Shown here: positions 1 through 64,000 of the stretch, in pieces
Layout of the letters: every line of letters starts with the position of its first letter
How positions within the stretch are numbered: position 1 is the first letter of the stretch
Notes under the pieces: model-generated
What the model saw: only the letters and a program-made list of their open reading frames with translations
Database searches by the model: none
What the model was told of the DNA's origin: nothing
Made by a program: the position numbers and the translations under genes
Assembly (NCBI RefSeq): GCF_018687635.1
Contig: NZ_CP061300.1
Coordinates: 1,385,424-1,449,423 of the forward strand
Length of the DNA stretch: 64,000 bases
From: Polynucleobacter sp. MWH-Braz-FAM2G
GTDB lineage: Bacteria; Pseudomonadota; Gammaproteobacteria; Burkholderiales; Burkholderiaceae
Reading direction: 5' to 3'

Positions 1-849
1 ACAGATTCAGTAGCTCGACTCATTGCAGTTCCAATGGGTCAATATCTTGGTCAAACCGTTGTTGTCGAAAACGTGAATGGCGCTGGCGGCACTATTGCCA
101 GCACTAAAGTTGCCCGTGCCGCTCCAGATGGCTACACAATCTATTTGCATCACATGGGCATGGCCACAGCCAATGCTCTATATGACAAGCTCCCATATGA
201 TCCTTTGACTAACTTTGATTACATAGGTCAAGTTGCCGACGTACCGATGGTGCTTTTGGGTAAAAAGGATTTACCTGCCAATAACTTTAAGGAGCTAGAA
301 GCCTATATCAAGGCCAATGGCTCAAAAGTAACGATGGCGAATGCTGGTCCTGGAGCAGTCTCACAATTATGTGGACTGTTATTTCAGAGTCGAATGGGCG
401 TAAAGCTAACTAATATCCCTTATAAAGGCACAGGCCCTGCGCTTACCGATCTGTTAGGCGGTCAAGTGGACCTCCTTTGTGATCAAACCACACAAACCAT
501 TCCTTATATTAAAGATGGGCGTGTGAAAGCTTTTGGCACAACTACTTTAAAACGATTGCCTGCGATTCCAAATATTCCAACCCTTGATGAGCAAGGCTTA
601 AAAGGGTTTGAAGTCAAAGTTTGGCATGGTATGTACACACCAAAAGGCGTTCCAAAACCTATCTTGGACAAATTAAATGCAGCATTAAAAACTGCACTAA
701 ACACCCCTGATGTTAAAAAACGTCTAGAGGATGCCAATATCGATATTGTCACCCCAGATAAGATGACACCTAGTGGCTTGAAGTCACATCTCGAAACTGA
801 AATCAACAAATGGGGGCCGATTATTCGAAAGTCTAATATTCCAGATTAA
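1..849 (+). CDS. Bug/TctC-family periplasmic binding protein (5' partial)
   Basis: This is a tripartite tricarboxylate transporter substrate-binding receptor of the Bug family, which captures small carboxylates or related solutes in the periplasm. The reading frame is open from base 1 (TDSVARLIA...), so the ATG at 34 is internal; the signal peptide and first strand lie outside the window. Visible family hallmarks are VVVENVNGAGGTIA, the ARAAPDGYT loop, YDKLPYDP and IPYKGTGPALTDLLGGQVD. The C-terminus is complete and is followed by a strong hairpin terminator. No TctA or TctB gene is next to it on the visible side, so it is probably an orphan receptor. The ligand cannot be told from sequence. 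Confidence 0.93.
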   Translation, partial: TDSVARLIAVPMGQYLGQTVVVENVNGAGGTIASTKVARAAPDGYTIYLHHMGMATANALYDKLPYDPLTNFDYIGQVADVPMVLLGKKDLPANNFKELEAYIKANGSKVTMANAGPGAVSQLCGLLFQSRMGVKLTNIPYKGTGPALTDLLGGQVDLLCDQTTQTIPYIKDGRVKAFGTTTLKRLPAIPNIPTLDEQGLKGFEVKVWHGMYTPKGVPKPILDKLNAALKTALNTPDVKKRLEDANIDIVTPDKMTPSGLKSHLETEINKWGPIIRKSNIPD

Positions 850-869
850 GAATGAATTTCTAACAAACA

Positions 870-896
870 AAAGCCAGCATATTGCTGGCTTTTTGC
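870..896. terminator. Bidirectional rho-independent terminator
   Basis: A 9-bp stem AAGCCAGCA/TGCTGGCTT (871-891) with a 3-nt loop is followed by TTTT on the plus strand and by TTTTG on the minus strand. It lies between the stop of the Bug gene and the convergent membrane-protein gene ending at 922, so it can serve both. Confidence 0.8.
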
Positions 897-921
897 TTCT
901 GCTCCACCATTCTGGAGTTAT

Positions 922-1536
922 TTATCCCGGTCTAAACAAATATCCAGAATGAGCTTTATTTTTACGTCTGCTAAAGAACATACCAATCAGGTCAAAGAAG
1001 ATCCAAACAACCAAAAGAGGGTCCAATAAATAATCCCAAAGATTAGTCGATTCATGCCAATGGCCCGACCAAGCAATGATGGCAATGGCAATAATCCAAA
1101 CACCCTTAGCCCAATTAGCCAGAGCACAGATCAAAGCAAAGGCAATAACAGATGCAAGGAAAATAATGGAACCATAGCCCCAGGCATACGGATCAATCAT
1201 TCCCACCCCCAGAGCAAATGGATAAAACCCAAGAGCAATAGTCACAATAGTCAACTTACAAACGATTGGAAGTGGCTTATCAACTGGTAATAAAGAGCTC
1301 CAGAGCAATAAAGTCAACACAATGCTTAAATCTCCAGTAACCCCACGAATATAAGCAACTAAAGGCAACTCCAAACCTAAAGGCCAAAACAATAGATTGC
1401 CAAGCAAGAGCACTAAAAATATTTTCAAAGGCGCTGGAAAAGTTTTTGGCGAAAACTTTTGCATGATCCAGACACTAACAATGGCGGAGGTAATCGATAA
1501 CTCAATCAAGGGAAAAGTTTGCATTAAATGATTCAT
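922..1536 (-). CDS. Polytopic membrane protein of unknown function
   Basis: A 204-aa, very hydrophobic protein with about five or six predicted membrane segments and a basic C-terminal end (SRRKNKAH). I do not recognise a family. Its ATG overlaps the stop of the upstream Asp-box propeller gene in an ATGA (1533-1536), and that gene overlaps a GT39 glycosyltransferase in the same way, so all three are almost certainly translated from one message. The context suggests a role in an envelope-glycan or lipid-linked sugar step, for example as a membrane partner of the propeller protein. That is inference from position only. Confidence 0.75.
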   Translation of the reverse strand: MNHLMQTFPLIELSITSAIVSVWIMQKFSPKTFPAPLKIFLVLLLGNLLFWPLGLELPLVAYIRGVTGDLSIVLTLLLWSSLLPVDKPLPIVCKLTIVTIALGFYPFALGVGMIDPYAWGYGSIIFLASVIAFALICALANWAKGVWIIAIAIIAWSGHWHESTNLWDYLLDPLLVVWIFFDLIGMFFSRRKNKAHSGYLFRPG

Positions 1537-2771
1537 TGTGCAGACTCCTTATTGGATGCTTCTTCTTCAATCAAAAGCGCATGACTATAGGCTTGCTTTA
1601 GCCAAGCATCCGAGAAGTAACGATGACGAATCCTCTTGCGGTCCCAGGTATATACCAAATGCACTCCTCCATCAGCAGAGAGCAAATAAGGGTATGAGAA
1701 TTCTTTACGTTGCGTCTCAGGCACAGACTCATCATCTTCCAGCAATTCAATAGTGCGCCATTGCCCAGTCTTTCCATCACTCATCATCAACGCTAATCGA
1801 TAACGCCCAGCTTCAATATTATTTAGGACCAAGACGCGTACACCGGTATTTAGTACGAGACCAGCAACCGCAGAGTTGGGATTAGCGATGGGTAAATCTG
1901 GTGCCTGCAGCCATGTTTGACCTGCATTTTGCGTAAGGCTGACAGGAATTTGTTTAGGCAATCGGGCACTACGTGTTTGCCGAAAATATGCAATCGCATC
2001 CTGTGCATCATTAACAAAAACCAAAGGCTGTATTGCACTGCGGCCAGAGCTCATGCGACGTTTATCGATAACTTGCCCAGCATCAACTCTTAAGAATTCT
2101 CCAAAGCGCCCTATCCACTCATGATAGGCAGGTATCCCCAATGTCCCATCATTAAATTTAATTACAGGAGATTTCACTAGCGTGCTCAAATTCAATAGCG
2201 GTGAACTAATTAATCGTTGGGGGTTACTCCATGTCAAACCTTCATCATCGGATGTCACGGCAGAAATTGAGCTACCAGCCCACCCTCCAATCGAAACCGT
2301 CACAAAGAATAATTGCAACCTTCCATCTGCCAATCGACTAGGAACAGGATTCCCCAATTTAGCGATATAGCGAGAAAGACCCTTTTCTGCGGTAAGGCGA
2401 TCCATTACAACTGTTGGAGAACTCCAATTGCCAGACTTTAGATCATATACAGAGCTATAGATCGCCACATCAGCCGCACCTTCACGGCTTCCTGCAAACC
2501 AAAATGCCCTTACAGCACCATCTTTTAATGCGATCAATGATGCTGCATGAACAGACGGAGCGCCTGTATCTGGCAACCAATTTGTTTGCGGTGAAAAAAT
2601 CCCTGCCTTTACTGATCCTCTAGACTTTGATGCAACATCATCATTTACCACTTCATCAGCTTGTTCTGTTGGAGCTATAGCAAATGACTCCCAAGCCGGA
2701 CGACTATCGATGTGCAAAAAGCCGATCACTGCAGCAAGCAACAAAAAACAAATGGCAATGACACGGCTCAT
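1533..2771 (-). CDS. Asp-box (BNR) propeller protein, sialidase-like
   Basis: A 412-aa protein with an N-terminal hydrophobic segment (about residues 4-20) that could be a signal anchor, then a beta-propeller fold with BNR/Asp-box repeats; SDDEGLTW matches SxDxGxTW exactly and TQNAGQTW is a weaker copy. It belongs to the exo-alpha-sialidase-like superfamily, but true sialidase activity is not established; many bacterial members with this architecture have unknown substrates. It sits in the middle of a translationally coupled operon (ATGA overlaps on both sides) between a GT39 glycosyltransferase and a membrane protein. An extracytoplasmic glycan-binding or hydrolytic role is plausible. Confidence 0.8.
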   Translation of the reverse strand: MSRVIAICFLLLAAVIGFLHIDSRPAWESFAIAPTEQADEVVNDDVASKSRGSVKAGIFSPQTNWLPDTGAPSVHAASLIALKDGAVRAFWFAGSREGAADVAIYSSVYDLKSGNWSSPTVVMDRLTAEKGLSRYIAKLGNPVPSRLADGRLQLFFVTVSIGGWAGSSISAVTSDDEGLTWSNPQRLISSPLLNLSTLVKSPVIKFNDGTLGIPAYHEWIGRFGEFLRVDAGQVIDKRRMSSGRSAIQPLVFVNDAQDAIAYFRQTRSARLPKQIPVSLTQNAGQTWLQAPDLPIANPNSAVAGLVLNTGVRVLVLNNIEAGRYRLALMMSDGKTGQWRTIELLEDDESVPETQRKEFSYPYLLSADGGVHLVYTWDRKRIRHRYFSDAWLKQAYSHALLIEEEASNKESAQ

Positions 2772-4489
2772 CTACATACATCCTTAGCATTTAACATCTC
2801 TGGTTTGGCAACAGGGGTTGAAATCAAATATTCATTTACGAAAAGATGCTTACCGATTTGCCCTAATAACATCTCTTGGATTTCCTCATTGGAGTGTCGC
2901 GCCCTCATCTCCATTCTTTTGCCAACAACTGTGCATGATTCGCAAAGTGTAGGCTGAATTCCTAATGGAACATGCACCGCCACAAGAGGATAGGTAGAAG
3001 TTAGGCGATTAATATTGCTTGCATCTTTTGCAAAGTAACCGTGAAGGTTGGCACCTGGTAATAGCAAACGATATTCTTCATCTTTGGCTCGATAGTCGCA
3101 AGGTATCCAAACGTCCTTATTTTGCAACTGAACAATTGTGTCTGAAGAATAACGCCCTAATTTCCCCTCGAGGGGAGCTAGGCTACTATTTAAAACTCCA
3201 TAGACCAAGAAACAAGCACCTAAAGCAATCATCTTAGTGAGGTCACGTCTGAATAGCCCAAACAATACAAGTGACAAACTGATTGCCACAAGAATCCAAT
3301 GGTAATAGGAATAAGTCCATAGCCCGTCGTCACCGATAAACTGGGACCGTTGAAGATTGGCTCCAACCCACATAAGCAGTGAAAGCACTGTCAACTGTAA
3401 AAGCAAGGCAATTCGAAAGCCCCACAACGGAAGTCTTTCCCAGTAAATCGCAATGAGCGCTGCAAATGCTGGCATTACCGGTAGAAGATAGCGACCCGAA
3501 CGTTGACTTGGCAAACTAAACACGAGCAAAAATGCAAGGATCCAAAGCAACAAAAGGGTTTCTTCTAAGGTAAAAAAGTGGCGTGCTCGCCAACACAGAA
3601 TTAAGCATGAGATGAGAACAAAACTAAATAAACCTGCATTGGCAATCGTTGTTAGTAGCAGCAGCCAAATACTATCTCCACCACGCACCAAATCCATTAA
3701 ATAGCTAGATTGTCTTGCAGCAAACTTACCCGCATTCTCGCCAAGCACAAACTCCTTCCAAATTGCCTCAGGGTTAGGGTCCAAGGCAAACCACAAGGAA
3801 AAAATACCTAAAGCAAGCGCAACTATTACAAGTAATTTATAGAGATCTCGTAGAGCGACTTGCGCAAAACTCCAATTACGCCAACGCCAGAAATAAAGAC
3901 TCAAAGCAAAAGCAGCAGGAACAATATAGGCAAACGATTTTGCAAATAATGCGAAGCCAAAACAAATGCCTGCCAGCAAAGGGAAAAAGAATTTGGATTC
4001 AAAAGCCGCCTTACCCCAATAGAGCAATGCCAAGAAAGGGAGAGATACCCAAAACACTTCCGGAGGATCTGCCAAAAATGGTCGCCCATAACGGTAAGTA
4101 GAAAAGAAGGAAAGCCAGACCAATGCAGCCAACATTCCAATTTTCCGATTTCCATTAAATCGACTCACTGCTAAGAATAAGAAAAATGCTGTTAAGGCGG
4201 TATATAAAAGACTGGGCCAGCGCAAATTTTCCAAAGTCCAATCGGTAGCCCAACTGGTGCTAGCAATACCCTGCCAAAAAATTAGCGGTGGCTTAGTATT
4301 TTTAATGCCATCCATTTCAGATTGAAGTGGAAGCCAATGACCCGAATCGGCCGTCATACGCACAATGTGCATATAAGGGTATTCATCCCCATTTTTAGGC
4401 GCAAATCGACTATCTAAGCCGTACAGATAGGCAAATACACCCAAAAGTAGCACTAAGAAGACTGATCGGTAAGAAAATGAGGCTCGCAT
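2768..4489 (-). CDS. GT39/ArnT-like phospholipid-linked glycosyltransferase
   Basis: A 573-aa integral membrane glycosyltransferase of the PMT/ArnT type, which moves a sugar from a polyprenyl-phosphate donor to an acceptor on the periplasmic face. The N-terminal membrane helix is followed by an acidic loop (PKNGDEYPY, around residue 34) where family members carry the catalytic Asp/Glu. About ten further hydrophobic helices follow, then a soluble C-terminal domain with several Cys residues. The start at 4489 is an ATG next to a small inverted repeat. It is the first gene of an operon with the Asp-box protein and a membrane protein. The sugar and the acceptor (lipid A, glycan or protein) are unknown. 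Confidence 0.88.
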   Translation of the reverse strand: MRASFSYRSVFLVLLLGVFAYLYGLDSRFAPKNGDEYPYMHIVRMTADSGHWLPLQSEMDGIKNTKPPLIFWQGIASTSWATDWTLENLRWPSLLYTALTAFFLFLAVSRFNGNRKIGMLAALVWLSFFSTYRYGRPFLADPPEVFWVSLPFLALLYWGKAAFESKFFFPLLAGICFGFALFAKSFAYIVPAAFALSLYFWRWRNWSFAQVALRDLYKLLVIVALALGIFSLWFALDPNPEAIWKEFVLGENAGKFAARQSSYLMDLVRGGDSIWLLLLTTIANAGLFSFVLISCLILCWRARHFFTLEETLLLLWILAFLLVFSLPSQRSGRYLLPVMPAFAALIAIYWERLPLWGFRIALLLQLTVLSLLMWVGANLQRSQFIGDDGLWTYSYYHWILVAISLSLVLFGLFRRDLTKMIALGACFLVYGVLNSSLAPLEGKLGRYSSDTIVQLQNKDVWIPCDYRAKDEEYRLLLPGANLHGYFAKDASNINRLTSTYPLVAVHVPLGIQPTLCESCTVVGKRMEMRARHSNEEIQEMLLGQIGKHLFVNEYLISTPVAKPEMLNAKDVCR

Positions 4490-4490
4490 G

Positions 4491-4505
4491 CCTATAGTTT
4501 ATAGG
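4491..4505. repeat. Short inverted repeat at the GT39 start codon
   Basis: CCTATA-GTT-TATAGG, perfect 6-bp arms with a 3-nt spacer, lies directly upstream of the minus-strand ATG at 4489. In the mRNA it would include the region where the ribosome binds, so it could be a small translational hairpin or an operator. No function is known. Confidence 0.4.
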
Positions 4506-4669
4506 GCTTACAGGATGTTCCGCGAAATCCGACCTTACCCATATTTTCGAATGAACTTATGAAAATAAATATGAAATGAAATGCGCCCTTCAGAGACTTC
4601 TTGTTTAAGATACTCAGTAGTTAACCAAAAGCCAATTACCCAGAGTTATTTTGATTGGAGAAAGAATTT

Positions 4670-5005
4670 ATGCGAGCAAGCTATTTAAAACCTGCGATCT
4701 TATTATCCACTTATCTAAGCCTTAGTCATTTAAGTAGTATGGCATTTGCGCAAAATAACGACGCAAGCAATTTATATAAACGCGGTCTTGCTGCCACCTG
4801 CGCCAACTGCCATGGCACCAACGGCAAAGGTGTAGTAGACGGCGGGATGCCCTTAATTAACAACCTGACTAGCGAACAAATTCTGAGTCAGTTGAAAGCA
4901 TTTAAATCGGGTGCACGTGAAGGCACTATCATGCCTCAGCTTGCCAAAGGTTACTCAGATGAGCAGCTTGAAACTATCGCCAATCAACTTGGCAAAAAAC
5001 AATAA
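4670..5005 (+). CDS. fccA: Cytochrome c subunit of sulfide dehydrogenase (FccA-type)
   Basis: A 111-aa secreted class I c-type cytochrome. Signal peptide residues 1-27 end in AFA; the haem motif is C44-A-N-C47-H48 and the likely axial methionine is M88 in GTIMPQ. It passes electrons from the FccB flavoprotein to downstream carriers. I chose ATG 4670 over the in-frame TTG at 4655 because a GGAG Shine-Dalgarno lies at 4657-4660. The fccB gene starts 8 bp after its stop. Monohaem size matches the short FccA form; diheme FccA of phototrophs is about twice as long. A general cytochrome c553 role is the alternative, but the fccB partner argues against it. Confidence 0.88.
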   Translation: MRASYLKPAILLSTYLSLSHLSSMAFAQNNDASNLYKRGLAATCANCHGTNGKGVVDGGMPLINNLTSEQILSQLKAFKSGAREGTIMPQLAKGYSDEQLETIANQLGKKQ

Positions 5006-5013
5006 GGGAGCAC

Positions 5014-6291
5014 ATGATGGATCGTCGACACTTCATTGGAAATAGCGCTGCTGCTCTTGGATTGTTAGCTGGCTTTTCAGGTCAAGCGCGCGCAAATTTA
5101 CAGAAAGCAGAAATCCTGGTTATAGGCGGCGGATACGGTGGCGCTACTGCTGCTAAATATTTGCGACTATTTTCAAACAATACCGCCAAAGTCACGCTGA
5201 TTGAACCTAATCCTACTTTTATTTCATGCCCCCTCTCAAACTTAGTCGTGGGAGGCTCACGCACACTATCCGAACTAACCAGCTCCTATGACAACCTGAG
5301 CAAACGTCATGGCATCAAGATCATTCAAGATAGCGTGACCAGCATGGATCCAGACAAAAAGACAGTGAAACTTGCTTCTGGGAAAACCTTACGCTATGAC
5401 AAAGCAATTGTTTCACCTGGCGTCACCTTAATGATGAACAGCATTGAAGGGTTGGCGCAAGCAAATCAAGCAGGTGTTACTTTGCAGGCGTGGAAATCTG
5501 GTCCAGAAACAACCGCCCTTCACAAGCAATTGGCAGCTATGAGGGATGGCGGCACTTTTGCCATTAGCATTCCCGAGGCTCCCTATCGCTGCCCTCCTGG
5601 ACCATACGAACGCGCCTGCCAAGTCGCAAACTATCTCAAACAAAATAAGCCAAAGTCCAAAGTATTGATATTGGATGCCAATCAAGATGTAACTTCAAAA
5701 GGCGCACTCTTTAAGAAGGTATGGGCAGAACAATATCCAGGAATGATTGAATATCTTCCAAAATACAATGTGACTGCGGTAGACGCAAAAACAAAAACTA
5801 TTAAGTTTGAAGTGCAAGATGACATTAAGGCGGATGTTTTAAATCTTTTGCCTGCAATGAGTGCAGGTGAAATTGCCGTCAAAACTGGGCTCGCAAATTC
5901 AAATGGTCGCTGGGTCAACGTGAATTACATTAACTTTGAGTCAACCGCCCAAAAAGATATTCATGTCTTAGGCGACTCCATTCAAGTTGCACCTGCTATG
6001 CCGAAATCAGGGCACATGGCAAATCAGCATGCAAAAGTTGCAGCAGCGGCGATCGTGGCAGAGCTGAGTGGCTGGGAGGTTAACCCTGCTCCAGTGCTTA
6101 CCAATACCTGCTATAGCTTTGTCAACGACAAGGAAGTTATCCATGTTGCAAGCGTTCATCAGTACAACGCTGCAGAAAAGACTTTCAAGCCTGTACCGGG
6201 CTCAGGAGGGCTTTCGCCAGCGCCATCCACTCTTGAAGGCGTATATGCTTGGGGGTGGGCTCACAATATTTGGGCGGATAGTTTGGGTTGA
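5014..6291 (+). CDS. fccB: Flavocytochrome c sulfide dehydrogenase, flavin subunit
   Basis: A 425-aa FAD enzyme that oxidises sulfide to sulfur or polysulfide in the periplasm and hands electrons to the adjacent cytochrome. A twin-arginine-like leader (DRRHFIGN) ends near ARA (residue 27). The FAD-binding GGGYGG motif is at 38-43. C72 in CPLSN corresponds to the cysteine that carries covalent FAD in the family, and C193 and C366 fit the redox-active disulfide pair. The C-terminal third matches the family's flavin-binding domain. Two ATGs (5014, 5017) lie behind AAGGGAG; the second has the better spacing. A strong terminator follows, so fccAB is a two-gene unit; no sox genes are in the window. 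Confidence 0.92.
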   Translation: MMDRRHFIGNSAAALGLLAGFSGQARANLQKAEILVIGGGYGGATAAKYLRLFSNNTAKVTLIEPNPTFISCPLSNLVVGGSRTLSELTSSYDNLSKRHGIKIIQDSVTSMDPDKKTVKLASGKTLRYDKAIVSPGVTLMMNSIEGLAQANQAGVTLQAWKSGPETTALHKQLAAMRDGGTFAISIPEAPYRCPPGPYERACQVANYLKQNKPKSKVLILDANQDVTSKGALFKKVWAEQYPGMIEYLPKYNVTAVDAKTKTIKFEVQDDIKADVLNLLPAMSAGEIAVKTGLANSNGRWVNVNYINFESTAQKDIHVLGDSIQVAPAMPKSGHMANQHAKVAAAAIVAELSGWEVNPAPVLTNTCYSFVNDKEVIHVASVHQYNAAEKTFKPVPGSGGLSPAPSTLEGVYAWGWAHNIWADSLG

Positions 6292-6310
6292 CCTAAGTCA
6301 ATACTTATAA

Positions 6311-6339
6311 AAAAAGAGGCTTAATCGCCTCTTTTTTTG
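6311..6339 (+). terminator. Terminator of fccAB
   Basis: The stem AAAGAGGC/GCCTCTTT with a 6-nt loop (TTAATC) runs straight into a run of seven T, about 20 bp after the fccB stop. Confidence 0.88.
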
Positions 6340-6397
6340 TTTACAGCGCTAGATAGATACATATACTGAGCTCTATATATTCGGAGGCACAATTAAC

Positions 6398-6850
6398 ATG
6401 ACCCCTACTTCACCCAAAGACGCATCCAAGATAGAAGATGCAATTGAGAGATGGACTGTTCCGATCGGAAATTTATTTGTCTCTTTGTTTCATCGGATTG
6501 CTCTCTTTGGAATAGGTGCCGCAACTGTTTGGTCAGCTGTCGTTGCTTTTTTAGGAATGGTGAGCAAGGGCTCTGCTTCAATTGAAGATCTGCTACTACT
6601 CTTTATATATTTAGAAATTGGCGCAATGGTAGGTATTTATTTCAAGACTAACCATATGCCTGTTCGCTTTTTGATTTATGTTGCGATCACTGCGGTTACT
6701 CGCCTCATCATTGACTTAGTAAATACTAAACATGAAGCAGATATGGCCATCCTTTTGATGGGTCTGACTATCCTCATACTAGCACTCGCTAATGCAGTAG
6801 TCCGTTACGCCTCATTCAAGTTTCCAAGCAAGAGCGGGGATAGCGATTAA
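6398..6850 (+). CDS. PsiE-family membrane protein
   Basis: A 150-aa inner-membrane protein with four hydrophobic helices and the PsiE-family pattern: the LLLLFIYLEIGAMVGIYF helix followed by a conserved NHMPVRFLIY loop and a TRLIIDL segment. In Escherichia coli the family is phosphate-starvation inducible, but its molecular role is unknown. GGAGG lies ten bases before the ATG. It is transcribed alone between the fccAB terminator and a convergent TAXI gene. No Pho box is obvious upstream, so phosphate control here is not shown. Confidence 0.85.
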   Translation: MTPTSPKDASKIEDAIERWTVPIGNLFVSLFHRIALFGIGAATVWSAVVAFLGMVSKGSASIEDLLLLFIYLEIGAMVGIYFKTNHMPVRFLIYVAITAVTRLIIDLVNTKHEADMAILLMGLTILILALANAVVRYASFKFPSKSGDSD

Positions 6851-6866
6851 AGCTTGGCTCTTCTGA

Positions 6867-8264
6867 TTAGACTTCCTGGTTTTCTGTATAGGGATATACA
6901 CCCCTATTCAAGCAATTACGCACATAGTCAATGCTTGTGCGCAAAGAATAGTACTCACCTGAAAGGTTTTTTGAAACATTGATTTTCAGGGCTTGATATT
7001 CCAGCATATCCAGTCTTTTAAGATACTCATCGCGCTTTTGAGCATCGTAACCATCAAGAAGCTCTAATTCAAACGCCTTCAATGCGCCATACAAACGATG
7101 AATCTTATTATGCATGCGCTTTGCTCTATAACCCGGCAAAACTTGCAATAAAGGATAAGCCAATGCCAAGAAAGGCAGCAAAATAAAAAAGAGGCGATTA
7201 ATCAACTCCGCCAACCAAAAAGGCGCATATGCCGATATCAGAGGATAGCGATTGTGTTCATAATGAACCGCTATCGGACTATCTGGCAAGATAGAATCCT
7301 TAAAAGATGGAAACTCGCCACGGTCAGCAAAAAAAGAACCTCGACCATTGATCTCACGCGCAGCTTCTAGAAATAAGAATTGAAGCGCAGGATGCATACG
7401 ATCATCTACCAATAAATTAGTTGTCGTCGCAAGCAATTGAAGATCTTCTGCTGGAAAATTTCGCTCGAGATTAAGTGAACCTTGGGGCACTTCAAGAATA
7501 TGTAAATATGGAATTAATTTAACGTAGGCCTTTCCACGCTTAAAGGTAACAAGGTGAAGTCCTGGATCACTTAATAAAGCTTGGACATTGGGTGCATCGT
7601 ATGCATCAACGATAAAGGCGCCATCAATCTTTCCTTCTTTTAAGGCCTTGACTGCTTCGGCGCCCTGCATATATACGAGATGAGGCGTATCTTCATATCC
7701 GGATAGTTTTAAAATTCTTGTAGCTTGAGCGTAAGTACCACTTCCTTGAACACCCATCGAGATCGTCTTAGAACTAAAGTTCTTAAATTGTCCACGGCGT
7801 TGCTCAAAATCAATATTATTAACCTCTGGACCACGGTAAAAAAACCAAATAGGATCGTAGCTAATAGCGCCCAAAGATTGAATTCCCTTCAAATCTTTTG
7901 CATGTGCGACGCCAGCCTGAACAAAAGCCGCTTGCACAGGATCATTTCGGTCAGCCAGACGATCTAGATTTTCTTGGGCACCCTTAGTAGGCACCAACTC
8001 TAAGGTCACCCCTTTTTTAGCAAAGTAATCAGCGTACTTTTTTCCAAGGAGTTCGTAGGAGCCGCCAGTAGATCCAGTGGCTAATTGAACGTGCCTCGGT
8101 GGTGGTGGATCTGCATACCACCAAATACCCATCAAGACGCAGAGCAAGAACATGAGGATAGGCCAGGTCTCCTGCAAAAACTGAATAAAGTTAGACCAGC
8201 TCTCCTGCAGGCTTTCAGAAAGCCCTAAAAATGTCTCTTTTACGTCTTGTTTAAAACTTCCCAT
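6867..8264 (-). CDS. Membrane-anchored TAXI-family solute-binding protein
   Basis: A 465-aa protein with the TAXI family solute-binding fold of TRAP transporters (TGSTGGSYELLGKKYADYF at about 63-80, FVQAGVAHA, SMGVQGSGTY). It is not a normal secreted receptor: a transmembrane helix at about 34-50 precedes the domain, a second hydrophobic segment lies at about 350-376, and an 82-residue charged helical tail follows. The binding domain would therefore be tethered in the periplasm with both ends in the cytoplasm. No DctQ/DctM permease genes are next to it. It may act as a sensor or as a receptor for a remote permease. It diverges from the pirin gene. Confidence 0.87.
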   Translation of the reverse strand: MGSFKQDVKETFLGLSESLQESWSNFIQFLQETWPILMFLLCVLMGIWWYADPPPPRHVQLATGSTGGSYELLGKKYADYFAKKGVTLELVPTKGAQENLDRLADRNDPVQAAFVQAGVAHAKDLKGIQSLGAISYDPIWFFYRGPEVNNIDFEQRRGQFKNFSSKTISMGVQGSGTYAQATRILKLSGYEDTPHLVYMQGAEAVKALKEGKIDGAFIVDAYDAPNVQALLSDPGLHLVTFKRGKAYVKLIPYLHILEVPQGSLNLERNFPAEDLQLLATTTNLLVDDRMHPALQFLFLEAAREINGRGSFFADRGEFPSFKDSILPDSPIAVHYEHNRYPLISAYAPFWLAELINRLFFILLPFLALAYPLLQVLPGYRAKRMHNKIHRLYGALKAFELELLDGYDAQKRDEYLKRLDMLEYQALKINVSKNLSGEYYSLRTSIDYVRNCLNRGVYPYTENQEV

Positions 8265-8348
8265 GCGTTACCGTTCAGCAAATTTATTCAAAGCTAATGA
8301 TAATGTGCTTATTTTGATTCCTTCAACTAATCTTTGCACCCCTAAAAC

Positions 8349-9050
8349 ATGATTATTCTCAGAAAATCCCAAGATAGAGGCTATGCAGACCATGGCTGGC
8401 TTAAAAGCTTCCACTCCTTCTCGTTTGCCAACTATCACGATCCCCGCTTTATGGGATGGGGAAATCTACGCGTTATCAATGAAGATCGTGTGGCAGCAGG
8501 AATGGGTTTTGGGAAGCATGGTCATCGCAATATGGAAATTATTAGCTATGTTCTGTCTGGAGAGTTGGCGCATGAAGACAGCATGGGTAACGTCAAGGGG
8601 ATTCCACCTGGCGATGTCCAACGCATGAGTGCTGGTAGTGGAGTGACTCATAGCGAATTTAATCATGCCAAAGACCAAACTACACATTTTCTCCAGATCT
8701 GGATTGAACCAAATGTCTTTGACATTGAACCAAGCTATGAACAACAAACAATTTCGGCCTCAGAGAAGGATGGTAAGTTACGCTTAATTGCTTCTTCAAA
8801 TGGTGGGGATGGAATAGTAAAAATTCATGCTGATGCCGAGGTATATGCTGGTACATTTAATGGCTCGCAATCCGCAAAAATAGATCTCGATCCAAATCGC
8901 AAAGCCTATGCCCACCTCATTCGCGGAACGTTAAGCATTAATGGTCAATCGATGGTTGGTGGTGATGCCCTGCTAATTGAAAATGAATCAAACTTAAACA
9001 TCAGCAATGGCACTAACGCTGAGGTTCTCATCTTTGATCTTAGTCATTAA
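8349..9050 (+). CDS. Pirin-family cupin protein (YhaK-like)
   Basis: A 233-aa bicupin of the pirin family. The N-terminal cupin has the metal-binding set H57, H59, H101 and E103 (KHGHRNMEI and GVTHSEFNH), and the GWLKSFHSFSFANY start is typical. Some members have quercetinase activity or sense redox state, so a metal-dependent oxidoreductase or regulatory role is possible. It is cytoplasmic with no signal peptide. The gene is monocistronic and divergent from the TAXI gene (84-bp gap). No strong Shine-Dalgarno is seen before this ATG, but the family N-terminus begins here. Confidence 0.9.
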   Translation: MIILRKSQDRGYADHGWLKSFHSFSFANYHDPRFMGWGNLRVINEDRVAAGMGFGKHGHRNMEIISYVLSGELAHEDSMGNVKGIPPGDVQRMSAGSGVTHSEFNHAKDQTTHFLQIWIEPNVFDIEPSYEQQTISASEKDGKLRLIASSNGGDGIVKIHADAEVYAGTFNGSQSAKIDLDPNRKAYAHLIRGTLSINGQSMVGGDALLIENESNLNISNGTNAEVLIFDLSH

Positions 9051-9112
9051 TCTTTACAGACCCCCTCATGGAGGTTTATAAATATTAAGAACCCGTAATA
9101 GTGAAAGAATTT

Positions 9113-9148
9113 GTCCTCTGGCAAATTGGTGTAATGAGCCAAGAGGAC
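9113..9148. repeat. Long inverted repeat upstream of cbpA
   Basis: GTCCTCTGGC (9113-9122) pairs with GCCAAGAGGAC (9138-9148) with a single bulged base across a 15-nt loop, 54 bp before the cbpA start. No T-run follows on either strand, so it does not look like a terminator. It could be a 5' leader hairpin or an operator for cbpA. Confidence 0.45.
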
Positions 9149-9201
9149 TGTAGAATTAATCTTATTAGCTTAATCTATACCGAACAATACAAAACAGGCT
9201 T

Positions 9202-10182
9202 ATGAAATTTAGGGACTACTACGAAACACTTGGCGTTGCTCGTGGCGCTACTGAAGCTGAAATTAAATCGGCGTATCGAAAACTGGCACGCAAATACCAT
9301 CCTGATGTGAATAAGGAAGCTGGTGCCGAGGAGAAGTTCAAGCAAATTGGTGAAGCCTATGCAGTATTGAAAGATACTGAAAAACGCGCAGCCTATGATC
9401 GTTTTGGTGAAAACTGGAAGAATGGTCAAGACTTCACTCCTCCACCAAATTGGAATGAAGGTTTTGAATATTCAGATGCTGGTTTTGGTGGTGGACACCC
9501 AGGTTATGGTGGCGGTTTTGAAGGTGATCAGAGTGAATTTTTTGAATCACTTTTTGGACGAGGCAAACATCGTCAAGGTGGTCGCGGCAGCCACACTCGT
9601 CAGGGAATGAATTTCAAAGGACAAGATCATCACGCCAAAATTTTGATTGATCTTGCCGATGCATACAACGGCGCTAAACGCACCATATCCCTGCATATGC
9701 CTGTGCAAGATGCAAGCGGGCATGTCAGCACTCAAGAACGTAAGTTAGATGTCAGCATTCCCAAAGGTATTAAAGCTGGACAAAATCTTCGCCTTTCTGG
9801 TCAAGGTGGACCTGGCATTGGCGAGGGTCCTGCTGGCGACCTCTATCTAGAAATTGATTTCCATTCCAATCCAATCTATCGCGTAGAAGGAAAAGATGTT
9901 TCTATCGATATTCCATTGGCGCCATGGGAGGCGGCATTAGGCACGACAGTAAACGTCCCCACCCCTGCTGGCAGCACTCTGGAACTAAAGATCCCCGCTG
10001 GCACAGTAGCTGGACGGAAAATGCGCCTGAAGGGCAAAGGCATACCGAGCGCAGAGCCTGGTGATTTATATGTAGTGCCAACTATTGCGCTGCCATCAGC
10101 AGAAACAGAAGCACAAAAAGAAGCCTATCAAACCTTTGCAAAGGCTTTTGATTTCAATCCTAGAACTCACTTAAAAGGATAA
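9202..10182 (+). CDS. cbpA: Co-chaperone CbpA (DnaJ paralogue)
   Basis: A 326-aa J-domain protein that stimulates the DnaK ATPase; relatives also bind curved DNA. The J domain spans residues 1-70 with the essential HPD at 33-35. A Gly/Phe-rich linker follows (about 85-140), then the two beta-rich substrate-binding domains and C-terminal dimerisation region. There are no CxxCxGxG zinc repeats, which separates it from DnaJ itself. An AGG lies just upstream of the ATG. The next gene, 5 bp downstream, encodes its specific modulator CbpM, which supports the assignment. Confidence 0.95.
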
Positions 10183-10187
10183 TCAAT

Positions 10188-10499
10188 ATGACGCAATCTA
10201 ATATCACGTGGATTGAAGGTGCCGTTGTGGAGAATGAGGTTCACATGACCATTGTTGAGCTATCTCATGCATCACGCACGCCAGAAGATTTAATTATGAG
10301 TTGGGTGTCAGAGGGCGTATTAAGCCCAGTTGGATCCTCACCACAAGATTGGCGTTTCGGAGGCGATTCATTAAGAAGAGCTAAAACTGCCGCTCACCTT
10401 ACTCATGATCTCGAATTAAACGTACCAGGCGTAGCATTAGCACTAGACCTGCTAGATGAAATTGCCCAACTACGAGCTCGCCTACCGCGCGAAGCCTAG
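10188..10499 (+). CDS. cbpM: Chaperone modulator CbpM
   Basis: A 103-aa MerR-like helical protein that binds the J domain of CbpA and inhibits it. The pattern of a short beta hairpin followed by a winged-helix core (ELSHASRTPEDLIMSWVSEGVLSP) and an LRRAKTAAHLTHDLELNVPGVALALDLLDE helix pair fits the family. It is preceded by a clear AAGGA and lies 5 bp after cbpA, so the two are co-translated. Its stop is 4 bp from the convergent end of uup, with no intergenic terminator. Confidence 0.92.
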   Translation: MTQSNITWIEGAVVENEVHMTIVELSHASRTPEDLIMSWVSEGVLSPVGSSPQDWRFGGDSLRRAKTAAHLTHDLELNVPGVALALDLLDEIAQLRARLPREA

Positions 10500-10503
10500 A
10501 TAA

Positions 10504-12420
10504 CTAGGACTCTGAACGACTCAAAAGCTTTTCCCAGCGCTGCAGTTTCTGATCTAAATCAGCAGTAATTTCAGTCAAGCGTGCTTGCATGCTAGCCGCT
10601 AACTCTGGTTCATTTTTATACAAATCGGGATTGCTCATCGCAATTCCAACGTCTGCTTGTTCAGCTTCCAATGCTTCGATCTGCAGTGGTAGCGCTTCCA
10701 ATTCTTGTCGCTCTTTTCCATTTAATTTTTGAGTGCCACTTTTGATAACAACCTTAGCATCTGCTTTCTGTTCAGTCTTTACCTCAGATTTCTCTGTTGA
10801 TTTTTGATTGGCATTAGTGGCACGAATTTTGTCTGAACGAGCTTTCTGAACCTTCCAGTCTTCATAGCCACCTTCATATTCACGCCATAAACCATCGCCT
10901 TCATTTGCAATAATGCTAGTGACCACATTGTCCAAAAAATAACGATCATGACTCACTAAAAAGACTGTACCCTTGTAGTCTTGCAGGAGCTGCTCAAGTA
11001 AATCTAGAGTATCAATATCTAAGTCATTCGTTGGCTCATCCAATACCAATACATTGGCTGGCCTAGCAAATAAACGAGCCAACAATAAGCGGTTACGCTC
11101 ACCACCTGACAAAGTGCTAACAGGAGAATTGGTTCTTTCAGGTGCGAATAAGAAATCACTCAAATAACTTTTGACGTGCTTTTTATTCCCATTGATTTCT
11201 ATCCACTCACTACCAGGGCTAATGTAATCCTCGAGAGAGGCATTGAGATTCAGGCCTTCGCGCATCTGATCAAAGTAAGCGACCTCTATGCGGGTACCCA
11301 TAGTAGCGCTACCTGAGTCTGGAGCAATCGTTCCGAGAATTAATTTTAAGAGAGTGGTTTTGCCTGCGCCATTGGGGCCCAATAATCCGACCTTATCGCC
11401 ACGCAAAATCGTTGCCGTGAAATCCTTCACTATCGGACGATCATATGTTTTGCTGACATTTTGGAGTTCAGCAACAATCTTTCCACTGCGTTCACCCGCT
11501 GAAACCGCCAACTTCACCTGACCCATGGCTTCTCTGCGCTCGGCACGACTACTGCGTAACTTCTCTAAACGCGCTATGCGAGCAACACTTCGAGTGCGAC
11601 GTGCCTCTACACCCTTACGAATCCAGACCTCTTCTTGTGCCAATAATTTATCCGCACGCGCATTAGCCAAAGACTCGGAATTTAATTCTTGCTCTTTTAG
11701 TAATTCATATTGCGTAAAGTTTCCTGGGTAACTTCTCAAAATCCCGCGATCAAGCTCAACAATTTGTGTGCAGACGTTATCCAAAAAGGCGCGGTCATGG
11801 GTTATTAAGATGACTGATCCTTGGTATTCTTTGAGAAGGTCTTCCAACCAAGCAATAGAGTCCAAATCTAAGTGATTGGTTGGCTCATCTAGCAAGAGCA
11901 CATCTGGCATCTCAACCAAAGCCCGAGCCAAAGCAACGCGCTTCTTTGTTCCACCAGAAAGAGTATTGATTTTGAGATCAGCCTCTAAGTGCAAACGATC
12001 TAGAGTTTCATAAACTCGTTGCTCCCAATTCCAACCGCTTAAAGCCTCTAATTGAGATTGCACCTCATCCAAGCGATGATGTGATGCATCATCCCAGTCT
12101 CCAACACTCAGAGCCTCATATTCCTCACGCAAGGCTTTTGCTTGAGCGACCCCTTTGGACACAGCATCAAAAACAGTTTCTTCCGCTTCGAATATTGGTT
12201 CTTGCGGGACATAAGCAATTCGTAGCCCCTGCTGGTACTGCAACAGACCATCGTCCATTTTTTCTATACCAGCCAATATCTTTAACAAGGAAGATTTGCC
12301 AGTGCCATTACGACCGATTAAGCCGACACGCTCACCCGATTCCAGTGAAAAAGCAGTGTTTGCCAGGAGGTCAACATGGCCAAAAGCCAGTTTTGCATCA
12401 GTAAGTACGATTAAAGCCAT
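10504..12420 (-). CDS. uup: ABC-F ATPase Uup
   Basis: A 638-aa soluble ABC-F protein with two nucleotide-binding domains and no membrane part. Walker A motifs are GRNGTGKSS (about 36-44) and GPNGAGKTT; signatures are LSGGTKKRVALA and LSGGERNRLLLA, each followed by LLLDEPTNHLD or LVLDEPTNDLD. The C-terminal part carries a Lys/Glu-rich coiled coil (about 560-635), which marks the Uup type. Members act on ribosomes or branched DNA; loss in E. coli raises transposon precise excision. Its start lies back to back with the small P-loop kinase gene. Confidence 0.95.
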   Translation of the reverse strand: MALIVLTDAKLAFGHVDLLANTAFSLESGERVGLIGRNGTGKSSLLKILAGIEKMDDGLLQYQQGLRIAYVPQEPIFEAEETVFDAVSKGVAQAKALREEYEALSVGDWDDASHHRLDEVQSQLEALSGWNWEQRVYETLDRLHLEADLKINTLSGGTKKRVALARALVEMPDVLLLDEPTNHLDLDSIAWLEDLLKEYQGSVILITHDRAFLDNVCTQIVELDRGILRSYPGNFTQYELLKEQELNSESLANARADKLLAQEEVWIRKGVEARRTRSVARIARLEKLRSSRAERREAMGQVKLAVSAGERSGKIVAELQNVSKTYDRPIVKDFTATILRGDKVGLLGPNGAGKTTLLKLILGTIAPDSGSATMGTRIEVAYFDQMREGLNLNASLEDYISPGSEWIEINGNKKHVKSYLSDFLFAPERTNSPVSTLSGGERNRLLLARLFARPANVLVLDEPTNDLDIDTLDLLEQLLQDYKGTVFLVSHDRYFLDNVVTSIIANEGDGLWREYEGGYEDWKVQKARSDKIRATNANQKSTEKSEVKTEQKADAKVVIKSGTQKLNGKERQELEALPLQIEALEAEQADVGIAMSNPDLYKNEPELAASMQARLTEITADLDQKLQRWEKLLSRSES

Positions 12421-12487
12421 GGCGACATTATCGTCACTTCACCAAAAGGGAAGTAAATTCCGTCAATTTCTGCGAGACTATAGCCAT

Positions 12488-13084
12488 ATGGTTTGCAAAT
12501 TAACCCCCTTCTCTCCTCGGCTGATTCTCTTTGCAGGACATGCAGGCACGGGGAAGTCAACCCTGGCAAAAAGGGCTTTACCCCTGATTATTGAAAAAAC
12601 TGGGGAAGATTTTTTCTTTTTGGATAAGGATACGGTCTATGGTGAATTTAGCGCTCATGTGATGGCGCTGACAACTCAGAATCCAAATGATCGAGATAGC
12701 CCCTACTACCTTGAAAATCTTCGCGATTGGGAATACCAAGGCTTAATAGCTATCGCTAGGGAGAATTTACTTCTAGGTGTTAATGTCATTCTAGTCGGCC
12801 CCTTTTCCAAAGAAATCCAGAGCGGCAAAATGTTTAACGCCAAAGATCTTGGTGTGCCCCCTCAAACCAATATTCAGATTGCTTGGGTAGACTTGCAGGA
12901 AGACGAAGCCAAAATCCGTATGGAAAAAAGAGCTGATCCACGAGACCAATGGAAATTAGCCCATTGGACGCAGTACATCACTCGCAGAATTGATCCGCCA
13001 ATTCATCCTGTATTGCATCGATTCGATAACTTACTATTTAATGAAGCGACATTCGAAAACTTAATTGATCAATTGATTCAATAA
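12488..13084 (+). CDS. P-loop AAA/kinase-like protein
   Basis: A 198-aa cytoplasmic protein with Walker A GHAGTGKST at residues 17-25 and a downstream FFLDKDTVYG element like the lid or acceptor part of small kinases (zeta-toxin/shikimate-kinase-like fold). EDEAKIRMEKRADPRDQWKL resembles the LID arginine region of nucleotide and sugar kinases. The substrate is unknown. The frame stays open back to 12296 inside uup, but I placed the start at ATG 12488, just before the conserved fold; ATG 12419 is the alternative. No antitoxin-like gene is adjacent, so a toxin role has no support. Confidence 0.78.
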   Translation: MVCKLTPFSPRLILFAGHAGTGKSTLAKRALPLIIEKTGEDFFFLDKDTVYGEFSAHVMALTTQNPNDRDSPYYLENLRDWEYQGLIAIARENLLLGVNVILVGPFSKEIQSGKMFNAKDLGVPPQTNIQIAWVDLQEDEAKIRMEKRADPRDQWKLAHWTQYITRRIDPPIHPVLHRFDNLLFNEATFENLIDQLIQ

Positions 13085-13091
13085 ATGCAGA

Positions 13092-13120
13092 AGAAAAAAT
13101 AGGGCTCCTGAAGAGCCCTA
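13092..13120 (-). terminator. Terminator of ompW
   Basis: The stem TAGGGCTC/GAGCCCTA (13100-13120, 5-nt loop) is followed on the minus strand by a run of six T. It lies 25 bp after the ompW stop and between convergent genes. Confidence 0.85.
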
Positions 13121-13144
13121 CCCCAAGACCTAAGAACTGAATTC

Positions 13145-13813
13145 TTAGAACTTATAAGTTACACCAACAGCTGGCATCAAAGGATTCAATGTTAACTTAC
13201 CGATATTTCCTACGTTAGCTGCTGAGCCATTTACATTAGTACTCATAGTTGCATACTTAAGGTCAATATTCATACCCCAGTTTTTATCAAACATATAATC
13301 TGCACCGATTTGACCAACAAAACCTACGCTGTTTTGATCAACTGTAAGTGCATTGTTGACACCAAGAAGTGAGAAATTATTTCTGTTACCAAAAATAGTG
13401 TAATTAATACCAGCGCCAATATAAGGCTTCAAAGCACCTAAATCAGTAAAGTGGTATTGAATTAATAAAGACGGTGGCAAGGCATTAATGGTCCCCGTAG
13501 GCCCAGAAGTCAAATTAGAATAAATATTTACTTTTTGTGGGTAAGTTAATACCAATTCAGCGGCAATATTTTTTGTGAAGAAGTATGAGATATCTACTTC
13601 TGGAATCCACTCATTCTGTGCTCGAACATTATTAGTCTGGACGCCAGCGCCTAATGCGTTTGTTCCGCCATTGGATTGACCATTCTGAAATAGAAGATCC
13701 ACAGCACGAACACGCACCATCCAAGGATTCTCTTCTGCAGCTTGTGCCTGTGCAGCGATTGGGGCTAGCGAAGCTACAGCAGCCATTGCTACTACGAGTG
13801 ACTTAATACGCAT
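13145..13813 (-). CDS. ompW: OmpW-family outer-membrane protein
   Basis: A 222-aa eight-stranded outer-membrane barrel. The signal peptide (MRIKSLVVAMAAVASLAPIAAQAQA) is followed by ENPWMVRVRAVDL, the classic OmpW first strand, and the protein ends in VGVTYKF with the terminal phenylalanine used for barrel insertion. Family members form a narrow hydrophobic channel for small solutes. I use ATG 13813 behind AAGGGA rather than the upstream in-frame start. Two perfect FNR boxes lie in the 168-bp upstream gap, so oxygen-dependent control is likely, as is known for E. coli ompW. Confidence 0.93.
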   Translation of the reverse strand: MRIKSLVVAMAAVASLAPIAAQAQAAEENPWMVRVRAVDLLFQNGQSNGGTNALGAGVQTNNVRAQNEWIPEVDISYFFTKNIAAELVLTYPQKVNIYSNLTSGPTGTINALPPSLLIQYHFTDLGALKPYIGAGINYTIFGNRNNFSLLGVNNALTVDQNSVGFVGQIGADYMFDKNWGMNIDLKYATMSTNVNGSAANVGNIGKLTLNPLMPAVGVTYKF

Positions 13814-13878
13814 GATTGTTTCCCTTTTTGTTGTCAATTTCGATAGGATCATTTTCGAATTGATATACCAAGGGAAAT

Positions 13879-13892
13879 TTGATGCAAATCAA
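13879..13892. promoter_or_regulatory. FNR box, ompW-proximal
   Basis: TTGATGCAAATCAA matches the FNR consensus TTGAT-N4-ATCAA at all ten defined positions. Its centre is about 72 bp upstream of the ompW ATG on the minus strand. If it acts as a class II activator site the transcript would start near 13844; the matching -10 there is weak. Confidence 0.8.
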
Positions 13893-13950
13893 ATGAATTG
13901 CGCATGTGAATTTTTTGTTTGCTAAAAAGCAACAGGGTTTTGAGGGTTCT

Positions 13951-13964
13951 TTGATCTAAATCAA
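13951..13964. promoter_or_regulatory. FNR box, ompW-distal
   Basis: TTGATCTAAATCAA is a second perfect FNR palindrome, centred 72 bp upstream of the first, close to seven helical turns. It lies just after the hemN stop. The pair suggests co-operative or class I plus class II control of ompW. Confidence 0.8.
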
Positions 13965-13981
13965 ATGCCCTAGGTATAACC

Positions 13982-15397
13982 CTAAAGAACTTTAGAGTAA
14001 GTGCCTTTTGCTTGCGACTCTCTCAGGTGACGATCAAATGTCATGGCTACCCTCCTCGCCAAGAGGCGCCCCTTAATCGGGACCTGCATATTCGCACCTT
14101 CCCAACTTAATAGACCAGCTTCCTCTAAATGCTTTAACTCCTCAATCTCTGTTTTAAAGTAGCTAGAAAAATCAATTTGATGCGAGGTTGAAAAAGCTTT
14201 GGTATCTAAAGCAAATTGACACATTAATTCGCCAATGAGCTCTCGGCGCAGCAGATCATCCTGATCGAGCCTCAAGCCTCTGAGTACGGGAAGATGACCT
14301 TTATCCAAGATAGCGTAATACTCATCTAAAGTACGTACGTTTTGGGAATAACAATCATCCACTTTGCCGATAGAAGAAATTCCAAACGCCAATAGATCAC
14401 ACTCAGCTTGAGTGGAATAGCCTTGAAAGTTTCGATGCAACTTTCCCTCTTTTTGAGCAATGGCTAGTTCGTCATTCGGTTTAGCAAAATGGTCCATGCC
14501 AATAAAGACATACCCAGCCTCCCCTAAACGGGAAATAGTATTCGAAAGAATATCTAATTTATCTGCAGCAGCTGGCAAATCTGCTTCAGCAATACGACGT
14601 TGTGGTTTAAAAATATGCGGGAGATGAGCGTAGTTGTAGACCGATAAGCGATCAGGGCTCATGGCTAATACAGCATCAACAGTCTCTTTAAATGTCGCCG
14701 GTGTTTGTTTTGGTAAGCCATAGATTAAATCGACGCTACGAGATTTAAAACCATACTTTCTTGACCACTCCATTACCGCTTGAGTCTCTTCAATTGTTTG
14801 TATGCGATGAACCGCTTCTTGTACTGCTAGATTGAAATCCTGTACACCCAAACTAATTCGGTTAAAGCCAAGATCAGCCAAGAGCGCAATATCTTGCTCG
14901 GTCACTCGCCTTGGATCAATTTCAATTGAATACTCGCCACCACGTAATAACTCAAAATGTTCACGTGTGTGATGCATCAACTCAATCATCTCTTCATGAG
15001 ATAGAAACGTTGGGGTCCCACCACCCCAATGCAATTGAGTTACTGGGATTTTTTTCTGAGCGCCCATGGCCTTGGTAACCATTGCCATTTCTTTAGCAAG
15101 ATACTTAATATATTTTGCGCTACGCCCATGATCTTTTGTAATGATCTTATTGCAGCCACAGTAATAGCAGATATTAGGACAAAACGGTAAATGAAAATAA
15201 AGCGATAAAGGTTCGTCTACTGTTGCAACACGCTTGAGCGCCTCTAAATAATCAACTTCAGAAAAGTCATTATGAAAACGATCCGCACTGGGGTAAGAGG
15301 TATAACGTGGTCCATTGATATCAAACTTCTGCAGCAATTCTGGATGAAATAAAACTTCTTTTTCTGCGACAACTGAGGTATTTGCAGCGTTATTCAT
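13982..15397 (-). CDS. hemN: Oxygen-independent coproporphyrinogen III oxidase
   Basis: A 471-aa radical-SAM enzyme that decarboxylates coproporphyrinogen III to protoporphyrinogen IX without oxygen. The [4Fe-4S] motif is C73-x3-C77-x2-C80-G-C82 in FCPNICYYCGC; HWGGGTPTFL and EIDPRRV are the next conserved blocks. The N-terminal RYTSYPSADRF segment and the extra fourth cysteine identify true HemN rather than HemW. It starts 16 bp after the flavoprotein gene and is probably co-transcribed with it. No FNR box precedes this pair, although two lie just after hemN. Confidence 0.95.
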   Translation of the reverse strand: MNNAANTSVVAEKEVLFHPELLQKFDINGPRYTSYPSADRFHNDFSEVDYLEALKRVATVDEPLSLYFHLPFCPNICYYCGCNKIITKDHGRSAKYIKYLAKEMAMVTKAMGAQKKIPVTQLHWGGGTPTFLSHEEMIELMHHTREHFELLRGGEYSIEIDPRRVTEQDIALLADLGFNRISLGVQDFNLAVQEAVHRIQTIEETQAVMEWSRKYGFKSRSVDLIYGLPKQTPATFKETVDAVLAMSPDRLSVYNYAHLPHIFKPQRRIAEADLPAAADKLDILSNTISRLGEAGYVFIGMDHFAKPNDELAIAQKEGKLHRNFQGYSTQAECDLLAFGISSIGKVDDCYSQNVRTLDEYYAILDKGHLPVLRGLRLDQDDLLRRELIGELMCQFALDTKAFSTSHQIDFSSYFKTEIEELKHLEEAGLLSWEGANMQVPIKGRLLARRVAMTFDRHLRESQAKGTYSKVL

Positions 15398-15413
15398 AGT
15401 GGCTTGAGTATCT

Positions 15414-17027
15414 TTACTTTGACAAATAGTCCAGAGCTACAGCTTCCGCTACTTTAATCCCATCAACACCTGCCGACAAGATGCCACCAGCGTAACCCGC
15501 ACCTTCGCCGGCAGGATAAAGCCCTTTAATATTTAAACTCTGAAAGTTTTGGCCACGAGTGATGCGCAAAGGCGATGAGGTTCTTGTCTCAACACCAGTT
15601 AAGACAGCATCCTTCATTGAAAAGCCTTTTATTTTCTTTTCAAATGCGGGTAGCGCTTCACGAATAGCCTCGATAGCAAAAGGAGGCAAAGCTTGCGCTA
15701 AGTCGGTTAAATGAACGCCTGGTTTATAAGACGGTATTACGCTTCCAAATTGAGTTGATGGTTTCCCCTCAATAAAATCTCCCACTAATTGCCCTGGAGC
15801 TTCATATGTACCACCACCCAGCTCAAAAGCCTTTGACTCCAACTGTCGCTGAAACTCAATGCCTGCAAGCGGACCACCTGGATAATCTTCAGGAGTAATA
15901 CCAACAACAATGCCAGCATTCGCATTACGTTCATTACGAGAGTACTGACTCATACCATTAGTCACCACTCGATTGGGCTCAGACGTTGCGGCGACTACAG
16001 TCCCTCCAGGGCACATACAAAAACTATAAACAGTTCGACCATTCTTGGCATGGTGCACTAATTTGTAATCAGCAGCACCAATCAATTCATTGCCTGCATG
16101 AGGACCCAATCGAGCCTTATCAATCAAAGACTGGGGATGCTCAATACGAAAGCCAATCGAAAATGGCTTTGCTTCCATATAGACACCTGCATCATGCAGA
16201 GCTTTAAAGGTATCTCGAGCGCTATGACCCAAGGCCAAAACTACATGGCTAGCAGGTAAGTCTGGTTGCCCTTCAATTTTGACGCCAACTATTTGTTGAT
16301 TATCAATATCAAAACCAATCACTTTTTGTGAAAAACGAATCTCGCCACCTAAGTCAATAATTTCTTGGCGCATCTTCTCAACAACACCTACCAGGCGAAA
16401 GGTTCCGATGTGGGGCTTGGCCACATAAGTGATTTCTTCTGGAGCGCCAGCCTTCACAAACTCATTGATTACTTTGCGACCATAAAATTTAGGGTCTTTA
16501 ATTTGACTATACAACTTACCATCAGAGAAAGTTCCTGCACCACCTTCTCCAAATTGCACGTTTGATTCAGGGTTTAATACATTTTTGCGCCATAAGCCCC
16601 AAGTATCTTGAGTCCGTTCGCGAACCTTTTTGCCACGCTCAAGAACAATAGGTTTAAAACCCATTTGAGCTAACACTAAGGCAGCAAAAATACCGCAGGG
16701 GCCAAATCCCACAACAACTGGGCGCAAGGCAATACCCGAGGTTATGGACTCTGGTGCTTTAGCTACAAAATGATAACTAGTATCTGGTGATGGTCTGACA
16801 TGCGTGTCATTAGAAAATTTCTTAATGACTGCCTCTTCATTTTTGACTGCAAGATCAATCGTATAAATGAAAGCAAGCGCTACATTCTTGCGGGCATCAT
16901 AGCTGCGCTTAAAGATCTCAAAAGTGATTAAATCCTTTTGGGATAAGTTCAGACGCTTGATAATCGCTGCCTCTAGAGCCTCTGGAGGGTGATCAATTGG
17001 TAGGCGCAGTTCAGTAATACGAATCAT
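15414..17027 (-). CDS. FAD-dependent dehydrogenase (COG2509 type)
   Basis: A 537-aa flavoprotein. An N-terminal domain of about 95 residues is followed by the dinucleotide-binding motif VVVGFGPCGIFAAL and ERGKKVRERTQDTWGLWRK, and the NVQFGEGGAGTFSDGKL block typical of this uncharacterised family. The C-terminal GLYPAGEGAGYAGGILSAG is the second FAD contact. The substrate is unknown; similar proteins are annotated simply as FAD-dependent oxidoreductases. It probably forms a transcription unit with hemN downstream, hinting at a redox or tetrapyrrole link, though that is only positional. Confidence 0.85.
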   Translation of the reverse strand: MIRITELRLPIDHPPEALEAAIIKRLNLSQKDLITFEIFKRSYDARKNVALAFIYTIDLAVKNEEAVIKKFSNDTHVRPSPDTSYHFVAKAPESITSGIALRPVVVGFGPCGIFAALVLAQMGFKPIVLERGKKVRERTQDTWGLWRKNVLNPESNVQFGEGGAGTFSDGKLYSQIKDPKFYGRKVINEFVKAGAPEEITYVAKPHIGTFRLVGVVEKMRQEIIDLGGEIRFSQKVIGFDIDNQQIVGVKIEGQPDLPASHVVLALGHSARDTFKALHDAGVYMEAKPFSIGFRIEHPQSLIDKARLGPHAGNELIGAADYKLVHHAKNGRTVYSFCMCPGGTVVAATSEPNRVVTNGMSQYSRNERNANAGIVVGITPEDYPGGPLAGIEFQRQLESKAFELGGGTYEAPGQLVGDFIEGKPSTQFGSVIPSYKPGVHLTDLAQALPPFAIEAIREALPAFEKKIKGFSMKDAVLTGVETRTSSPLRITRGQNFQSLNIKGLYPAGEGAGYAGGILSAGVDGIKVAEAVALDYLSK

Positions 17028-17055
17028 GGGACTATACGATACACAGTATTTAGGC

Positions 17056-18045
17056 TTATTCGGCTTTCGCCCCCGAAGCCTTTACCACATTAGCCATACG
17101 CACATAATCCCTAACTAAGAGTTGATTAAATTCAGCAGGAGATAGATTGCCGATTTCAATACCCTGGCGACGCATGCGCTCAACAATCTCTGGCTGCTTT
17201 AATAACTTAGCCATCTCAGACTGTAGCTTAGCAATTACTGGTTGAGGCGTTGCTGCGGGAGCAAGTAAGCCGAACCAGCTATCAAAAACATAGCCTTTCA
17301 AAGTCATGCCAATAGTGGGAACACCCGGTACAAATGGTGATGGCTTTTCAGAGGAAACTCCCAAAAAGCGAATCCGTGGATCATTTGCAAAAGGTAAGGC
17401 AGCCACATTCGCAGCAATAACTGCTTGTGCGCGCCCAGCCAACAACTCAGTAATAGCATCGCCTGTACCTTTCGTGGGTATATGTACCAACTGAATTCCA
17501 GCCATGCTGTCAAAATAAGCCATTGCCAAATGAGATGCACTACCATTACCAGCGCTAGCGTAGTTATATTGACCTGGATTTGCCTTTGCTAAAGCAATAA
17601 ATTCTGAAACAGACTTTGCTGGAAAATCTGCATTCGTCATCATGATGTAGCTACTAGTTCCAATATAAGCGGCGCCCGTAAAATCTTTAATTGGATCAAA
17701 GCTTAATTTATTAAATAAACTTCCATTAATGTTGTGGCTGGCAGCCGCCAATAAAAAGGTGTATCCATCTGGTGTAGCCTTACCAACAATACCAGTACCA
17801 ACAGTACCCCCTGCTCCCGCCTTGTTCTCAACAACTACTGGTTCACCCAATGCGGCACCCAACTCATTGGAGAACGATCTTGCCAGAGCATCCTGAACGC
17901 TCCCCGGTGAAAATGGCACGATGATTTTGATGGGTTTGGTTGGCCATGGTTCTGCAGCCAACGCCAGGGAATGTATGCACACTAGGTTTAGACCTAGGAA
18001 GACGGTCGCCAGAAGGCTAGCTCTCCAAGAGTTTCCAGTATTCAT
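17056..18045 (-). CDS. Bug/TctC-family periplasmic binding protein
   Basis: A 329-aa secreted receptor of the tripartite tricarboxylate transporter type. The signal peptide ends near ALAAEPWP, then WPTKPIKIIVPFSPGSVQDALAR, VVVENKAGAGGTVG and KATPDGYTFLLA are the usual landmarks. The start is ATG 18045; the frame extends 10 codons upstream only to a TTG. It lies 28 bp upstream of the flavoprotein gene's start... that is, on the same strand and 3' end towards it. No permease subunits are adjacent. YaeQ diverges from it. Confidence 0.92.
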   Translation of the reverse strand: MNTGNSWRASLLATVFLGLNLVCIHSLALAAEPWPTKPIKIIVPFSPGSVQDALARSFSNELGAALGEPVVVENKAGAGGTVGTGIVGKATPDGYTFLLAAASHNINGSLFNKLSFDPIKDFTGAAYIGTSSYIMMTNADFPAKSVSEFIALAKANPGQYNYASAGNGSASHLAMAYFDSMAGIQLVHIPTKGTGDAITELLAGRAQAVIAANVAALPFANDPRIRFLGVSSEKPSPFVPGVPTIGMTLKGYVFDSWFGLLAPAATPQPVIAKLQSEMAKLLKQPEIVERMRRQGIEIGNLSPAEFNQLLVRDYVRMANVVKASGAKAE

Positions 18046-18123
18046 CAAAGCCCCGTGGGTGAAATTAACTATCAAAATGATACGGCAATCTGAGGTGCGT
18101 TCATTTAAAGGCGATAATGACGC

Positions 18124-18672
18124 ATGGCTCTACGCGCAACCATTCATAAAGCCGACCTTCATGTCGCAGACTCAGACCGCCATTACTACGGCAGTCATTC
18201 CTTAACTATTGCCAGACATCCCTCGGAAACTGATGAACGGATGATGGTCAGGATTATCGCTTTTGCATTACAGGCCCACGAAGATCTTGTCTTCACCAAA
18301 GGTTTAAGTGATACCGATGAACCAGATCTTTGGATCAAGGATCTGACAGATGCAATTCAGCTTTGGATTGAAATTGGTCAACCCGATGAACGCCGCATCC
18401 TGAAAGCCTGCGGCAGATCAGATCAAGTCATTGTGTACTGCTATGGCGGACACACTAGCAAAATTTGGTGGGATGGCATTGCCAATAAATTAACCCGTGC
18501 GCGTAACCTGCAAGTAGTTTCTATACCTGCAGAACAAGCCAATGAGCTTAATAAGCTAGTGGAACGCAGCATGGTGATTCACGTCAATGTTCAGGATGGA
18601 GAAGTGTATGTTTCATCTGATAAAGGTCAGGTGACTATCACTCCAGAAATTTGGCGCTCAAATGAACATTAA
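18124..18672 (+). CDS. yaeQ: YaeQ-family protein
   Basis: A 182-aa cytoplasmic protein matching the YaeQ family over its whole length: MALRATIHKADLHVAD start, RHPSETDERMMVRIIAFAL, and WIEIGQPDERRILKACGR. The fold resembles PD-(D/E)XK nucleases, but no activity is proven; in E. coli it was linked to suppression of RfaH loss. AAGG lies before the ATG. The PIN-domain gene starts 18 bp downstream, so the two may be one unit. Confidence 0.93.
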   Translation: MALRATIHKADLHVADSDRHYYGSHSLTIARHPSETDERMMVRIIAFALQAHEDLVFTKGLSDTDEPDLWIKDLTDAIQLWIEIGQPDERRILKACGRSDQVIVYCYGGHTSKIWWDGIANKLTRARNLQVVSIPAEQANELNKLVERSMVIHVNVQDGEVYVSSDKGQVTITPEIWRSNEH

Positions 18673-18690
18673 TTTAAAGTTAACACACCA

Positions 18691-19116
18691 ATGAAGTCTA
18701 TCGTGTTAGATACCAATGTGTTACTAGATATTTTTGTATTTAATGACTTCAGAGCAATTCATCTCAAGCAAAAGTTATTAGACGGTCAGCTCGATGCATT
18801 AGCCTGTCCAAAAACTCTAGATGAGTTTGCCGATGTTATTAGTCGGCCACTCTTCAACCTCGAGCAAAACACCCAAGAAAACATCCTTAAACAGTGGCAC
18901 AGCTTGGCAAGAATATTAGCTGATGAAACTCTAATTGCTGCCCCATGGTCATGCCAAGATTCAGACGATCAAGTCTTTCTGAACCTTGCCTTTACCGCTA
19001 AACCTTGCTTTTTAATCAGCAAGGACAATGAAGTGCTAAAGCTTGCAAATAAAGCAGCAAAGGAAGGCATACTCATCACCTCCAATTACAACGCAATCAC
19101 TCAGTTAGCAGATTAA
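18691..19116 (+). CDS. PIN-domain putative ribonuclease (VapC-like)
   Basis: A 141-aa PIN-fold protein with the acidic metal-binding set D7 (VLDTNVLLD), E45 (KTLDEFADV), D92/D93 (CQDSDDQVF) and D112 (ISKDNEV). It belongs to the group labelled putative toxin-antitoxin system toxin component. No small antitoxin ORF lies directly upstream; the neighbour is yaeQ. It could therefore be a solitary nuclease rather than a working toxin. Its last four bases overlap the 3' end of the convergent monooxygenase gene. Confidence 0.85.
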
Positions 19117-20111
19117 AGGCTTTGAGCAGCCTGGGCAGCAATCTCAAAGGATTTCAGACGAGCTTGATGGTCAAATATTTGGCCAGTAAAGATCATTTCA
19201 TTAGCGCCAGTTACATCCAGCCAATGTCGCATGCCCTTTCGGATAGTCTCTAGAGAACCGACCACTGAACATTGCAAAGTATGGGCTGCAGATGCTTTTT
19301 CATGAGGCTCGCAAAACTCATCCATATCAGCAATTGGAGGTGGCAACTGCCCCCTAGTATTACGACGCATCCTCACTACATTTTGCTGTAGCGTAGTGAA
19401 CAAATATTGCGCCTCTTCATCCGAATCGGCCGCAACCACATTCATTACAAACGCTGCATAAGGTTTAGCCTGCTGATCAGATGGCTTAAACAGCTCGCGA
19501 TATATATCCATTGCCTGTATTAGTTGCTCAGGCGCAAAATGAGAAGCAAATGCATAAGGCAAACCAAAGTGAGCCGCCAATTGAGCGCCATACAGGCTTG
19601 ATCCCAAAATCCAAATGGGTACATTCGTATCCATGCCCGGTATGGCTTTAACAGATTGCCCCTCCTGAATCGGGCCAAAGTAGTGTTGTAGCTCACGCAC
19701 ATCTTGAGGAAAGCGGTCGTCACCTCCGAGCAAATCACGACGTAAAGCCCGCGCAGTCAGTGGATCAGTGCCAGGCGCGCGCCCTAGACCAAGTTCAATA
19801 CGCCCTGGATACAAAGACTCTAAAGTGCCAAACTGTTCAGCAATCACTAAGGGAGCATGGTTGGGTAGCATGATTCCACCTGAACCCACTCGAATATGAG
19901 AAGTTCCTCCGGCGATATATCCTATTAGTACAGCCGTTGCGGAGCTAGCATTGCCTGTCATATTATGATGCTCCGCCACCCAATAACGGGTATAGCCCCA
20001 CTTCTCCGCATGCTGAGCCACATCCAATGAGTTACGCAGCGCATCTCCAGCAGTAAACCCCTGCGGGATCGGAGATATATCTAGAATGGAGTATGGGATG
20101 GTATTTGCCAT
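19113..20111 (-). CDS. LLM-class flavin-dependent monooxygenase
   Basis: A 332-aa luciferase-like oxidoreductase that uses reduced FMN. Hallmarks are [50 protein letters not shown] and [14 protein letters not shown], which match the MsnO8/alkanal-monooxygenase-like subgroup. Substrate unknown. I use ATG 20111, since the two codons before it are TTG and GTG. It diverges from the DUF1653-like gene by 29 bp. Confidence 0.9.
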
Positions 20112-20140
20112 CACCAAATCATACCTAGAAAGCGCGTTTT

Positions 20141-20362
20141 ATGAGCAAACCCAAAATGGCTGATCCGGATGAGGGAGTCTTTAAGCCCGGTACAAAATTA
20201 AGACATAAGAAGACTGGCGGATTTTATAAAGTGGTTGTACTTGCTAATGTTGAGGCTACTTTAGAGCCTGCCTACGTATATGAATCCATGCAATCACATG
20301 ATTTTTGGATCAGACCTAAATCAGAGATGGAAGATGGGCGTTTTGAGCTCGCTTCTGAATGA
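20141..20362 (+). CDS. DUF1653-like small protein
   Basis: A 73-aa protein with the DUF1653 pattern: KLRHKKTGGFYKVVVLA, then EATLEPAYVYESM and FWIRPKSEMEDGRFEL. The domain has a small SH3-like beta fold and no known function. It lies 10 bp before slyX on the same strand and its stop region supplies the slyX Shine-Dalgarno, so they are probably co-translated. Confidence 0.75.
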   Translation: MSKPKMADPDEGVFKPGTKLRHKKTGGFYKVVVLANVEATLEPAYVYESMQSHDFWIRPKSEMEDGRFELASE

Positions 20363-20372
20363 GAGGTTAAAT

Positions 20373-20567
20373 ATGTCTGAGGACCGAATTACCAACCTTG
20401 AAATCAAGCTGAGCTTTGCCGAAGACTTGATAGAGAAGCTAAATGAAACTGTCTACAAACAACAACAGCAAATTGAGTTTTTGTATCGAGAACTTAAGGC
20501 CGTTAAAGAGCAAGCTAGCAGCGGTGGAAGCGGTAGCATGAAGGATGAAATCCCACCGCACTATTAA
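20373..20567 (+). CDS. slyX: SlyX protein
   Basis: A 64-aa coiled-coil protein of the SlyX family: RITNLEIKLSFAEDLIEKLNETVYKQQQQIEFLYRELK forms the heptad region, and the end DEIPPHY is the signature tail. Function unknown. I start it at ATG 20373, preceded by GAGAGG, rather than at an upstream in-frame ATG that lies within the previous gene. Confidence 0.9.
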   Translation: MSEDRITNLEIKLSFAEDLIEKLNETVYKQQQQIEFLYRELKAVKEQASSGGSGSMKDEIPPHY

Positions 20568-20626
20568 TCAACTGCTAATATATCTTTTTATAACTAAGCC
20601 TATCATCACTTCGCAAAGGAAAATCC

Positions 20627-20974
20627 ATGAGCAACCTAACGCTATTTCTAGTCCAGTGGGGCTTAACTTCTTTATCCCTTTGGGTAGCGAGCTATATCTT
20701 TAGTGGTTTACGCTTTGCCGATGGTGGCTCACTGTTGATTGCCGCACTTCTGCTCGGATTTGCGAATGCAATCGTTAAACCATTGTTGATTCTTTTCACA
20801 CTGCCATTGACGATAGTCACAATGGGCCTGTTTTTACTTGTGATCAATGCATTAGTTCTCATGCTGGTATCTGCTGTAGTGAGTGGCTTTACGATCTCCA
20901 GCTTCTGGACGGCATTTTTTGCCAGCATCTTTATTTCTTTATTCAGCCTTTTTGTTAGCGGCTTAGTGTTTTGA
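20627..20974 (+). CDS. Four-helix membrane protein (phage_holin_4_2 family)
   Basis: A 115-aa inner-membrane protein with four transmembrane helices and the family core LLGFANAIVKPLLILFTLPLTIVTMGLFLLVINALVL. The family was named after a phage holin, but most members are chromosomal with unknown function; there are no phage genes nearby. AAAGGA precedes the ATG. It converges with the AsmA gene with only 13 bp between them. Confidence 0.9.
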   Translation: MSNLTLFLVQWGLTSLSLWVASYIFSGLRFADGGSLLIAALLLGFANAIVKPLLILFTLPLTIVTMGLFLLVINALVLMLVSAVVSGFTISSFWTAFFASIFISLFSLFVSGLVF

Positions 20975-20987
20975 TACGTTTTCTACC

Positions 20988-22790
20988 CTACTTATTTATC
21001 GTGTAAATATCGGACCAAGGATGCAGCGCTGCCTTACAAGGCTGCGACTTGGTCGCCAGTGATTTAGCATTCTCTGCGGCGATACTAATACCACCAGTTA
21101 AAAATCCAAGCCCAATAGAAACGGCGCTATTGACAACTCCAGTCTTGTTAACGCCAGTGCTCGGGTTTTGTAATGTACCTTCTATTTTTACTAAGCCCGC
21201 TAGATCAAGCCCAGTTGTGAGACCCGATTTTTCTCTTGGGTTAATACTAAGATTCAAAGCCTCCGTACCTAAATTAATAGAGCCAGAAAGCACAACATCC
21301 AAACGATCCGTTTCAACTCCGACCGAGTTCTGGATATTTACAACCCCACTGTTGATAGGAAGATAGCCAACAGCACATTCCAATACAGTTTGATTAGATT
21401 TTTTGTAGAGGGGATTGATTGCATCAAAAACTGTTATTACAAAGTCTCCGCCCTTATTTAAAAACTGAGAGTCCAGCTTTGCATTTCGCATTGAAAACTG
21501 CAGTACCCCAGTTGATTGACTTACTAGTTGATGTGGACTGACTCCGCTACCCTTTAAATTCCAAGCGACCTGCATATCTCCGCCCGAAACACTTGCCTTA
21601 GAGTCTGTAGTAGCCAGAATTTGCTCCAAAGTAAAATCTTTTGCCATGCCCCTGAGGGCAACTTTAGGAATTGGCCGATTCAAATCAAAAATCGATAACT
21701 GCGCATGCGCACTACCTTTGCCCAAATTAAAACTTAGATCGTTTGAGTCAATTCTGTCATTCTTAAACTGCAGCGTCGTTTTGAAATTCGTAAATGATGT
21801 TTGATTAGGGAGCCCAAGTTCGGCGATATTGATACTCACCGAGCCATCAGCAATTGGAAGAAGATTAAAGGGGAGCGCCTCGTCCGAGAAAAAATACTTT
21901 CCCTGCGATTTATGGGGCGCTACAGTGCCAGACTTTCCAGCAGAACCTGCAACTACGGCTGAACCCGCCAAAGGCGCCAAATCAAACGATTTTGAATTGA
22001 GATTGATTTGAAAATGCGGTAATTTACTTGGTTGTTTATCGATCACACCAGTGATTGCTAGCAACTTGCCATTCAGCGTGAGATCTACATCTACATTAAC
22101 CTTTACCGGAGATTGGTCCCAATCCCTAAAAACATTGCGTAGCAAGCTAGTCTTTCCTTTTAGACCTAAGGCGTAATTCTCGTAACGCAAGTCCATCAAG
22201 ATATTAGAGAGATCTTCCCCAGCATCTACGGTCAACTTTGGAAGCTTGAATACTTTAATATTTTTATCGGACTGCTGAAACTGAATTTGTGCGTCCTCAA
22301 CATCTATAGCGTTATAGGAAATAAAATTAGCATTCCCATCAGCCGCATTAGAGGAAGCGGAAGCATCCAACTTTCCAGAATTATTTACAGGGGGAGCAAG
22401 ATTCCAATTACCCTCCCCAGCCTGATTAGTTTGTAAATTTAATTGCAAACCTTGCAGACCAATTCTGCCAATTTCTATGCTTCCTTTGAGAAGCGGCATT
22501 AGCCTAATGTCTAATTCCATGTGCTTAAGCGTCAACATATCGGGATTGCTGGCCCATGCAGCATTAGTCAACGAAACTTGTTCCGCCTTTACACTAATTG
22601 CCGGAAAGACACTGAGACTGACGGGACCAGAAATTACCAATTCTCGCCCCGTCGCCTCTTTCACTGAAGAGCTTAAGAGCCTGGTTAATTGTGCGGGATT
22701 AACAAAGGAAGACGCATACCAAACCCCCGCTGCAACGCAAGCAAGAATTGCTAAAAAGACAAGGAGAGATATCTTGAGGACTTTATTCAC
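20988..22790 (-). CDS. AsmA-family envelope protein
   Basis: A 600-aa protein with one N-terminal membrane helix (about 7-27) and a large periplasmic beta-rich region. The N-terminal AsmA pattern (LSSSVKEATGRELVISGPVSLSVFPAISVKAEQVSLTNA) and the C-terminal KTGLDLAGLVKIEGTLQNPS block are both present. AsmA-like proteins form bridge-like grooves thought to move phospholipids to the outer membrane. The start is GTG. It diverges from yjdM. Confidence 0.9.
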   Translation of the reverse strand: MNKVLKISLLVFLAILACVAAGVWYASSFVNPAQLTRLLSSSVKEATGRELVISGPVSLSVFPAISVKAEQVSLTNAAWASNPDMLTLKHMELDIRLMPLLKGSIEIGRIGLQGLQLNLQTNQAGEGNWNLAPPVNNSGKLDASASSNAADGNANFISYNAIDVEDAQIQFQQSDKNIKVFKLPKLTVDAGEDLSNILMDLRYENYALGLKGKTSLLRNVFRDWDQSPVKVNVDVDLTLNGKLLAITGVIDKQPSKLPHFQINLNSKSFDLAPLAGSAVVAGSAGKSGTVAPHKSQGKYFFSDEALPFNLLPIADGSVSINIAELGLPNQTSFTNFKTTLQFKNDRIDSNDLSFNLGKGSAHAQLSIFDLNRPIPKVALRGMAKDFTLEQILATTDSKASVSGGDMQVAWNLKGSGVSPHQLVSQSTGVLQFSMRNAKLDSQFLNKGGDFVITVFDAINPLYKKSNQTVLECAVGYLPINSGVVNIQNSVGVETDRLDVVLSGSINLGTEALNLSINPREKSGLTTGLDLAGLVKIEGTLQNPSTGVNKTGVVNSAVSIGLGFLTGGISIAAENAKSLATKSQPCKAALHPWSDIYTINK

Positions 22791-22856
22791 CCGTCCATTC
22801 TAAAACGAGTAATGCTACCGAGCGTTTATCCATCATCCCTAGACTAAAATGGAGCT

Positions 22857-23201
22857 ATGAACACAGATAACTTTCCAAAGTGCCCTGCTTGCCAGGAAGA
22901 TATGACCTATCCCGATGGGGATAATTTCGTATGCGCCCAATGTGGTCACGAATGGCCGATGAACGCGGCAACTGAAGAGGTCGAGACAGGATTAATTGTG
23001 AAAGATGCCAACGGCAATCTTTTAGCTGATGGGGATACTGTTACTCTAATTAAAGACCTAAAGGTCAAAGGATCCTCAACCACATTAAAGGTTGGCACCA
23101 AAATTAAAGGGATTCGCTTGGTATCTGGCGATCATGAAGTGGATTGCAAAACAGAAGCGGGCAATATGCTTCTTAAAGCCTGCTTTTTGAAAAAAGCCTA
23201 G
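22857..23201 (+). CDS. yjdM: Zinc-ribbon protein YjdM (PhnA)
   Basis: A 114-aa protein with an N-terminal zinc ribbon (C9-x2-C12 and C26-x2-C29) and the C-terminal KDANGNLLADGDTVTLIKDLKVKGSSTTLKVGTKIKGIRL domain of the YjdM/PhnA family. Despite the old PhnA name, it is not a phosphonoacetate hydrolase and its role is unknown. GGAG lies 3 bp before the ATG. Its stop codon sits inside a hairpin shared with the convergent YdcH gene. Confidence 0.92.
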   Translation: MNTDNFPKCPACQEDMTYPDGDNFVCAQCGHEWPMNAATEEVETGLIVKDANGNLLADGDTVTLIKDLKVKGSSTTLKVGTKIKGIRLVSGDHEVDCKTEAGNMLLKACFLKKA

Positions 23202-23221
23202 GATTACCTACCCTAGGCTTT
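23193..23221 (-). terminator. Terminator of the YdcH-like gene, overlapping yjdM stop
   Basis: Perfect 10-bp arms AAAGCCTAGG/CCTAGGCTTT with a 9-nt loop. On the minus strand the stem is followed by TTTTTTC. The 5' arm contains the yjdM stop codon TAG, so the site may also end yjdM transcripts, with a weaker T-run. Confidence 0.8.
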
Positions 23222-23240
23222 AGTGCTTACTAGTTAGAAA

Positions 23241-23456
23241 TTAAGCGCTGGCTTTCTTAAGTACTGCGTAGATTTGGTCTTTAAGAAGAAGTTTTTCCTT
23301 TTTTAAAGTTTCGATTTCTTCTGGGGTGCTTGGCTCAGTATGAGCCTCCATTCTTTGAATCTTTTGATCTAAATTATTGTGCTTATCAAACAAATGAGAA
23401 AAGTGACGATCTGACGTTTTCAGCTTGGTAATGAGTTCGCGATATTCGGGAAACAT
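23241..23456 (-). CDS. YdcH-family (DUF465) coiled-coil protein
   Basis: A 71-aa helical hairpin protein: MFPEYRELITKLK, FSHLFDKHNNLDQKI and ETLKKEKLLLKDQIYAVLKK match DUF465. The family is common in Proteobacteria and its role is unknown. AAGAGAG precedes the ATG. Confidence 0.9.
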   Translation of the reverse strand: MFPEYRELITKLKTSDRHFSHLFDKHNNLDQKIQRMEAHTEPSTPEEIETLKKEKLLLKDQIYAVLKKASA

Positions 23457-23667
23457 AGACTCTCTTCATATTAAGGTTATAAAAAACAACTGTGATCCAG
23501 TTTAGCAACCCTGCATCGCAACAACAAGACTAGATTGATTTTTTATTGCCCCACTCTTGTAATCCGCAGGACAAACCCCATATAGCAATGAATATTTCCG
23601 GATGGAAATTGCAGTAATATCAACTAGTGCATTTTGCACATTAACTACCAAAGAAGGGTAAGAAACC

Positions 23668-24516
23668 ATGGCTACAAAGAAGTCTCCAGTAAAAAAGAAA
23701 GTAGCTACCAAGGTGGTAAAGAAAGCCCCTGCAAAAAAAGCCGTCAAAAAGGTTGTCGTTAAAAAAGTGGCAAGTAAAAAGACGGCAAAAAAGGTAGTGA
23801 AGAAACCCGCAAACAAAAAGCCAGCAGCTAAAAAAGTAGCAGCCAAGAAGCCCGCAAACAAAAAGCCAGCAGCTAAAAAAGTTGCTAAGAAAACAGTTAA
23901 ATCATCCTCAACTAAAGCTCCAAAAGTTGACCAATATGGACTTGAGCAAGATGACGAGTTTTACGGGCTTTACTTTGCAAAATCTACAAAAAAAGGTCTT
24001 GTTGAAGTAAAACCATGCACCTTCTCTCTTATGTATTGGTGGAAAGGATTGCTAGGCTATCCCGACATGATTGAGATTTCCAAAGGAAGCAATACTGCCA
24101 TGCTGCAGTTTGAGTCCACTTTTGGTGGTGGCGATTCTGGTGAGACAGAGTTAACTGAAAAAGATGTTCTCGATATTGATCACATCATTGAGGTAGATGA
24201 AGAAGAGATGTTGATCTCCCTCTATTCATATGTACCGATTCCAGTTCCCGAAAAACTCGTTGGCGCATTAGGTCTCTCGATATTAAATATTAACCCTGAA
24301 ACACGCTATGGCAGCCTAGAGTTATGTACCACTGAAAATGAAGAGGGAGAAACAGAACACTTCTTGCGTTATCGTGCAGCCACCTATTTGCGTGGCATCA
24401 AGTCTGGTAAGGTAGAGGCCATTGAAAGCATGGTTACCAATGGTTCTGAATTCTTCGGCCTAGCTTTAGATGCAATGTGTGTCAATAAGTCGATTAAGAA
24501 GTGGTTATTGAGTTAA
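23668..24516 (+). CDS. Histone H1-like tail fused to an acidic YbjN-like domain
   Basis: A 282-aa protein in two unlike parts. Residues 1-85 are almost only Lys, Ala, Pro and Val in KKPANKKPAAKKVA-type repeats, like bacterial histone H1 homologues (AlgP/HctB type), and should bind DNA or another polyanion. Residues 86-282 form an acidic globular domain (DQYGLEQDDEFYGLYF, MYWWKGLLGYPDMIEI, RYGSLELC, FLRYRAATYLRG, ESMVTNGSEFFGLALDAM) whose second half resembles the YbjN/type III chaperone-like fold; that likeness is tentative. AAGGG precedes the ATG. The function is unknown; a charge-switched or nucleoid-tethered adaptor is one idea. Confidence 0.8.
   Translation: MATKKSPVKKKVATKVVKKAPAKKAVKKVVVKKVASKKTAKKVVKKPANKKPAAKKVAAKKPANKKPAAKKVAKKTVKSSSTKAPKVDQYGLEQDDEFYGLYFAKSTKKGLVEVKPCTFSLMYWWKGLLGYPDMIEISKGSNTAMLQFESTFGGGDSGETELTEKDVLDIDHIIEVDEEEMLISLYSYVPIPVPEKLVGALGLSILNINPETRYGSLELCTTENEEGETEHFLRYRAATYLRGIKSGKVEAIESMVTNGSEFFGLALDAMCVNKSIKKWLLS
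23806..23886. repeat. 45-bp tandem repeat in the Lys-rich tail
   Basis: Two copies begin at 23806 and 23851; the first 32 bases are identical. They encode PANKKPAAKKVAAKK-type units, pointing to recent expansion or shrinkage of the tail by slippage. Confidence 0.8.
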
Positions 24517-24540
24517 TACGCCACTTCATAGCTAATTCAC

Positions 24541-24816
24541 TTATCTACACAAGTAGATATAAGTCAAAGGAAAACGGTCATTGACCGTTTTTCGACTCTC
24601 AACAATCGTAACGCTCCGCTTACCGAGCTTCTTGCATTCCTCAAGCGCAACCTCCTGTGCCTCGGATTCCTTTGCATCTTTGGGAGCATGCACACCTATA
24701 GCACCATCCGATTGCTGATAGACACCAAATTTACTGGCCGGTGTCGAGCATGCTATCAGCAACGTAGCCAATACTCCAACCATTGCAATGAATAGCGCTC
24801 GATTAATTGCGTTCAT
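24541..24816 (-). CDS. Small putative lipoprotein
   Basis: A 91-aa protein with a lipoprotein signal: a hydrophobic stretch ends in LLIAC, giving a lipidated Cys23. The mature part (SKFGVYQQSDGAIGVHAPKDAKESEAQEVALEECKKLG) is short, with two further Cys that may pair. I do not recognise a family. It converges with the histone-like gene, and a strong hairpin lies within its last codons. Confidence 0.72.
   Translation of the reverse strand: MNAINRALFIAMVGVLATLLIACSTPASKFGVYQQSDGAIGVHAPKDAKESEAQEVALEECKKLGKRSVTIVESRKTVNDRFPLTYIYLCR
24571..24593 (+). terminator. Hairpin inside a convergent gene, likely terminator
   Basis: AAAACGGT-CATTG-ACCGTTTT followed by T and C, 55 bp after the stop of the histone-like gene but inside the 3' end of the convergent lipoprotein gene. 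It reads as a plus-strand terminator hosted in coding sequence. Confidence 0.5.
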
Positions 24817-24937
24817 AAAATTCCACCATGATTATTAGCGCCAGAAATTGTCTAAGGAACACAAAGGCATCACTTATTTCTGTGCATATGTTCGGCAGAT
24901 ATTACTACCGTATAGGGTAAAGCGTGATTTTTTCTAA

Positions 24938-25258
24938 TCACATCCTTTTTCCGATCTCCTCGAGGAAATTCATACCCTTCTTAGTGGCAAACAGATACTT
25001 AACGCGAGCATCTTCTTTGCTGTTAATAACTCCAAGCAATCCTTTGTCTATCAGAATCTTCATACTCTTGTGAATTGTTGCTGGCGAGGCAATATGACTC
25101 ATCTCCAACAATTCTTTGACTTTAAGATTACTTTTTTCCAAAGTTGAGTGCGCGATAAGAATGAAGATGTCCCATTCGTGCGCATTAAGCGCATGCTTGA
25201 ATTGAACATCTCCTACATATTTTGCAAATTCAATATATTTCTTTGCTAGCGCTGACAT
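24938..25258 (-). CDS. MarR-like winged-helix regulator
   Basis: A 106-aa winged-helix protein: LKVKELLEMSHIASPATIHKSMKILIDKGLLGVINSKEDARVKYLFATKKG is the recognition helix and wing of a MarR-type repressor. It is shorter than most MarR proteins (about 140 aa), with a reduced dimerisation helix set. Target unknown. Upstream lie a perfect CRP-type palindrome and a looser TTTGAG...CTCAAA inverted repeat, so it is probably under catabolite or cAMP-type control, possibly with autoregulation. Confidence 0.85.
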   Translation of the reverse strand: MSALAKKYIEFAKYVGDVQFKHALNAHEWDIFILIAHSTLEKSNLKVKELLEMSHIASPATIHKSMKILIDKGLLGVINSKEDARVKYLFATKKGMNFLEEIGKRM

Positions 25259-25278
25259 ATAAAGCCTTTTGTAAATTT

Positions 25279-25294
25279 TGTGACATAGATCACA
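25279..25294. promoter_or_regulatory. CRP-type binding site
   Basis: TGTGACATAGATCACA is a perfect TGTGA-N6-TCACA palindrome, 20 bp upstream of the MarR-like ATG. At that distance it could overlap the promoter or leader and act as a repressor site. Confidence 0.7.
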
Positions 25295-25352
25295 TACTTT
25301 CTATGGCAGGTTAAATGTCTCGAATATCTCCAAGCGTGATTATTACAATGTT

Positions 25353-25377
25353 TTTGAGCATATCAAAATATCTCAAA
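25353..25377. repeat. Inverted repeat upstream of the MarR-like gene
   Basis: TTTGAG (25353-25358) and CTCAAA (25372-25377) flank 13 AT-rich bases, about 95 bp before the MarR-like start and 43 bp after the ggt stop. It is a candidate operator; assignment is speculative. Confidence 0.35.
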
Positions 25378-25419
25378 GTGGAACAAATTCATTCATAATT
25401 TTTATATGGATATAGAAGA

Positions 25420-27069
25420 TTAATACACTACTGCTTGACCATCGCGGCGAGGATCACTCGCAGCGACATAGCCATCGCTTATGTCGTCAGACAACCTCCA
25501 AATAAATTGTCCAGCCCCAAAATCCATATAGGGGTCATCAACCTTCTTCAAGATATGCCCCAAGTCAGATAAACCTTGTACGGTATTCGCATTCATGCTC
25601 GATTCCACATCTAGACTAAAGTCACGATTGACTTTCCAGCGCGGAGCATCACAAGCGGCTTGAGGTTGTTGACGATAAGAAAGCATTCGTAAAATAGTTT
25701 GTAGATGCCCCTGAGGTTGCATGTCACCACCCATTACACCAAAACTCATTTGCGGAACAATAGTGTCGCCCGCTTTGCGAGTTAAAAAGGCTGGAATGAT
25801 GGTGTGAAACGGACGCTTACCACCAGCAACCACATTGGCCGATTTGGGGTCCATCGAAAATCCGAATCCACGATTTTGCAAACTAATTCCCCAATTAGGC
25901 ACAACTACACCCGAACCAAATCCCATGTAATTACTTTGAATAAATGAGATCATGCGACCTTGTTCATCAGTAGCGGTTAAATAAACCGTTCCACCTGACT
26001 GGGGCATTCCAAAATTAAAGTGTGTGGCTTTGCGTGGGTTAATTAACTTTGCACGTTCCGATAAATAAGCAGGATCAAGCATTTGCGTGGGCGTGACTGC
26101 CATTGAACGCGGGTCAGCAACATATTGATATACATCGGCAAAAGCCAACTTCATTGCCTCAATTTGTAGGTGCTGACTTTCAACACCATCAACTGGCAAA
26201 CTTGCAAGGTCAAAGTTTTGCAAGATACCGAGGGCAATTAATGCACCTATACCTTGACCATTGGGTGGAATTTCATGCATGGAGTAGGTTTTTCCATCTG
26301 CGCCACAAATATCTTGTGAGATAGTTCCAACCCAGTCTGGCTTGTAGCCAGCAAGGTCATGGGCAGTCATCGAACCCCCATTATTTTTTGCATGTGAGGC
26401 AATCTCTTGTGCAATCTCCCCTTCGTAAAACTCACGAATTCCAGTGCGCGCAATCTTTTTGAGCGTTTTAGCGGCCGATGGAAAACGAAAGATCTCGCTA
26501 ATTTCTGGAGCCCGTCCATGAGGCATAAATACCTGCGCAAAACCAGGCTGATGCTCCAACTCAGGAATAGCAGCATTCCACTTATGAGCTACTACGGGAG
26601 CCATGGCATAACCTTTTTCGGCAATCTCAATTGCAGGCTGCAATAAATCCCCCAAAGGCAACGACCCAAAGCGTCTATGTAGCTCTTCCCATCCAGCTAA
26701 TGCACCTGGAACAGTTACAGAATCCCAACCCCGCTTTGGCCTATCAGCCAGACCGTTACTATCGACACCATATTTATTCGAGAAATACTCTGTACTCCAA
26801 GCTTGCGGAGCTACACCAGAAGCATTGAGTCCATGTAATTCCTTGCCATCCCACACGATTGCAAAACAATCACTTCCTAAGCCGTTTGACACTGGCTCCA
26901 CAATCATTAAAGCCGCTGCTGCTGCAATAGCGGCATCAATCGCATTACCACCTTGATGAATCATCTTCAGCCCCGCTTGGGCAGCAAAAGGATGAGAGGT
27001 AGAGACGACATTACGCCCCATGACCGGCACCCGTATGCTGGGGTACGGGTTGTTCCAATTAAATTTCAT
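25420..27069 (-). CDS. Gamma-glutamyltransferase-family Ntn hydrolase
   Basis: A 549-aa member of the gamma-glutamyltranspeptidase superfamily, which is made as a precursor and self-cleaves before a catalytic Thr. The likely nucleophile is T361 in SGGTVYLTATDEQG; the substrate-loop SNYMGFGSGVVVPNWGISLQNRG follows, and the N-terminal ATSHPFAAQAGLKMIHQGGNAIDAA-type block is clear. There is no signal peptide, so it should be cytoplasmic, unlike the periplasmic E. coli enzyme. It starts 7 bp after a Bug receptor gene, which suggests that it acts on a compound taken up with that receptor. Confidence 0.9.
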   Translation of the reverse strand: MKFNWNNPYPSIRVPVMGRNVVSTSHPFAAQAGLKMIHQGGNAIDAAIAAAAALMIVEPVSNGLGSDCFAIVWDGKELHGLNASGVAPQAWSTEYFSNKYGVDSNGLADRPKRGWDSVTVPGALAGWEELHRRFGSLPLGDLLQPAIEIAEKGYAMAPVVAHKWNAAIPELEHQPGFAQVFMPHGRAPEISEIFRFPSAAKTLKKIARTGIREFYEGEIAQEIASHAKNNGGSMTAHDLAGYKPDWVGTISQDICGADGKTYSMHEIPPNGQGIGALIALGILQNFDLASLPVDGVESQHLQIEAMKLAFADVYQYVADPRSMAVTPTQMLDPAYLSERAKLINPRKATHFNFGMPQSGGTVYLTATDEQGRMISFIQSNYMGFGSGVVVPNWGISLQNRGFGFSMDPKSANVVAGGKRPFHTIIPAFLTRKAGDTIVPQMSFGVMGGDMQPQGHLQTILRMLSYRQQPQAACDAPRWKVNRDFSLDVESSMNANTVQGLSDLGHILKKVDDPYMDFGAGQFIWRLSDDISDGYVAASDPRRDGQAVVY

Positions 27070-27076
27070 GAATAGA

Positions 27077-28081
27077 CTATTCCGCGTTAATTTGAGCTTG
27101 TTTAATTAAGTTACTCCAGCGAACACGTTCTTTTGCAACCATCGTCGCAAACTTATCTGGAGTGCCTGGCATAGGTTCCGCACCAATCTGCGCAAAACGT
27201 TCAACCACATCAGGCGATACGATGACTTTGTTTAAGGCTGCATTTAACTTTGCTACGATTTCAGGGGCTAAATTTCTTGGTCCAAATATGCCGAACCAAG
27301 TACTGGATTCAAATTGTCCTAAACCATATTTTTTGCCAGCCTCAGCAACAGTTGGGACGTCCGGCAATAAAGTCGAGCGTTTCGTTCCGCCAACGGCTAA
27401 AGCATTGAGCTTGCCATCCTTAACAGGCTGAAGGCCAGCAACCATAACGTCAAATAGGATATGCACTTTGCCAGATACTAAGTCTGGTAACGCTAATGCA
27501 GAACCTTTATAGGGAACATGGGTCATATCGAGCCCCGCTTGAGCTTTAAGGGCTTCAACATTTAATTGAATGACTGTGCCATTACCGCTGGAGGCAAAAT
27601 TTAATTCCCCAGGATGGGCTTTTGCATAGAGTATTAGGTCTTTTAAGGTTTTTATTGGTAATGTTTTAGTTACCATCAAAAGTGATGGCGATGCCACTGC
27701 ACCACCAATAGGTGTGAAATCAGTCACGGCATCATAAGGTAGTTTTTTATTAAAGCTAGGCGCAACTGAATGCGTACTACTACTCGTAAAGAGTATTGTG
27801 TATCCGTCTGGGTTAGCGCGAGCCACTAGACCAGCTCCGATGGTGCCACCAGCACCTGGATGATTATCTACAACCACTGCTTGACCTAAACTGGTAGTGA
27901 GTTTTTGCGCCACGATACGAGCTAAGGCATCGGTTGCCCCGCCCGGTGGAAACGGCACAATCATCGTAATGGCCTTACTGGGATAATCACGAACAGATGT
28001 GGTTTGGGCATTTGCGTTACCCAAACATAAATATGCGGCTGATATTAAAAGAACGCATATGTTTCTTCGGTTTTGCAGCAT
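27077..28081 (-). CDS. Bug/TctC-family periplasmic binding protein
   Basis: A 334-aa secreted solute receptor: signal peptide ending near GNANAQ, then YPSKAITMIVPFPPGGATDALAR, VVVDNHPGAGGTIGAG, RANPDGYTILF and HVPYKGSALALPDLVSGKV. AGGAG precedes the ATG. It is first in a two-gene unit with the gamma-glutamyltransferase and diverges, across a 67-bp gap with a palindrome, from the VOC-Bug-TPP operon. Confidence 0.94.
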   Translation of the reverse strand: MLQNRRNICVLLISAAYLCLGNANAQTTSVRDYPSKAITMIVPFPPGGATDALARIVAQKLTTSLGQAVVVDNHPGAGGTIGAGLVARANPDGYTILFTSSSTHSVAPSFNKKLPYDAVTDFTPIGGAVASPSLLMVTKTLPIKTLKDLILYAKAHPGELNFASSGNGTVIQLNVEALKAQAGLDMTHVPYKGSALALPDLVSGKVHILFDVMVAGLQPVKDGKLNALAVGGTKRSTLLPDVPTVAEAGKKYGLGQFESSTWFGIFGPRNLAPEIVAKLNAALNKVIVSPDVVERFAQIGAEPMPGTPDKFATMVAKERVRWSNLIKQAQINAE

Positions 28082-28104
28082 TCTCTTTAGTCTCCTATTT
28101 ATCT

Positions 28105-28122
28105 AATATCGTATATGATATT
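28105..28122. promoter_or_regulatory. Palindromic operator between divergent catabolic operons
   Basis: AATATC-GTATAT-GATATT: 16 of 18 bases are symmetric. It resembles the ATCGTATACGAT-like sites bound by GntR/FadR-type regulators. It lies in the only gap between the Bug-ggt and VOC-Bug-TPP operons and could control both. No GntR gene is in the window. Confidence 0.55.
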
Positions 28123-28148
28123 TTTTTGAAAATTCTATTTAATTCGCC

Positions 28149-28889
28149 GTGATCCACCCTCAAGAATACCCTTTTGATCACTTGGTAATCATTGGCAGAG
28201 ATCAGCTTGGGAAACTTGCTCAACAATTTTTGACCCAAGGCTTTCTGCTAACCCCACTTGCCCACCACAATTTAGGCTCAAGTAATCAACTCATTATGTT
28301 AGATAGTAGCTATATTGAGCTACTTGGGTGTGAGCCTGGCAAACCGCCACAAAGAGCAGAAATTGCAAATCAGCCCCTTGGGCTAGATGCCCTAGTCTTT
28401 CGCACAAACGATGCTGAAAAAACTTATCAAGAGCTAGTAAAAGGTGGTTTTTCTGTAAATCCCATTCAAGACCTCAGTCGTGAATCTGAATACAAGGGCA
28501 ATTCAGTTTTGGTTCAATTCAAAACAGTGCGCTTTTCAGTGCAACCCATTCCAGGAATCAGAATCTATTTTTGTGAGCACATTACACCAGAGTATGTTTG
28601 GCAAGATCAATGGCTAAAACATCTGAATCAACTAGGTCACTTAAAAAGCATTTCGCTTGCTAGCCCTAATGTTTTAGAGAGCGTCAACGTATTGGGTCAG
28701 CTACTCAATATAGATAAAAAGCACATCGTGATTAGCGAGGAGTTAGCCCAACTTCAACTCCCCAATATTCAAATAAACATACAAAAAGATGGGAATCTCA
28801 TTGAGTCTCGAGTAATGTGCGCGCAAGTCAGTAAAAACTCAATAGATCCTGTAGACTTAATTATAAATAATCAGCATTTAAATCTGTAG
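28149..28889 (+). CDS. VOC/glyoxalase-like domain protein
   Basis: A 246-aa cytoplasmic protein with a glyoxalase-like (PF13468-type) start: YPFDHLVIIGRDQLGKLAQQFLTQGFLLTPLAHHNLGSSNQLIML, with the FDH metal-ligand position and an LDSSYIELL acidic strand. The reaction is unknown; related proteins act as small-molecule lyases or dioxygenases. The start is GTG with no clear Shine-Dalgarno, so the exact start is uncertain. It is the first gene of an operon with a Bug receptor (11 bp downstream) and a TPP enzyme. Confidence 0.8.
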   Translation: MIHPQEYPFDHLVIIGRDQLGKLAQQFLTQGFLLTPLAHHNLGSSNQLIMLDSSYIELLGCEPGKPPQRAEIANQPLGLDALVFRTNDAEKTYQELVKGGFSVNPIQDLSRESEYKGNSVLVQFKTVRFSVQPIPGIRIYFCEHITPEYVWQDQWLKHLNQLGHLKSISLASPNVLESVNVLGQLLNIDKKHIVISEELAQLQLPNIQINIQKDGNLIESRVMCAQVSKNSIDPVDLIINNQHLNL

Positions 28890-28900
28890 GGACCAACCTC

Positions 28901-29890
28901 ATGAGATCCAAGTTCAGTTTTATTTCCAAGTTATTCCTCTCAGGATTAACCTTTTGCTTAACCATATGTGCCCTATCGACTTCGAGTTACGCCCAAAGCG
29001 ATAAACCGCTGACATTGATAGTTCCATTTCCACCGGGTGGTAGCACTGATATCACCGCGCGCACCATCCAATCCAAGCTCTCGGAGCGCATTGGCAGGCC
29101 GGTAGTAATTGAAAATCGCCCAGGTGCGGCAAGTCAAATTGCTACTCAATATGTCGCTCGCTCTGCGCCTGATGGCAATACTTTATTAATTAGTTTTGAT
29201 AACCACTCTATTAATCCAATTGTCAAACCCAAGCTTCCATATGACACTTTTAAGGATTTTGCAGGCGTAAGTTTATTGGTACGTTTTCCCTTAGTGATTG
29301 CTGCCAACCCATCAGTCCCCGGAAATAATCTCGCCGAATTTATTGCAGCAGCCAAAAAGAAACCTGGGTTATATAGCTATGCCTCAACTGGGATGGGCTC
29401 ACTCAACCAGCTTGCAATGGAGGACATTAAACGTAAAGCTGGAATCTTCGTATTGCATGTTCCTTACAGCGGTGGCGGTCCTGCGATTGCAGCTGTAGTT
29501 GGCAATACCGCTAGCCTGACCTTACTAAGCTACGCAGCTCTTAAGGGTCAAATTCAGGCGGACAAGCTTAAGGCGCTAGCCGTGACTGGAGCCCAACGTT
29601 TACCAGAGTTACCAAAGGTTCCTACCGTAGCTGAATCAGGATACCCTGGATTTGAGGCCTATTCTTGGATAGGCGCATTTGCTCCAGCAGATACCCCCGC
29701 TCCGATTGTGAAAAAGCTCACTGCTGATTTTCAGGCAGTCTTAAATGATCCTGAGATTAAAACCAAACTCACTCAAGGTGGATTTGATGTGCAAGCAAGC
29801 GATGGACCTACATTGGATAAGCATGTAAGGCGTGATCATGATCGTTGGCAACAATTCATAAAAAATACCCAACTGAATTTAGAAGATTAA
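28901..29890 (+). CDS. Bug/TctC-family periplasmic binding protein
   Basis: A 329-aa secreted receptor. The signal peptide ends at SSYAQS; LTLIVPFPPGGSTDITAR, PVVIENRPGAASQIATQ, RSAPDGNTLLI and HVPYSGGGPAIAAVVGN are the family landmarks. It lies 11 bp after the VOC gene, and its stop is 1 bp before the next ATG, so it is tightly coupled to the TPP enzyme. The pairing suggests that it captures the precursor of that enzyme's substrate. Confidence 0.94.
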   Translation: MRSKFSFISKLFLSGLTFCLTICALSTSSYAQSDKPLTLIVPFPPGGSTDITARTIQSKLSERIGRPVVIENRPGAASQIATQYVARSAPDGNTLLISFDNHSINPIVKPKLPYDTFKDFAGVSLLVRFPLVIAANPSVPGNNLAEFIAAAKKKPGLYSYASTGMGSLNQLAMEDIKRKAGIFVLHVPYSGGGPAIAAVVGNTASLTLLSYAALKGQIQADKLKALAVTGAQRLPELPKVPTVAESGYPGFEAYSWIGAFAPADTPAPIVKKLTADFQAVLNDPEIKTKLTQGGFDVQASDGPTLDKHVRRDHDRWQQFIKNTQLNLED

Positions 29891-29891
29891 T

Positions 29892-31589
29892 ATGGCCGAC
29901 AAGATCAACGGCGCAGAAGCGCTAGTACGCATGCTGCAAGAATACGATGTAAAGCATATCTTTGGCTTATGTGGCGATACCAGTCTGCCGTTTTATGACG
30001 CCCTTGCAAGACTTGATCATGGCATGCAACATATCCTCACTAGGGATGAACGCAGCGCAGGATATATGGCCGATGCCTATGCACGAGTAACGCATAAAGT
30101 CGGCGTTTGCGAAGGACCGAGCGGTGGTGGTGCAACTTATTTATTACCAGGTCTTGTTGAGGCTAATGAATCCTCTATTCCAGTTTTAGGCATCACTTCT
30201 GATGTACCCGTCACCTCACGTGGCAAGTTTCCCTTGACTGAATTAGATCAGCAAGCCTTATATAAGCCACTCACCAAGTGGAATACAACGATTGATTTAG
30301 CTGCGCAAATTCCATCAGCGGTACGTACTGCCTTTAGGGCGATGACAACTGGAAAACCTGGAAGTGCTCATATTTGCCTCCCACATGATGTGCAAAAACA
30401 TCCGATAGATGCAGGCGATATTTGGGCACAGAAGGAACACTCACACTACCCTGCTCAGCGCTATGTAGCTAATGATAGTGATATAGAAACGGCGACCAAG
30501 CTCATCTTGGCTGCGAAATTCCCTGTAATCGTTTGCGGTGGTGGCATCATTAATTCAGGCGCAGAAGAGACTCTAAAAAATATCGCTGAGCTACTGAATA
30601 TTCCAGTATGTACTACTGTTAGCGGCCAAGGAAGTCTAGCTGGCACCCATCCATTAAACGCAGGTGTAGTAGGTGCCAATGGCGGAGTCATGGCAACTAG
30701 AGAGGTTATTAATAGTGCGGACCTGGTTTTCTTCATGACGTGTCGCGCCGGATCCACTACCACTGAAAATTGGCGTTTTCCTAACAAAACGATTCCCATC
30801 ATTCATTTAGATGTTGATCCCGAAACGATTGGCGCAAATTACCCAATCGCAGCAAGCCTAGTTGGCGATGCCAAACTCACCCTTGAGAAACTACTTACCG
30901 AATTAAAGGACAACATTCAGAATCGAGCGAAGGATTGTGTAGATGGAAAGGCAGTTGTTGCCAAAACCAAGGCGATCAAATTTGAACCTTTTCTAAAATT
31001 AGCAAACAGCAATGACTCACCCATTCTTCCCGAAAGAATTGTGCATACCCTCAATAAGCTTCTTCCAAAGGATGCCATTGTTTGTGCCGATCCAGGCACC
31101 CCATGCCCATACTTCTCTGCCTATTTTCTGAGCGATATTCCCGGCAGACACTTCATCACCAACCGCGCCCATGGCGCACTGGGCTTTGCCATGTCAGCAG
31201 CTGTTGGTGCAGCAGTTGGTAGACCACAATCGAAATGCGTCGCCGTGATGGGTGACGGTAGCTTTGGATTTACAGTTGGCGAGCTAGAGACCATCACTCG
31301 CTATAAGTTACCTATTTTGATGGTCGTGATATCTAACTCGGTTTATGGATGGATTAAGGCAAGCCAAAAATCAGGCTACGATCAACGCTATTACTCCGTT
31401 GACTTTAATCGCACCAATCATGCCAAAGTTGCTGAGGCTTATGGCGTGCGCTCTTGGACAGTTGAGGATCCTCAAAAATTAGAAGCAGTCCTTAAAGCAG
31501 CTATCGAATGTGGTGAACCAGCATTGGTGGATATTATTTCTCAACCATTACAAGACGCCGCTGCACCTGTCAGTCAATGGATGGGTTAA
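29892..31589 (+). CDS. Acetolactate synthase-like TPP-dependent enzyme
   Basis: A 565-aa three-domain thiamine diphosphate enzyme. The N-terminal Pyr domain has FGLCGDTSLPF and the catalytic Glu E53 in RDERSAGYMADAYAR; the middle domain has VIVCGGGI; the C-terminal PP domain carries the TPP motif GDGSFGFTVGELET...SN. It is acetolactate-synthase-like in architecture, but its catabolic operon argues for a decarboxylase, carboligase or acyl-transfer step on the imported substrate rather than branched-chain synthesis. No regulatory subunit (IlvH) is nearby. A shared terminator follows. Confidence 0.9.
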   Translation: MADKINGAEALVRMLQEYDVKHIFGLCGDTSLPFYDALARLDHGMQHILTRDERSAGYMADAYARVTHKVGVCEGPSGGGATYLLPGLVEANESSIPVLGITSDVPVTSRGKFPLTELDQQALYKPLTKWNTTIDLAAQIPSAVRTAFRAMTTGKPGSAHICLPHDVQKHPIDAGDIWAQKEHSHYPAQRYVANDSDIETATKLILAAKFPVIVCGGGIINSGAEETLKNIAELLNIPVCTTVSGQGSLAGTHPLNAGVVGANGGVMATREVINSADLVFFMTCRAGSTTTENWRFPNKTIPIIHLDVDPETIGANYPIAASLVGDAKLTLEKLLTELKDNIQNRAKDCVDGKAVVAKTKAIKFEPFLKLANSNDSPILPERIVHTLNKLLPKDAIVCADPGTPCPYFSAYFLSDIPGRHFITNRAHGALGFAMSAAVGAAVGRPQSKCVAVMGDGSFGFTVGELETITRYKLPILMVVISNSVYGWIKASQKSGYDQRYYSVDFNRTNHAKVAEAYGVRSWTVEDPQKLEAVLKAAIECGEPALVDIISQPLQDAAAPVSQWMG

Positions 31590-31618
31590 ACAAACTTAAA
31601 CCAATGTGCAGTTCAAAT

Positions 31619-31645
31619 AAAAACCACCCGAGGGTGGTTTTTATT
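31619..31645. terminator. Bidirectional terminator (TPP enzyme / lipase 1)
   Basis: The stem AAACCACCC/GGGTGGTTT with loop GA at 31621-31640 is followed by T-rich tracts on both strands. The 20-bp core is identical to the hairpin at 35812-35831 behind the paralogous lipase. Confidence 0.88.
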
Positions 31646-31669
31646 TTCATAGAGGAAATTCTTTCTGAC

Positions 31670-32968
31670 TTAATTCTGCGGACAAGCATTAGCCAAAGGC
31701 ATACCAGCTACACGATCCTTAATCCAAGATAAGTAGAAAGGTTTGGAGCTTGCAGGCGTTGTAAAGTGAGATTGCTCTCCTGGCAACTGCATTCTGCCGA
31801 CGTTACCGCCTAATTTACAGGCCTGCTCCTGATAAAGTTTATGCATGATAGGAGGCACAGTAGTGTCTTTTGCGCCAAAATAAATTTGCACTGGGGCAAC
31901 GGGCTTTACCACGGGAACACCGCCTTTTACCATTGCTTTAACCCAAGCCAAAGTATTTTCAGGCTTTTGTTTTAATAAACTTGCATAGTTTGAGCCGTAG
32001 TTAAAGTTAAATGTATCGCTTGCCGAGTGCATGCATTTGTTTAAATAAATTTCATTTGCAACTTTCACACCCTCATCAGTCATAAGATCGGATAGCTTTA
32101 GACTGGGGGTTGAAGCCTGAGTACCCCAATAAGTCATGGTCGCATGAGTGAAATCAAAAATATTACCTAAAAACATTTTTTGCAGATCTTGGAAATACTT
32201 ATCAGCGCTAGCTTGATCCAACTTATTTGCTGGTGCAAATATGGAAATATCCTGCGGAGCCAAAGCAACAAAACCTAGAATTTCAAGGTTGTCTGAGGCG
32301 GTTCCACTTTGCTTAATGTATTCAGGCATTGCTGCTAAGGCAATCGCCGCACCACCGCCTTGAGACCAACCATAAATAATGGTCTTTTTATTAGCGCCAG
32401 TTTCTTGCATGGAACTGGCAGCACGAGCCGCATTGAGAGTGTCCATGCCGTTACTCACCGCAACACTATATTGATGACGGCCACCGCCACCCAAGCCCTG
32501 ATAGTCGGTAGCGACAACAACATATCCTTGGTTGATGAATTCTTCTAAAGCTGGAATCCCGTAATCCATCCATGAGTTACCCCCAATTAAGAAGTATTCA
32601 TTTAAGGGTGTCGCAGGATCAATCACTTGTGATGGACCACAGTTCTGAGCAGAACCAGTGGTGCCATGACCCCATGACATCACTGGTCGACCACCCGCAG
32701 GGGCAGGTCCCTTAGGAGCAACAACTAAGCCCGTTGAAATCGTTTTACGACCGGATACATCCGATGAAATGTAAGCAATTCTCCAAGCTTGTGCACCTTT
32801 TAAGGATGTAGAAATTTCTTCTTGTTTGATGACTTGCCCCAATTTTCCTTCAGGCGACATCTTCATCACTTCAGAATAAAAAGGCTGCATAGGTGGATCG
32901 GCATGCGCAGAATTAAAACCAAATGCAAGCAAAGAGCTTACGAGCAAGACAGAAAGTTTATTTTTCAT
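31670..32968 (-). CDS. Secreted alpha/beta-hydrolase, LIP lipase family (copy 1)
   Basis: A 432-aa secreted lipase/esterase of the fungal-type LIP family. The signal peptide ends near SAHA (residue 23). The nucleophile elbow is G-W-S202-Q-G-G; a likely acid is the Asp in FGAKDTTVPP and the histidine is in PGEQSHFTTP. Several Cys suggest disulfides. The start is ATG 32968 behind TTAAGG; the frame extends ten codons further upstream. It begins 30 bp after the decarboxylase stop, so the two are co-transcribed. It is a close paralogue of the lipase at 35852-37156. Confidence 0.88.
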   Translation of the reverse strand: MKNKLSVLLVSSLLAFGFNSAHADPPMQPFYSEVMKMSPEGKLGQVIKQEEISTSLKGAQAWRIAYISSDVSGRKTISTGLVVAPKGPAPAGGRPVMSWGHGTTGSAQNCGPSQVIDPATPLNEYFLIGGNSWMDYGIPALEEFINQGYVVVATDYQGLGGGGRHQYSVAVSNGMDTLNAARAASSMQETGANKKTIIYGWSQGGGAAIALAAMPEYIKQSGTASDNLEILGFVALAPQDISIFAPANKLDQASADKYFQDLQKMFLGNIFDFTHATMTYWGTQASTPSLKLSDLMTDEGVKVANEIYLNKCMHSASDTFNFNYGSNYASLLKQKPENTLAWVKAMVKGGVPVVKPVAPVQIYFGAKDTTVPPIMHKLYQEQACKLGGNVGRMQLPGEQSHFTTPASSKPFYLSWIKDRVAGMPLANACPQN

Positions 32969-32998
32969 AAAAACCTTAAGTAAAAAATACAAAAGCAA

Positions 32999-34678
32999 TT
33001 AAACGGGAATATTAACCTTATAAACATGATCTTGAAGTTGTTTTGCAACCGGCTGGCTTTCAGCTGCTGGAATCATTACCTCAATATAAGAAGCGCCATC
33101 GAAAGAGTTTGCTTTTTCTATTGCGGCATCCAATTCCGCAACTGTGGAAACCTTGGCGCTGAACCAATTATTACAACCCATGGCTGCTGGAAGTTGTGAG
33201 TAATTCCATTTCGCTAAATCATCATATTTCCAGCCAACCTCGCTAACAACAATTTCAACCCCATAAAGAGCATTATTGAGTACAAAAATAATCGGCTTAA
33301 TGCCATAACGACCCATGGTACCAATTTCATTGGCCGTCAACTGATGTGAGCCATCTCCCGTTACGACAATCGTACGCCCTGCTTTATTGGCCATGCAAAT
33401 ACCTTCAGCAGCAGGGGTTGCCCAGCCAATAGAGCCCCACAAAGTTTGAGACTGAAAGCCCACACCTTCTGGCAACAACATTGGAGTCATGTACAGCATA
33501 CAAGTGCCCGTTTCAGCCACGAGCACATCGCCAGCACGCAACATATTTTGTAAGCGTGGATAAAAATTAGCGGAATTCGTTGAATCTGCAGGTGCGCCAA
33601 CTAACGGAAACTTAGAGAGCTTTTCTGTAGTTTGAACTTTGGCAACTGGATTGATACGCTTGGTTAACTCAGACAACATGTCGCCTAAGGCTACCCCACT
33701 AAATATAGTGCCGCCAAGTTTTACATAATGATCACCAAGAACAATTGTTTTTTGCGGATCAAGATTGTTCGTCCAATTACCGGTATTGATGTCCTCATTA
33801 ATAAGGCCACCAATGTCAAATACTAAATCCGCGCTCTCAACTACGCACTTTAAATCTTTAGGACTTGAGCTTACTCCGCTATACACGCCAAGATAGTTAG
33901 GATGAGACTCTGATACAAGACCTTTACCCATTGGCGGAGTTGCAAAGGACATATTGGATTTATTGAGGAGCTCTATAAATTGATTGGTTAAACCATAGCT
34001 AGCAACCAAATTCGATGGTAGTGCAACAATGTTTTTTGCAGCATTGACTTTACTCATCACAAAATTAACGGCAGCCTCTAGGCTGGCAGGATCGCTATTA
34101 GCCTTCTTAACGGAAGCCAATGGCACACCTTTAACTGGAGCGCCATTAATTGGCATTAGCGCATAATCCATTGGCACAATAATGTAAGCGGGCTCACTAA
34201 AACGGAGTGCATCACGAATCACCCGCTCCATTTCATCGATCACGTTGTCAGGCGTCAGGTTAGTTGAGACGCAACATGCTGCGGCGGATATAGCCTGGAA
34301 ATTATTAAACACTCCATCACCTAATGTATGGTGGGTAACGAGACCTTGTCTTTGAATACGAGTACTAGGAGATCCAACCAGGAAAAACATCGGCAATCGT
34401 TGCGACTTAGCGCCCATCACACCATTAATCGCGCTAAGCTCTCCCACACCATAAGTGGTTGAAAGTATAGAAGCGCCATAGATGCGGGCGTAACCATCCG
34501 CCGCATAGGCAGCATTCAACTCATTTGCGCAAGCAATCCATTCCAAGCGATCACATTTCTCAATGGCATCATCAAATGGAAATGCATAGTCGCCTGGCAC
34601 CCCAAACACACGATCGATACCCAAATCCGCTAATCGATTAATGACGTATTCAACCACTGTCGGTGTACTTGTAGCCAT
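32999..34678 (-). CDS. Pyruvate/indolepyruvate decarboxylase-family TPP enzyme
   Basis: A 559-aa non-oxidative 2-keto-acid decarboxylase. It has all PDC-type marks: FGVPGDYAFPF (D30), the catalytic Glu E53 in NELNAAYAADGYAR, the paired H116-H117 in THHTLGDG that set this group apart from acetolactate synthases, and the TPP motif GDGSHQLTANEIG...NN. It should turn a 2-keto acid into an aldehyde and CO2; pyruvate, indolepyruvate and phenylpyruvate are all possible. AAGGA precedes the ATG. It is upstream of a secreted lipase in one unit. Confidence 0.9.
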   Translation of the reverse strand: MATSTPTVVEYVINRLADLGIDRVFGVPGDYAFPFDDAIEKCDRLEWIACANELNAAYAADGYARIYGASILSTTYGVGELSAINGVMGAKSQRLPMFFLVGSPSTRIQRQGLVTHHTLGDGVFNNFQAISAAACCVSTNLTPDNVIDEMERVIRDALRFSEPAYIIVPMDYALMPINGAPVKGVPLASVKKANSDPASLEAAVNFVMSKVNAAKNIVALPSNLVASYGLTNQFIELLNKSNMSFATPPMGKGLVSESHPNYLGVYSGVSSSPKDLKCVVESADLVFDIGGLINEDINTGNWTNNLDPQKTIVLGDHYVKLGGTIFSGVALGDMLSELTKRINPVAKVQTTEKLSKFPLVGAPADSTNSANFYPRLQNMLRAGDVLVAETGTCMLYMTPMLLPEGVGFQSQTLWGSIGWATPAAEGICMANKAGRTIVVTGDGSHQLTANEIGTMGRYGIKPIIFVLNNALYGVEIVVSEVGWKYDDLAKWNYSQLPAAMGCNNWFSAKVSTVAELDAAIEKANSFDGASYIEVMIPAAESQPVAKQLQDHVYKVNIPV

Positions 34679-34805
34679 GGATAATCCTTTTAAAAATTGA
34701 ACTAATATTCTAATAGAGACTAAAGGTGAATCGGCAGGCTAACTGAGACCCGAGCAGAAACACTAGGGATTTTTAAAATGCCCAAAATTAAATAATTTAC
34801 CCACA

Positions 34806-34834
34806 AAAATAAGCCGAAAGAATTCGGCTTATTT
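34806..34834 (-). terminator. Terminator of the beta-hydroxyacid dehydrogenase gene
   Basis: The stem AAGCCGAA/TTCGGCTT with a 4-nt loop (34811-34830) is followed by ATTTTTG on the minus strand, 26 bp after the gene's stop. Confidence 0.85.
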
Positions 34835-34856
34835 ATTTCAGAGCGCTACTAAGTAT

Positions 34857-35726
34857 TTAGCGGGCATATTTTGTGAATAGTACTTGGGTACCATTTTTAG
34901 CGCACCCTTCTGCTACTAAGCCTTCATAAAGCTTCTTAGCCAATGCCAATGCAGGCAAATCTAAATTGACTTTCTGTGCCTCTTCTAGAGCAATGCCTAA
35001 ATCTTTTAAGAAGTGCTCTACATAAAAACCAGGCGCAAAATCACCAGCAATCATCCGAGCTCCAAGATTGAGTAACTGAAATCCAGAAGCCGCTCCGCCA
35101 CCAATGGATTCCATTACCGTCTCTGGATTAAGGCCAACTGATTTAGCGTAACCTAATCCCTCACTCACACCCATAATCGTTCCAGCAATCACAATTTGAT
35201 TACACATCTTAGTGTGCTGACCAGCGCCAGGACCACCCTGCAAAACGACATTGGAACCCATGATTTTTAGAATAGGAAGTACCGCATCAAAATCAGACTG
35301 TTTACCGCCAACCATGATGGAGAGCTTAGCGTTACGGGCACCAACATCGCCACCAGAGACCGGCGCATCCAAACCATGACAACCACGCTTCTCAGCCTCC
35401 TCAGCAATTCTTTTTGCTAGTGATGGGCTAGAAGTAGTCATATCAATGAGATAAGCATTCTTAGCTCGATCCAAAATCTTGCCAGCACCAAAATAAACCT
35501 CTTCCACATCAGATGGGTAGCCCACCATGGTGATGATGACATCGGACTCGGCAGCAAGATCACCAATGGTGTCAAACCACTTAGCGCCTTTAGCAACTAA
35601 ATCATCTGTTTTTGATTTTGAGCGATTAAATACATTCAATTGATGACCGGCAGCCAATAAATGACCGGCCATACTTTGGCCCATGATGCCTAGACCGATA
35701 AAACCAATACGTTGCTTTGCGCTCAT
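34857..35726 (-). CDS. Beta-hydroxyacid dehydrogenase (GarR/HIBADH family)
   Basis: A 289-aa NAD(P)-dependent dehydrogenase. The Rossmann motif GFIGLGIMGQSMA is at 8-20, the substrate motif DAPVSGGDVGA at 120-130 and the catalytic Lys K173 with N176 in GQHTKMCNQ. Family members reduce tartronate semialdehyde or oxidise 3-hydroxyisobutyrate; the EHFLKDLGIALEEA tract fits the tartronate-semialdehyde-reductase side. The start is ATG 35726 behind AGAGG, not the TTG two codons earlier. It lies alone between two terminators. Confidence 0.9.
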   Translation of the reverse strand: MSAKQRIGFIGLGIMGQSMAGHLLAAGHQLNVFNRSKSKTDDLVAKGAKWFDTIGDLAAESDVIITMVGYPSDVEEVYFGAGKILDRAKNAYLIDMTTSSPSLAKRIAEEAEKRGCHGLDAPVSGGDVGARNAKLSIMVGGKQSDFDAVLPILKIMGSNVVLQGGPGAGQHTKMCNQIVIAGTIMGVSEGLGYAKSVGLNPETVMESIGGGAASGFQLLNLGARMIAGDFAPGFYVEHFLKDLGIALEEAQKVNLDLPALALAKKLYEGLVAEGCAKNGTQVLFTKYAR

Positions 35727-35804
35727 GCCCAACCTCTTTCTCAGGAATCAAAGATTTGAATCTTATCCTAATAACAGGTTTTGCTGTTTTCGCCGAAGCA
35801 CGGG

Positions 35805-35831
35805 AAAAAATAAACCACCCGAGGGTGGTTT
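35805..35831 (-). terminator. Terminator of lipase copy 2
   Basis: The same 20-bp hairpin core as at 31621-31640 (stem AAACCACCC/GGGTGGTTT) lies 21 bp after the lipase stop and is followed on the minus strand by TTTATTTTTT. Confidence 0.88.
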
Positions 35832-35851
35832 AAGTGATATACCAACTCAAA

Positions 35852-37156
35852 TCAGCTTGCTGGACATCCATTGGGGATTGGTTTACCAGCTATACGATCT
35901 TTAACCCACTGCAGATACATCGGAGCTGAAACCCCAGGAGTTGTGAAGTGAGTTTGCTCTCCAGGTAACTGAATTCTTGCAACATTAGCACCTGAAGCAC
36001 ACTTTTGCTTCTGATACAGCTCGTGCATCACAGGCGGTACAGCCGTATCATGAGTGCCCCAATAAATAATGACTGGAGCAACTGGATTTACAGGAGGAAC
36101 ACTGCCATCAATGAACGCTTTTATCCAGGCTGAAGAATTGCTTGGTTGTGGCTTGATAAGGGATTTATAGTTACTCCCATAGGTGTAAGTAAAGCTATCA
36201 GCCATCACGTGAACGCACTTATTTCTGGACAGCTTATCAGCCACCCTTGCACCCTCTTCAGTCAAAACATCAGTTAGCTTGAGATCGGGAAACGCTGCTT
36301 GTGTTCCCCACAGTCCCATCATGTAGTGAGCAAATAAAAATACATTTGGAACATTGGCCTGCGTAAAGCCGTTCATGATTTTGATTGCTTCTTCATCATT
36401 GCTGAGTGTTTTAGGCAGCATGACCGCTAAATCCTCAGGAGCTAACGCCACAAACCCAAGATATTCCAAACCATCAGCAGCGGTACCCTTTTGGGCTAGA
36501 TATTCAGGCTGACTGGCTGCTGCAATTGTGGCACCGCCGCCCTGTGACCATCCATACACAACCGTCTTTTTGCCGGCTCCAACCTCTTTCATTGAACCTG
36601 CTGCTCTAGCAGCATTAATGACGTCTCTGCCGTTAGTTCGTGCTACAGCATATTGATGCTTACCTCCGCCGCCTTGACCTTGATAGTCGGTAGCAACCAC
36701 CACATAACCTTGATCAATAAACTCTTGACCATTTGGAATGCCAAAGTCAGTCCAAGAGTCACCATCCATTAAAAAGTACTCATTCAAAGCGCGGGTAGGA
36801 TCGATGATTTGAGAAGGACCACAATTTTGTGCCGAACCAGTTGTGCCGTGCGCCCAACTCAAGATTGGTCTACCCTCTTTTGGCGCAGGCCCTACTGGCG
36901 CAATGATGGTGCCAGTGGCAATTGTTTTTCTTCCAGCCAAGTCTGATGAAATGTAAGCAATCTTCCAAGCTTGCGTGCCTTTGAGACTTGTCTCTATTTT
37001 TTCTTTTTTGATGATCTGCCCCAGCTTCCCTTCAGGAGCCATTTTCATGACGGAAGCATAAAAAGGAGGCATAGGAGGGTCAGCATAGACAGCAGAAGAA
37101 AGGATACCTAGTGTTAGCGCAAACACAGAGCTGGAAAAGTGAATAAGTTTTTTCAT
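35852..37156 (-). CDS. Secreted alpha/beta-hydrolase, LIP lipase family (copy 2)
   Basis: A 434-aa secreted lipase/esterase, paralogous to the protein at 31670-32968 over the whole length (shared WxHGTTGSAQNCGPSQ, DPPMxPFYxxVMKM, VVVATDYQG, PGEQxHFTTP). The signal peptide ends at VYA (25). The nucleophile is S205 in GWSQGG, the acid probably the Asp in WGTHDTAVPP. It is 18 bp downstream of a beta-lactamase-fold serine hydrolase on the same strand, so both hydrolases are probably made together. Substrate unknown; a polyester or short-chain ester is possible. Confidence 0.88.
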   Translation of the reverse strand: MKKLIHFSSSVFALTLGILSSAVYADPPMPPFYASVMKMAPEGKLGQIIKKEKIETSLKGTQAWKIAYISSDLAGRKTIATGTIIAPVGPAPKEGRPILSWAHGTTGSAQNCGPSQIIDPTRALNEYFLMDGDSWTDFGIPNGQEFIDQGYVVVATDYQGQGGGGKHQYAVARTNGRDVINAARAAGSMKEVGAGKKTVVYGWSQGGGATIAAASQPEYLAQKGTAADGLEYLGFVALAPEDLAVMLPKTLSNDEEAIKIMNGFTQANVPNVFLFAHYMMGLWGTQAAFPDLKLTDVLTEEGARVADKLSRNKCVHVMADSFTYTYGSNYKSLIKPQPSNSSAWIKAFIDGSVPPVNPVAPVIIYWGTHDTAVPPVMHELYQKQKCASGANVARIQLPGEQTHFTTPGVSAPMYLQWVKDRIAGKPIPNGCPAS

Positions 37157-37174
37157 AAGTTCAGAGTATGTGGA

Positions 37175-38491
37175 TTACTTATTGAATAAGTCAGATTTTG
37201 CAATCGGACGCATGTAGCGTTGTCCTGGGCCAGTATCAGGGCTGGTAGAAAAATAAACAATAACCAAATCCCGATCAGGTGAAACATAAAGGCCTTGACC
37301 CATAAAGCCCAGCTTAAACATATCTCCATCAGGGAAGATGTCATCCCATTGACGATTATTACTAATCACATAATCATTTAATGCTTCAGTAAATACAGGG
37401 CCATTAGTGCCTGCCATAAACGCCTTATGACTTGCCACTTCTTTGCGAATACGATGAAGTGCCGCATCAGAGACCACTTTCTTATCTGAGATCTTATTCC
37501 AGCTTGGCGTGTACTGCATTCCAAACATCATGAGATTGCGAAGTCGGCTTGATACAAGACCATGCATCGCCTCAACATGGTCGCCACCAGATAGGTGAAG
37601 TTGCATATCGCCATCAAGTGGCATATGAGAGAAGATTCTTTCATTAGCCAAATCAGAAAGGCGTTTATTTGTCACTTCTTCAATCAGAAGGACAAGTGCT
37701 TGCGTATCCACAGAGCTGTAATCAAATCGAGTGCCAGGCTCTATTTCTTTTTTCGCAAGTTTGAGAATGGTTCGTGTTGACTCAATCTTTTTAGTAATAG
37801 AATCTGGCTGCCCAAATTCAGAGAGAAAAAGTCGGGTTGGTAAGGAAGTAGGGTCGTGCCGTGATGCAGCGCTCTCGACAACGTTCAACCCAGAAGCCAT
37901 ATTCATGATGTCCAGTAACTTGATATTTTCCCAGGCAGTACCTTTGAAATCGGGCATATATTGACCATAGGTTCCGTTCTGATCAATCTTGCCTTCGTCT
38001 ATCAACTGCTCAAGCAATAGGCCAACAATTGGTTTTGCTGTTGATCCCCATAAATGGCTATCCGTTGATTTCATTCCAGGATAGCGCTCATAAACGACCT
38101 TACCCTTATGCATCACAAGAAACGCCTGAATATGACTCTTTGGATTGGTAACGAAATCATCAAGCGAAAGCTGACCGTAAGCAGTAGTTGCTTGAATCTT
38201 TCCAACCTCTGGATTTAATTCAGTTGGCAAAGGATTTGCTGGTTTGCTCGGCGAAATAATCGCAGTATGAAATAGCGTTGACATATGGGTATTCGCAAAC
38301 AGCGATACATCACCCCCAATAAGAGCATTTTGATACCCGAAGAGCTTAAACATTTCTTGATATTCAGCATTGGAATACCCTTGCAGCGCCTTAGTAACGG
38401 GTTGACTTTTGGATGTTCCATCGGCCTGTGCAAGTGCCAAAATGCTATGTGTTGCCAATAACGCAACAATGAGTTTTGGATTGAATTTCAT
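37175..38491 (-). CDS. Secreted beta-lactamase-fold serine hydrolase
   Basis: A 438-aa protein of the class C beta-lactamase/esterase family (EstB-like). The signal peptide ends near LAQA (23). The S-x-x-K nucleophile is S150-T-A-K153 (WGSTAKP) and a Tyr in RFDYSSVDTQ fits the second catalytic motif. A late HxG-type motif is not obvious. Probably a periplasmic esterase or amidase rather than an antibiotic-resistance enzyme. It heads an operon with lipase copy 2. Confidence 0.87.
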   Translation of the reverse strand: MKFNPKLIVALLATHSILALAQADGTSKSQPVTKALQGYSNAEYQEMFKLFGYQNALIGGDVSLFANTHMSTLFHTAIISPSKPANPLPTELNPEVGKIQATTAYGQLSLDDFVTNPKSHIQAFLVMHKGKVVYERYPGMKSTDSHLWGSTAKPIVGLLLEQLIDEGKIDQNGTYGQYMPDFKGTAWENIKLLDIMNMASGLNVVESAASRHDPTSLPTRLFLSEFGQPDSITKKIESTRTILKLAKKEIEPGTRFDYSSVDTQALVLLIEEVTNKRLSDLANERIFSHMPLDGDMQLHLSGGDHVEAMHGLVSSRLRNLMMFGMQYTPSWNKISDKKVVSDAALHRIRKEVASHKAFMAGTNGPVFTEALNDYVISNNRQWDDIFPDGDMFKLGFMGQGLYVSPDRDLVIVYFSTSPDTGPGQRYMRPIAKSDLFNK

Positions 38492-38623
38492 ATGAATTTC
38501 CGAGGTTGAGGAATGAAAAATTAAATGCCGATAAAGTATATAACCAATTTAGTCAGCATTATTCATAGCGGACTTTGTTGTTGGCCTAAATCGGAACGAT
38601 CAAAAAGCCGCCCATAGGAGGTC

Positions 38624-38644
38624 TTTGGTAACGCTTTTGGTAAC
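38624..38644. repeat. Direct repeat 44 bp past the tRNA-Ser 3' end
   Basis: TTTGGTAAC occurs twice at a 12-bp period (38624-38632, 38636-38644). Short repeats of this kind next to a tRNA 3' end can be arm sites left by a tyrosine integrase, but no integrase gene is present. Confidence 0.4.
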
Positions 38645-38687
38645 AGGTGTGTTGTTTGGCTACAAACCCTTTAAATACCTATTGACT

Positions 38688-38777
<90 letters not shown>

Positions 38778-38828
38778 GATAACTATAGGATAAAACTTAA
38801 ACTGCAATCCTGCTTAAACCACTCCGCT

Positions 38829-39236
38829 CTATTGCTCACACACGCCCGCCATCATGAGCGAGCCAGAGAAGAATCCAAAAGGATATTTGCCGTCTTTTGC
38901 AACCCCTTCGATGCTGAGGTAGTCCACAAAGGCGCCATCGTTACCTGCAGCCTTTTGCGTCCAAATAACTTTGTAAGAATTGCTCTTACTTCCAGATGCA
39001 ATTACCTTAGGCTTTCCCAAAGAATCCATTACATCGCCAACTACTTCGCCAGTTTTCTTGATGACTGCAAATTCTTGACCAACTCTGGGACTATCTTTAA
39101 CGATATCTAACTCGCCATTACTTTTGATATAAGCATCACTTAATACCTCGCAGCGATAGGTTTTTTCTGCAGCAAAAACACTTTGAGAAATAAATGCTGA
39201 GCAAATCAAGAATAAAAGCAATGAGCGCTTGTACAT
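38829..39236 (-). CDS. Secreted protein of unknown function
   Basis: A 135-aa protein with a signal peptide (MYKRSLLLFLICSAFISQSVFA) and a small beta-rich mature part with two Cys (YRCEVL and AGVCEQ) that could form a disulfide. I do not recognise a family. It follows serS by 28 bp on the same strand and may be read through from it. Confidence 0.75.
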   Translation of the reverse strand: MYKRSLLLFLICSAFISQSVFAAEKTYRCEVLSDAYIKSNGELDIVKDSPRVGQEFAVIKKTGEVVGDVMDSLGKPKVIASGSKSNSYKVIWTQKAAGNDGAFVDYLSIEGVAKDGKYPFGFFSGSLMMAGVCEQ

Positions 39237-39264
39237 GAATATGCTTTTTATGTCTTCTGAAGTA

Positions 39265-40593
<1,329 letters not shown>

Positions 40594-40612
40594 CTAGTTT
40601 GATAGGAAGGCT

Positions 40613-41296
40613 CTAGTTTAAGCGCAAGACTTCCGCTCCGGCCGGTGGAGTAAAAGTAAATCGATTAGCCGGCAAATTGACGTTTAATTGAATCTTGTCT
40701 AGCGTTACCAAGACAACACTTCCCAAGCCATCCGTTAATTCCAGCGCCTTTGGCAAGCCACTGACCATTCCAATTGAAATCTTGGTATACGGTAAATCAT
40801 TCTGATTCTTGGCACCAGGCTCTTTTTTGGGCACCAAAGATACCCATTTCATACCCAAGCGTTCATCACCTTCAATTAAATCAAAATGCTGATCTAAGGA
40901 AGTTTCACCAAATAAAATCGCTGCTGGGGTTGATGCTAAAGCCTGCCCTGCAGGACGAAAGGTTGCTTGATTTAAATCTTTATCCCAAAGAATTAATTGC
41001 TTACCATCAGCAATCAGTTTTTGCTCATATGGTTTTTGCGTTTCCCAGATAAATCGGCCTGGACGCTGAAACACAAAATGACCCTGGGTTTGACGGACTA
41101 CTTTCAAACCCTTGTCTTGTGACTCACCTGCTTTGGGTGCGCGAAGTTGCTGTTGCACAAAATCACCTTCCGCAGTTTTTGAGTTGCGCACAAATTGGCG
41201 CAACTGCTCTGCACCACCCTCAGTTTGCGCAAGAGATGATCCTGAAAAAAGGATGCTTGAAATACCAACTAATACTGCGACGAGAAGTCTTGACAT
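40613..41296 (-). CDS. lolA: Outer-membrane lipoprotein carrier LolA
   Basis: A 227-aa periplasmic chaperone that takes lipoproteins from the LolCDE transporter and passes them to LolB. The signal peptide ends at SLAQ (24). Typical segments are GDFVQQQLRA, SQGHFVFQRPGRFIWETQKPYEQKLIADGKQLILWDKDLNQATFRP and FGETSL. TAAGG precedes the ATG, and the ftsK stop is 6 bp upstream, so it is co-transcribed with ftsK. Confidence 0.95.
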   Translation of the reverse strand: MSRLLVAVLVGISSILFSGSSLAQTEGGAEQLRQFVRNSKTAEGDFVQQQLRAPKAGESQDKGLKVVRQTQGHFVFQRPGRFIWETQKPYEQKLIADGKQLILWDKDLNQATFRPAGQALASTPAAILFGETSLDQHFDLIEGDERLGMKWVSLVPKKEPGAKNQNDLPYTKISIGMVSGLPKALELTDGLGSVVLVTLDKIQLNVNLPANRFTFTPPAGAEVLRLN

Positions 41297-41302
41297 GAAA
41301 CC

Positions 41303-44611
<3,309 letters not shown>

Positions 44612-44630
44612 GTTTTACCTTTTGATAATA

Positions 44631-44657
44631 AAAACGCCTAGCAATGCTAGGCGTTTT
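44631..44657. terminator. Bidirectional terminator (trxB / hppA)
   Basis: The stem AAAACGCCTAGC/GCTAGGCGTTTT with an AAT loop has T-runs on both sides, between the convergent ends of trxB and hppA. Confidence 0.92.
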
Positions 44658-44690
44658 TGTTTACTGCAGTGTACTTCTAATGCATACGTA

Positions 44691-46751
44691 TTAACGTGTG
44701 ATGATTGGTAACAATGGCACGATGAGTAGCGCCACGATGTTGATGATCTTGATGAGTGGATTAACAGCAGGACCTGCAGTATCTTTATACGGGTCACCTA
44801 CAGTGTCACCGGTTACCGCAGCCTTATGCGCTTCCGAACCTTTGCCACCGAAGTTACCTTCCTCAATGTATTTCTTGGCATTATCCCAAGCGCCACCGCC
44901 AGTACACATCGAGATTGCCACAAATAAGCCCGTCACAATCGTACCCATGAGCAAGCCACCCAAAGCAGCAGGACCTAACAAGAGTCCAACTACGATTGGC
45001 GCCACTACCGGCAAGAGAGATGGAACAATCATTTCTTTAATGGCAGCTGAAGTAAGCATGTCTACAGCTTTACCGTACTCTGGCTTAGATGTGCCTTCCA
45101 TAATTCCTGGAATATCGCGGAACTGACGACGCACCTCTTCGACCACTGCGCCAGCACAACGACCTACCGCTTCCATTGCCATCGCACCAAACAAGTAAGG
45201 AATCATGCCACCAATAAAGAGGCCAATGATCACCATGTGGTTAGATAGGTCAAAAGAAACTTGCTGACCAATACTCTCTAATGCATGGGTGTAGTCGGCG
45301 AAGAGAACGAGTGATGCCAAACCAGCAGAACCAATGGCATAACCTTTAGTAACAGCTTTTGTAGTATTGCCAACCGCATCCAATGGGTCGGTGATGTCAC
45401 GAACAGCTTGAGGTAAACCAGCCATCTCCGCAATACCACCTGCGTTATCAGTAATTGGACCATAAGCATCAAGAGCAACCACGATACCCGCCATCGACAA
45501 CATGGCTGTTGCCGCAATAGCAATACCATACAAACCAGCCAACCAATAGGCCGCATAAATGGCGGCACAAACAAAAAGTACTGGATAAGCAGTGGACTTC
45601 ATGGAGATGCCAAGACCGGCAATGATGTTAGTACCATGACCTTTAGTTGAAGCTTCAGCGATATGTTGCACAGGTTTAAATTGAGTGCCTGTATAGAACT
45701 CGGTGATCCACACCAAGCCAGCAGTTAGCAATAAACCCACGATAGTTGAAGCAAATAAACGCCACTGACTTCCTGGTATGCCCAAAGCATCATCTGGCAT
45801 GATCAAGTTGGTCACAAAATAGAATGCTATGAGTGATAACACGCCAGCAATGATCAAGCCTTTATAGAGTGCAGGCATCACATTTTTCATGCCAGGAGTG
45901 GCTTTGACAAATGAACAACCCACAATAGAGGCAATGATAGATACGCCACCAAGTACAAGTGGATAAATAATCGCAGCCACAGGCGCGCCAGTGACCATGA
46001 GTGATCCCAACACCATGGTGGCAATCAAAGTAACAGCGTAGGTTTCAAACAAATCGGCAGCCATACCCGCACAGTCACCTACGTTGTCGCCAACGTTATC
46101 GGCAATTACCGCAGGATTGCGAGGGTCATCCTCTGGAATGCCAGCCTCAACCTTACCTACTAAGTCAGCACCAACGTCGGCGCCCTTGGTAAAGATTCCG
46201 CCACCCAAACGAGCAAAGATAGAAATTAAAGAAGATCCAAATGCCAAACCAATTAGCGGATGTAAAACTGATGATAGATCTTGCCCTGCGCCAATCGATA
46301 CCAAGAACATGAAGAACAAGCCAACACCCAGAAGTCCAAGTCCAACTACCAACATGCCGGTAATTGCGCCACCTTTAAATGCAACATTAAGAGCTTCATT
46401 CATCCCTTTGGTAGCTGCCTCCGCTGTTCTCACGTTGGCGCGTACAGAAACATTCATACCAATAAAACCACAAGCGCCCGAGAGAACCGCACCAATGACA
46501 AAGCCAATTGCAGTAGCAAAATCCAAAAAGAGAGCCATCAGAATGGTCAAAACCACCCCCACCACGGCAATCGTTTTGTATTGGCGCGACAAATAGGCTG
46601 CCGCACCCTGCTGGATAGCCTCTGCAATTTCTTGCATCTTGGCATTACCCGTACTTTGTCTCAAGATCCAGCCGCGCATCACAAAACCGTAAACTACGGC
46701 TAGGACACCGCATGCTAAGGCAAAATACAAGCCTAAAGTGATATTACTCAT
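44691..46751 (-). CDS. hppA: Membrane-bound H+-translocating pyrophosphatase
   Basis: A 686-aa integral membrane pump with about 16 helices that couples pyrophosphate hydrolysis to proton export. The catalytic [35 protein letters not shown] tract and the C-terminal [22 protein letters not shown] block are intact. [15 protein letters not shown] has Lys where K+-dependent enzymes have Ala, so this should be the K+-independent, proton-pumping type. GGGAG precedes the ATG. It lies head to head with the soluble pyrophosphatase gene. Confidence 0.97.
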
Positions 46752-46923
46752 GCTTGAACTCCCTAAAGTTAATCTTTATTGTTTTGTATAACTTGCACTT
46801 AGGTAGACCAGGTTCTCGAAAGCTTTAAACTATGGTCTTTAAGCTGTATCAGTATGTAACAGAAACACCGCTCTGCCCCTCTAATTGGATCAGGGTATTT
46901 ACTAATCATTATTTGGAGTATTT

Positions 46924-47460
46924 ATGAGTCTCGACAAAGTCAAGCCAGGCAAAAAGATCCCTGAAAGCTTCAACGTCATTATTGAAATCCCAATGAACGC
47001 TGATCCAGTGAAGTACGAAGTGGATAAAGAGTCTGGCGCTATTTTCGTTGACCGCTTTATGGGTACTGCAATGCACTATCCATGTAACTATGGCTACATT
47101 AATAAAACCATCGCCGGCGATGGAGATCCTGTTGATGTGCTCGTGATCACACCCTTTCCTTTGATTCCAGGTGTAGTGGTAAGCTGCCGCGCTATCGGCG
47201 TTCTTCAAATGGAAGATGAAGGCGGAGAAGATGCCAAATTATTAGCCGTTCCAGAAGACAAAATTTTGCCAATATATACACACTGGCAAAAACCAGAAGA
47301 TATAAACCCATTGCGTTTAAATCAAATCCAGCACTTCTTTGAGCACTACAAAGATCTCGAAAAAGGTAAGTGGGTAAAAGTGAAGGGCTGGGGTGGCGTT
47401 GCAGATGCCCATAAAGAAATCCTTGAGGGTATCGAGCGCTACAACAAAGAGCACCCTTAA
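46924..47460 (+). CDS. ppa: Soluble inorganic pyrophosphatase (family I)
   Basis: A 178-aa cytoplasmic Mg-dependent enzyme that splits pyrophosphate. Signature residues are in [24 protein letters not shown] and the metal motif [24 protein letters not shown] closes the site. GGAG lies 8 bp before the ATG. It is divergent from hppA across 172 bp, so energy-wasting and energy-conserving pyrophosphatases share one control region. Confidence 0.97.
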
Positions 47461-47499
47461 TTTAGAATTCATTTAATCCCATAGGCTTTGTGATTCGGA

Positions 47500-49119
47500 G
47501 TGAGCGCACAGAAAATTGCCCTTGCACAAATCAACCCTTTACTGGGTGATCTGGCAGGCAATGCGCAGCTGATTCACAAAGCCGCTCAAGATGCTTTTAA
47601 TCAAGGCGCCAAACTCGTAATAACCCCTGAGCTTTCGCTTACTGGCTACCCACCAGAAGATTTGTTACTTCGCCCCGCTTTTATCGAAGCCGTTCAAAAG
47701 CAACTAGATCTCTTAACAACCCAATTAGCTCAGTATTCAGACCTCACGGTCATCATAGGTCATCCCAAAAAGACACCAGTTGGTTTGCAAAACTATGCGT
47801 CTGTATTGCGAAACGGCGTAGTGATTGCAGGCTACGCAAAACAAGAATTACCTAACCACGAAGTATTTGATGAAGTACGCTACTTTGTGCCTGGCAATCA
47901 AGCTTGCGTTTTTGAATGCGGTGGCATCCGATACGGCTTGATATTGTGTGAGGATGCTTGGCATGCAGGACCGGCCAGACAATCGCATGATGCTGGTGCT
48001 CAAATACTACTAGTTCCAAATGCCTCACCATATCACCTCAAAAAAGAAACTTTGCGCATAGAGGTATTGCGTAGCCACATTGCCCAAACCAATATGCCCT
48101 TGGTCTATGTGAACGCCGTTGGCGGTCAAGATGAATTGGTTTTTGATGGCGGCTCTTTTGCGCTCGATAGTCATGGGCAAGTTGTGATGGCGATGCCCCA
48201 ATTTGAAACCGGCTTAGGCATGGTAGATGTTTCTAGTTCAGGAGAACTAGAAAAAGGGATAGTTTCTGCCTCTCAATCTGTAGAAGCCCAGGCTTACCAA
48301 GCTTTAGTGCTAGGTGTGCGTGACTATGTCACTAAAAATCGTTTTCCTGGGGTCATTATTGGTCTATCTGGCGGCGTAGACTCTGCTCTAGTCTTGGCAA
48401 TCGCTGTCGATGCCTTAGGAGCGGATAAAGTACGTGCAGTCATGATGCCTTCGCGTTACACAGCAGATATCTCTTGGATTGATGCGCGTGAAATGGCGCA
48501 GAATTTAGGCGTTCAATATGACGAAATTCCAATCAGTGGTCCCGTTGATGCGTTAGAGCAATCATTGGCAGAACAATTTAAAGGCTTAAAGGTGGACGCT
48601 ACTGAGGAAAATATTCAAGCGCGTGTTCGTGGCACCCTGCTGATGGCTCTATCCAACAAGACAGGACGATTGGTGTTAACAACCGGTAACAAGAGTGAAA
48701 TGGCAGTAGGTTATTGCACTCTCTATGGTGATATGGCCGGTGGTTTTGCAGTAATTAAAGATATTGCCAAAACCTTGGTTTATCGTTTATGCGCATATCG
48801 CAATAGTCTTGCGCCTATTATTCCCGAGCGGATTTTGACTCGCGCACCTTCGGCAGAATTACGACCAGACCAGAAAGATCAAGATAGCCTGCCCTCATAT
48901 GAAGTTTTAGATGGCATCGTTGAGAGGTATATGGAGCAAAACCAATCTATTGCCCAAATCATTGCCGCTGGTTTTGATGCAGAGAGCGTAGAAAAAGTTA
49001 CACGCCTTATTAAGCTAAACGAATATAAACGCCGCCAAGCGCCTCCTGGGGTTCGCGTCACTACCCGCGCCTTTGGCCGCGACTGGCGTTATCCAATCAC
49101 TTCACAATTTAGGGCCTAG
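47500..49119 (+). CDS. nadE: Glutamine-dependent NAD+ synthetase
   Basis: A 539-aa two-domain enzyme making NAD+ from deamido-NAD+. The N-terminal nitrilase-like glutaminase has the E44-K114-C150 triad (TPELSLTGYPP, YAKQELPN, LILCEDAW). The C-terminal synthetase has the PP-loop LSGGVDSALVLAI and TTGNKSEMAVGYCTLYGDMAGG. The start is GTG 47500, with a weak AGG upstream. A PII gene follows by 70 bp; in some betaproteobacteria PII is known to control this NadE type. Confidence 0.95.
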   Translation: MSAQKIALAQINPLLGDLAGNAQLIHKAAQDAFNQGAKLVITPELSLTGYPPEDLLLRPAFIEAVQKQLDLLTTQLAQYSDLTVIIGHPKKTPVGLQNYASVLRNGVVIAGYAKQELPNHEVFDEVRYFVPGNQACVFECGGIRYGLILCEDAWHAGPARQSHDAGAQILLVPNASPYHLKKETLRIEVLRSHIAQTNMPLVYVNAVGGQDELVFDGGSFALDSHGQVVMAMPQFETGLGMVDVSSSGELEKGIVSASQSVEAQAYQALVLGVRDYVTKNRFPGVIIGLSGGVDSALVLAIAVDALGADKVRAVMMPSRYTADISWIDAREMAQNLGVQYDEIPISGPVDALEQSLAEQFKGLKVDATEENIQARVRGTLLMALSNKTGRLVLTTGNKSEMAVGYCTLYGDMAGGFAVIKDIAKTLVYRLCAYRNSLAPIIPERILTRAPSAELRPDQKDQDSLPSYEVLDGIVERYMEQNQSIAQIIAAGFDAESVEKVTRLIKLNEYKRRQAPPGVRVTTRAFGRDWRYPITSQFRA

Positions 49120-49189
49120 CACTATTGAACGCCAGATTTTAGGCAGGTCAATTAACTTCTAGGTATGATTACACCATTAGGGGGAATAA

Positions 49190-49528
<339 letters not shown>

Positions 49529-49552
49529 TTATTCCAGCGAATCATTAAGGCA

Positions 49553-50584
49553 TTAACGCGCCTGAGAGTCTGCCGAAGTTAAAGGAGCGACAACAGGCTG
49601 AATAATTTCAGCCTGTTCTAATATCACCGTCTTATTAGTTGTATTGCCAAGACGGACTTTAGCGCCTTGATAATACATATCCACCTGATTTAATCCACCA
49701 GTTAATACTTTTAATGGTGGCTTTCCAAATACGCTTACACCAACACCTGGTTCAAGTGTCTTGCTTTGAGTTTTTCCAGCGCCATCCACAACACAGATCG
49801 TTTGCGCAGTCTTTGCTTGCAAGTAAACCATATCACCCGCCTTTTTAGGCGCTTCAGGTTTGTAATTTATGGGAGATGCATCTGCCGTAGGACACTCAGT
49901 AGAAATTGCTGCCTGAGCTGACTCAATCACCGCCACTGGCGCAACAGCCGCTTTAGTCTCTACAACTGGCTCTGCTGGAGTATTGGCTGGAACCGGCTCT
50001 GGAGGTGGCTCTTGAATAATGACGACTTCCTGTTTAACAGGCTCCGGGAAAAATAATGGGCGTAAATTGACTAGCGAAAAAATGACTGCCGCGCCAATTG
50101 CCAATAGAAAAAATATTTTTTTCTGAGAATTATTTGCTGGCTGCTCTTTATTGCCACGCTGACCACCACCATTAGCAGCGCTTAGTACAGTATTTTCTGA
50201 AACTCTTGCATCTTCAATTGCAGTTTTGGGGGCAACTTTTTCAACAGCTACATTGTCGGTATGAAATTTTTTTCCTTTCTCTGGAGACTTTGCAACTTCT
50301 TGCAATTTCTCTTGAGACGCTGCTTCTTTTGTGAATGATTCAGCATGGCTAAAATCAAATGCCTCTTCTTCGCTGAGCTTTAGTAGGCCAGCCACTTTCT
50401 TGGCCGCCGTTACTTTAACCTGTGCTCCATAAAAACTACTACTTTCACCATTTTCGATTTGCTCTATTTGTCGCACAGAAAGACAGGCTTTGCCAGATAA
50501 ATCTTTCGTGCTCAAACCGAGACTTTCCCTAGCTTTTGTAAATGCCTCTTTACGAATCTCTGGGAGCTTGACGGGCTTATTCAC
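49553..50584 (-). CDS. RodZ-like HTH membrane protein
   Basis: A 343-aa protein with an N-terminal Cro/RodZ-type helix-turn-helix (about 14-72), a long charged linker, one membrane helix (about 157-178), a Pro/Val/Ala-rich periplasmic stretch and a C-terminal beta domain (VYLQAKTAQTICVVDGAGKT...PPLKVLTGGLNQVDMYYQGAKVRL) like the RodZ DUF4115 region. RodZ links MreB to wall synthesis. It is not next to ispG as rodZ often is, so this may be a second, RodZ-like protein. The start is GTG. A strong hairpin sits inside its 3' end. Confidence 0.78.
   Translation of the reverse strand: MNKPVKLPEIRKEAFTKARESLGLSTKDLSGKACLSVRQIEQIENGESSSFYGAQVKVTAAKKVAGLLKLSEEEAFDFSHAESFTKEAASQEKLQEVAKSPEKGKKFHTDNVAVEKVAPKTAIEDARVSENTVLSAANGGGQRGNKEQPANNSQKKIFFLLAIGAAVIFSLVNLRPLFFPEPVKQEVVIIQEPPPEPVPANTPAEPVVETKAAVAPVAVIESAQAAISTECPTADASPINYKPEAPKKAGDMVYLQAKTAQTICVVDGAGKTQSKTLEPGVGVSVFGKPPLKVLTGGLNQVDMYYQGAKVRLGNTTNKTVILEQAEIIQPVVAPLTSADSQAR
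49592..49617 (+). terminator. Hairpin inside the RodZ-like gene, likely glnB terminator
   Basis: Perfect 11-bp stem AACAGGCTGAA/TTCAGCCTGTT with a TAAT loop, 64 bp after the glnB stop but within the convergent coding sequence. The T-run after it is short, so efficiency is uncertain. Confidence 0.5.
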
Positions 50585-50914
50585 TAAGGACTTTCTTTCT
50601 TATATTGAATCAATACCCGTGATATTAATACCAAAATACCATCAACGTGTAGGAGCAATCTACTAGAAATATTAATTTAAACAAAAAGTAATTTCCAAGA
50701 TCAAACATTTGGGATTTTTAAATACATCAAGCAATACAACCTATTGGTCAGTTATCGCTTTTAACTCTTTCTAGACCTCTTATTCATGATCAATTTAATA
50801 TTGCATTGCAGCAAATATACTTCTGTCATACGCCACTCAAAGAAGGTCATCTAAAAATCTGATCTCACGGCACAATAGAGCCTTTCGAAACAAACCTTAA
50901 TTGGAGTAATAAGC
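50585..50914. other. 330-bp intergenic region, divergent promoters
   Basis: AT-rich gap between the RodZ-like gene and ilvD. It contains a perfect 13-bp palindrome TATTGA-A-TCAATA at 50603-50615, 18 bp before the GTG start, and the ilvD Shine-Dalgarno GGAG at 50903-50906. I see no convincing -35/-10 pair, leader peptide or attenuator for ilvD and no small gene. Confidence 0.6.
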
Positions 50915-52606
50915 ATGAAACGCCTAAATGAACGCTCGCGCATGGTAACTGAAGGGGTTGCTCGCGCACCTAATCGTTCGATGTACTACGCAATGGGCTA
51001 TGAAGAGAATGATTTCTCCAAGCCAATGGTCGGCGTTGCCAATGGTCATTCCACAATTACTCCGTGTAATAGTGGTTTGCAAAAATTAGCAGACGCTGCA
51101 GTAAGTGCACTTGAAGGCGCAGGCGCTAAGGCGCAAATGTTTGGCACGCCAACAGTGTCTGATGGTATCGGTATGGGCACTGAAGGTATGAAGTACTCTC
51201 TCGTATCACGTGAAGTGATTGCCGATAGTATCGAGACATGTGTAAACGGTTTATGGCAAGACGGGGTTGTCGTTATTGGTGGCTGCGATAAAAACATGCC
51301 TGGTGGCATGATGGCGTTAGCGCGTACCAATGTACCCGGTATCTATGTGTATGGTGGCACTATCAAGCCAGGTCATTACAAAGGCAAAGATCTTAATATT
51401 GTTTCTGCATTTGAGGCTGTTGGCGAATTCACATCCGGCAGAATGAGTGAAGAAGATTTAAAAGGTGTTGAACAGCACGCCTGCCCTGGTAGCGGTTCAT
51501 GCGGCGGCATGTATACCGCCAACACAATGAGCTCTGCATTTGAAGCACTCGGTATGAGCCTGCCATACTCCTCAACGATGGCTAATGAAGATGCTGAGAA
51601 GGTGGCTAGCGCACACGATTCAGCTGTTGTATTGGTTGAGGCAATCAAAAATAATTTACGTCCACGCGACATCATTACAAAAAAATCCATTGAGAACGCA
51701 GTAAGCGTGATCATGGCAGTCGGCGGATCTACAAATGCTGTTCTACATTTCTTGGCGATTACCAGTGCAGCCGAAATCGATTGGACTATCGATGACTTTG
51801 AACGCATTCGTAAACGCGTTCCCGTGATTGTGGATATGAAACCATCGGGCACATATTTAGCTACAGATTTACATCAAGCCGGTGGCATTCCCCAAGTCAT
51901 GAAAATTTTGCTCGACGGTGGATTACTTCATGGCGATTGCATGACAATTACCGGCAAAACGATTGCTGAAGTATTGAAGGATGTTCCTTCAGTACCACGA
52001 GCAGATCAAAAAGTGATTCGTACTTTAGATAATCCTTTATACAAACAAGGCCACTTAGCGATCCTAAAAGGCAACATTTCTCCCGAGGGTTGTGTTGCTA
52101 AAATCACTGGCCTTAAAAATCCATCGATTACTGGTCCAGCCCGCGTATTTGATTCTGAAGATGACGCGATGGCAGCCATCATGGCGCAAAAGATTAAAGA
52201 TGGAGATGTCGTAATTATTCGCTATGAAGGCCCTAAAGGTGGTCCTGGTATGCGTGAAATGCTCGCCCCAACCTCAGCTTTAGTTGGTCAAGGCTTGGGC
52301 GAGACTGTAGGCCTCATTACGGATGGTCGCTTCTCTGGTGGCACATGGGGCATGGTCGTAGGTCACGTCGCCCCCGAAGCCTATGTGGGTGGGACTATAG
52401 CCCTCATTAATGAAGGCGACTCAGTCACGATCGACGCCCACAAGTTACTTATACAACTCAATGTTGATGAGGCAGAAATTGCTAAGCGTCGCGCAGCTTG
52501 GAAACAGCCTAAGCCACGTTACACCCGCGGACTGCTAGCTAAGTATGCAAGCCTTGCAAGTAGTGCCAGCAAAGGTGCGGTAACAGATTTGGATTTAAAA
52601 ATCTAA
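50915..52606 (+). CDS. ilvD: Dihydroxy-acid dehydratase
   Basis: A 563-aa iron-sulfur enzyme that makes the 2-keto acids for valine, isoleucine and leucine. Cluster and Mg ligands fall in [13 protein letters not shown] and the [16 protein letters not shown] block; GGSTNAVLH and [20 protein letters not shown] are intact. Length is normal for the shorter, about 560-aa branch. GGAG lies 8 bp before the ATG. It is monocistronic with a strong terminator. Confidence 0.96.
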
Positions 52607-52625
52607 TTGAGTTGATGTCTTTTAT

Positions 52626-52658
52626 AAAAAGCCCCTAGTTTTACTTAGGGGCTTTTTT
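52626..52658. terminator. Bidirectional terminator (ilvD / copper operon)
   Basis: The stem AAAAGCCCCTA/TAGGGGCTTTT with an 8-nt loop has T-runs on both strands, between the convergent ends of ilvD and the PCuAC gene. Confidence 0.92.
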
Positions 52659-52683
52659 ATTTCTGCATTAAATCATTTGATGC

Positions 52684-53154
52684 TTAGTGCTTCATTGCAC
52701 CCATCGCATTCACTGGCATCTTAACTTCAACCTCACCAGCTTTTGCAAACTTCAGCTTTACTGGCACAGTTTCACCAGCAGCAAATGGAGCTTTGATATT
52801 CATAAACATTAAATGCAAGCCACCTGGCTTTAATTCAACAGAGCCACCTGCTGGCACAGGAATATCTTTCAACTGACGCATTTTCATGACATTGCCTTCC
52901 ATTGCCATCTCATGCAATTGAACTTCACCAGCAACAGGCGAGCTAGCAGAGATCAATTGATCGGCAGCACCTGGATTCTCAATTTTCATAAACCCTCCTG
53001 CTACTTGTTGGCCCGGAGCGGTAGCACGGGTATAGGCATTTTCAATTTTGATTGCATTAGTTGTAACTGTTTTAGTGACACCCTGTGCATAAGCCACGCC
53101 AAATAATGTCAGCCCTGCAAATGCAAAAATGATTTTTAATAAGTTTGTTTTCAT
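52684..53154 (-). CDS. Periplasmic copper chaperone PCu(A)C
   Basis: A 156-aa secreted cupredoxin-like chaperone that binds Cu(I) and helps build the CuA site of cytochrome oxidase. The diagnostic H-x10-M-x21-H-x-M pattern is exact: H81, M92, H114, M116. The signal peptide ends near AYAQ (24). The start is ATG 53154 behind GGAG; the TTG five codons upstream is part of that Shine-Dalgarno. It ends the five-gene operon that begins with the DUF2946 gene. Confidence 0.95.
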   Translation of the reverse strand: MKTNLLKIIFAFAGLTLFGVAYAQGVTKTVTTNAIKIENAYTRATAPGQQVAGGFMKIENPGAADQLISASSPVAGEVQLHEMAMEGNVMKMRQLKDIPVPAGGSVELKPGGLHLMFMNIKAPFAAGETVPVKLKFAKAGEVEVKMPVNAMGAMKH

Positions 53155-53192
53155 GCTTATATTCTCCAAGTAAGTATTTAATTCTTCAATGA

Positions 53193-53669
53193 CTAAGATT
53201 TAACAATCAAAGCACTTTGCAATTTCTGAAAATCCACCAATCCTGTTTTACGGATGGCTTTGCCACTTTTATCAATCACAATAGTAGTTGGCGTTTCCCC
53301 ATGCCACTGCGGATCAATCTCATATCTCAGGCGCTCATCAAATGGAGCAGCTATATAGTAATTATTTGCCTTATCCAGCCCTGCCTTACTCAACATTTTC
53401 TTGATGGAGTCCATTGAAACATCATCAACCTGAATAAAAACGATTTTCGCGTTTGGATTATTTTTTACAAACTGACCCCACTGCGGCATTTCCTTTACGC
53501 AAGCTGGACAAGTGACACCCCAAAAGTGAATAGCCATTGGCGCACTATTTGCGCTCTTGATAATAACTTTCCAATCCCCAGCTTGATAAGACTTCAGAGG
53601 GGTGGTATCTGCTAAGGCAGATCCACAAATCGATAGGGTAAGGATAAAAGCCAGCCAATATCTTTTCAT
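53193..53669 (-). CDS. TlpA-like periplasmic thioredoxin
   Basis: A 158-aa secreted thioredoxin-fold protein. The signal peptide ends at ALA (20); the redox motif is C54-P-A-C57 in HFWGVTCPACVKEMPQW. TlpA/ScoI-type proteins reduce copper-binding cysteines or deliver reductant for CuA assembly. Its ATG overlaps the stop of the Asp-box protein by four bases, and the PCuAC gene follows by 38 bp, which suggests that it keeps Cys of its operon partners reduced. Confidence 0.92.
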   Translation of the reverse strand: MKRYWLAFILTLSICGSALADTTPLKSYQAGDWKVIIKSANSAPMAIHFWGVTCPACVKEMPQWGQFVKNNPNAKIVFIQVDDVSMDSIKKMLSKAGLDKANNYYIAAPFDERLRYEIDPQWHGETPTTIVIDKSGKAIRKTGLVDFQKLQSALIVKS

Positions 53670-54925
53670 TGCTTACTTCCAATATTGATTAATTGATAAC
53701 CATCATCACGCGTTAACCAGGATAAAAATACTTCACTACCTTTTGGCATGAGAAGCGGATGATCGCTATACCCTGTTGTACTCGACAATATTTTAGGGGT
53801 CGTCCAAGTATCGCCATCATTAGAAGACTCTTTCATATACACCGATGACTTTTTGCCATCAAATTCTTTCCATACTAACCACACCTGCCGTCCCAATGAC
53901 ATGAGGTATGGCCTAGATACATTAGCCCCTTCTGCGCCAACTCGCATGGGTTTTGAGTATGCAATACCTTGGTTGGTGGAATTGGCATAAAACACGCCAG
54001 AACGTTTACTGCCTTGGGTATACCAAGCAACATGAAATTTTCCACTGCCAGATACTGCTATCGATGGGCCATGATGCGGACATGCATCCGTCTTCCAATC
54101 ATCATCGGCTACCTTGCGTATTGGACCACTACCTGCGATTGATATGACTTGACTCGCCTGATCCCGAATCCCACCAGGAAATATTGCTCTGTATGCCACT
54201 ACAGGATTGCCTTGGGGATCAAGACTACTACCGATGCGACAGCATTCACAACTACTTTCATTGGCGATACGCTCAGCCTGAAAAGATTTGCCACCATCTT
54301 GAGAAAAGCTATAGGCTATAGATCCTCCCAGACGCTTCTCACCCCCCTGTTTTGCTGCAGCAACTAGTCGCTTATCAATCCAGGAGATAAAAATCTTGTC
54401 ATCAGGCATTATCAAGACCGATGGAAAGCGTTGACTTGAGCCATCCTGAACTAGGGTTGTTGGCGCAGAAAAGGTATTACCCCCATCAGAAGATCGGGAT
54501 GTATTAATTTGCGCATTCCAGTTGGAGTCCTTAAAAAATGCATAGGCTAAAAATATTCCACCCTGCTTATCAACAACGATTTGTGAACGTGCATCAGAAC
54601 CTGTATCTAATGATTTGCCATGTTCAGCAATTTTTACTGCTGGTGAGAATGTTTTTCCCAAGTCGCTAGACTGGGCTACAGAAACCACCCCATTAGCCGT
54701 CCACGCTAAAAGCAACTTACCATCCAGAGTGAAAACTGGGGTAGCTGCATTTGCACACTCTAACCCTACGCTCTGACAAGTGCCGCCCACCTTAGCTGAA
54801 GAACTACCAACTATATGAGAGGAATGATCCATCTGCGCTTGCACGCCCCCAGCGCCAATCAGCACACTCAATAGAAGTGCGCTGAATAACAATGGTGTCT
54901 TACGGAAATGGAAATATTTGGTCAT
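53666..54925 (-). CDS. Asp-box propeller with CECC and CPHH motifs
   Basis: A 419-aa secreted beta-propeller with four BNR/Asp-box copies (QSSDLGKTF, RSSDGGNTF, SFSQDGGKSF, SSNDGDTW). The signal peptide ends near VQAQ (31), exposing a MDHSSH N-terminus. Unlike sialidases, it has a Cys pair C50/C57, a C226-E-C228-C229 motif and C282-P-H284-H285, all plausible soft-metal ligands. It lies 2 bp after the TonB-dependent receptor and overlaps tlpA, with PCuAC downstream, so I infer a copper-binding or copper-releasing periplasmic protein. The sialidase label would be misleading. Function unproven. Confidence 0.85.
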   Translation of the reverse strand: MTKYFHFRKTPLLFSALLLSVLIGAGGVQAQMDHSSHIVGSSSAKVGGTCQSVGLECANAATPVFTLDGKLLLAWTANGVVSVAQSSDLGKTFSPAVKIAEHGKSLDTGSDARSQIVVDKQGGIFLAYAFFKDSNWNAQINTSRSSDGGNTFSAPTTLVQDGSSQRFPSVLIMPDDKIFISWIDKRLVAAAKQGGEKRLGGSIAYSFSQDGGKSFQAERIANESSCECCRIGSSLDPQGNPVVAYRAIFPGGIRDQASQVISIAGSGPIRKVADDDWKTDACPHHGPSIAVSGSGKFHVAWYTQGSKRSGVFYANSTNQGIAYSKPMRVGAEGANVSRPYLMSLGRQVWLVWKEFDGKKSSVYMKESSNDGDTWTTPKILSSTTGYSDHPLLMPKGSEVFLSWLTRDDGYQLINIGSKQ

Positions 54926-54927
54926 TA

Positions 54928-57126
54928 TCAGAAGATGATACGTGCACCAACAGAAATTGCTTGTGGCATACCCAATACATACTGGGTATTACTAGATCCA
55001 GTGCCAAAAGTAATGTATTGACGATTAAACAAGTTCACGGCTGAAGCATAAATAGTTGCATTTTTTGTCACCTCATAGTTTGCACGTAAACCCACAACCG
55101 CATAGGCGGGCACTCCATACAAATTTTTTGTATCCAACCATGAACTACCCACATAACGAATGGTTGCCGTCAAACTAGCGTTAGGCGCTGGATAGTAAGT
55201 GATGCCACCCCCCAAAATATTTTGCGGCACACCCCCTACCTGCTTGTTAATAGGATCGCTCGTAGCGCTCATGGTTAACTTAGTACTGGTGAAGGCGTAG
55301 TTTGCATCAGTTGCCCACTGTGAGTTGATGTCATGATGAAACTGGAACTCAATACCTTGGCTCAAGAGATTTTGGTTATTGGTGTAATAACTAATATTAG
55401 TAGAATTACAAATCCCAACATTACCAGTGCCCGCCAAGGGATTGCCAGTTGCACCGCATAAGCTTTTTGCTAAGGCAATGTCCGTAGCGCTTTTTGATGA
55501 AAGGCTGTATGTGGCTACTGCATTTTGAATGTAGTTGTTAAATGCGGTTAACTGTGCAAAGCCTCCTTTCCAGCGATAGTCTGTACCAATCTCATAACCC
55601 GTCATTGTTTCTGGAATCAGATTGGGGTTGGCGAAGCTATAGCCCGTAGAGGAACCATAAGAGCGTAAGGTGTTATTCATGCCGGGAGCATGGAAGGCCT
55701 GGTAAGCCGCCGAACGTAAATCCCAGTCTTTACTTAACTTATACAAGAGGCCTAATGTAGGACTAAATTGGGTCTTGCTTTGGTTAGGGACATTTTGAAA
55801 GGCAGGATTTATGCCATTAGGGCCGGCATTGTAATTCGTGGGTGTCTGACTATTCCATTGATCTATTCGCGCTGCCAAGGTTGTCTCTAAAGGGAAGGAA
55901 TCTGCCTTGGATTTCAATTGCCCCATTAAGCCATAGAAAGTTTGCTGGCCTTGAGCATAGTTCACAGCGGCTGATGTGCCATTGGTGTTCAAGTTATTTG
56001 TTTGGTTTGATCCAGCAATATTTCGAGCATCTACGCCCACTACATATTGATCAATAATTCCTGTTACTTCTTGGGTATATTGAGCAGAGGCGCCAACCGT
56101 ACTATAGGGGTCTTTATAGTTTGCATTGATGTAGGGGTAGTTATATGGAGCAGTAGCACCTTTAGTCCCTAAGGTGGATGTAGTGGAACCATTCTGCTTA
56201 TTAAAGCCCGTATTCTCGTAGAAGAAATTTACATCTACCTTTGACTTATCGTCCAAACGGGTTGTTGTGCCCCCAGCCACATCGGTCTCTTGCATGATAT
56301 TGGTTGCAAAGGCATAGCCTGAGGAAAGATCGGACATGGTGTGGTAACCCACACGAAAAAATCCATTTGTATCTTGGGTGGCTTTAAAGTAACCCTGCAA
56401 TCGAACATTGGAGTTATGCGAGGCGGCATCACCCTGTCCATTCTTGATGCTAGTCGGAGAAGCTGGTGAGATCGTCGCAATATTTTGATAGCCATCGGTA
56501 TTAAAGTAATCAGCCGAGAATCTCAATTGAAGATTTTCAGAGGCGATAAGATCCTTTGAGGCGGCCACATTGCCGGTTCCAAATGCGCCATAGCTAGCAG
56601 ATACTTCTTGCTGGCTATTGACTGGGGTTTTCGTCTTAATATTGATTACACCGCCCATGCCGTAGTTACCCCACAAACTAGAGACACCACCACGAATAAA
56701 TTCCACCGAATCAATAGAGGACATTGGAACCAAATTCCACTGCACCGTTCCATAAAAAGCATCATTTGCTGGAACCCCATCAATCAACACCAAAGTTCTA
56801 GCATTACCAAGGCCGCGGACGTTAATACTTTGACTGGTTGGATCCTTTTGGTAGTAAGGCGTGTCATTCAAAATTACGCCAGGCACATTTTTTAATATTT
56901 GATCAATAGTTTGATCTGGTGCAATTTCTAGAACCTCTTTAGATAGAACTGTGGTGTTAAGAGGAATCTCATCCAATGGTGTTCCTGAACGAGTAGCACT
57001 CACCACCACATCACCTAGCTTTTGATTGTAGTCAGGCGGTGGCGCAATTTGGGCGTGTGCATTTATTAAAACCGATCCAAATAGCATGCCAACGCATGCA
57101 CTAATTTTCTTTTGCTTAAACAACAT
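54928..57126 (-). CDS. TonB-dependent receptor, probably for copper
   Basis: A 732-aa outer-membrane receptor. The signal peptide is residues 1-25; a TonB-box-like DVVVSATRSG and plug domain (TIDQILKNVPGVILND, VRGLGNARTLVLIDGVPAN) precede a 22-strand barrel ending in ARIIF with terminal Phe. Ligand not defined by sequence alone; the operon (DUF2946, PCuAC, TlpA, Cys-rich propeller) argues for copper or a copper complex, as in OprC/NosA. GGAG precedes the ATG. Cobalamin or a siderophore is the alternative. Confidence 0.92.
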   Translation of the reverse strand: MLFKQKKISACVGMLFGSVLINAHAQIAPPPDYNQKLGDVVVSATRSGTPLDEIPLNTTVLSKEVLEIAPDQTIDQILKNVPGVILNDTPYYQKDPTSQSINVRGLGNARTLVLIDGVPANDAFYGTVQWNLVPMSSIDSVEFIRGGVSSLWGNYGMGGVINIKTKTPVNSQQEVSASYGAFGTGNVAASKDLIASENLQLRFSADYFNTDGYQNIATISPASPTSIKNGQGDAASHNSNVRLQGYFKATQDTNGFFRVGYHTMSDLSSGYAFATNIMQETDVAGGTTTRLDDKSKVDVNFFYENTGFNKQNGSTTSTLGTKGATAPYNYPYINANYKDPYSTVGASAQYTQEVTGIIDQYVVGVDARNIAGSNQTNNLNTNGTSAAVNYAQGQQTFYGLMGQLKSKADSFPLETTLAARIDQWNSQTPTNYNAGPNGINPAFQNVPNQSKTQFSPTLGLLYKLSKDWDLRSAAYQAFHAPGMNNTLRSYGSSTGYSFANPNLIPETMTGYEIGTDYRWKGGFAQLTAFNNYIQNAVATYSLSSKSATDIALAKSLCGATGNPLAGTGNVGICNSTNISYYTNNQNLLSQGIEFQFHHDINSQWATDANYAFTSTKLTMSATSDPINKQVGGVPQNILGGGITYYPAPNASLTATIRYVGSSWLDTKNLYGVPAYAVVGLRANYEVTKNATIYASAVNLFNRQYITFGTGSSNTQYVLGMPQAISVGARIIF

Positions 57127-57207
57127 TTACTGCTCCACAATTAATTACGACAACGTATTGTTTGATTCGTTGCCAACTACATAGCTAGGCGCTATGCCCT
57201 AATTTGA

Positions 57208-57579
57208 TTAGGCTTGTACTGGTGGAGCTGCTGAAGGTGGGGTTACCCAAACGGCAAGTGGTTTGGGTGATTGGTAGAAAAGCTGTGGCAGCAAAGCTAA
57301 AGTCTGCGGCGCCTTAAATGTGAGGCTTGTATTAAATGCTGGGGTGATGCTATTTTGAGCTACGCAATAGGGACAAGGCTGCATTTGATCTGCAACTTCT
57401 TGATCATCTGTCTGAACATCGATTTGCATCTTGCTGCCATCAACCGAACAAATCTCCATTGCAAAACCTTGACCATGCTTAGCAAGCGAAACTGCTTGAG
57501 AAACAGCGGGCGCAAGCGCACTCATTGCAATCGCTAAGATGGCAATCCAATGAATGAGGCGGTTTTTGAAGAAGTTCAT
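57208..57579 (-). CDS. DUF2946 family protein
   Basis: A 123-aa secreted or anchored protein with an N-terminal hydrophobic segment (about 9-30) and three Cys: C44 in MEICSVDG and C69-P-Y-C72 in MQPCPYCV. This matches DUF2946, a family commonly found beside copper-related TonB receptors. It is the first gene of the operon, 81 bp upstream of the receptor. A metal-binding or sensing role through CPYC is plausible. No good Shine-Dalgarno is seen; a small palindrome sits at the start. Confidence 0.85.
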   Translation of the reverse strand: MNFFKNRLIHWIAILAIAMSALAPAVSQAVSLAKHGQGFAMEICSVDGSKMQIDVQTDDQEVADQMQPCPYCVAQNSITPAFNTSLTFKAPQTLALLPQLFYQSPKPLAVWVTPPSAAPPVQA

Positions 57580-57585
57580 GGTGAA

Positions 57586-57598
57586 CCGATTTTATCGG
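57586..57598. promoter_or_regulatory. Palindrome at the start of the copper operon
   Basis: CCGAT-TTT-ATCGG, perfect 5-bp arms, lies 7 bp before the DUF2946 ATG where an operator or translational hairpin could control the operon. No known copper-regulator consensus matches. Confidence 0.35.
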
Positions 57599-57618
57599 AT
57601 TTTTATTGGTCACAAATG

Positions 57619-57645
57619 CAAAAAGGAGGTTTTCACCCCCTTTTC
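57619..57645 (-). terminator. Terminator of tctA
   Basis: AAAAGGAGG pairs with CCCCCTTTT with one mismatch; on the minus strand a TTTTTG tract follows. It lies about 35 bp after the tctA stop, with a second hairpin AACCCA/TGGGTT (57653-57673) in between. Confidence 0.6.
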
Positions 57646-57678
57646 ACTCGCAAACCCAGATTTTGATTGGGTTAGATC

Positions 57679-59175
57679 TTATGCAGCAGCTTTTTTCTTA
57701 CCAATTAACTTGCCAATAAGTGGCCAGAAGAGGAGCAATAAAGCGATAGAAGTAATGCCAGCCACCAAGTAGTTGGAGAAGAATACATCCAAACTACCTT
57801 GTGAGATCAGCATTGACTGACGGAAAGAATCCTCTGCACGGTCACCCAATACCAGAGCCAAGACCATCGGCGCCATCGGGTAATCAAGCTTCTTGAAGAC
57901 GTACCCAAGCACACCAAAGCCCAACATCAACCAAACGTCAAACGTGGCATTGTGAACGGTATAGGCACCTACCGCACAAATCACAATAATCACTGGAGCG
58001 ATGATTGAGAATGGAATTCTTAAGATGGAGGCAAACAGTGGCACGCAAGTTAAAACAACAAACAAACCAGCCAAGTTACCCAAGTACATACTAGCGATTA
58101 ATCCCCAAACAAAGTCTGGCTTCTCAACGAAGAGCAAGGGACCTGGTTGCAAACCCCAAATCAATAAACCACCCAGCAATACCGCTGCAGTTGGTGAACC
58201 AGGAATACCCAAAGACAACATTGGGAGAAGGGCTGATGTACCAGCCGCATGAGCAGCTGTTTCTGGTGCAACGATTCCTTCCATCTTTCCGGAACCAAAC
58301 TTGTCGCCCTCTTTCGATACACGCTTAGCTACACCGTAAGCCATAAAGGACGCAGGAGTGGCGCCGCCTGGTGTAATACCCATCCAGCAACCAATCAAGC
58401 AACTACGCAATGAAGTGGCCCAGTACTTAGGCAACTCTTTCCATGTCTCCAAAACAACTTTGCCACGAATCTTCGCCGCAGCACCTTGGAAGGCCAAACC
58501 CTCTTCCATGGAAAGCAGAATCTCTCCAATACCAAATAAGCCAATAACAGCAATCAGGAAGTCAAAGCCACGCATCAACTCAGGATGACCGAATGTCAAA
58601 CGCAATTGACCTGTAACAGTATCCATACCAACAGTTGCCAAGGCAAAGCCAAGCATCATCGCAGAAATTGTTTTGAAAGGAGAACCCTTATTCATACCAA
58701 CGAAGCTACAGAAAGTAAGGAGATATACAGAGAAGAACTCTGGAGGGCCAAACTGTAATGCAAACTTCGCCACCAATGGCGCCAAGAAGGTGATCATCAC
58801 AATCGCAAAGAAAGCGCCAACAAATGAAGATGTAAATGCAGCTGTCAATGCTTCACCGGCTTTACCATTACGAGCCATAGGATAACCATCAAAGGTTGTC
58901 GCTACCGACCAGGGTTCGCCAGGGATATTAAATAGAACAGATGTGATTGCTCCACCAAACAATGCGCCCCAGTAAATACAAGACAGCATGATGATTGCGG
59001 AAGTTGGTGGCATTGTGAATGTCAACGGCAACAGGATAGCAATACCATTTGCACCGCCAAGACCAGGCAACACGCCGATGATCACACCGAGGGTTACACC
59101 AACCAACATCAGCAATAAGTTAAAGGGTGTCATCGCAACGGCAAAGCCGTTGAATAGAGCGCTAATTTCTTCCAA
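57679..59175 (-). CDS. tctA: TctA large permease subunit
   Basis: A 498-aa membrane protein with about 11-12 helices, the large subunit of a tripartite tricarboxylate transporter. GVIIGVLPGLGGANGIAILLPLTF and GIPGSPTAAVLLGGLLIWGLQPGP are the family's duplicated motifs. The start is TTG 59175 behind a strong AAGGAG with 7-bp spacing. It is the last gene of tctC-tctB-tctA. Confidence 0.96.
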   Translation of the reverse strand: MEEISALFNGFAVAMTPFNLLLMLVGVTLGVIIGVLPGLGGANGIAILLPLTFTMPPTSAIIMLSCIYWGALFGGAITSVLFNIPGEPWSVATTFDGYPMARNGKAGEALTAAFTSSFVGAFFAIVMITFLAPLVAKFALQFGPPEFFSVYLLTFCSFVGMNKGSPFKTISAMMLGFALATVGMDTVTGQLRLTFGHPELMRGFDFLIAVIGLFGIGEILLSMEEGLAFQGAAAKIRGKVVLETWKELPKYWATSLRSCLIGCWMGITPGGATPASFMAYGVAKRVSKEGDKFGSGKMEGIVAPETAAHAAGTSALLPMLSLGIPGSPTAAVLLGGLLIWGLQPGPLLFVEKPDFVWGLIASMYLGNLAGLFVVLTCVPLFASILRIPFSIIAPVIIVICAVGAYTVHNATFDVWLMLGFGVLGYVFKKLDYPMAPMVLALVLGDRAEDSFRQSMLISQGSLDVFFSNYLVAGITSIALLLLFWPLIGKLIGKKKAAA

Positions 59176-59215
59176 CTTGAACTCCTTATTTAATCTTTTT
59201 TAATAATTATTCTTT

Positions 59216-59743
59216 TTATTGCACACCCAAGAATTCGAGGGGGTTGATCCATGAACCATGAGGCAATGGAACTTGAAACCAGAACTCGAACATAAGGTAC
59301 AAGGCGGCACTCACCCCAATCGAAACAGCAATGGCTTTCCATAGAGGATACTTGCCCAACCACACCATGAAGATAGCGATGTAAAAGACTGAAGAAACAT
59401 AAATGCCAATGAGCTGTACGCCTAGGACAAACACAATCGCAGGCAATAAAACGGCCATCACCTGCTTAAAAGGTTCTCTCTCAACAAAAGATTCGGATTT
59501 CTTTTTCTTATCAACGATCACCGCCTGATAAAGGGTTACGGTGCTCGAAAGCATCATGATCAAGCTTACATAGAAAGGAAAATAACCAGCCTCAGGACCA
59601 TCACTACCCCAGCTAGCGCCCAATTTAAGGCTACCTACCATCACTGTCAGACCAATCGCAAGAAATACGATCGCAGTGATGATATCCATTGCTCTAGTAC
59701 TAATTACTGAGTCTTGATTTGAGTTATTTGTGTGTTCAGACAT
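59216..59743 (-). CDS. tctB: TctB small permease subunit
   Basis: A 175-aa four-helix membrane protein; SWGSDGPEAGYFPFYVSLIMMLSS is the TctB signature. It partners TctA. It lies 40 bp upstream of tctA and 81 bp after tctC on the same strand. Confidence 0.94.
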   Translation of the reverse strand: MSEHTNNSNQDSVISTRAMDIITAIVFLAIGLTVMVGSLKLGASWGSDGPEAGYFPFYVSLIMMLSSTVTLYQAVIVDKKKKSESFVEREPFKQVMAVLLPAIVFVLGVQLIGIYVSSVFYIAIFMVWLGKYPLWKAIAVSIGVSAALYLMFEFWFQVPLPHGSWINPLEFLGVQ

Positions 59744-59824
59744 TTTTTATTTTAATAAAGTTATTAATACACTTACTTAAAAAATAGGACCCCCAATAGG
59801 AGGCCCCATTTATTTTTTTTCAAA

Positions 59825-60829
59825 TTACTTTGCCAAGAAGCCAGCTTCAGACATGAGCTGCTTATGCAAGGCTTCATTCAATGTAAGCCAATTTCTAAAT
59901 TCTTTGCCAGTCATAAATGTTTGATTGAACGCACCATCAACCATGAATTTTTTCCACTCAGGTGTAGCACGAACTTTCTTGAACAAGTCCACATAGAAAT
60001 CAACCTGCTCTTGAGTAACACCTGGAGCCATAAAGATGCCTCGCAACATGGTGTAGTCAGTTGTTACGCCAGCCTCTTTACAGGTAGGGATGTCATACCA
60101 TGACTGAGTATCGGTAACCTTCTCCTTGTATGGCATGCGTGTGTCATCAAATACACAGAGCGCACGCAACTTACCAGCACGCCATTGAGCAACTGCTTCA
60201 ATAGGATTGTTCACCGAAGAATCAACGTGATTGCCAACCAGCTGGACAGCAACATCACCACCCCCCTTAAATGGAATGTATGTGAACTTAGCGCCAGTAG
60301 CTTTTTCAATTGCTACAGTAATAATTTGATCTTCAGACTTAGACCCTGTGCCACCCATTTTGAATTTACCTGGACCAGCCGCCTTGGCTGCATCGATATA
60401 TTCTTTGGCAGTCTTATATGGCTTTTCAGCGTTATCCCACAAAACGAATTGATCAAGCGCCAACATTGCAACTGGAGTGATGTCTTGCCAATTAAATGGC
60501 ACACCAGTTGCTAATGGAGTAGTAAATAAATTTGAAAGAGTAATGACGATCTTATTTGGATCGCCTTTTGCTTCTTTCATCGCCAAGAAACCTTCAGCGC
60601 CAGCACCCGCACCTTTGTTCACAGGGATAATTGCTTGCTTCATCAAATTATTTTTGGTGATGATTCCTTGAATCATGCGTGCCATTTGGTCTGCGCCACC
60701 GCCCGGTCCAGCAGGAATAATGAATTCAACTGGCTTGTTTGGCTCCCACGCAGCAAATGCAGGGGAAGCACCAACTACGCCGAGGGCTAAGGCGGTAGAA
60801 ATCAAGGCCCCTTTTAACTTCATCTTCAT
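59825..60829 (-). CDS. tctC: TctC periplasmic receptor of the TctABC system
   Basis: A 334-aa secreted receptor for the adjacent TctAB permease. The signal peptide ends at AFA (24); PVEFIIPAGPGGGADQMAR and FTYIPFKGGGDVAVQLVGNHV are typical, although the ligand loop (NKGAGAGAEGFLAM) differs from the other Bug proteins here. The start is ATG 60829 behind GGAG; the frame reaches back to a TTG. Substrate may be a C4-C6 carboxylate. Confidence 0.95.
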   Translation of the reverse strand: MKMKLKGALISTALALGVVGASPAFAAWEPNKPVEFIIPAGPGGGADQMARMIQGIITKNNLMKQAIIPVNKGAGAGAEGFLAMKEAKGDPNKIVITLSNLFTTPLATGVPFNWQDITPVAMLALDQFVLWDNAEKPYKTAKEYIDAAKAAGPGKFKMGGTGSKSEDQIITVAIEKATGAKFTYIPFKGGGDVAVQLVGNHVDSSVNNPIEAVAQWRAGKLRALCVFDDTRMPYKEKVTDTQSWYDIPTCKEAGVTTDYTMLRGIFMAPGVTQEQVDFYVDLFKKVRATPEWKKFMVDGAFNQTFMTGKEFRNWLTLNEALHKQLMSEAGFLAK

Positions 60830-61173
60830 AAAGAATGTCTCCAAAATGGTTTACCAATTTAAATTTGGCTTATCTAATGTGAGTGTGATTTTTAAACAAG
60901 ATGAGCAAGCAGAACTTGACTGCCATCAATAATTTCAAAAACGATCCACATAGGCCTCTAAAATCTAGTAGAAACCCTTATAAATCAAGCCAAAGACCGT
61001 TGATAGTGTACTTATATCCCAATGCAAAAACAGCATTTATTGCACAAAAAATGCATATTTTTAAAATAATCTATTTGATATATGCATATCAGGGTTTTTA
61101 CTTATCTTAACTAGATAAAGGGGTGCTAACTGAAGTCGCATTTTTGAAAAGAATTAGAAAATGCCACTCAAAA
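60830..61173. other. 344-bp intergenic region upstream of tctCBA
   Basis: AT-rich gap holding the tct promoter. It contains an 8-bp inverted repeat ATGCATAT (61051-61058) / ATATGCAT (61080-61087), the second within a perfect ATATGCATAT palindrome, about 225-260 bp before tctC. No gene or clear promoter hexamers are seen, and no strong terminator follows the cyclase gene. Confidence 0.6.
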
Positions 61174-63270
61174 TCAAACTTTTGTTTCTATCTTTTTTTG
61201 GCATCTCTTGACCATTTCTTTTGAAAGCTCATCATTGAACTTGGCAACCATTTCCTCGTAGATAGATTGAGCCCGCTCAAAATCTCCGACTGAAAAGAAC
61301 TTAAAGGCTTCAGTTGTGAGTACACATAATTCCATTTCAGCAGGTGTAGCTGCAGTTTCCGCATCACCATCCCGAATACCGAGCAGCTCATAAATCAATA
61401 TTTCACCGGCCCTGCCCTTAACGGTAATTAAATCTATTGGGCGAACCCACAGTCGCTCCCCTGCATCCATAAACACAGAATGACTAATAGCAATGTCAGT
61501 GCCAAATTCTTTATTGATACCCTCTAAACGAGATGCAATATTGACGCCATCACCCATCACGGTATAACTCAAACGCTCTTCAGAGCCAATGTTTCCGACC
61601 AGTACGGCATCTGTATTAATGCCGATTCGAACAACCAATGGTGGCTTACCGTCCTGAACCAACTCTTGGTTTAATTTCACCATTCGCCTCTTTGTTTTGA
61701 TGGCAGCAACAGCAGAGTGATAGGCATGATTGGGATTTAAGGCAGGCGCACCCCAGAACGCCATGACTGAGTCGCCAATAAACTTATCTACCGTTCCACC
61801 CTCTTCCTTAATGGCATAAGTCATGAGTTTGAGATAAGAAGAAACGCGAGCGAGCAATTCACGCGAAGGTGTCACCTCAGACAAAGAAGAAAAATCCTTC
61901 AGGTCTGAAAAAAGAATGGTTAGATATCTACTTTCACCGCTAATTTCAATGCCAGTATCTGATTTCAGCAAATCACTTACCAAATCCCTTGGTATATAAG
62001 CTGTAAAAGCAGCAATCGTCTTTTGTAAACGACTTAAAGCAATATTTAGAGTGGATATTTCTCTGATATGAGAAGTCACATGTCTAAATTGATGCAGACT
62101 AAATTCTCGAATGTTGTCAGCCTCTTTAGCCAACAACCGAATAGGACGTGAAATAGCACGGCTGAGCAATAAACTAATTGGGATCACGAGCAATAACAAA
62201 ACCAACCCTACCAGTATGAGCCTATGCTTTAGGGCAATTGCATCAGCAAGCAATTCATTTTCAGGAACTGCGCTAATGAACATCAGACGCCCATCGCCAC
62301 CCGCTGAAAATGGATAGAAATTAATATCCCAGCTATTGCCACCAACATCACCTAATTTAATAAATTGGGGTAGGTCGCTTTTATTACTAGTGATTTGGTA
62401 TAGGGCATCAAAGATGGGTGAATTAAATTGATTCAGTCGCTTTAATTGAATTTGGCTTCCACTAGATCCAGATTCATCCACTAGAGACAATGTTCCACTT
62501 GAAGCAATAACAAAGCCCTGATCATCCACAATTGCCATTTCTGCATTGGGAGTTGGCTTCTGTTCAGAAAGATTTTTGCCAAGCGCATCTAATTCAATAT
62601 CTATTGCGACAACAGCTTGATGATTAACAGCCTGCTTCGCAATGGTTATACCAGCCCGACGATTGGCAAAAAATAAATATGGTGGAGTAGTGATTACATT
62701 GGAGGTTTTAACTGCCTCCTGAAACCAAGGACGCTGACGCGGGAAATATTTTTTTGGATATTCTGCCTGAGGATCAACTTTTAATTCTCGCAATGATGAA
62801 TCCAAAAATATATAGCTTCCCTGGAGAGCTGCCCCTACATGCTCGATGCTTTGGATCATGAAAGTTGTCTCTGCTGGAGCGTTATATTTATTACGGTCGT
62901 TCTCAGAGCGTATGGGACGAAGAAGGAAAAAATCCCCGTTAGTGTAGCCAACATAAACAGCTGCTACAGCACTGTAGTTGGTGATTATCTCTTTAAATAA
63001 TCCAGCTCTACTTAGTCTGGCACTAAGAGTGTTTGCTTCAGCAATTGAAGAGTTTGCTAACAGCCTGACTCCCACTTCCGAGGGGTCTATAAGCCCACGA
63101 AAATTAGAAACCATCTGCTGGGCGAGTCGATTGGATTTTTCTTGGGCGCCTTTGCGCAATATTTCTTCTAAGGCTAGGTGAGAAATGAGACTAATGGTGC
63201 CGCCGACAATAAAAATCAGCAACAAAAATAAGGATGAAATATGGAGATTTAGCGAAAAATGTTTTTTCAT
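61174..63270 (-). CDS. Membrane-bound class III adenylate/guanylate cyclase
   Basis: A 698-aa signalling protein: membrane helix at about 10-30, a large periplasmic Cache-like sensor (to about 345), a second helix followed by a HAMP-like segment (SRAISRPIRLLAKEADNIREF), then a class III cyclase domain with ILFSDLKDFS (metal Asp), DKFIGDSVMAFWGAP (second Asp) and YTVMGDGVNIASRLE. It should make cAMP or cGMP in response to an outside signal. A perfect CRP-type site in the same window makes cAMP plausible. Transcribed alone. Confidence 0.92.
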   Translation of the reverse strand: MKKHFSLNLHISSLFLLLIFIVGGTISLISHLALEEILRKGAQEKSNRLAQQMVSNFRGLIDPSEVGVRLLANSSIAEANTLSARLSRAGLFKEIITNYSAVAAVYVGYTNGDFFLLRPIRSENDRNKYNAPAETTFMIQSIEHVGAALQGSYIFLDSSLRELKVDPQAEYPKKYFPRQRPWFQEAVKTSNVITTPPYLFFANRRAGITIAKQAVNHQAVVAIDIELDALGKNLSEQKPTPNAEMAIVDDQGFVIASSGTLSLVDESGSSGSQIQLKRLNQFNSPIFDALYQITSNKSDLPQFIKLGDVGGNSWDINFYPFSAGGDGRLMFISAVPENELLADAIALKHRLILVGLVLLLLVIPISLLLSRAISRPIRLLAKEADNIREFSLHQFRHVTSHIREISTLNIALSRLQKTIAAFTAYIPRDLVSDLLKSDTGIEISGESRYLTILFSDLKDFSSLSEVTPSRELLARVSSYLKLMTYAIKEEGGTVDKFIGDSVMAFWGAPALNPNHAYHSAVAAIKTKRRMVKLNQELVQDGKPPLVVRIGINTDAVLVGNIGSEERLSYTVMGDGVNIASRLEGINKEFGTDIAISHSVFMDAGERLWVRPIDLITVKGRAGEILIYELLGIRDGDAETAATPAEMELCVLTTEAFKFFSVGDFERAQSIYEEMVAKFNDELSKEMVKRCQKKIETKV

Positions 63271-63383
63271 CAGAATTTGGCGCCTTAAACAGCCCTATTT
63301 AAAATTTCAGCCAATAATAATTTCACGCATTATTTGCCGCAAAGCAAAGCTTGCCATAACTGCCAGAAAATGGGGGAAATAAT

Positions 63384-63459
63384 TGGTGCCGCTTGCCGGA
63401 ATCGAACTGGCGACCTTTTCATTACGAATGAACTGCTCTACCAACTGAGCTAAAGCGGC
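63384..63459 (-). tRNA. tRNA-Thr (anticodon CGT)
   Basis: A 76-nt tRNA with acceptor stem GCCGCTT/AAGCGGC, A discriminator and encoded CCA. The anticodon loop TTCGTAA gives CGT (reads ACG). The 27-43 pair is a G-A mismatch, as it also is in the E. coli tRNA-Thr(CGT). Confidence 0.95.
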
Positions 63460-63474
63460 AAATCCGGTTTTATT

Positions 63475-63942
63475 CTAGCGGAAACGATCTAGCAGTTTTT
63501 TACTGACTTTATCCAACTGGGTTGAATCTTTAATCAAAAACTGCAAACCATTTGAATCAGCTATCAGCAATGTGTTCCCAGCAATCCTGCGAATATCTTC
63601 TTCGCCTTTGAGTCGAATGCGCGTGGGACCTCGATCAGTTTCGATATCCCAAATGCTTGGCGTTGCAAATGTGGAAACCTTTGTAATTTTTTCAATAACT
63701 GGCATGAACTCTCTCTCAGCCAATTCTTCCTCAATTAAACCTAACTCCGCTTCGGAAATCGCCGCAACATTTGGAAACCAGCAAAGCTCCTTACCAGATT
63801 GATTCATGATGCCGATACCAGCACTAGGGGCAGTTATTGGGAAAGCCCTCACTGGATGGACTCCAACGTGACGTTCACCCTTGCTATCGATAAAAACTAG
63901 ACGGCCTAAGGCATCACGTTCTAAATGATGAGTCATATTCAT
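63475..63942 (-). CDS. DUF1854 protein, cyanophycin-associated family
   Basis: A 155-aa cytoplasmic protein: HLERDALGRLVFIDSKGERHVGVHPVRAFPI, CWFPNVAAI, EELAEREFMPVI and the TRIRLKGEEDIRRI tract match DUF1854, a family often beside cyanophycin synthetase genes and an ABC transporter. Molecular role unknown. The ATG overlaps the stop of the gene upstream in an ATGA, so both are translationally coupled. Confidence 0.88.
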   Translation of the reverse strand: MNMTHHLERDALGRLVFIDSKGERHVGVHPVRAFPITAPSAGIGIMNQSGKELCWFPNVAAISEAELGLIEEELAEREFMPVIEKITKVSTFATPSIWDIETDRGPTRIRLKGEEDIRRIAGNTLLIADSNGLQFLIKDSTQLDKVSKKLLDRFR

Positions 63943-64000
63943 ACCCCACCCCCAATTTTCTTGGCAGCCTCTTCCAGCAATTCCTCTTGCTGCTCTTCTA
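63939..64000 (-). CDS. C-terminal tail of an upstream gene (partial)
   Basis: The frame before the DUF1854 ATG reads EEQQEELLEEAAKKIGGGV then TGA (63939-63941). Only 19 codons are in the window. By context it may be the ABC-type protein of the cyanophycin cluster; the sequence alone cannot show it. Confidence 0.6.
   Translation of the reverse strand, partial: EEQQEELLEEAAKKIGGGV

Follow-up and report, generated by a model that had tools for sequence, protein, structure and literature searches.

Copper operons headed by leaders with a DUF2946 domain have been described (Roy 2022), and the closest characterized leader is CruR of Bordetella pertussis, in which copper is sensed via a CXXC motif and a C-terminal RAPP motif keeps bfrG on (PMC9426467). 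Homologues of cruR lead operons with TonB-dependent receptor (TBDT), PCuAC and AhpC/TSA genes, and the published mechanism of CruR is Rho-dependent termination (PMC9426467), its authors regarding long spacers as incompatible with translational coupling. As to the arginine of RAPP, the R139A form, that is AAPP, is arrest-dead in vitro (PMC12992588), and the double mutant R139A+A140S abolishes bfrG expression (PMC9426467). Here we describe a Polynucleobacter locus whose leader belongs to the CruR family and carries AAPP.

Results

Gene content and recurrence of the locus

The window, i.e. the whole stretch of DNA analysed, comprises 64,000 nucleotides of Polynucleobacter sp. MWH-Braz-FAM2G. All five ORFs of the copper locus read from its minus strand, the DUF2946 gene being the first gene of a predicted operon with the copper genes:

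57618..57647, minus strand: terminator-like hairpin between tctA and DUF2946 (folding)
57208..57579, minus strand: leader gene with a DUF2946 domain, the Arg-less type within the CruR family (PF11162, 58.0 bits, cut-off 23.7); 44 residues separate the CPYC sensor motif from AAPP, and 3 more lead to the stop
54928..57126, minus strand: TBDT gene (PF00593, 118.8 bits; PF07715, 83.1 bits)
53666..54925, minus strand: Asp-box/BNR propeller gene (PF13088 BNR_2, 40.4 bits, cut-off 31.4)
53193..53669, minus strand: TlpA/ResA-like thioredoxin gene with a CPAC motif
52684..53154, minus strand: PCuAC copper chaperone gene, from its ATG (PF04314, 138.3 bits; solved homologues)
52626..52657, listed on the plus strand by the scan: terminator hairpin between the operon and the converging ilvD

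The single-strand arrangement with gaps of 81, 2, -4 and 38 bp, as given in a preliminary description of this DNA, was confirmed from the ORF coordinates, and the H-x10-M-x21-H-x-M motif ascribed there to PCuAC is read exactly in the sequence. Both proposed flanking terminators were likewise recovered, the downstream hairpin in the terminator scan and the upstream one by folding (57647-57618, -18.1 kcal/mol, z -4.8, an energy equally low in 0 of 200 shuffles), the latter being absent from the scan.

A search for the same gene order elsewhere, suggested in that description, found all five genes in identical order in 23 of 60 loci including that of the window, these loci being the fetched surroundings of DUF2946 matches; counted by genome, with the window genome included, the figure for the genus is 23 of 61. 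This recurrence is more than chance. In other relatives the TBDT-propeller-TlpA block is exchanged for other cassettes or missing, with DUF2946 and often PCuAC retained, and the alternative cassettes under DUF2946-family leaders bring PCuAC or YcnI (DUF1775). Because the block is swapped or missing, gene order is no evidence for copper flow, and the earlier interpretation of the order as import, capture, reduction and delivery loses its footing. Order-wide, PF11162 matched in at least 125 of 349 genomes, of which loci L110-L139 and L153-L219 were examined; at phylum and class level, the loci returned and 40 further fetched loci were examined.

Products of the operon and their probable substrate

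The five genes probably bring copper into the bacterium. The copper route to cytochrome oxidase put forward previously stands as the best reading in view of the DUF2946 leader, the sole PCuAC, the one COX2 and one SCO1 found in the genome by Pfam search, and the recurrence of the locus; the part assigned to DUF2946 within that route does not, as its published family role (CruR, leader position) rules out a transport component and makes it a nascent-chain copper sensor instead. That the operon imports a non-copper substrate (heme, cobalamin or another metal chelate) is improbable. In NCBIfam the receptor scores highest against TIGR01785, a heme/hemoglobin subfamily, without reaching its cut-off (182 versus 317 bits), and other metals may be served by some DUF2946-like leaders according to the available part of the CutF report (PMC9973294), but the only PCuAC that the Pfam search detected in the genome is the operon's own, and sister cassettes under family leaders also carry PCuAC or YcnI.

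Two identities considered for the receptor were rejected. As to CrtA, structure 9RVQ matches best over the plug (residues 31-184, E 1e-9, 40.7 bits), and it is by this match that the receptor is set apart here, the published CrtA network having used an alignment score of 180; furthermore, its neighbours are the propeller, TlpA and PCuAC without a PepSY_TM gene, unlike those of CrtA. As to OprC, no match of that name was present among the solved-structure matches at E up to 1.

The propeller has CxCCR and CPxHGP motifs that are invariant in its relatives; a comparison with solved structures, up to an E of 1, gave no match for it, and its NCBIfam search was uninformative. For the thioredoxin-like protein the top Pfam matches lie 1-4 bits under the curated cut-offs and the NCBIfam matches far under, and its CPAC cysteines are invariant. 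Propeller and TlpA co-occur beyond the five-gene operon, being fused in one case, and we regard them as a candidate copper-handling pair. No description of such a pair was found in the literature, nor did a literature search joining Polynucleobacter, copper and TonB find anything relevant.

An arginine-less leader under purifying selection

By family, the DUF2946 gene belongs with CruR, the leader through which B. pertussis senses copper. An NCBIfam search with it gave nothing informative, and its N-terminus appears by eye to resemble a signal peptide. The CXXC motif is present as CPYC, at a distance of 44 residues from xAPP in the window leader and in 39 of 39 A-type leaders, versus about 45 in CruR. 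The C-terminal RAPP arrest motif is absent and AAPP stands there instead, for which reason we regard the leader as one that would work like CruR and do not call it a canonical CruR.

Most leaders of the genus carry AAPP, the window leader and 35 others in all, and the 39 A-type leaders (36 AAPP, 3 TAPP) form one clade with support 99/91. Over xAPP, pN/pS is 0.035 in these 39 leaders versus 0.024 in the RAPP types, and it is 0.006 over the CXXC stretch. AAPP is thus under strong purifying selection in the genus, which seems to be a new observation, and the 36 genus leaders, the single supported clade and the pN/pS values led us to reject a sequencing error or decay. Since R139A is arrest-dead and R139A+A140S abolishes bfrG expression in B. 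pertussis, arrest at AAPP is nevertheless in doubt. One could accordingly read the leader as a dead relic ahead of an operon that is constitutive or under another regulator, AAPP being the arrest-dead control of the published assays; the near-invariance of the motif at the pN/pS values given, the fixed spacing and the fit of every A-type leader end to the RNA model described below make this very improbable. In the last three codons of A-type leaders pS is 0.06 and pN 0.31, which points to RNA constraint.

Pairing of the leader end with the next Shine-Dalgarno sequence

The last codons of the leader, from the motif through the stop, pair with the Shine-Dalgarno (SD) sequence of the next gene, a relation that seems to be new. 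All elements lie on the minus strand:

57220..57231, minus strand: AAPP codons GCA GCT CCA CCA, at the position of RAPP in CruR
57222..57228, minus strand: anti-SD arm GCUCCAC within the AAPP codons (MFE fold, P(paired)=1.00)
57132..57138, minus strand: GUGGAGC, receptor-gene SD (GGAG 57136-57133), partner of the anti-SD arm
57198..57212, minus strand: hairpin H0 (CCUAAU/AUUAGG), including the stop codon
57179..57197, minus strand: hairpin H1 (GCAUAGC/GCUAUGU)
57149..57174, minus strand: hairpin H2 (GGCAACG/CGUUGUC)

In the MFE fold of the window leader, 57222..57228 pairs with 57138-57132 (z -4.2). We compared real pairs of leader end and SD with swapped pairs in 10,000 permutations. For the R-type leaders and those of other genera the comparison took in spacers from 40 to 300 nt, which kept 17 of 19 and 74 of 86 leaders, respectively. 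The start satisfied the SD rule in 33 of the 39 A-type leaders; two of these, L031 and L079, were left out of the alignment and folding tests because the start rule chose the wrong start (31 remain), while the swap test counts them among its 33. Real A-type pairs gave -12.85 versus -11.11 kcal/mol for swapped ones, reached in 0 of 10,000 permutations, with p=0.16 for the reversed-codon control (n=33). Leaders from other genera of the order behaved alike (n=74; -11.37 versus -9.41, 0 of 10,000; reversed p=0.16), also when thinned to 30 (0 of 10,000), and under a stricter start rule 41 of them gave p=0.004. A replication set of 62 leaders fetched later, mixing leaders of the same order with those of other orders and classes, gave -12.93 versus -10.30 (0 of 10,000; reversed p=0.55), and again 0 of 10,000 when thinned to 33. 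It derives from 92 new proteins; 24 of these lacked CxxC/xxPP by rule and were excluded, together with 2 that no gene followed and 4 whose spacers fell beyond the 40-300 range. Synonymous-codon controls agree with the anti-SD pairing effect, and the RAPP-type leaders of the genus are borderline (n=17, p=0.052; n=12, p=0.17). The fold-back thus appears common to relatives of the DUF2946 leader in many bacteria. As a separate observation, the 12 proteins listed among the 24 excluded share a C-terminal RASP followed by just 2-3 residues.

Ordinary gene pairs served as controls. In the own genome they gave p=0.17 (n=140) and p=0.07 for the 83 of 140 with gaps of 40-110, and 6 of the 140 match the window leader in pairing strength. 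A looser mixed control of 195 ordinary pairs, with genes called strand by strand, also favoured cognate over swapped pairs (-11.34 versus -10.52, p=0.0001), its 16 window pairs giving -9.21 versus -8.00 (without a p value); when cross-strand competition between genes was applied, the 94 pairs of the stricter control gave -10.21 versus -9.97 (p=0.21) and -10.39 versus -9.58 (p=0.004) in the reversed version. In other genera, pairing with the SD of about equal absolute strength is seen for the 36 nt preceding the motif (-12.50 versus -12.67, n=41), and the median pairing probability in whole-leader folds is just 0.13. A ribosome mask limited to the motif barely frees the SD (from 0.17 to 0.21), and a wider mask gives partial release, accessibility rising by more than 0.3 in 12 of 31 leaders, with masking by itself bound to raise it somewhat.

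By sequence composition, a C>G bubble takes up roughly the final 80 nt of the leader. It reaches 25.6% in the sampled profile of the window leader, the median maximum being 26.9% for A-type leaders, 22.4% for R-type leaders and 24.4% for those elsewhere; for comparison, 5 of 6 neighbouring genes reach 10.3-11.5%, and the receptor gene reaches 20.5%. This bubble at the leader end, together with the experimental precedent in B. pertussis (PMC9426467), would suit attenuation by Rho only, in which the ribosome shields a rut site and the SD pairing is incidental. We consider this unlikely, as it predicts neither the cognate pairing nor the covarying hairpins, and the C-richness is partly due to proline codons; moreover, Rho and SD-masking routes can act together.

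A conserved RNA element between leader and receptor gene

The RNA separating the leader end from the receptor-gene SD contains, in the AAPP clade, three covarying hairpins (H0, H1 and H2). One pair of H0 is doubly changed in 9 of 31 leaders, and of the 5 pairs counted in H2, 4 have double changes, a covariation reached in 0 of 500 shuffles. A covariance model matches the ends of 39 of 39 A-type leaders (assigned by hand), and all 41 matches to it (E up to 0.01, 101 genomes) fall at the end of a DUF2946 gene. That this RNA itself is the sensor, as a riboswitch or protein site with the peptide secondary, is quite improbable: the three-hairpin element is strong, has no Rfam match (positions 56900-57700) and is retained before differing downstream genes, but its confinement to DUF2946 gene ends and the conservation of CPYC and AAPP at the protein level speak for the peptide. 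Pairing and hairpins together suggest a SecM-like switch.

Discussion

We favour, with a probability of roughly 0.6, a copper-acquisition operon whose leader is a nascent-chain copper sensor acting by SD masking. The DUF2946 peptide would be a disposable CruR-family sensor. At low copper, the ribosome would pause at the C-terminal xAPP (AAPP here) and cover the codons that otherwise pair with the receptor-gene SD, so that receptor, propeller, TlpA and PCuAC would be made. With copper on CPYC, the ribosome would finish and leave, the last codons would close over the SD, and the untranslated mRNA would then be open to Rho. As for the products, the TBDT may carry a copper chelate across the outer membrane and the Cys/His propeller may handle it in the periplasm with its thioredoxin partner, which probably keeps the propeller cysteines or the metal reduced, PCuAC then receiving the copper, on this model, to supply the CuA site of cytochrome oxidase.

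More tentatively, and at slightly less than even odds, this might hold family-wide: an anti-SD would be present at the leader end, the ribosome on the arrest motif would serve as a copper-removable lid with Rho second, and one freshwater clade, in which alanine has replaced the arginine regarded as essential for arrest, would keep the switch. The AAPP clade would then use either a new Arg-less stall (PPSAAPP) or slow translation over the anti-SD proline codons.

Compared with known systems, the locus is most reminiscent of CruR-crtA(bfrG)-crpH of B. pertussis, with which it shares a DUF2946 leader, CXXC, C-terminal xAPP at near-equal spacing and a TBDT gene next (PMC9426467, PMC12914433), as well as, from the available parts of these reports, copper supply to heme-copper oxidases (PMC9426467, PMC12914433, PMC13038864). 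In contrast, it has AAPP where B. pertussis has RAPP, a receptor of another family, and propeller, TlpA and PCuAC in place of a PepSY_TM protein. Anti-SD pairing is computed for the window, whereas none is described for CruR in the portions of the literature consulted. The spacer is 81 nt here versus 162 nt in B. pertussis.

MifM and VemP, as SecM, are arrest-peptide switches that unmask the next ribosome-binding site. In SecM-secA, as far as the consulted part of the source describes it, a ribosome held near the leader end has this effect (PMC10502375); its signal is secretion, whereas that proposed here is a metal. CutF-cutO of Rhodobacter capsulatus also combines a DUF2946-like sensor and a proline-rich end with mRNA structure hiding the next SD, but in the available part of that report copper turns expression on, the stem-loop is described as intergenic and no strong stall was seen (PMC9973294). 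With regards to the cargo, the Bradyrhizobium Pcu operon, headed by a cruR homologue (PMC9426467), and Caulobacter TccA similarly join a TBDT and a PCuAC-type chaperone for oxidase copper, the consulted parts of these sources mentioning no propeller-TlpA pair (PMC9426467, PMC12617631) and the words "sialidase" and "BNR" being absent from PMC12617631.

The AAPP clade offers a natural test of the need for the RAPP arginine in arrest. In the CruR family, the link from copper reading by the peptide to expression that is described in the consulted portions of the literature is Rho termination in one species; a family-wide anti-SD at the arrest site, if true, would unite CruR, CutF and SecM-type switches.

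Operon architecture and modularity

57579-52684, minus strand, five-gene operon with gaps of 81, 2, -4 and 38 bp

The operon encodes, in this order, DUF2946, a TonB-dependent receptor (TBDT), a BNR propeller, a TlpA-like thioredoxin and PCuAC. Its arrangement in the preliminary description, five genes on one strand with these gaps between two terminators, is borne out by the gene coordinates and by terminator-like hairpins flanking it on both sides. In the source genome, a 2.17-Mb chromosome, Pfam searches found one PCuAC (the operon copy), one COX2 and one SCO1. Where close relatives of its proteins bear a name, it is Polynucleobacter. The operon likely serves copper acquisition and is a solid but ordinary observation, a copper operon of known kind; its leader carries two unusual traits, an end complementary to the next Shine-Dalgarno sequence (SD) and a putative arrest motif lacking Arg.

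The DUF2946 gene is present in 53 of 61 Polynucleobacter genomes and in 6 of 40 others searched alongside, and 60 loci were fetched around the matches (55 in the 53 genus genomes, 5 outside the genus). Of these, 24 combined DUF2946 with propeller, TlpA and a receptor from the same family as the window's, and 23 of the 24 additionally had PCuAC and ilvD. The co-occurrence in other genomes that the preliminary description had named as its own test was thus found, in 23/60 loci, the window's own included. In the remaining 32 genus loci, PCuAC was present in 24 and ilvD in 14 (contig ends clip some loci), and the middle was either empty or another cassette: other TBDTs, a YcnI (DUF1775) gene, or a protein of 340-350 residues that begins with a CxxCGC stretch and matches no Pfam family. 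Hence the five genes co-occur, yet the block is modular. At L052 (genome G023), L062 (G057) and L063 (G019), two or three cassettes, each led by DUF2946, stand in tandem, with AAPP/TAPP and RAPP leaders mixed within one genome. A small protein resembling DsrE is found repeatedly where alternative cassettes separate DUF2946 from PCuAC:

L052:9397-9825, DsrE-like protein, recognized by Pfam
L089:3624-4034, DsrE-like protein, recognized by eye

Receptor, propeller and TlpA partner

The receptor appears, from its sequence, to lie outside the known copper receptor families. CrtA was rejected, the match to PDB 9RVQ (the CrtA structure named in PMC12914433) being best over the plug, at 40.7 bits; OprC was likewise rejected, no structure row named OprC appearing at E up to 1. 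The receptor (54928-57126; L047-L090) diverges much more than the genes around it: identity to the window's in 23 relatives was 81-91% in 8, 63-70% in 4 and 54-60% in 11. The flanking genes were about equally alike across receptor types, as in L057 and L058 (receptors 91% vs 57%), whose DUF2946, propeller, TlpA, PCuAC and ilvD come out nearly the same. The divergence is spread across the entire barrel, a pattern that suggests allele swapping.

Propeller homologues (E up to 1e-15) were found in 18 of 321 genomes of the class, source genome included. Among 13 neighbourhoods, a same-strand TBDT gene preceded the propeller in 7 and a divergent one in 1 (all 8 Pfam-confirmed), and TlpA followed in 10, counting L142:4854-6557, where propeller and TlpA-like domain form one 567-residue protein directly 3' of a TBDT gene. 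C226, C228, C229, R230, C282, H285 and H298 are invariant in 13 distant homologues; sequence comparison with solved structures gave no match at E up to 1. In our reading, propeller and TlpA may form a periplasmic metal-handling pair, the metal being judged from operon company.

The DUF2946 leader and its Arg-less motif

DUF2946 had been read as a transport step, which was not borne out; by precedent of the CruR family (Roy et al. 2022, PMC9426467), it is a leader. According to that study, CruR of Bordetella pertussis is a DUF2946 leader protein whose nascent chain senses copper via CXXC and depends on RAPP at its C-terminus; its control over a TBDT operon is exerted by way of Rho, and operons headed by its homologues include TBDT, PCuAC and AhpC/TSA genes. 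The window leader consists, from the sensor motif on, of CPYC, 44 residues, AAPP, three residues and stop. Among the 39 AAPP/TAPP (A-type) leaders, 37 have a -10-like box within 40 nt of the leader start (about 57580-57596 in the window, upstream of DUF2946), ending 9 nt ahead of the start codon in 29, and none of the 39 leader genes has an SD at -5 kcal/mol or better; their mRNA may therefore be leaderless.

Genus motifs were AAPP (36), TAPP (3), RAPP (17), RGPP, QAPP and HAPP (1 each). In other genera of the order, Arg occurred in 82 of 88 leaders with a recognisable motif and AAPP in none (2 more had no such motif); AAPP was also absent from 68 further motif-bearing leaders (phylum, class and named records), and 24 more leaders had no motif under the rule used. 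At least 12 of these 24 without xxPP, outside the order, end in RASP in place of RAPP (L256-L260, L301, L307, L309, L313, L325, L327, L337). The 39 A-type leaders form a single clade (support 99/91, in a 67-row tree of few columns). AAPP equals the arrest-dead control R139A of CruR (PMC12992588), and R139A+A140S abolishes bfrG expression (PMC9426467). The pN/pS ratio over xAPP, 0.035 for A-type and 0.024 for RAPP-type (R-type) leaders, shows that AAPP is maintained as protein. A Pro-Pro lies just upstream in 37/41 Arg-less vs 2/18 Arg leaders of the genus (Fisher p 6e-9) and in 5/6 vs 16/82 of other genera (p 0.003), rows not being independent in either test; the 42 of 47 Arg-less leaders bearing it are spread across several lineages.

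Predicted pairing of the leader end with the next SD

In the window, the receptor SD, GUGGAGC, forms a helix with GCUCCAC from the AAPP codons, and three hairpins lie between the two arms of this helix. The 108-nt fold reaches -34.1 kcal/mol (z -4.2, 0/200 shuffles as low). The hairpins covary in 31 A-type leaders, with 96.7% of cells paired; pairing, double changes and covariation score were matched by 0/500 shuffles and pair types by 1/500. For the SD core, from -12 to -7, the share of the 31 leaders that show pairing is 81-100%. A covariance model built from them gave 41 matches in 101 genomes (E up to 0.01), which, assigned to the leader list by hand, cover the ends of 39/39 A-type leaders, 8 of them outside the model (weakest L079, E 0.007); the other two are RAPP-type third copies. 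Rfam gave no match to the leader-receptor RNA at E up to 1.

Swap tests compared the duplex energy of motif-to-stop codons with the 22 nt before their own (cognate) or another leader's (swapped) next start, over 10,000 permutations.

Swap tests (energies in kcal/mol)
Set; cognate; swapped; permutations as low, or p; reversed codons
A-type, n=33; -12.85; -11.11; 0/10,000; p=0.16
Other genera, n=74; -11.37; -9.41; 0/10,000; p=0.16
Other genera, thinned to 30 dissimilar tails; -10.95; -8.72; 0/10,000; –
Replication, later-fetched leaders, same rule, n=62; -12.93; -10.30; 0/10,000; p=0.55
Replication, thinned to 33; -12.81; -10.22; 0/10,000; –
R-type of genus, n=17; -9.55; -8.62; p=0.052; –
Control, 140 ordinary gene pairs of source genome; -7.20; -7.01; p=0.17; –
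Control, 94 mixed gene pairs; –; –; p=0.21; p=0.004
Looser earlier control, 195 gene pairs; -11.34; -10.52; p=0.0001; –
16 window pairs within the 195; -9.21; -8.00; –; –

Cognate-minus-swapped differences were -1.7 to -2.6 in the A-type and wider leader sets vs -0.2 in the 140- and 94-pair controls, with larger control differences of -0.8 (195 pairs, also reversed 94) and -1.2 (16 pairs). Against a synonymous-codon null, Wilcoxon p was 5e-4 (A-type, 31), 0.049 (R-type, 17), 1e-3 (other genera, 74) and 1e-3 (new, 62). In whole-leader folds, mean SD-motif pairing probability was 0.61 vs 0.31 synonymously shuffled in A-type and 0.47 vs 0.34 in 12 R-type leaders, and only 0.33 (median 0.13) in 41 leaders of other genera. 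At the level of sequence, an anti-SD design of the leader end is well supported statistically for the A-type and both wider sets.

A proposed switch

The stretch from motif to stop would lie under a ribosome stalled at xAPP. Since this is the paired stretch, arrest should open the next SD and release from the leader should close it; the modelled opening by a held ribosome was partial. The leader also contains a C>G bubble, so that Rho may act on the message once it is closed and untranslated.

The main text of the CruR study (PMC9426467) does not mention Shine-Dalgarno, ribosome binding, RBS or sequestering, nor does PMC12992588 mention Shine-Dalgarno, stem-loop or secondary structure, and among the papers listed by searches of the open-licence PMC literature, none describes SD masking for CruR in its title or abstract opening. 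The proposed switch resembles SecM-secA, where, according to PMC10502375, arrest opens the next SD and release closes it, and CutF, where, according to PMC9973294, a stem-loop masks cutO.
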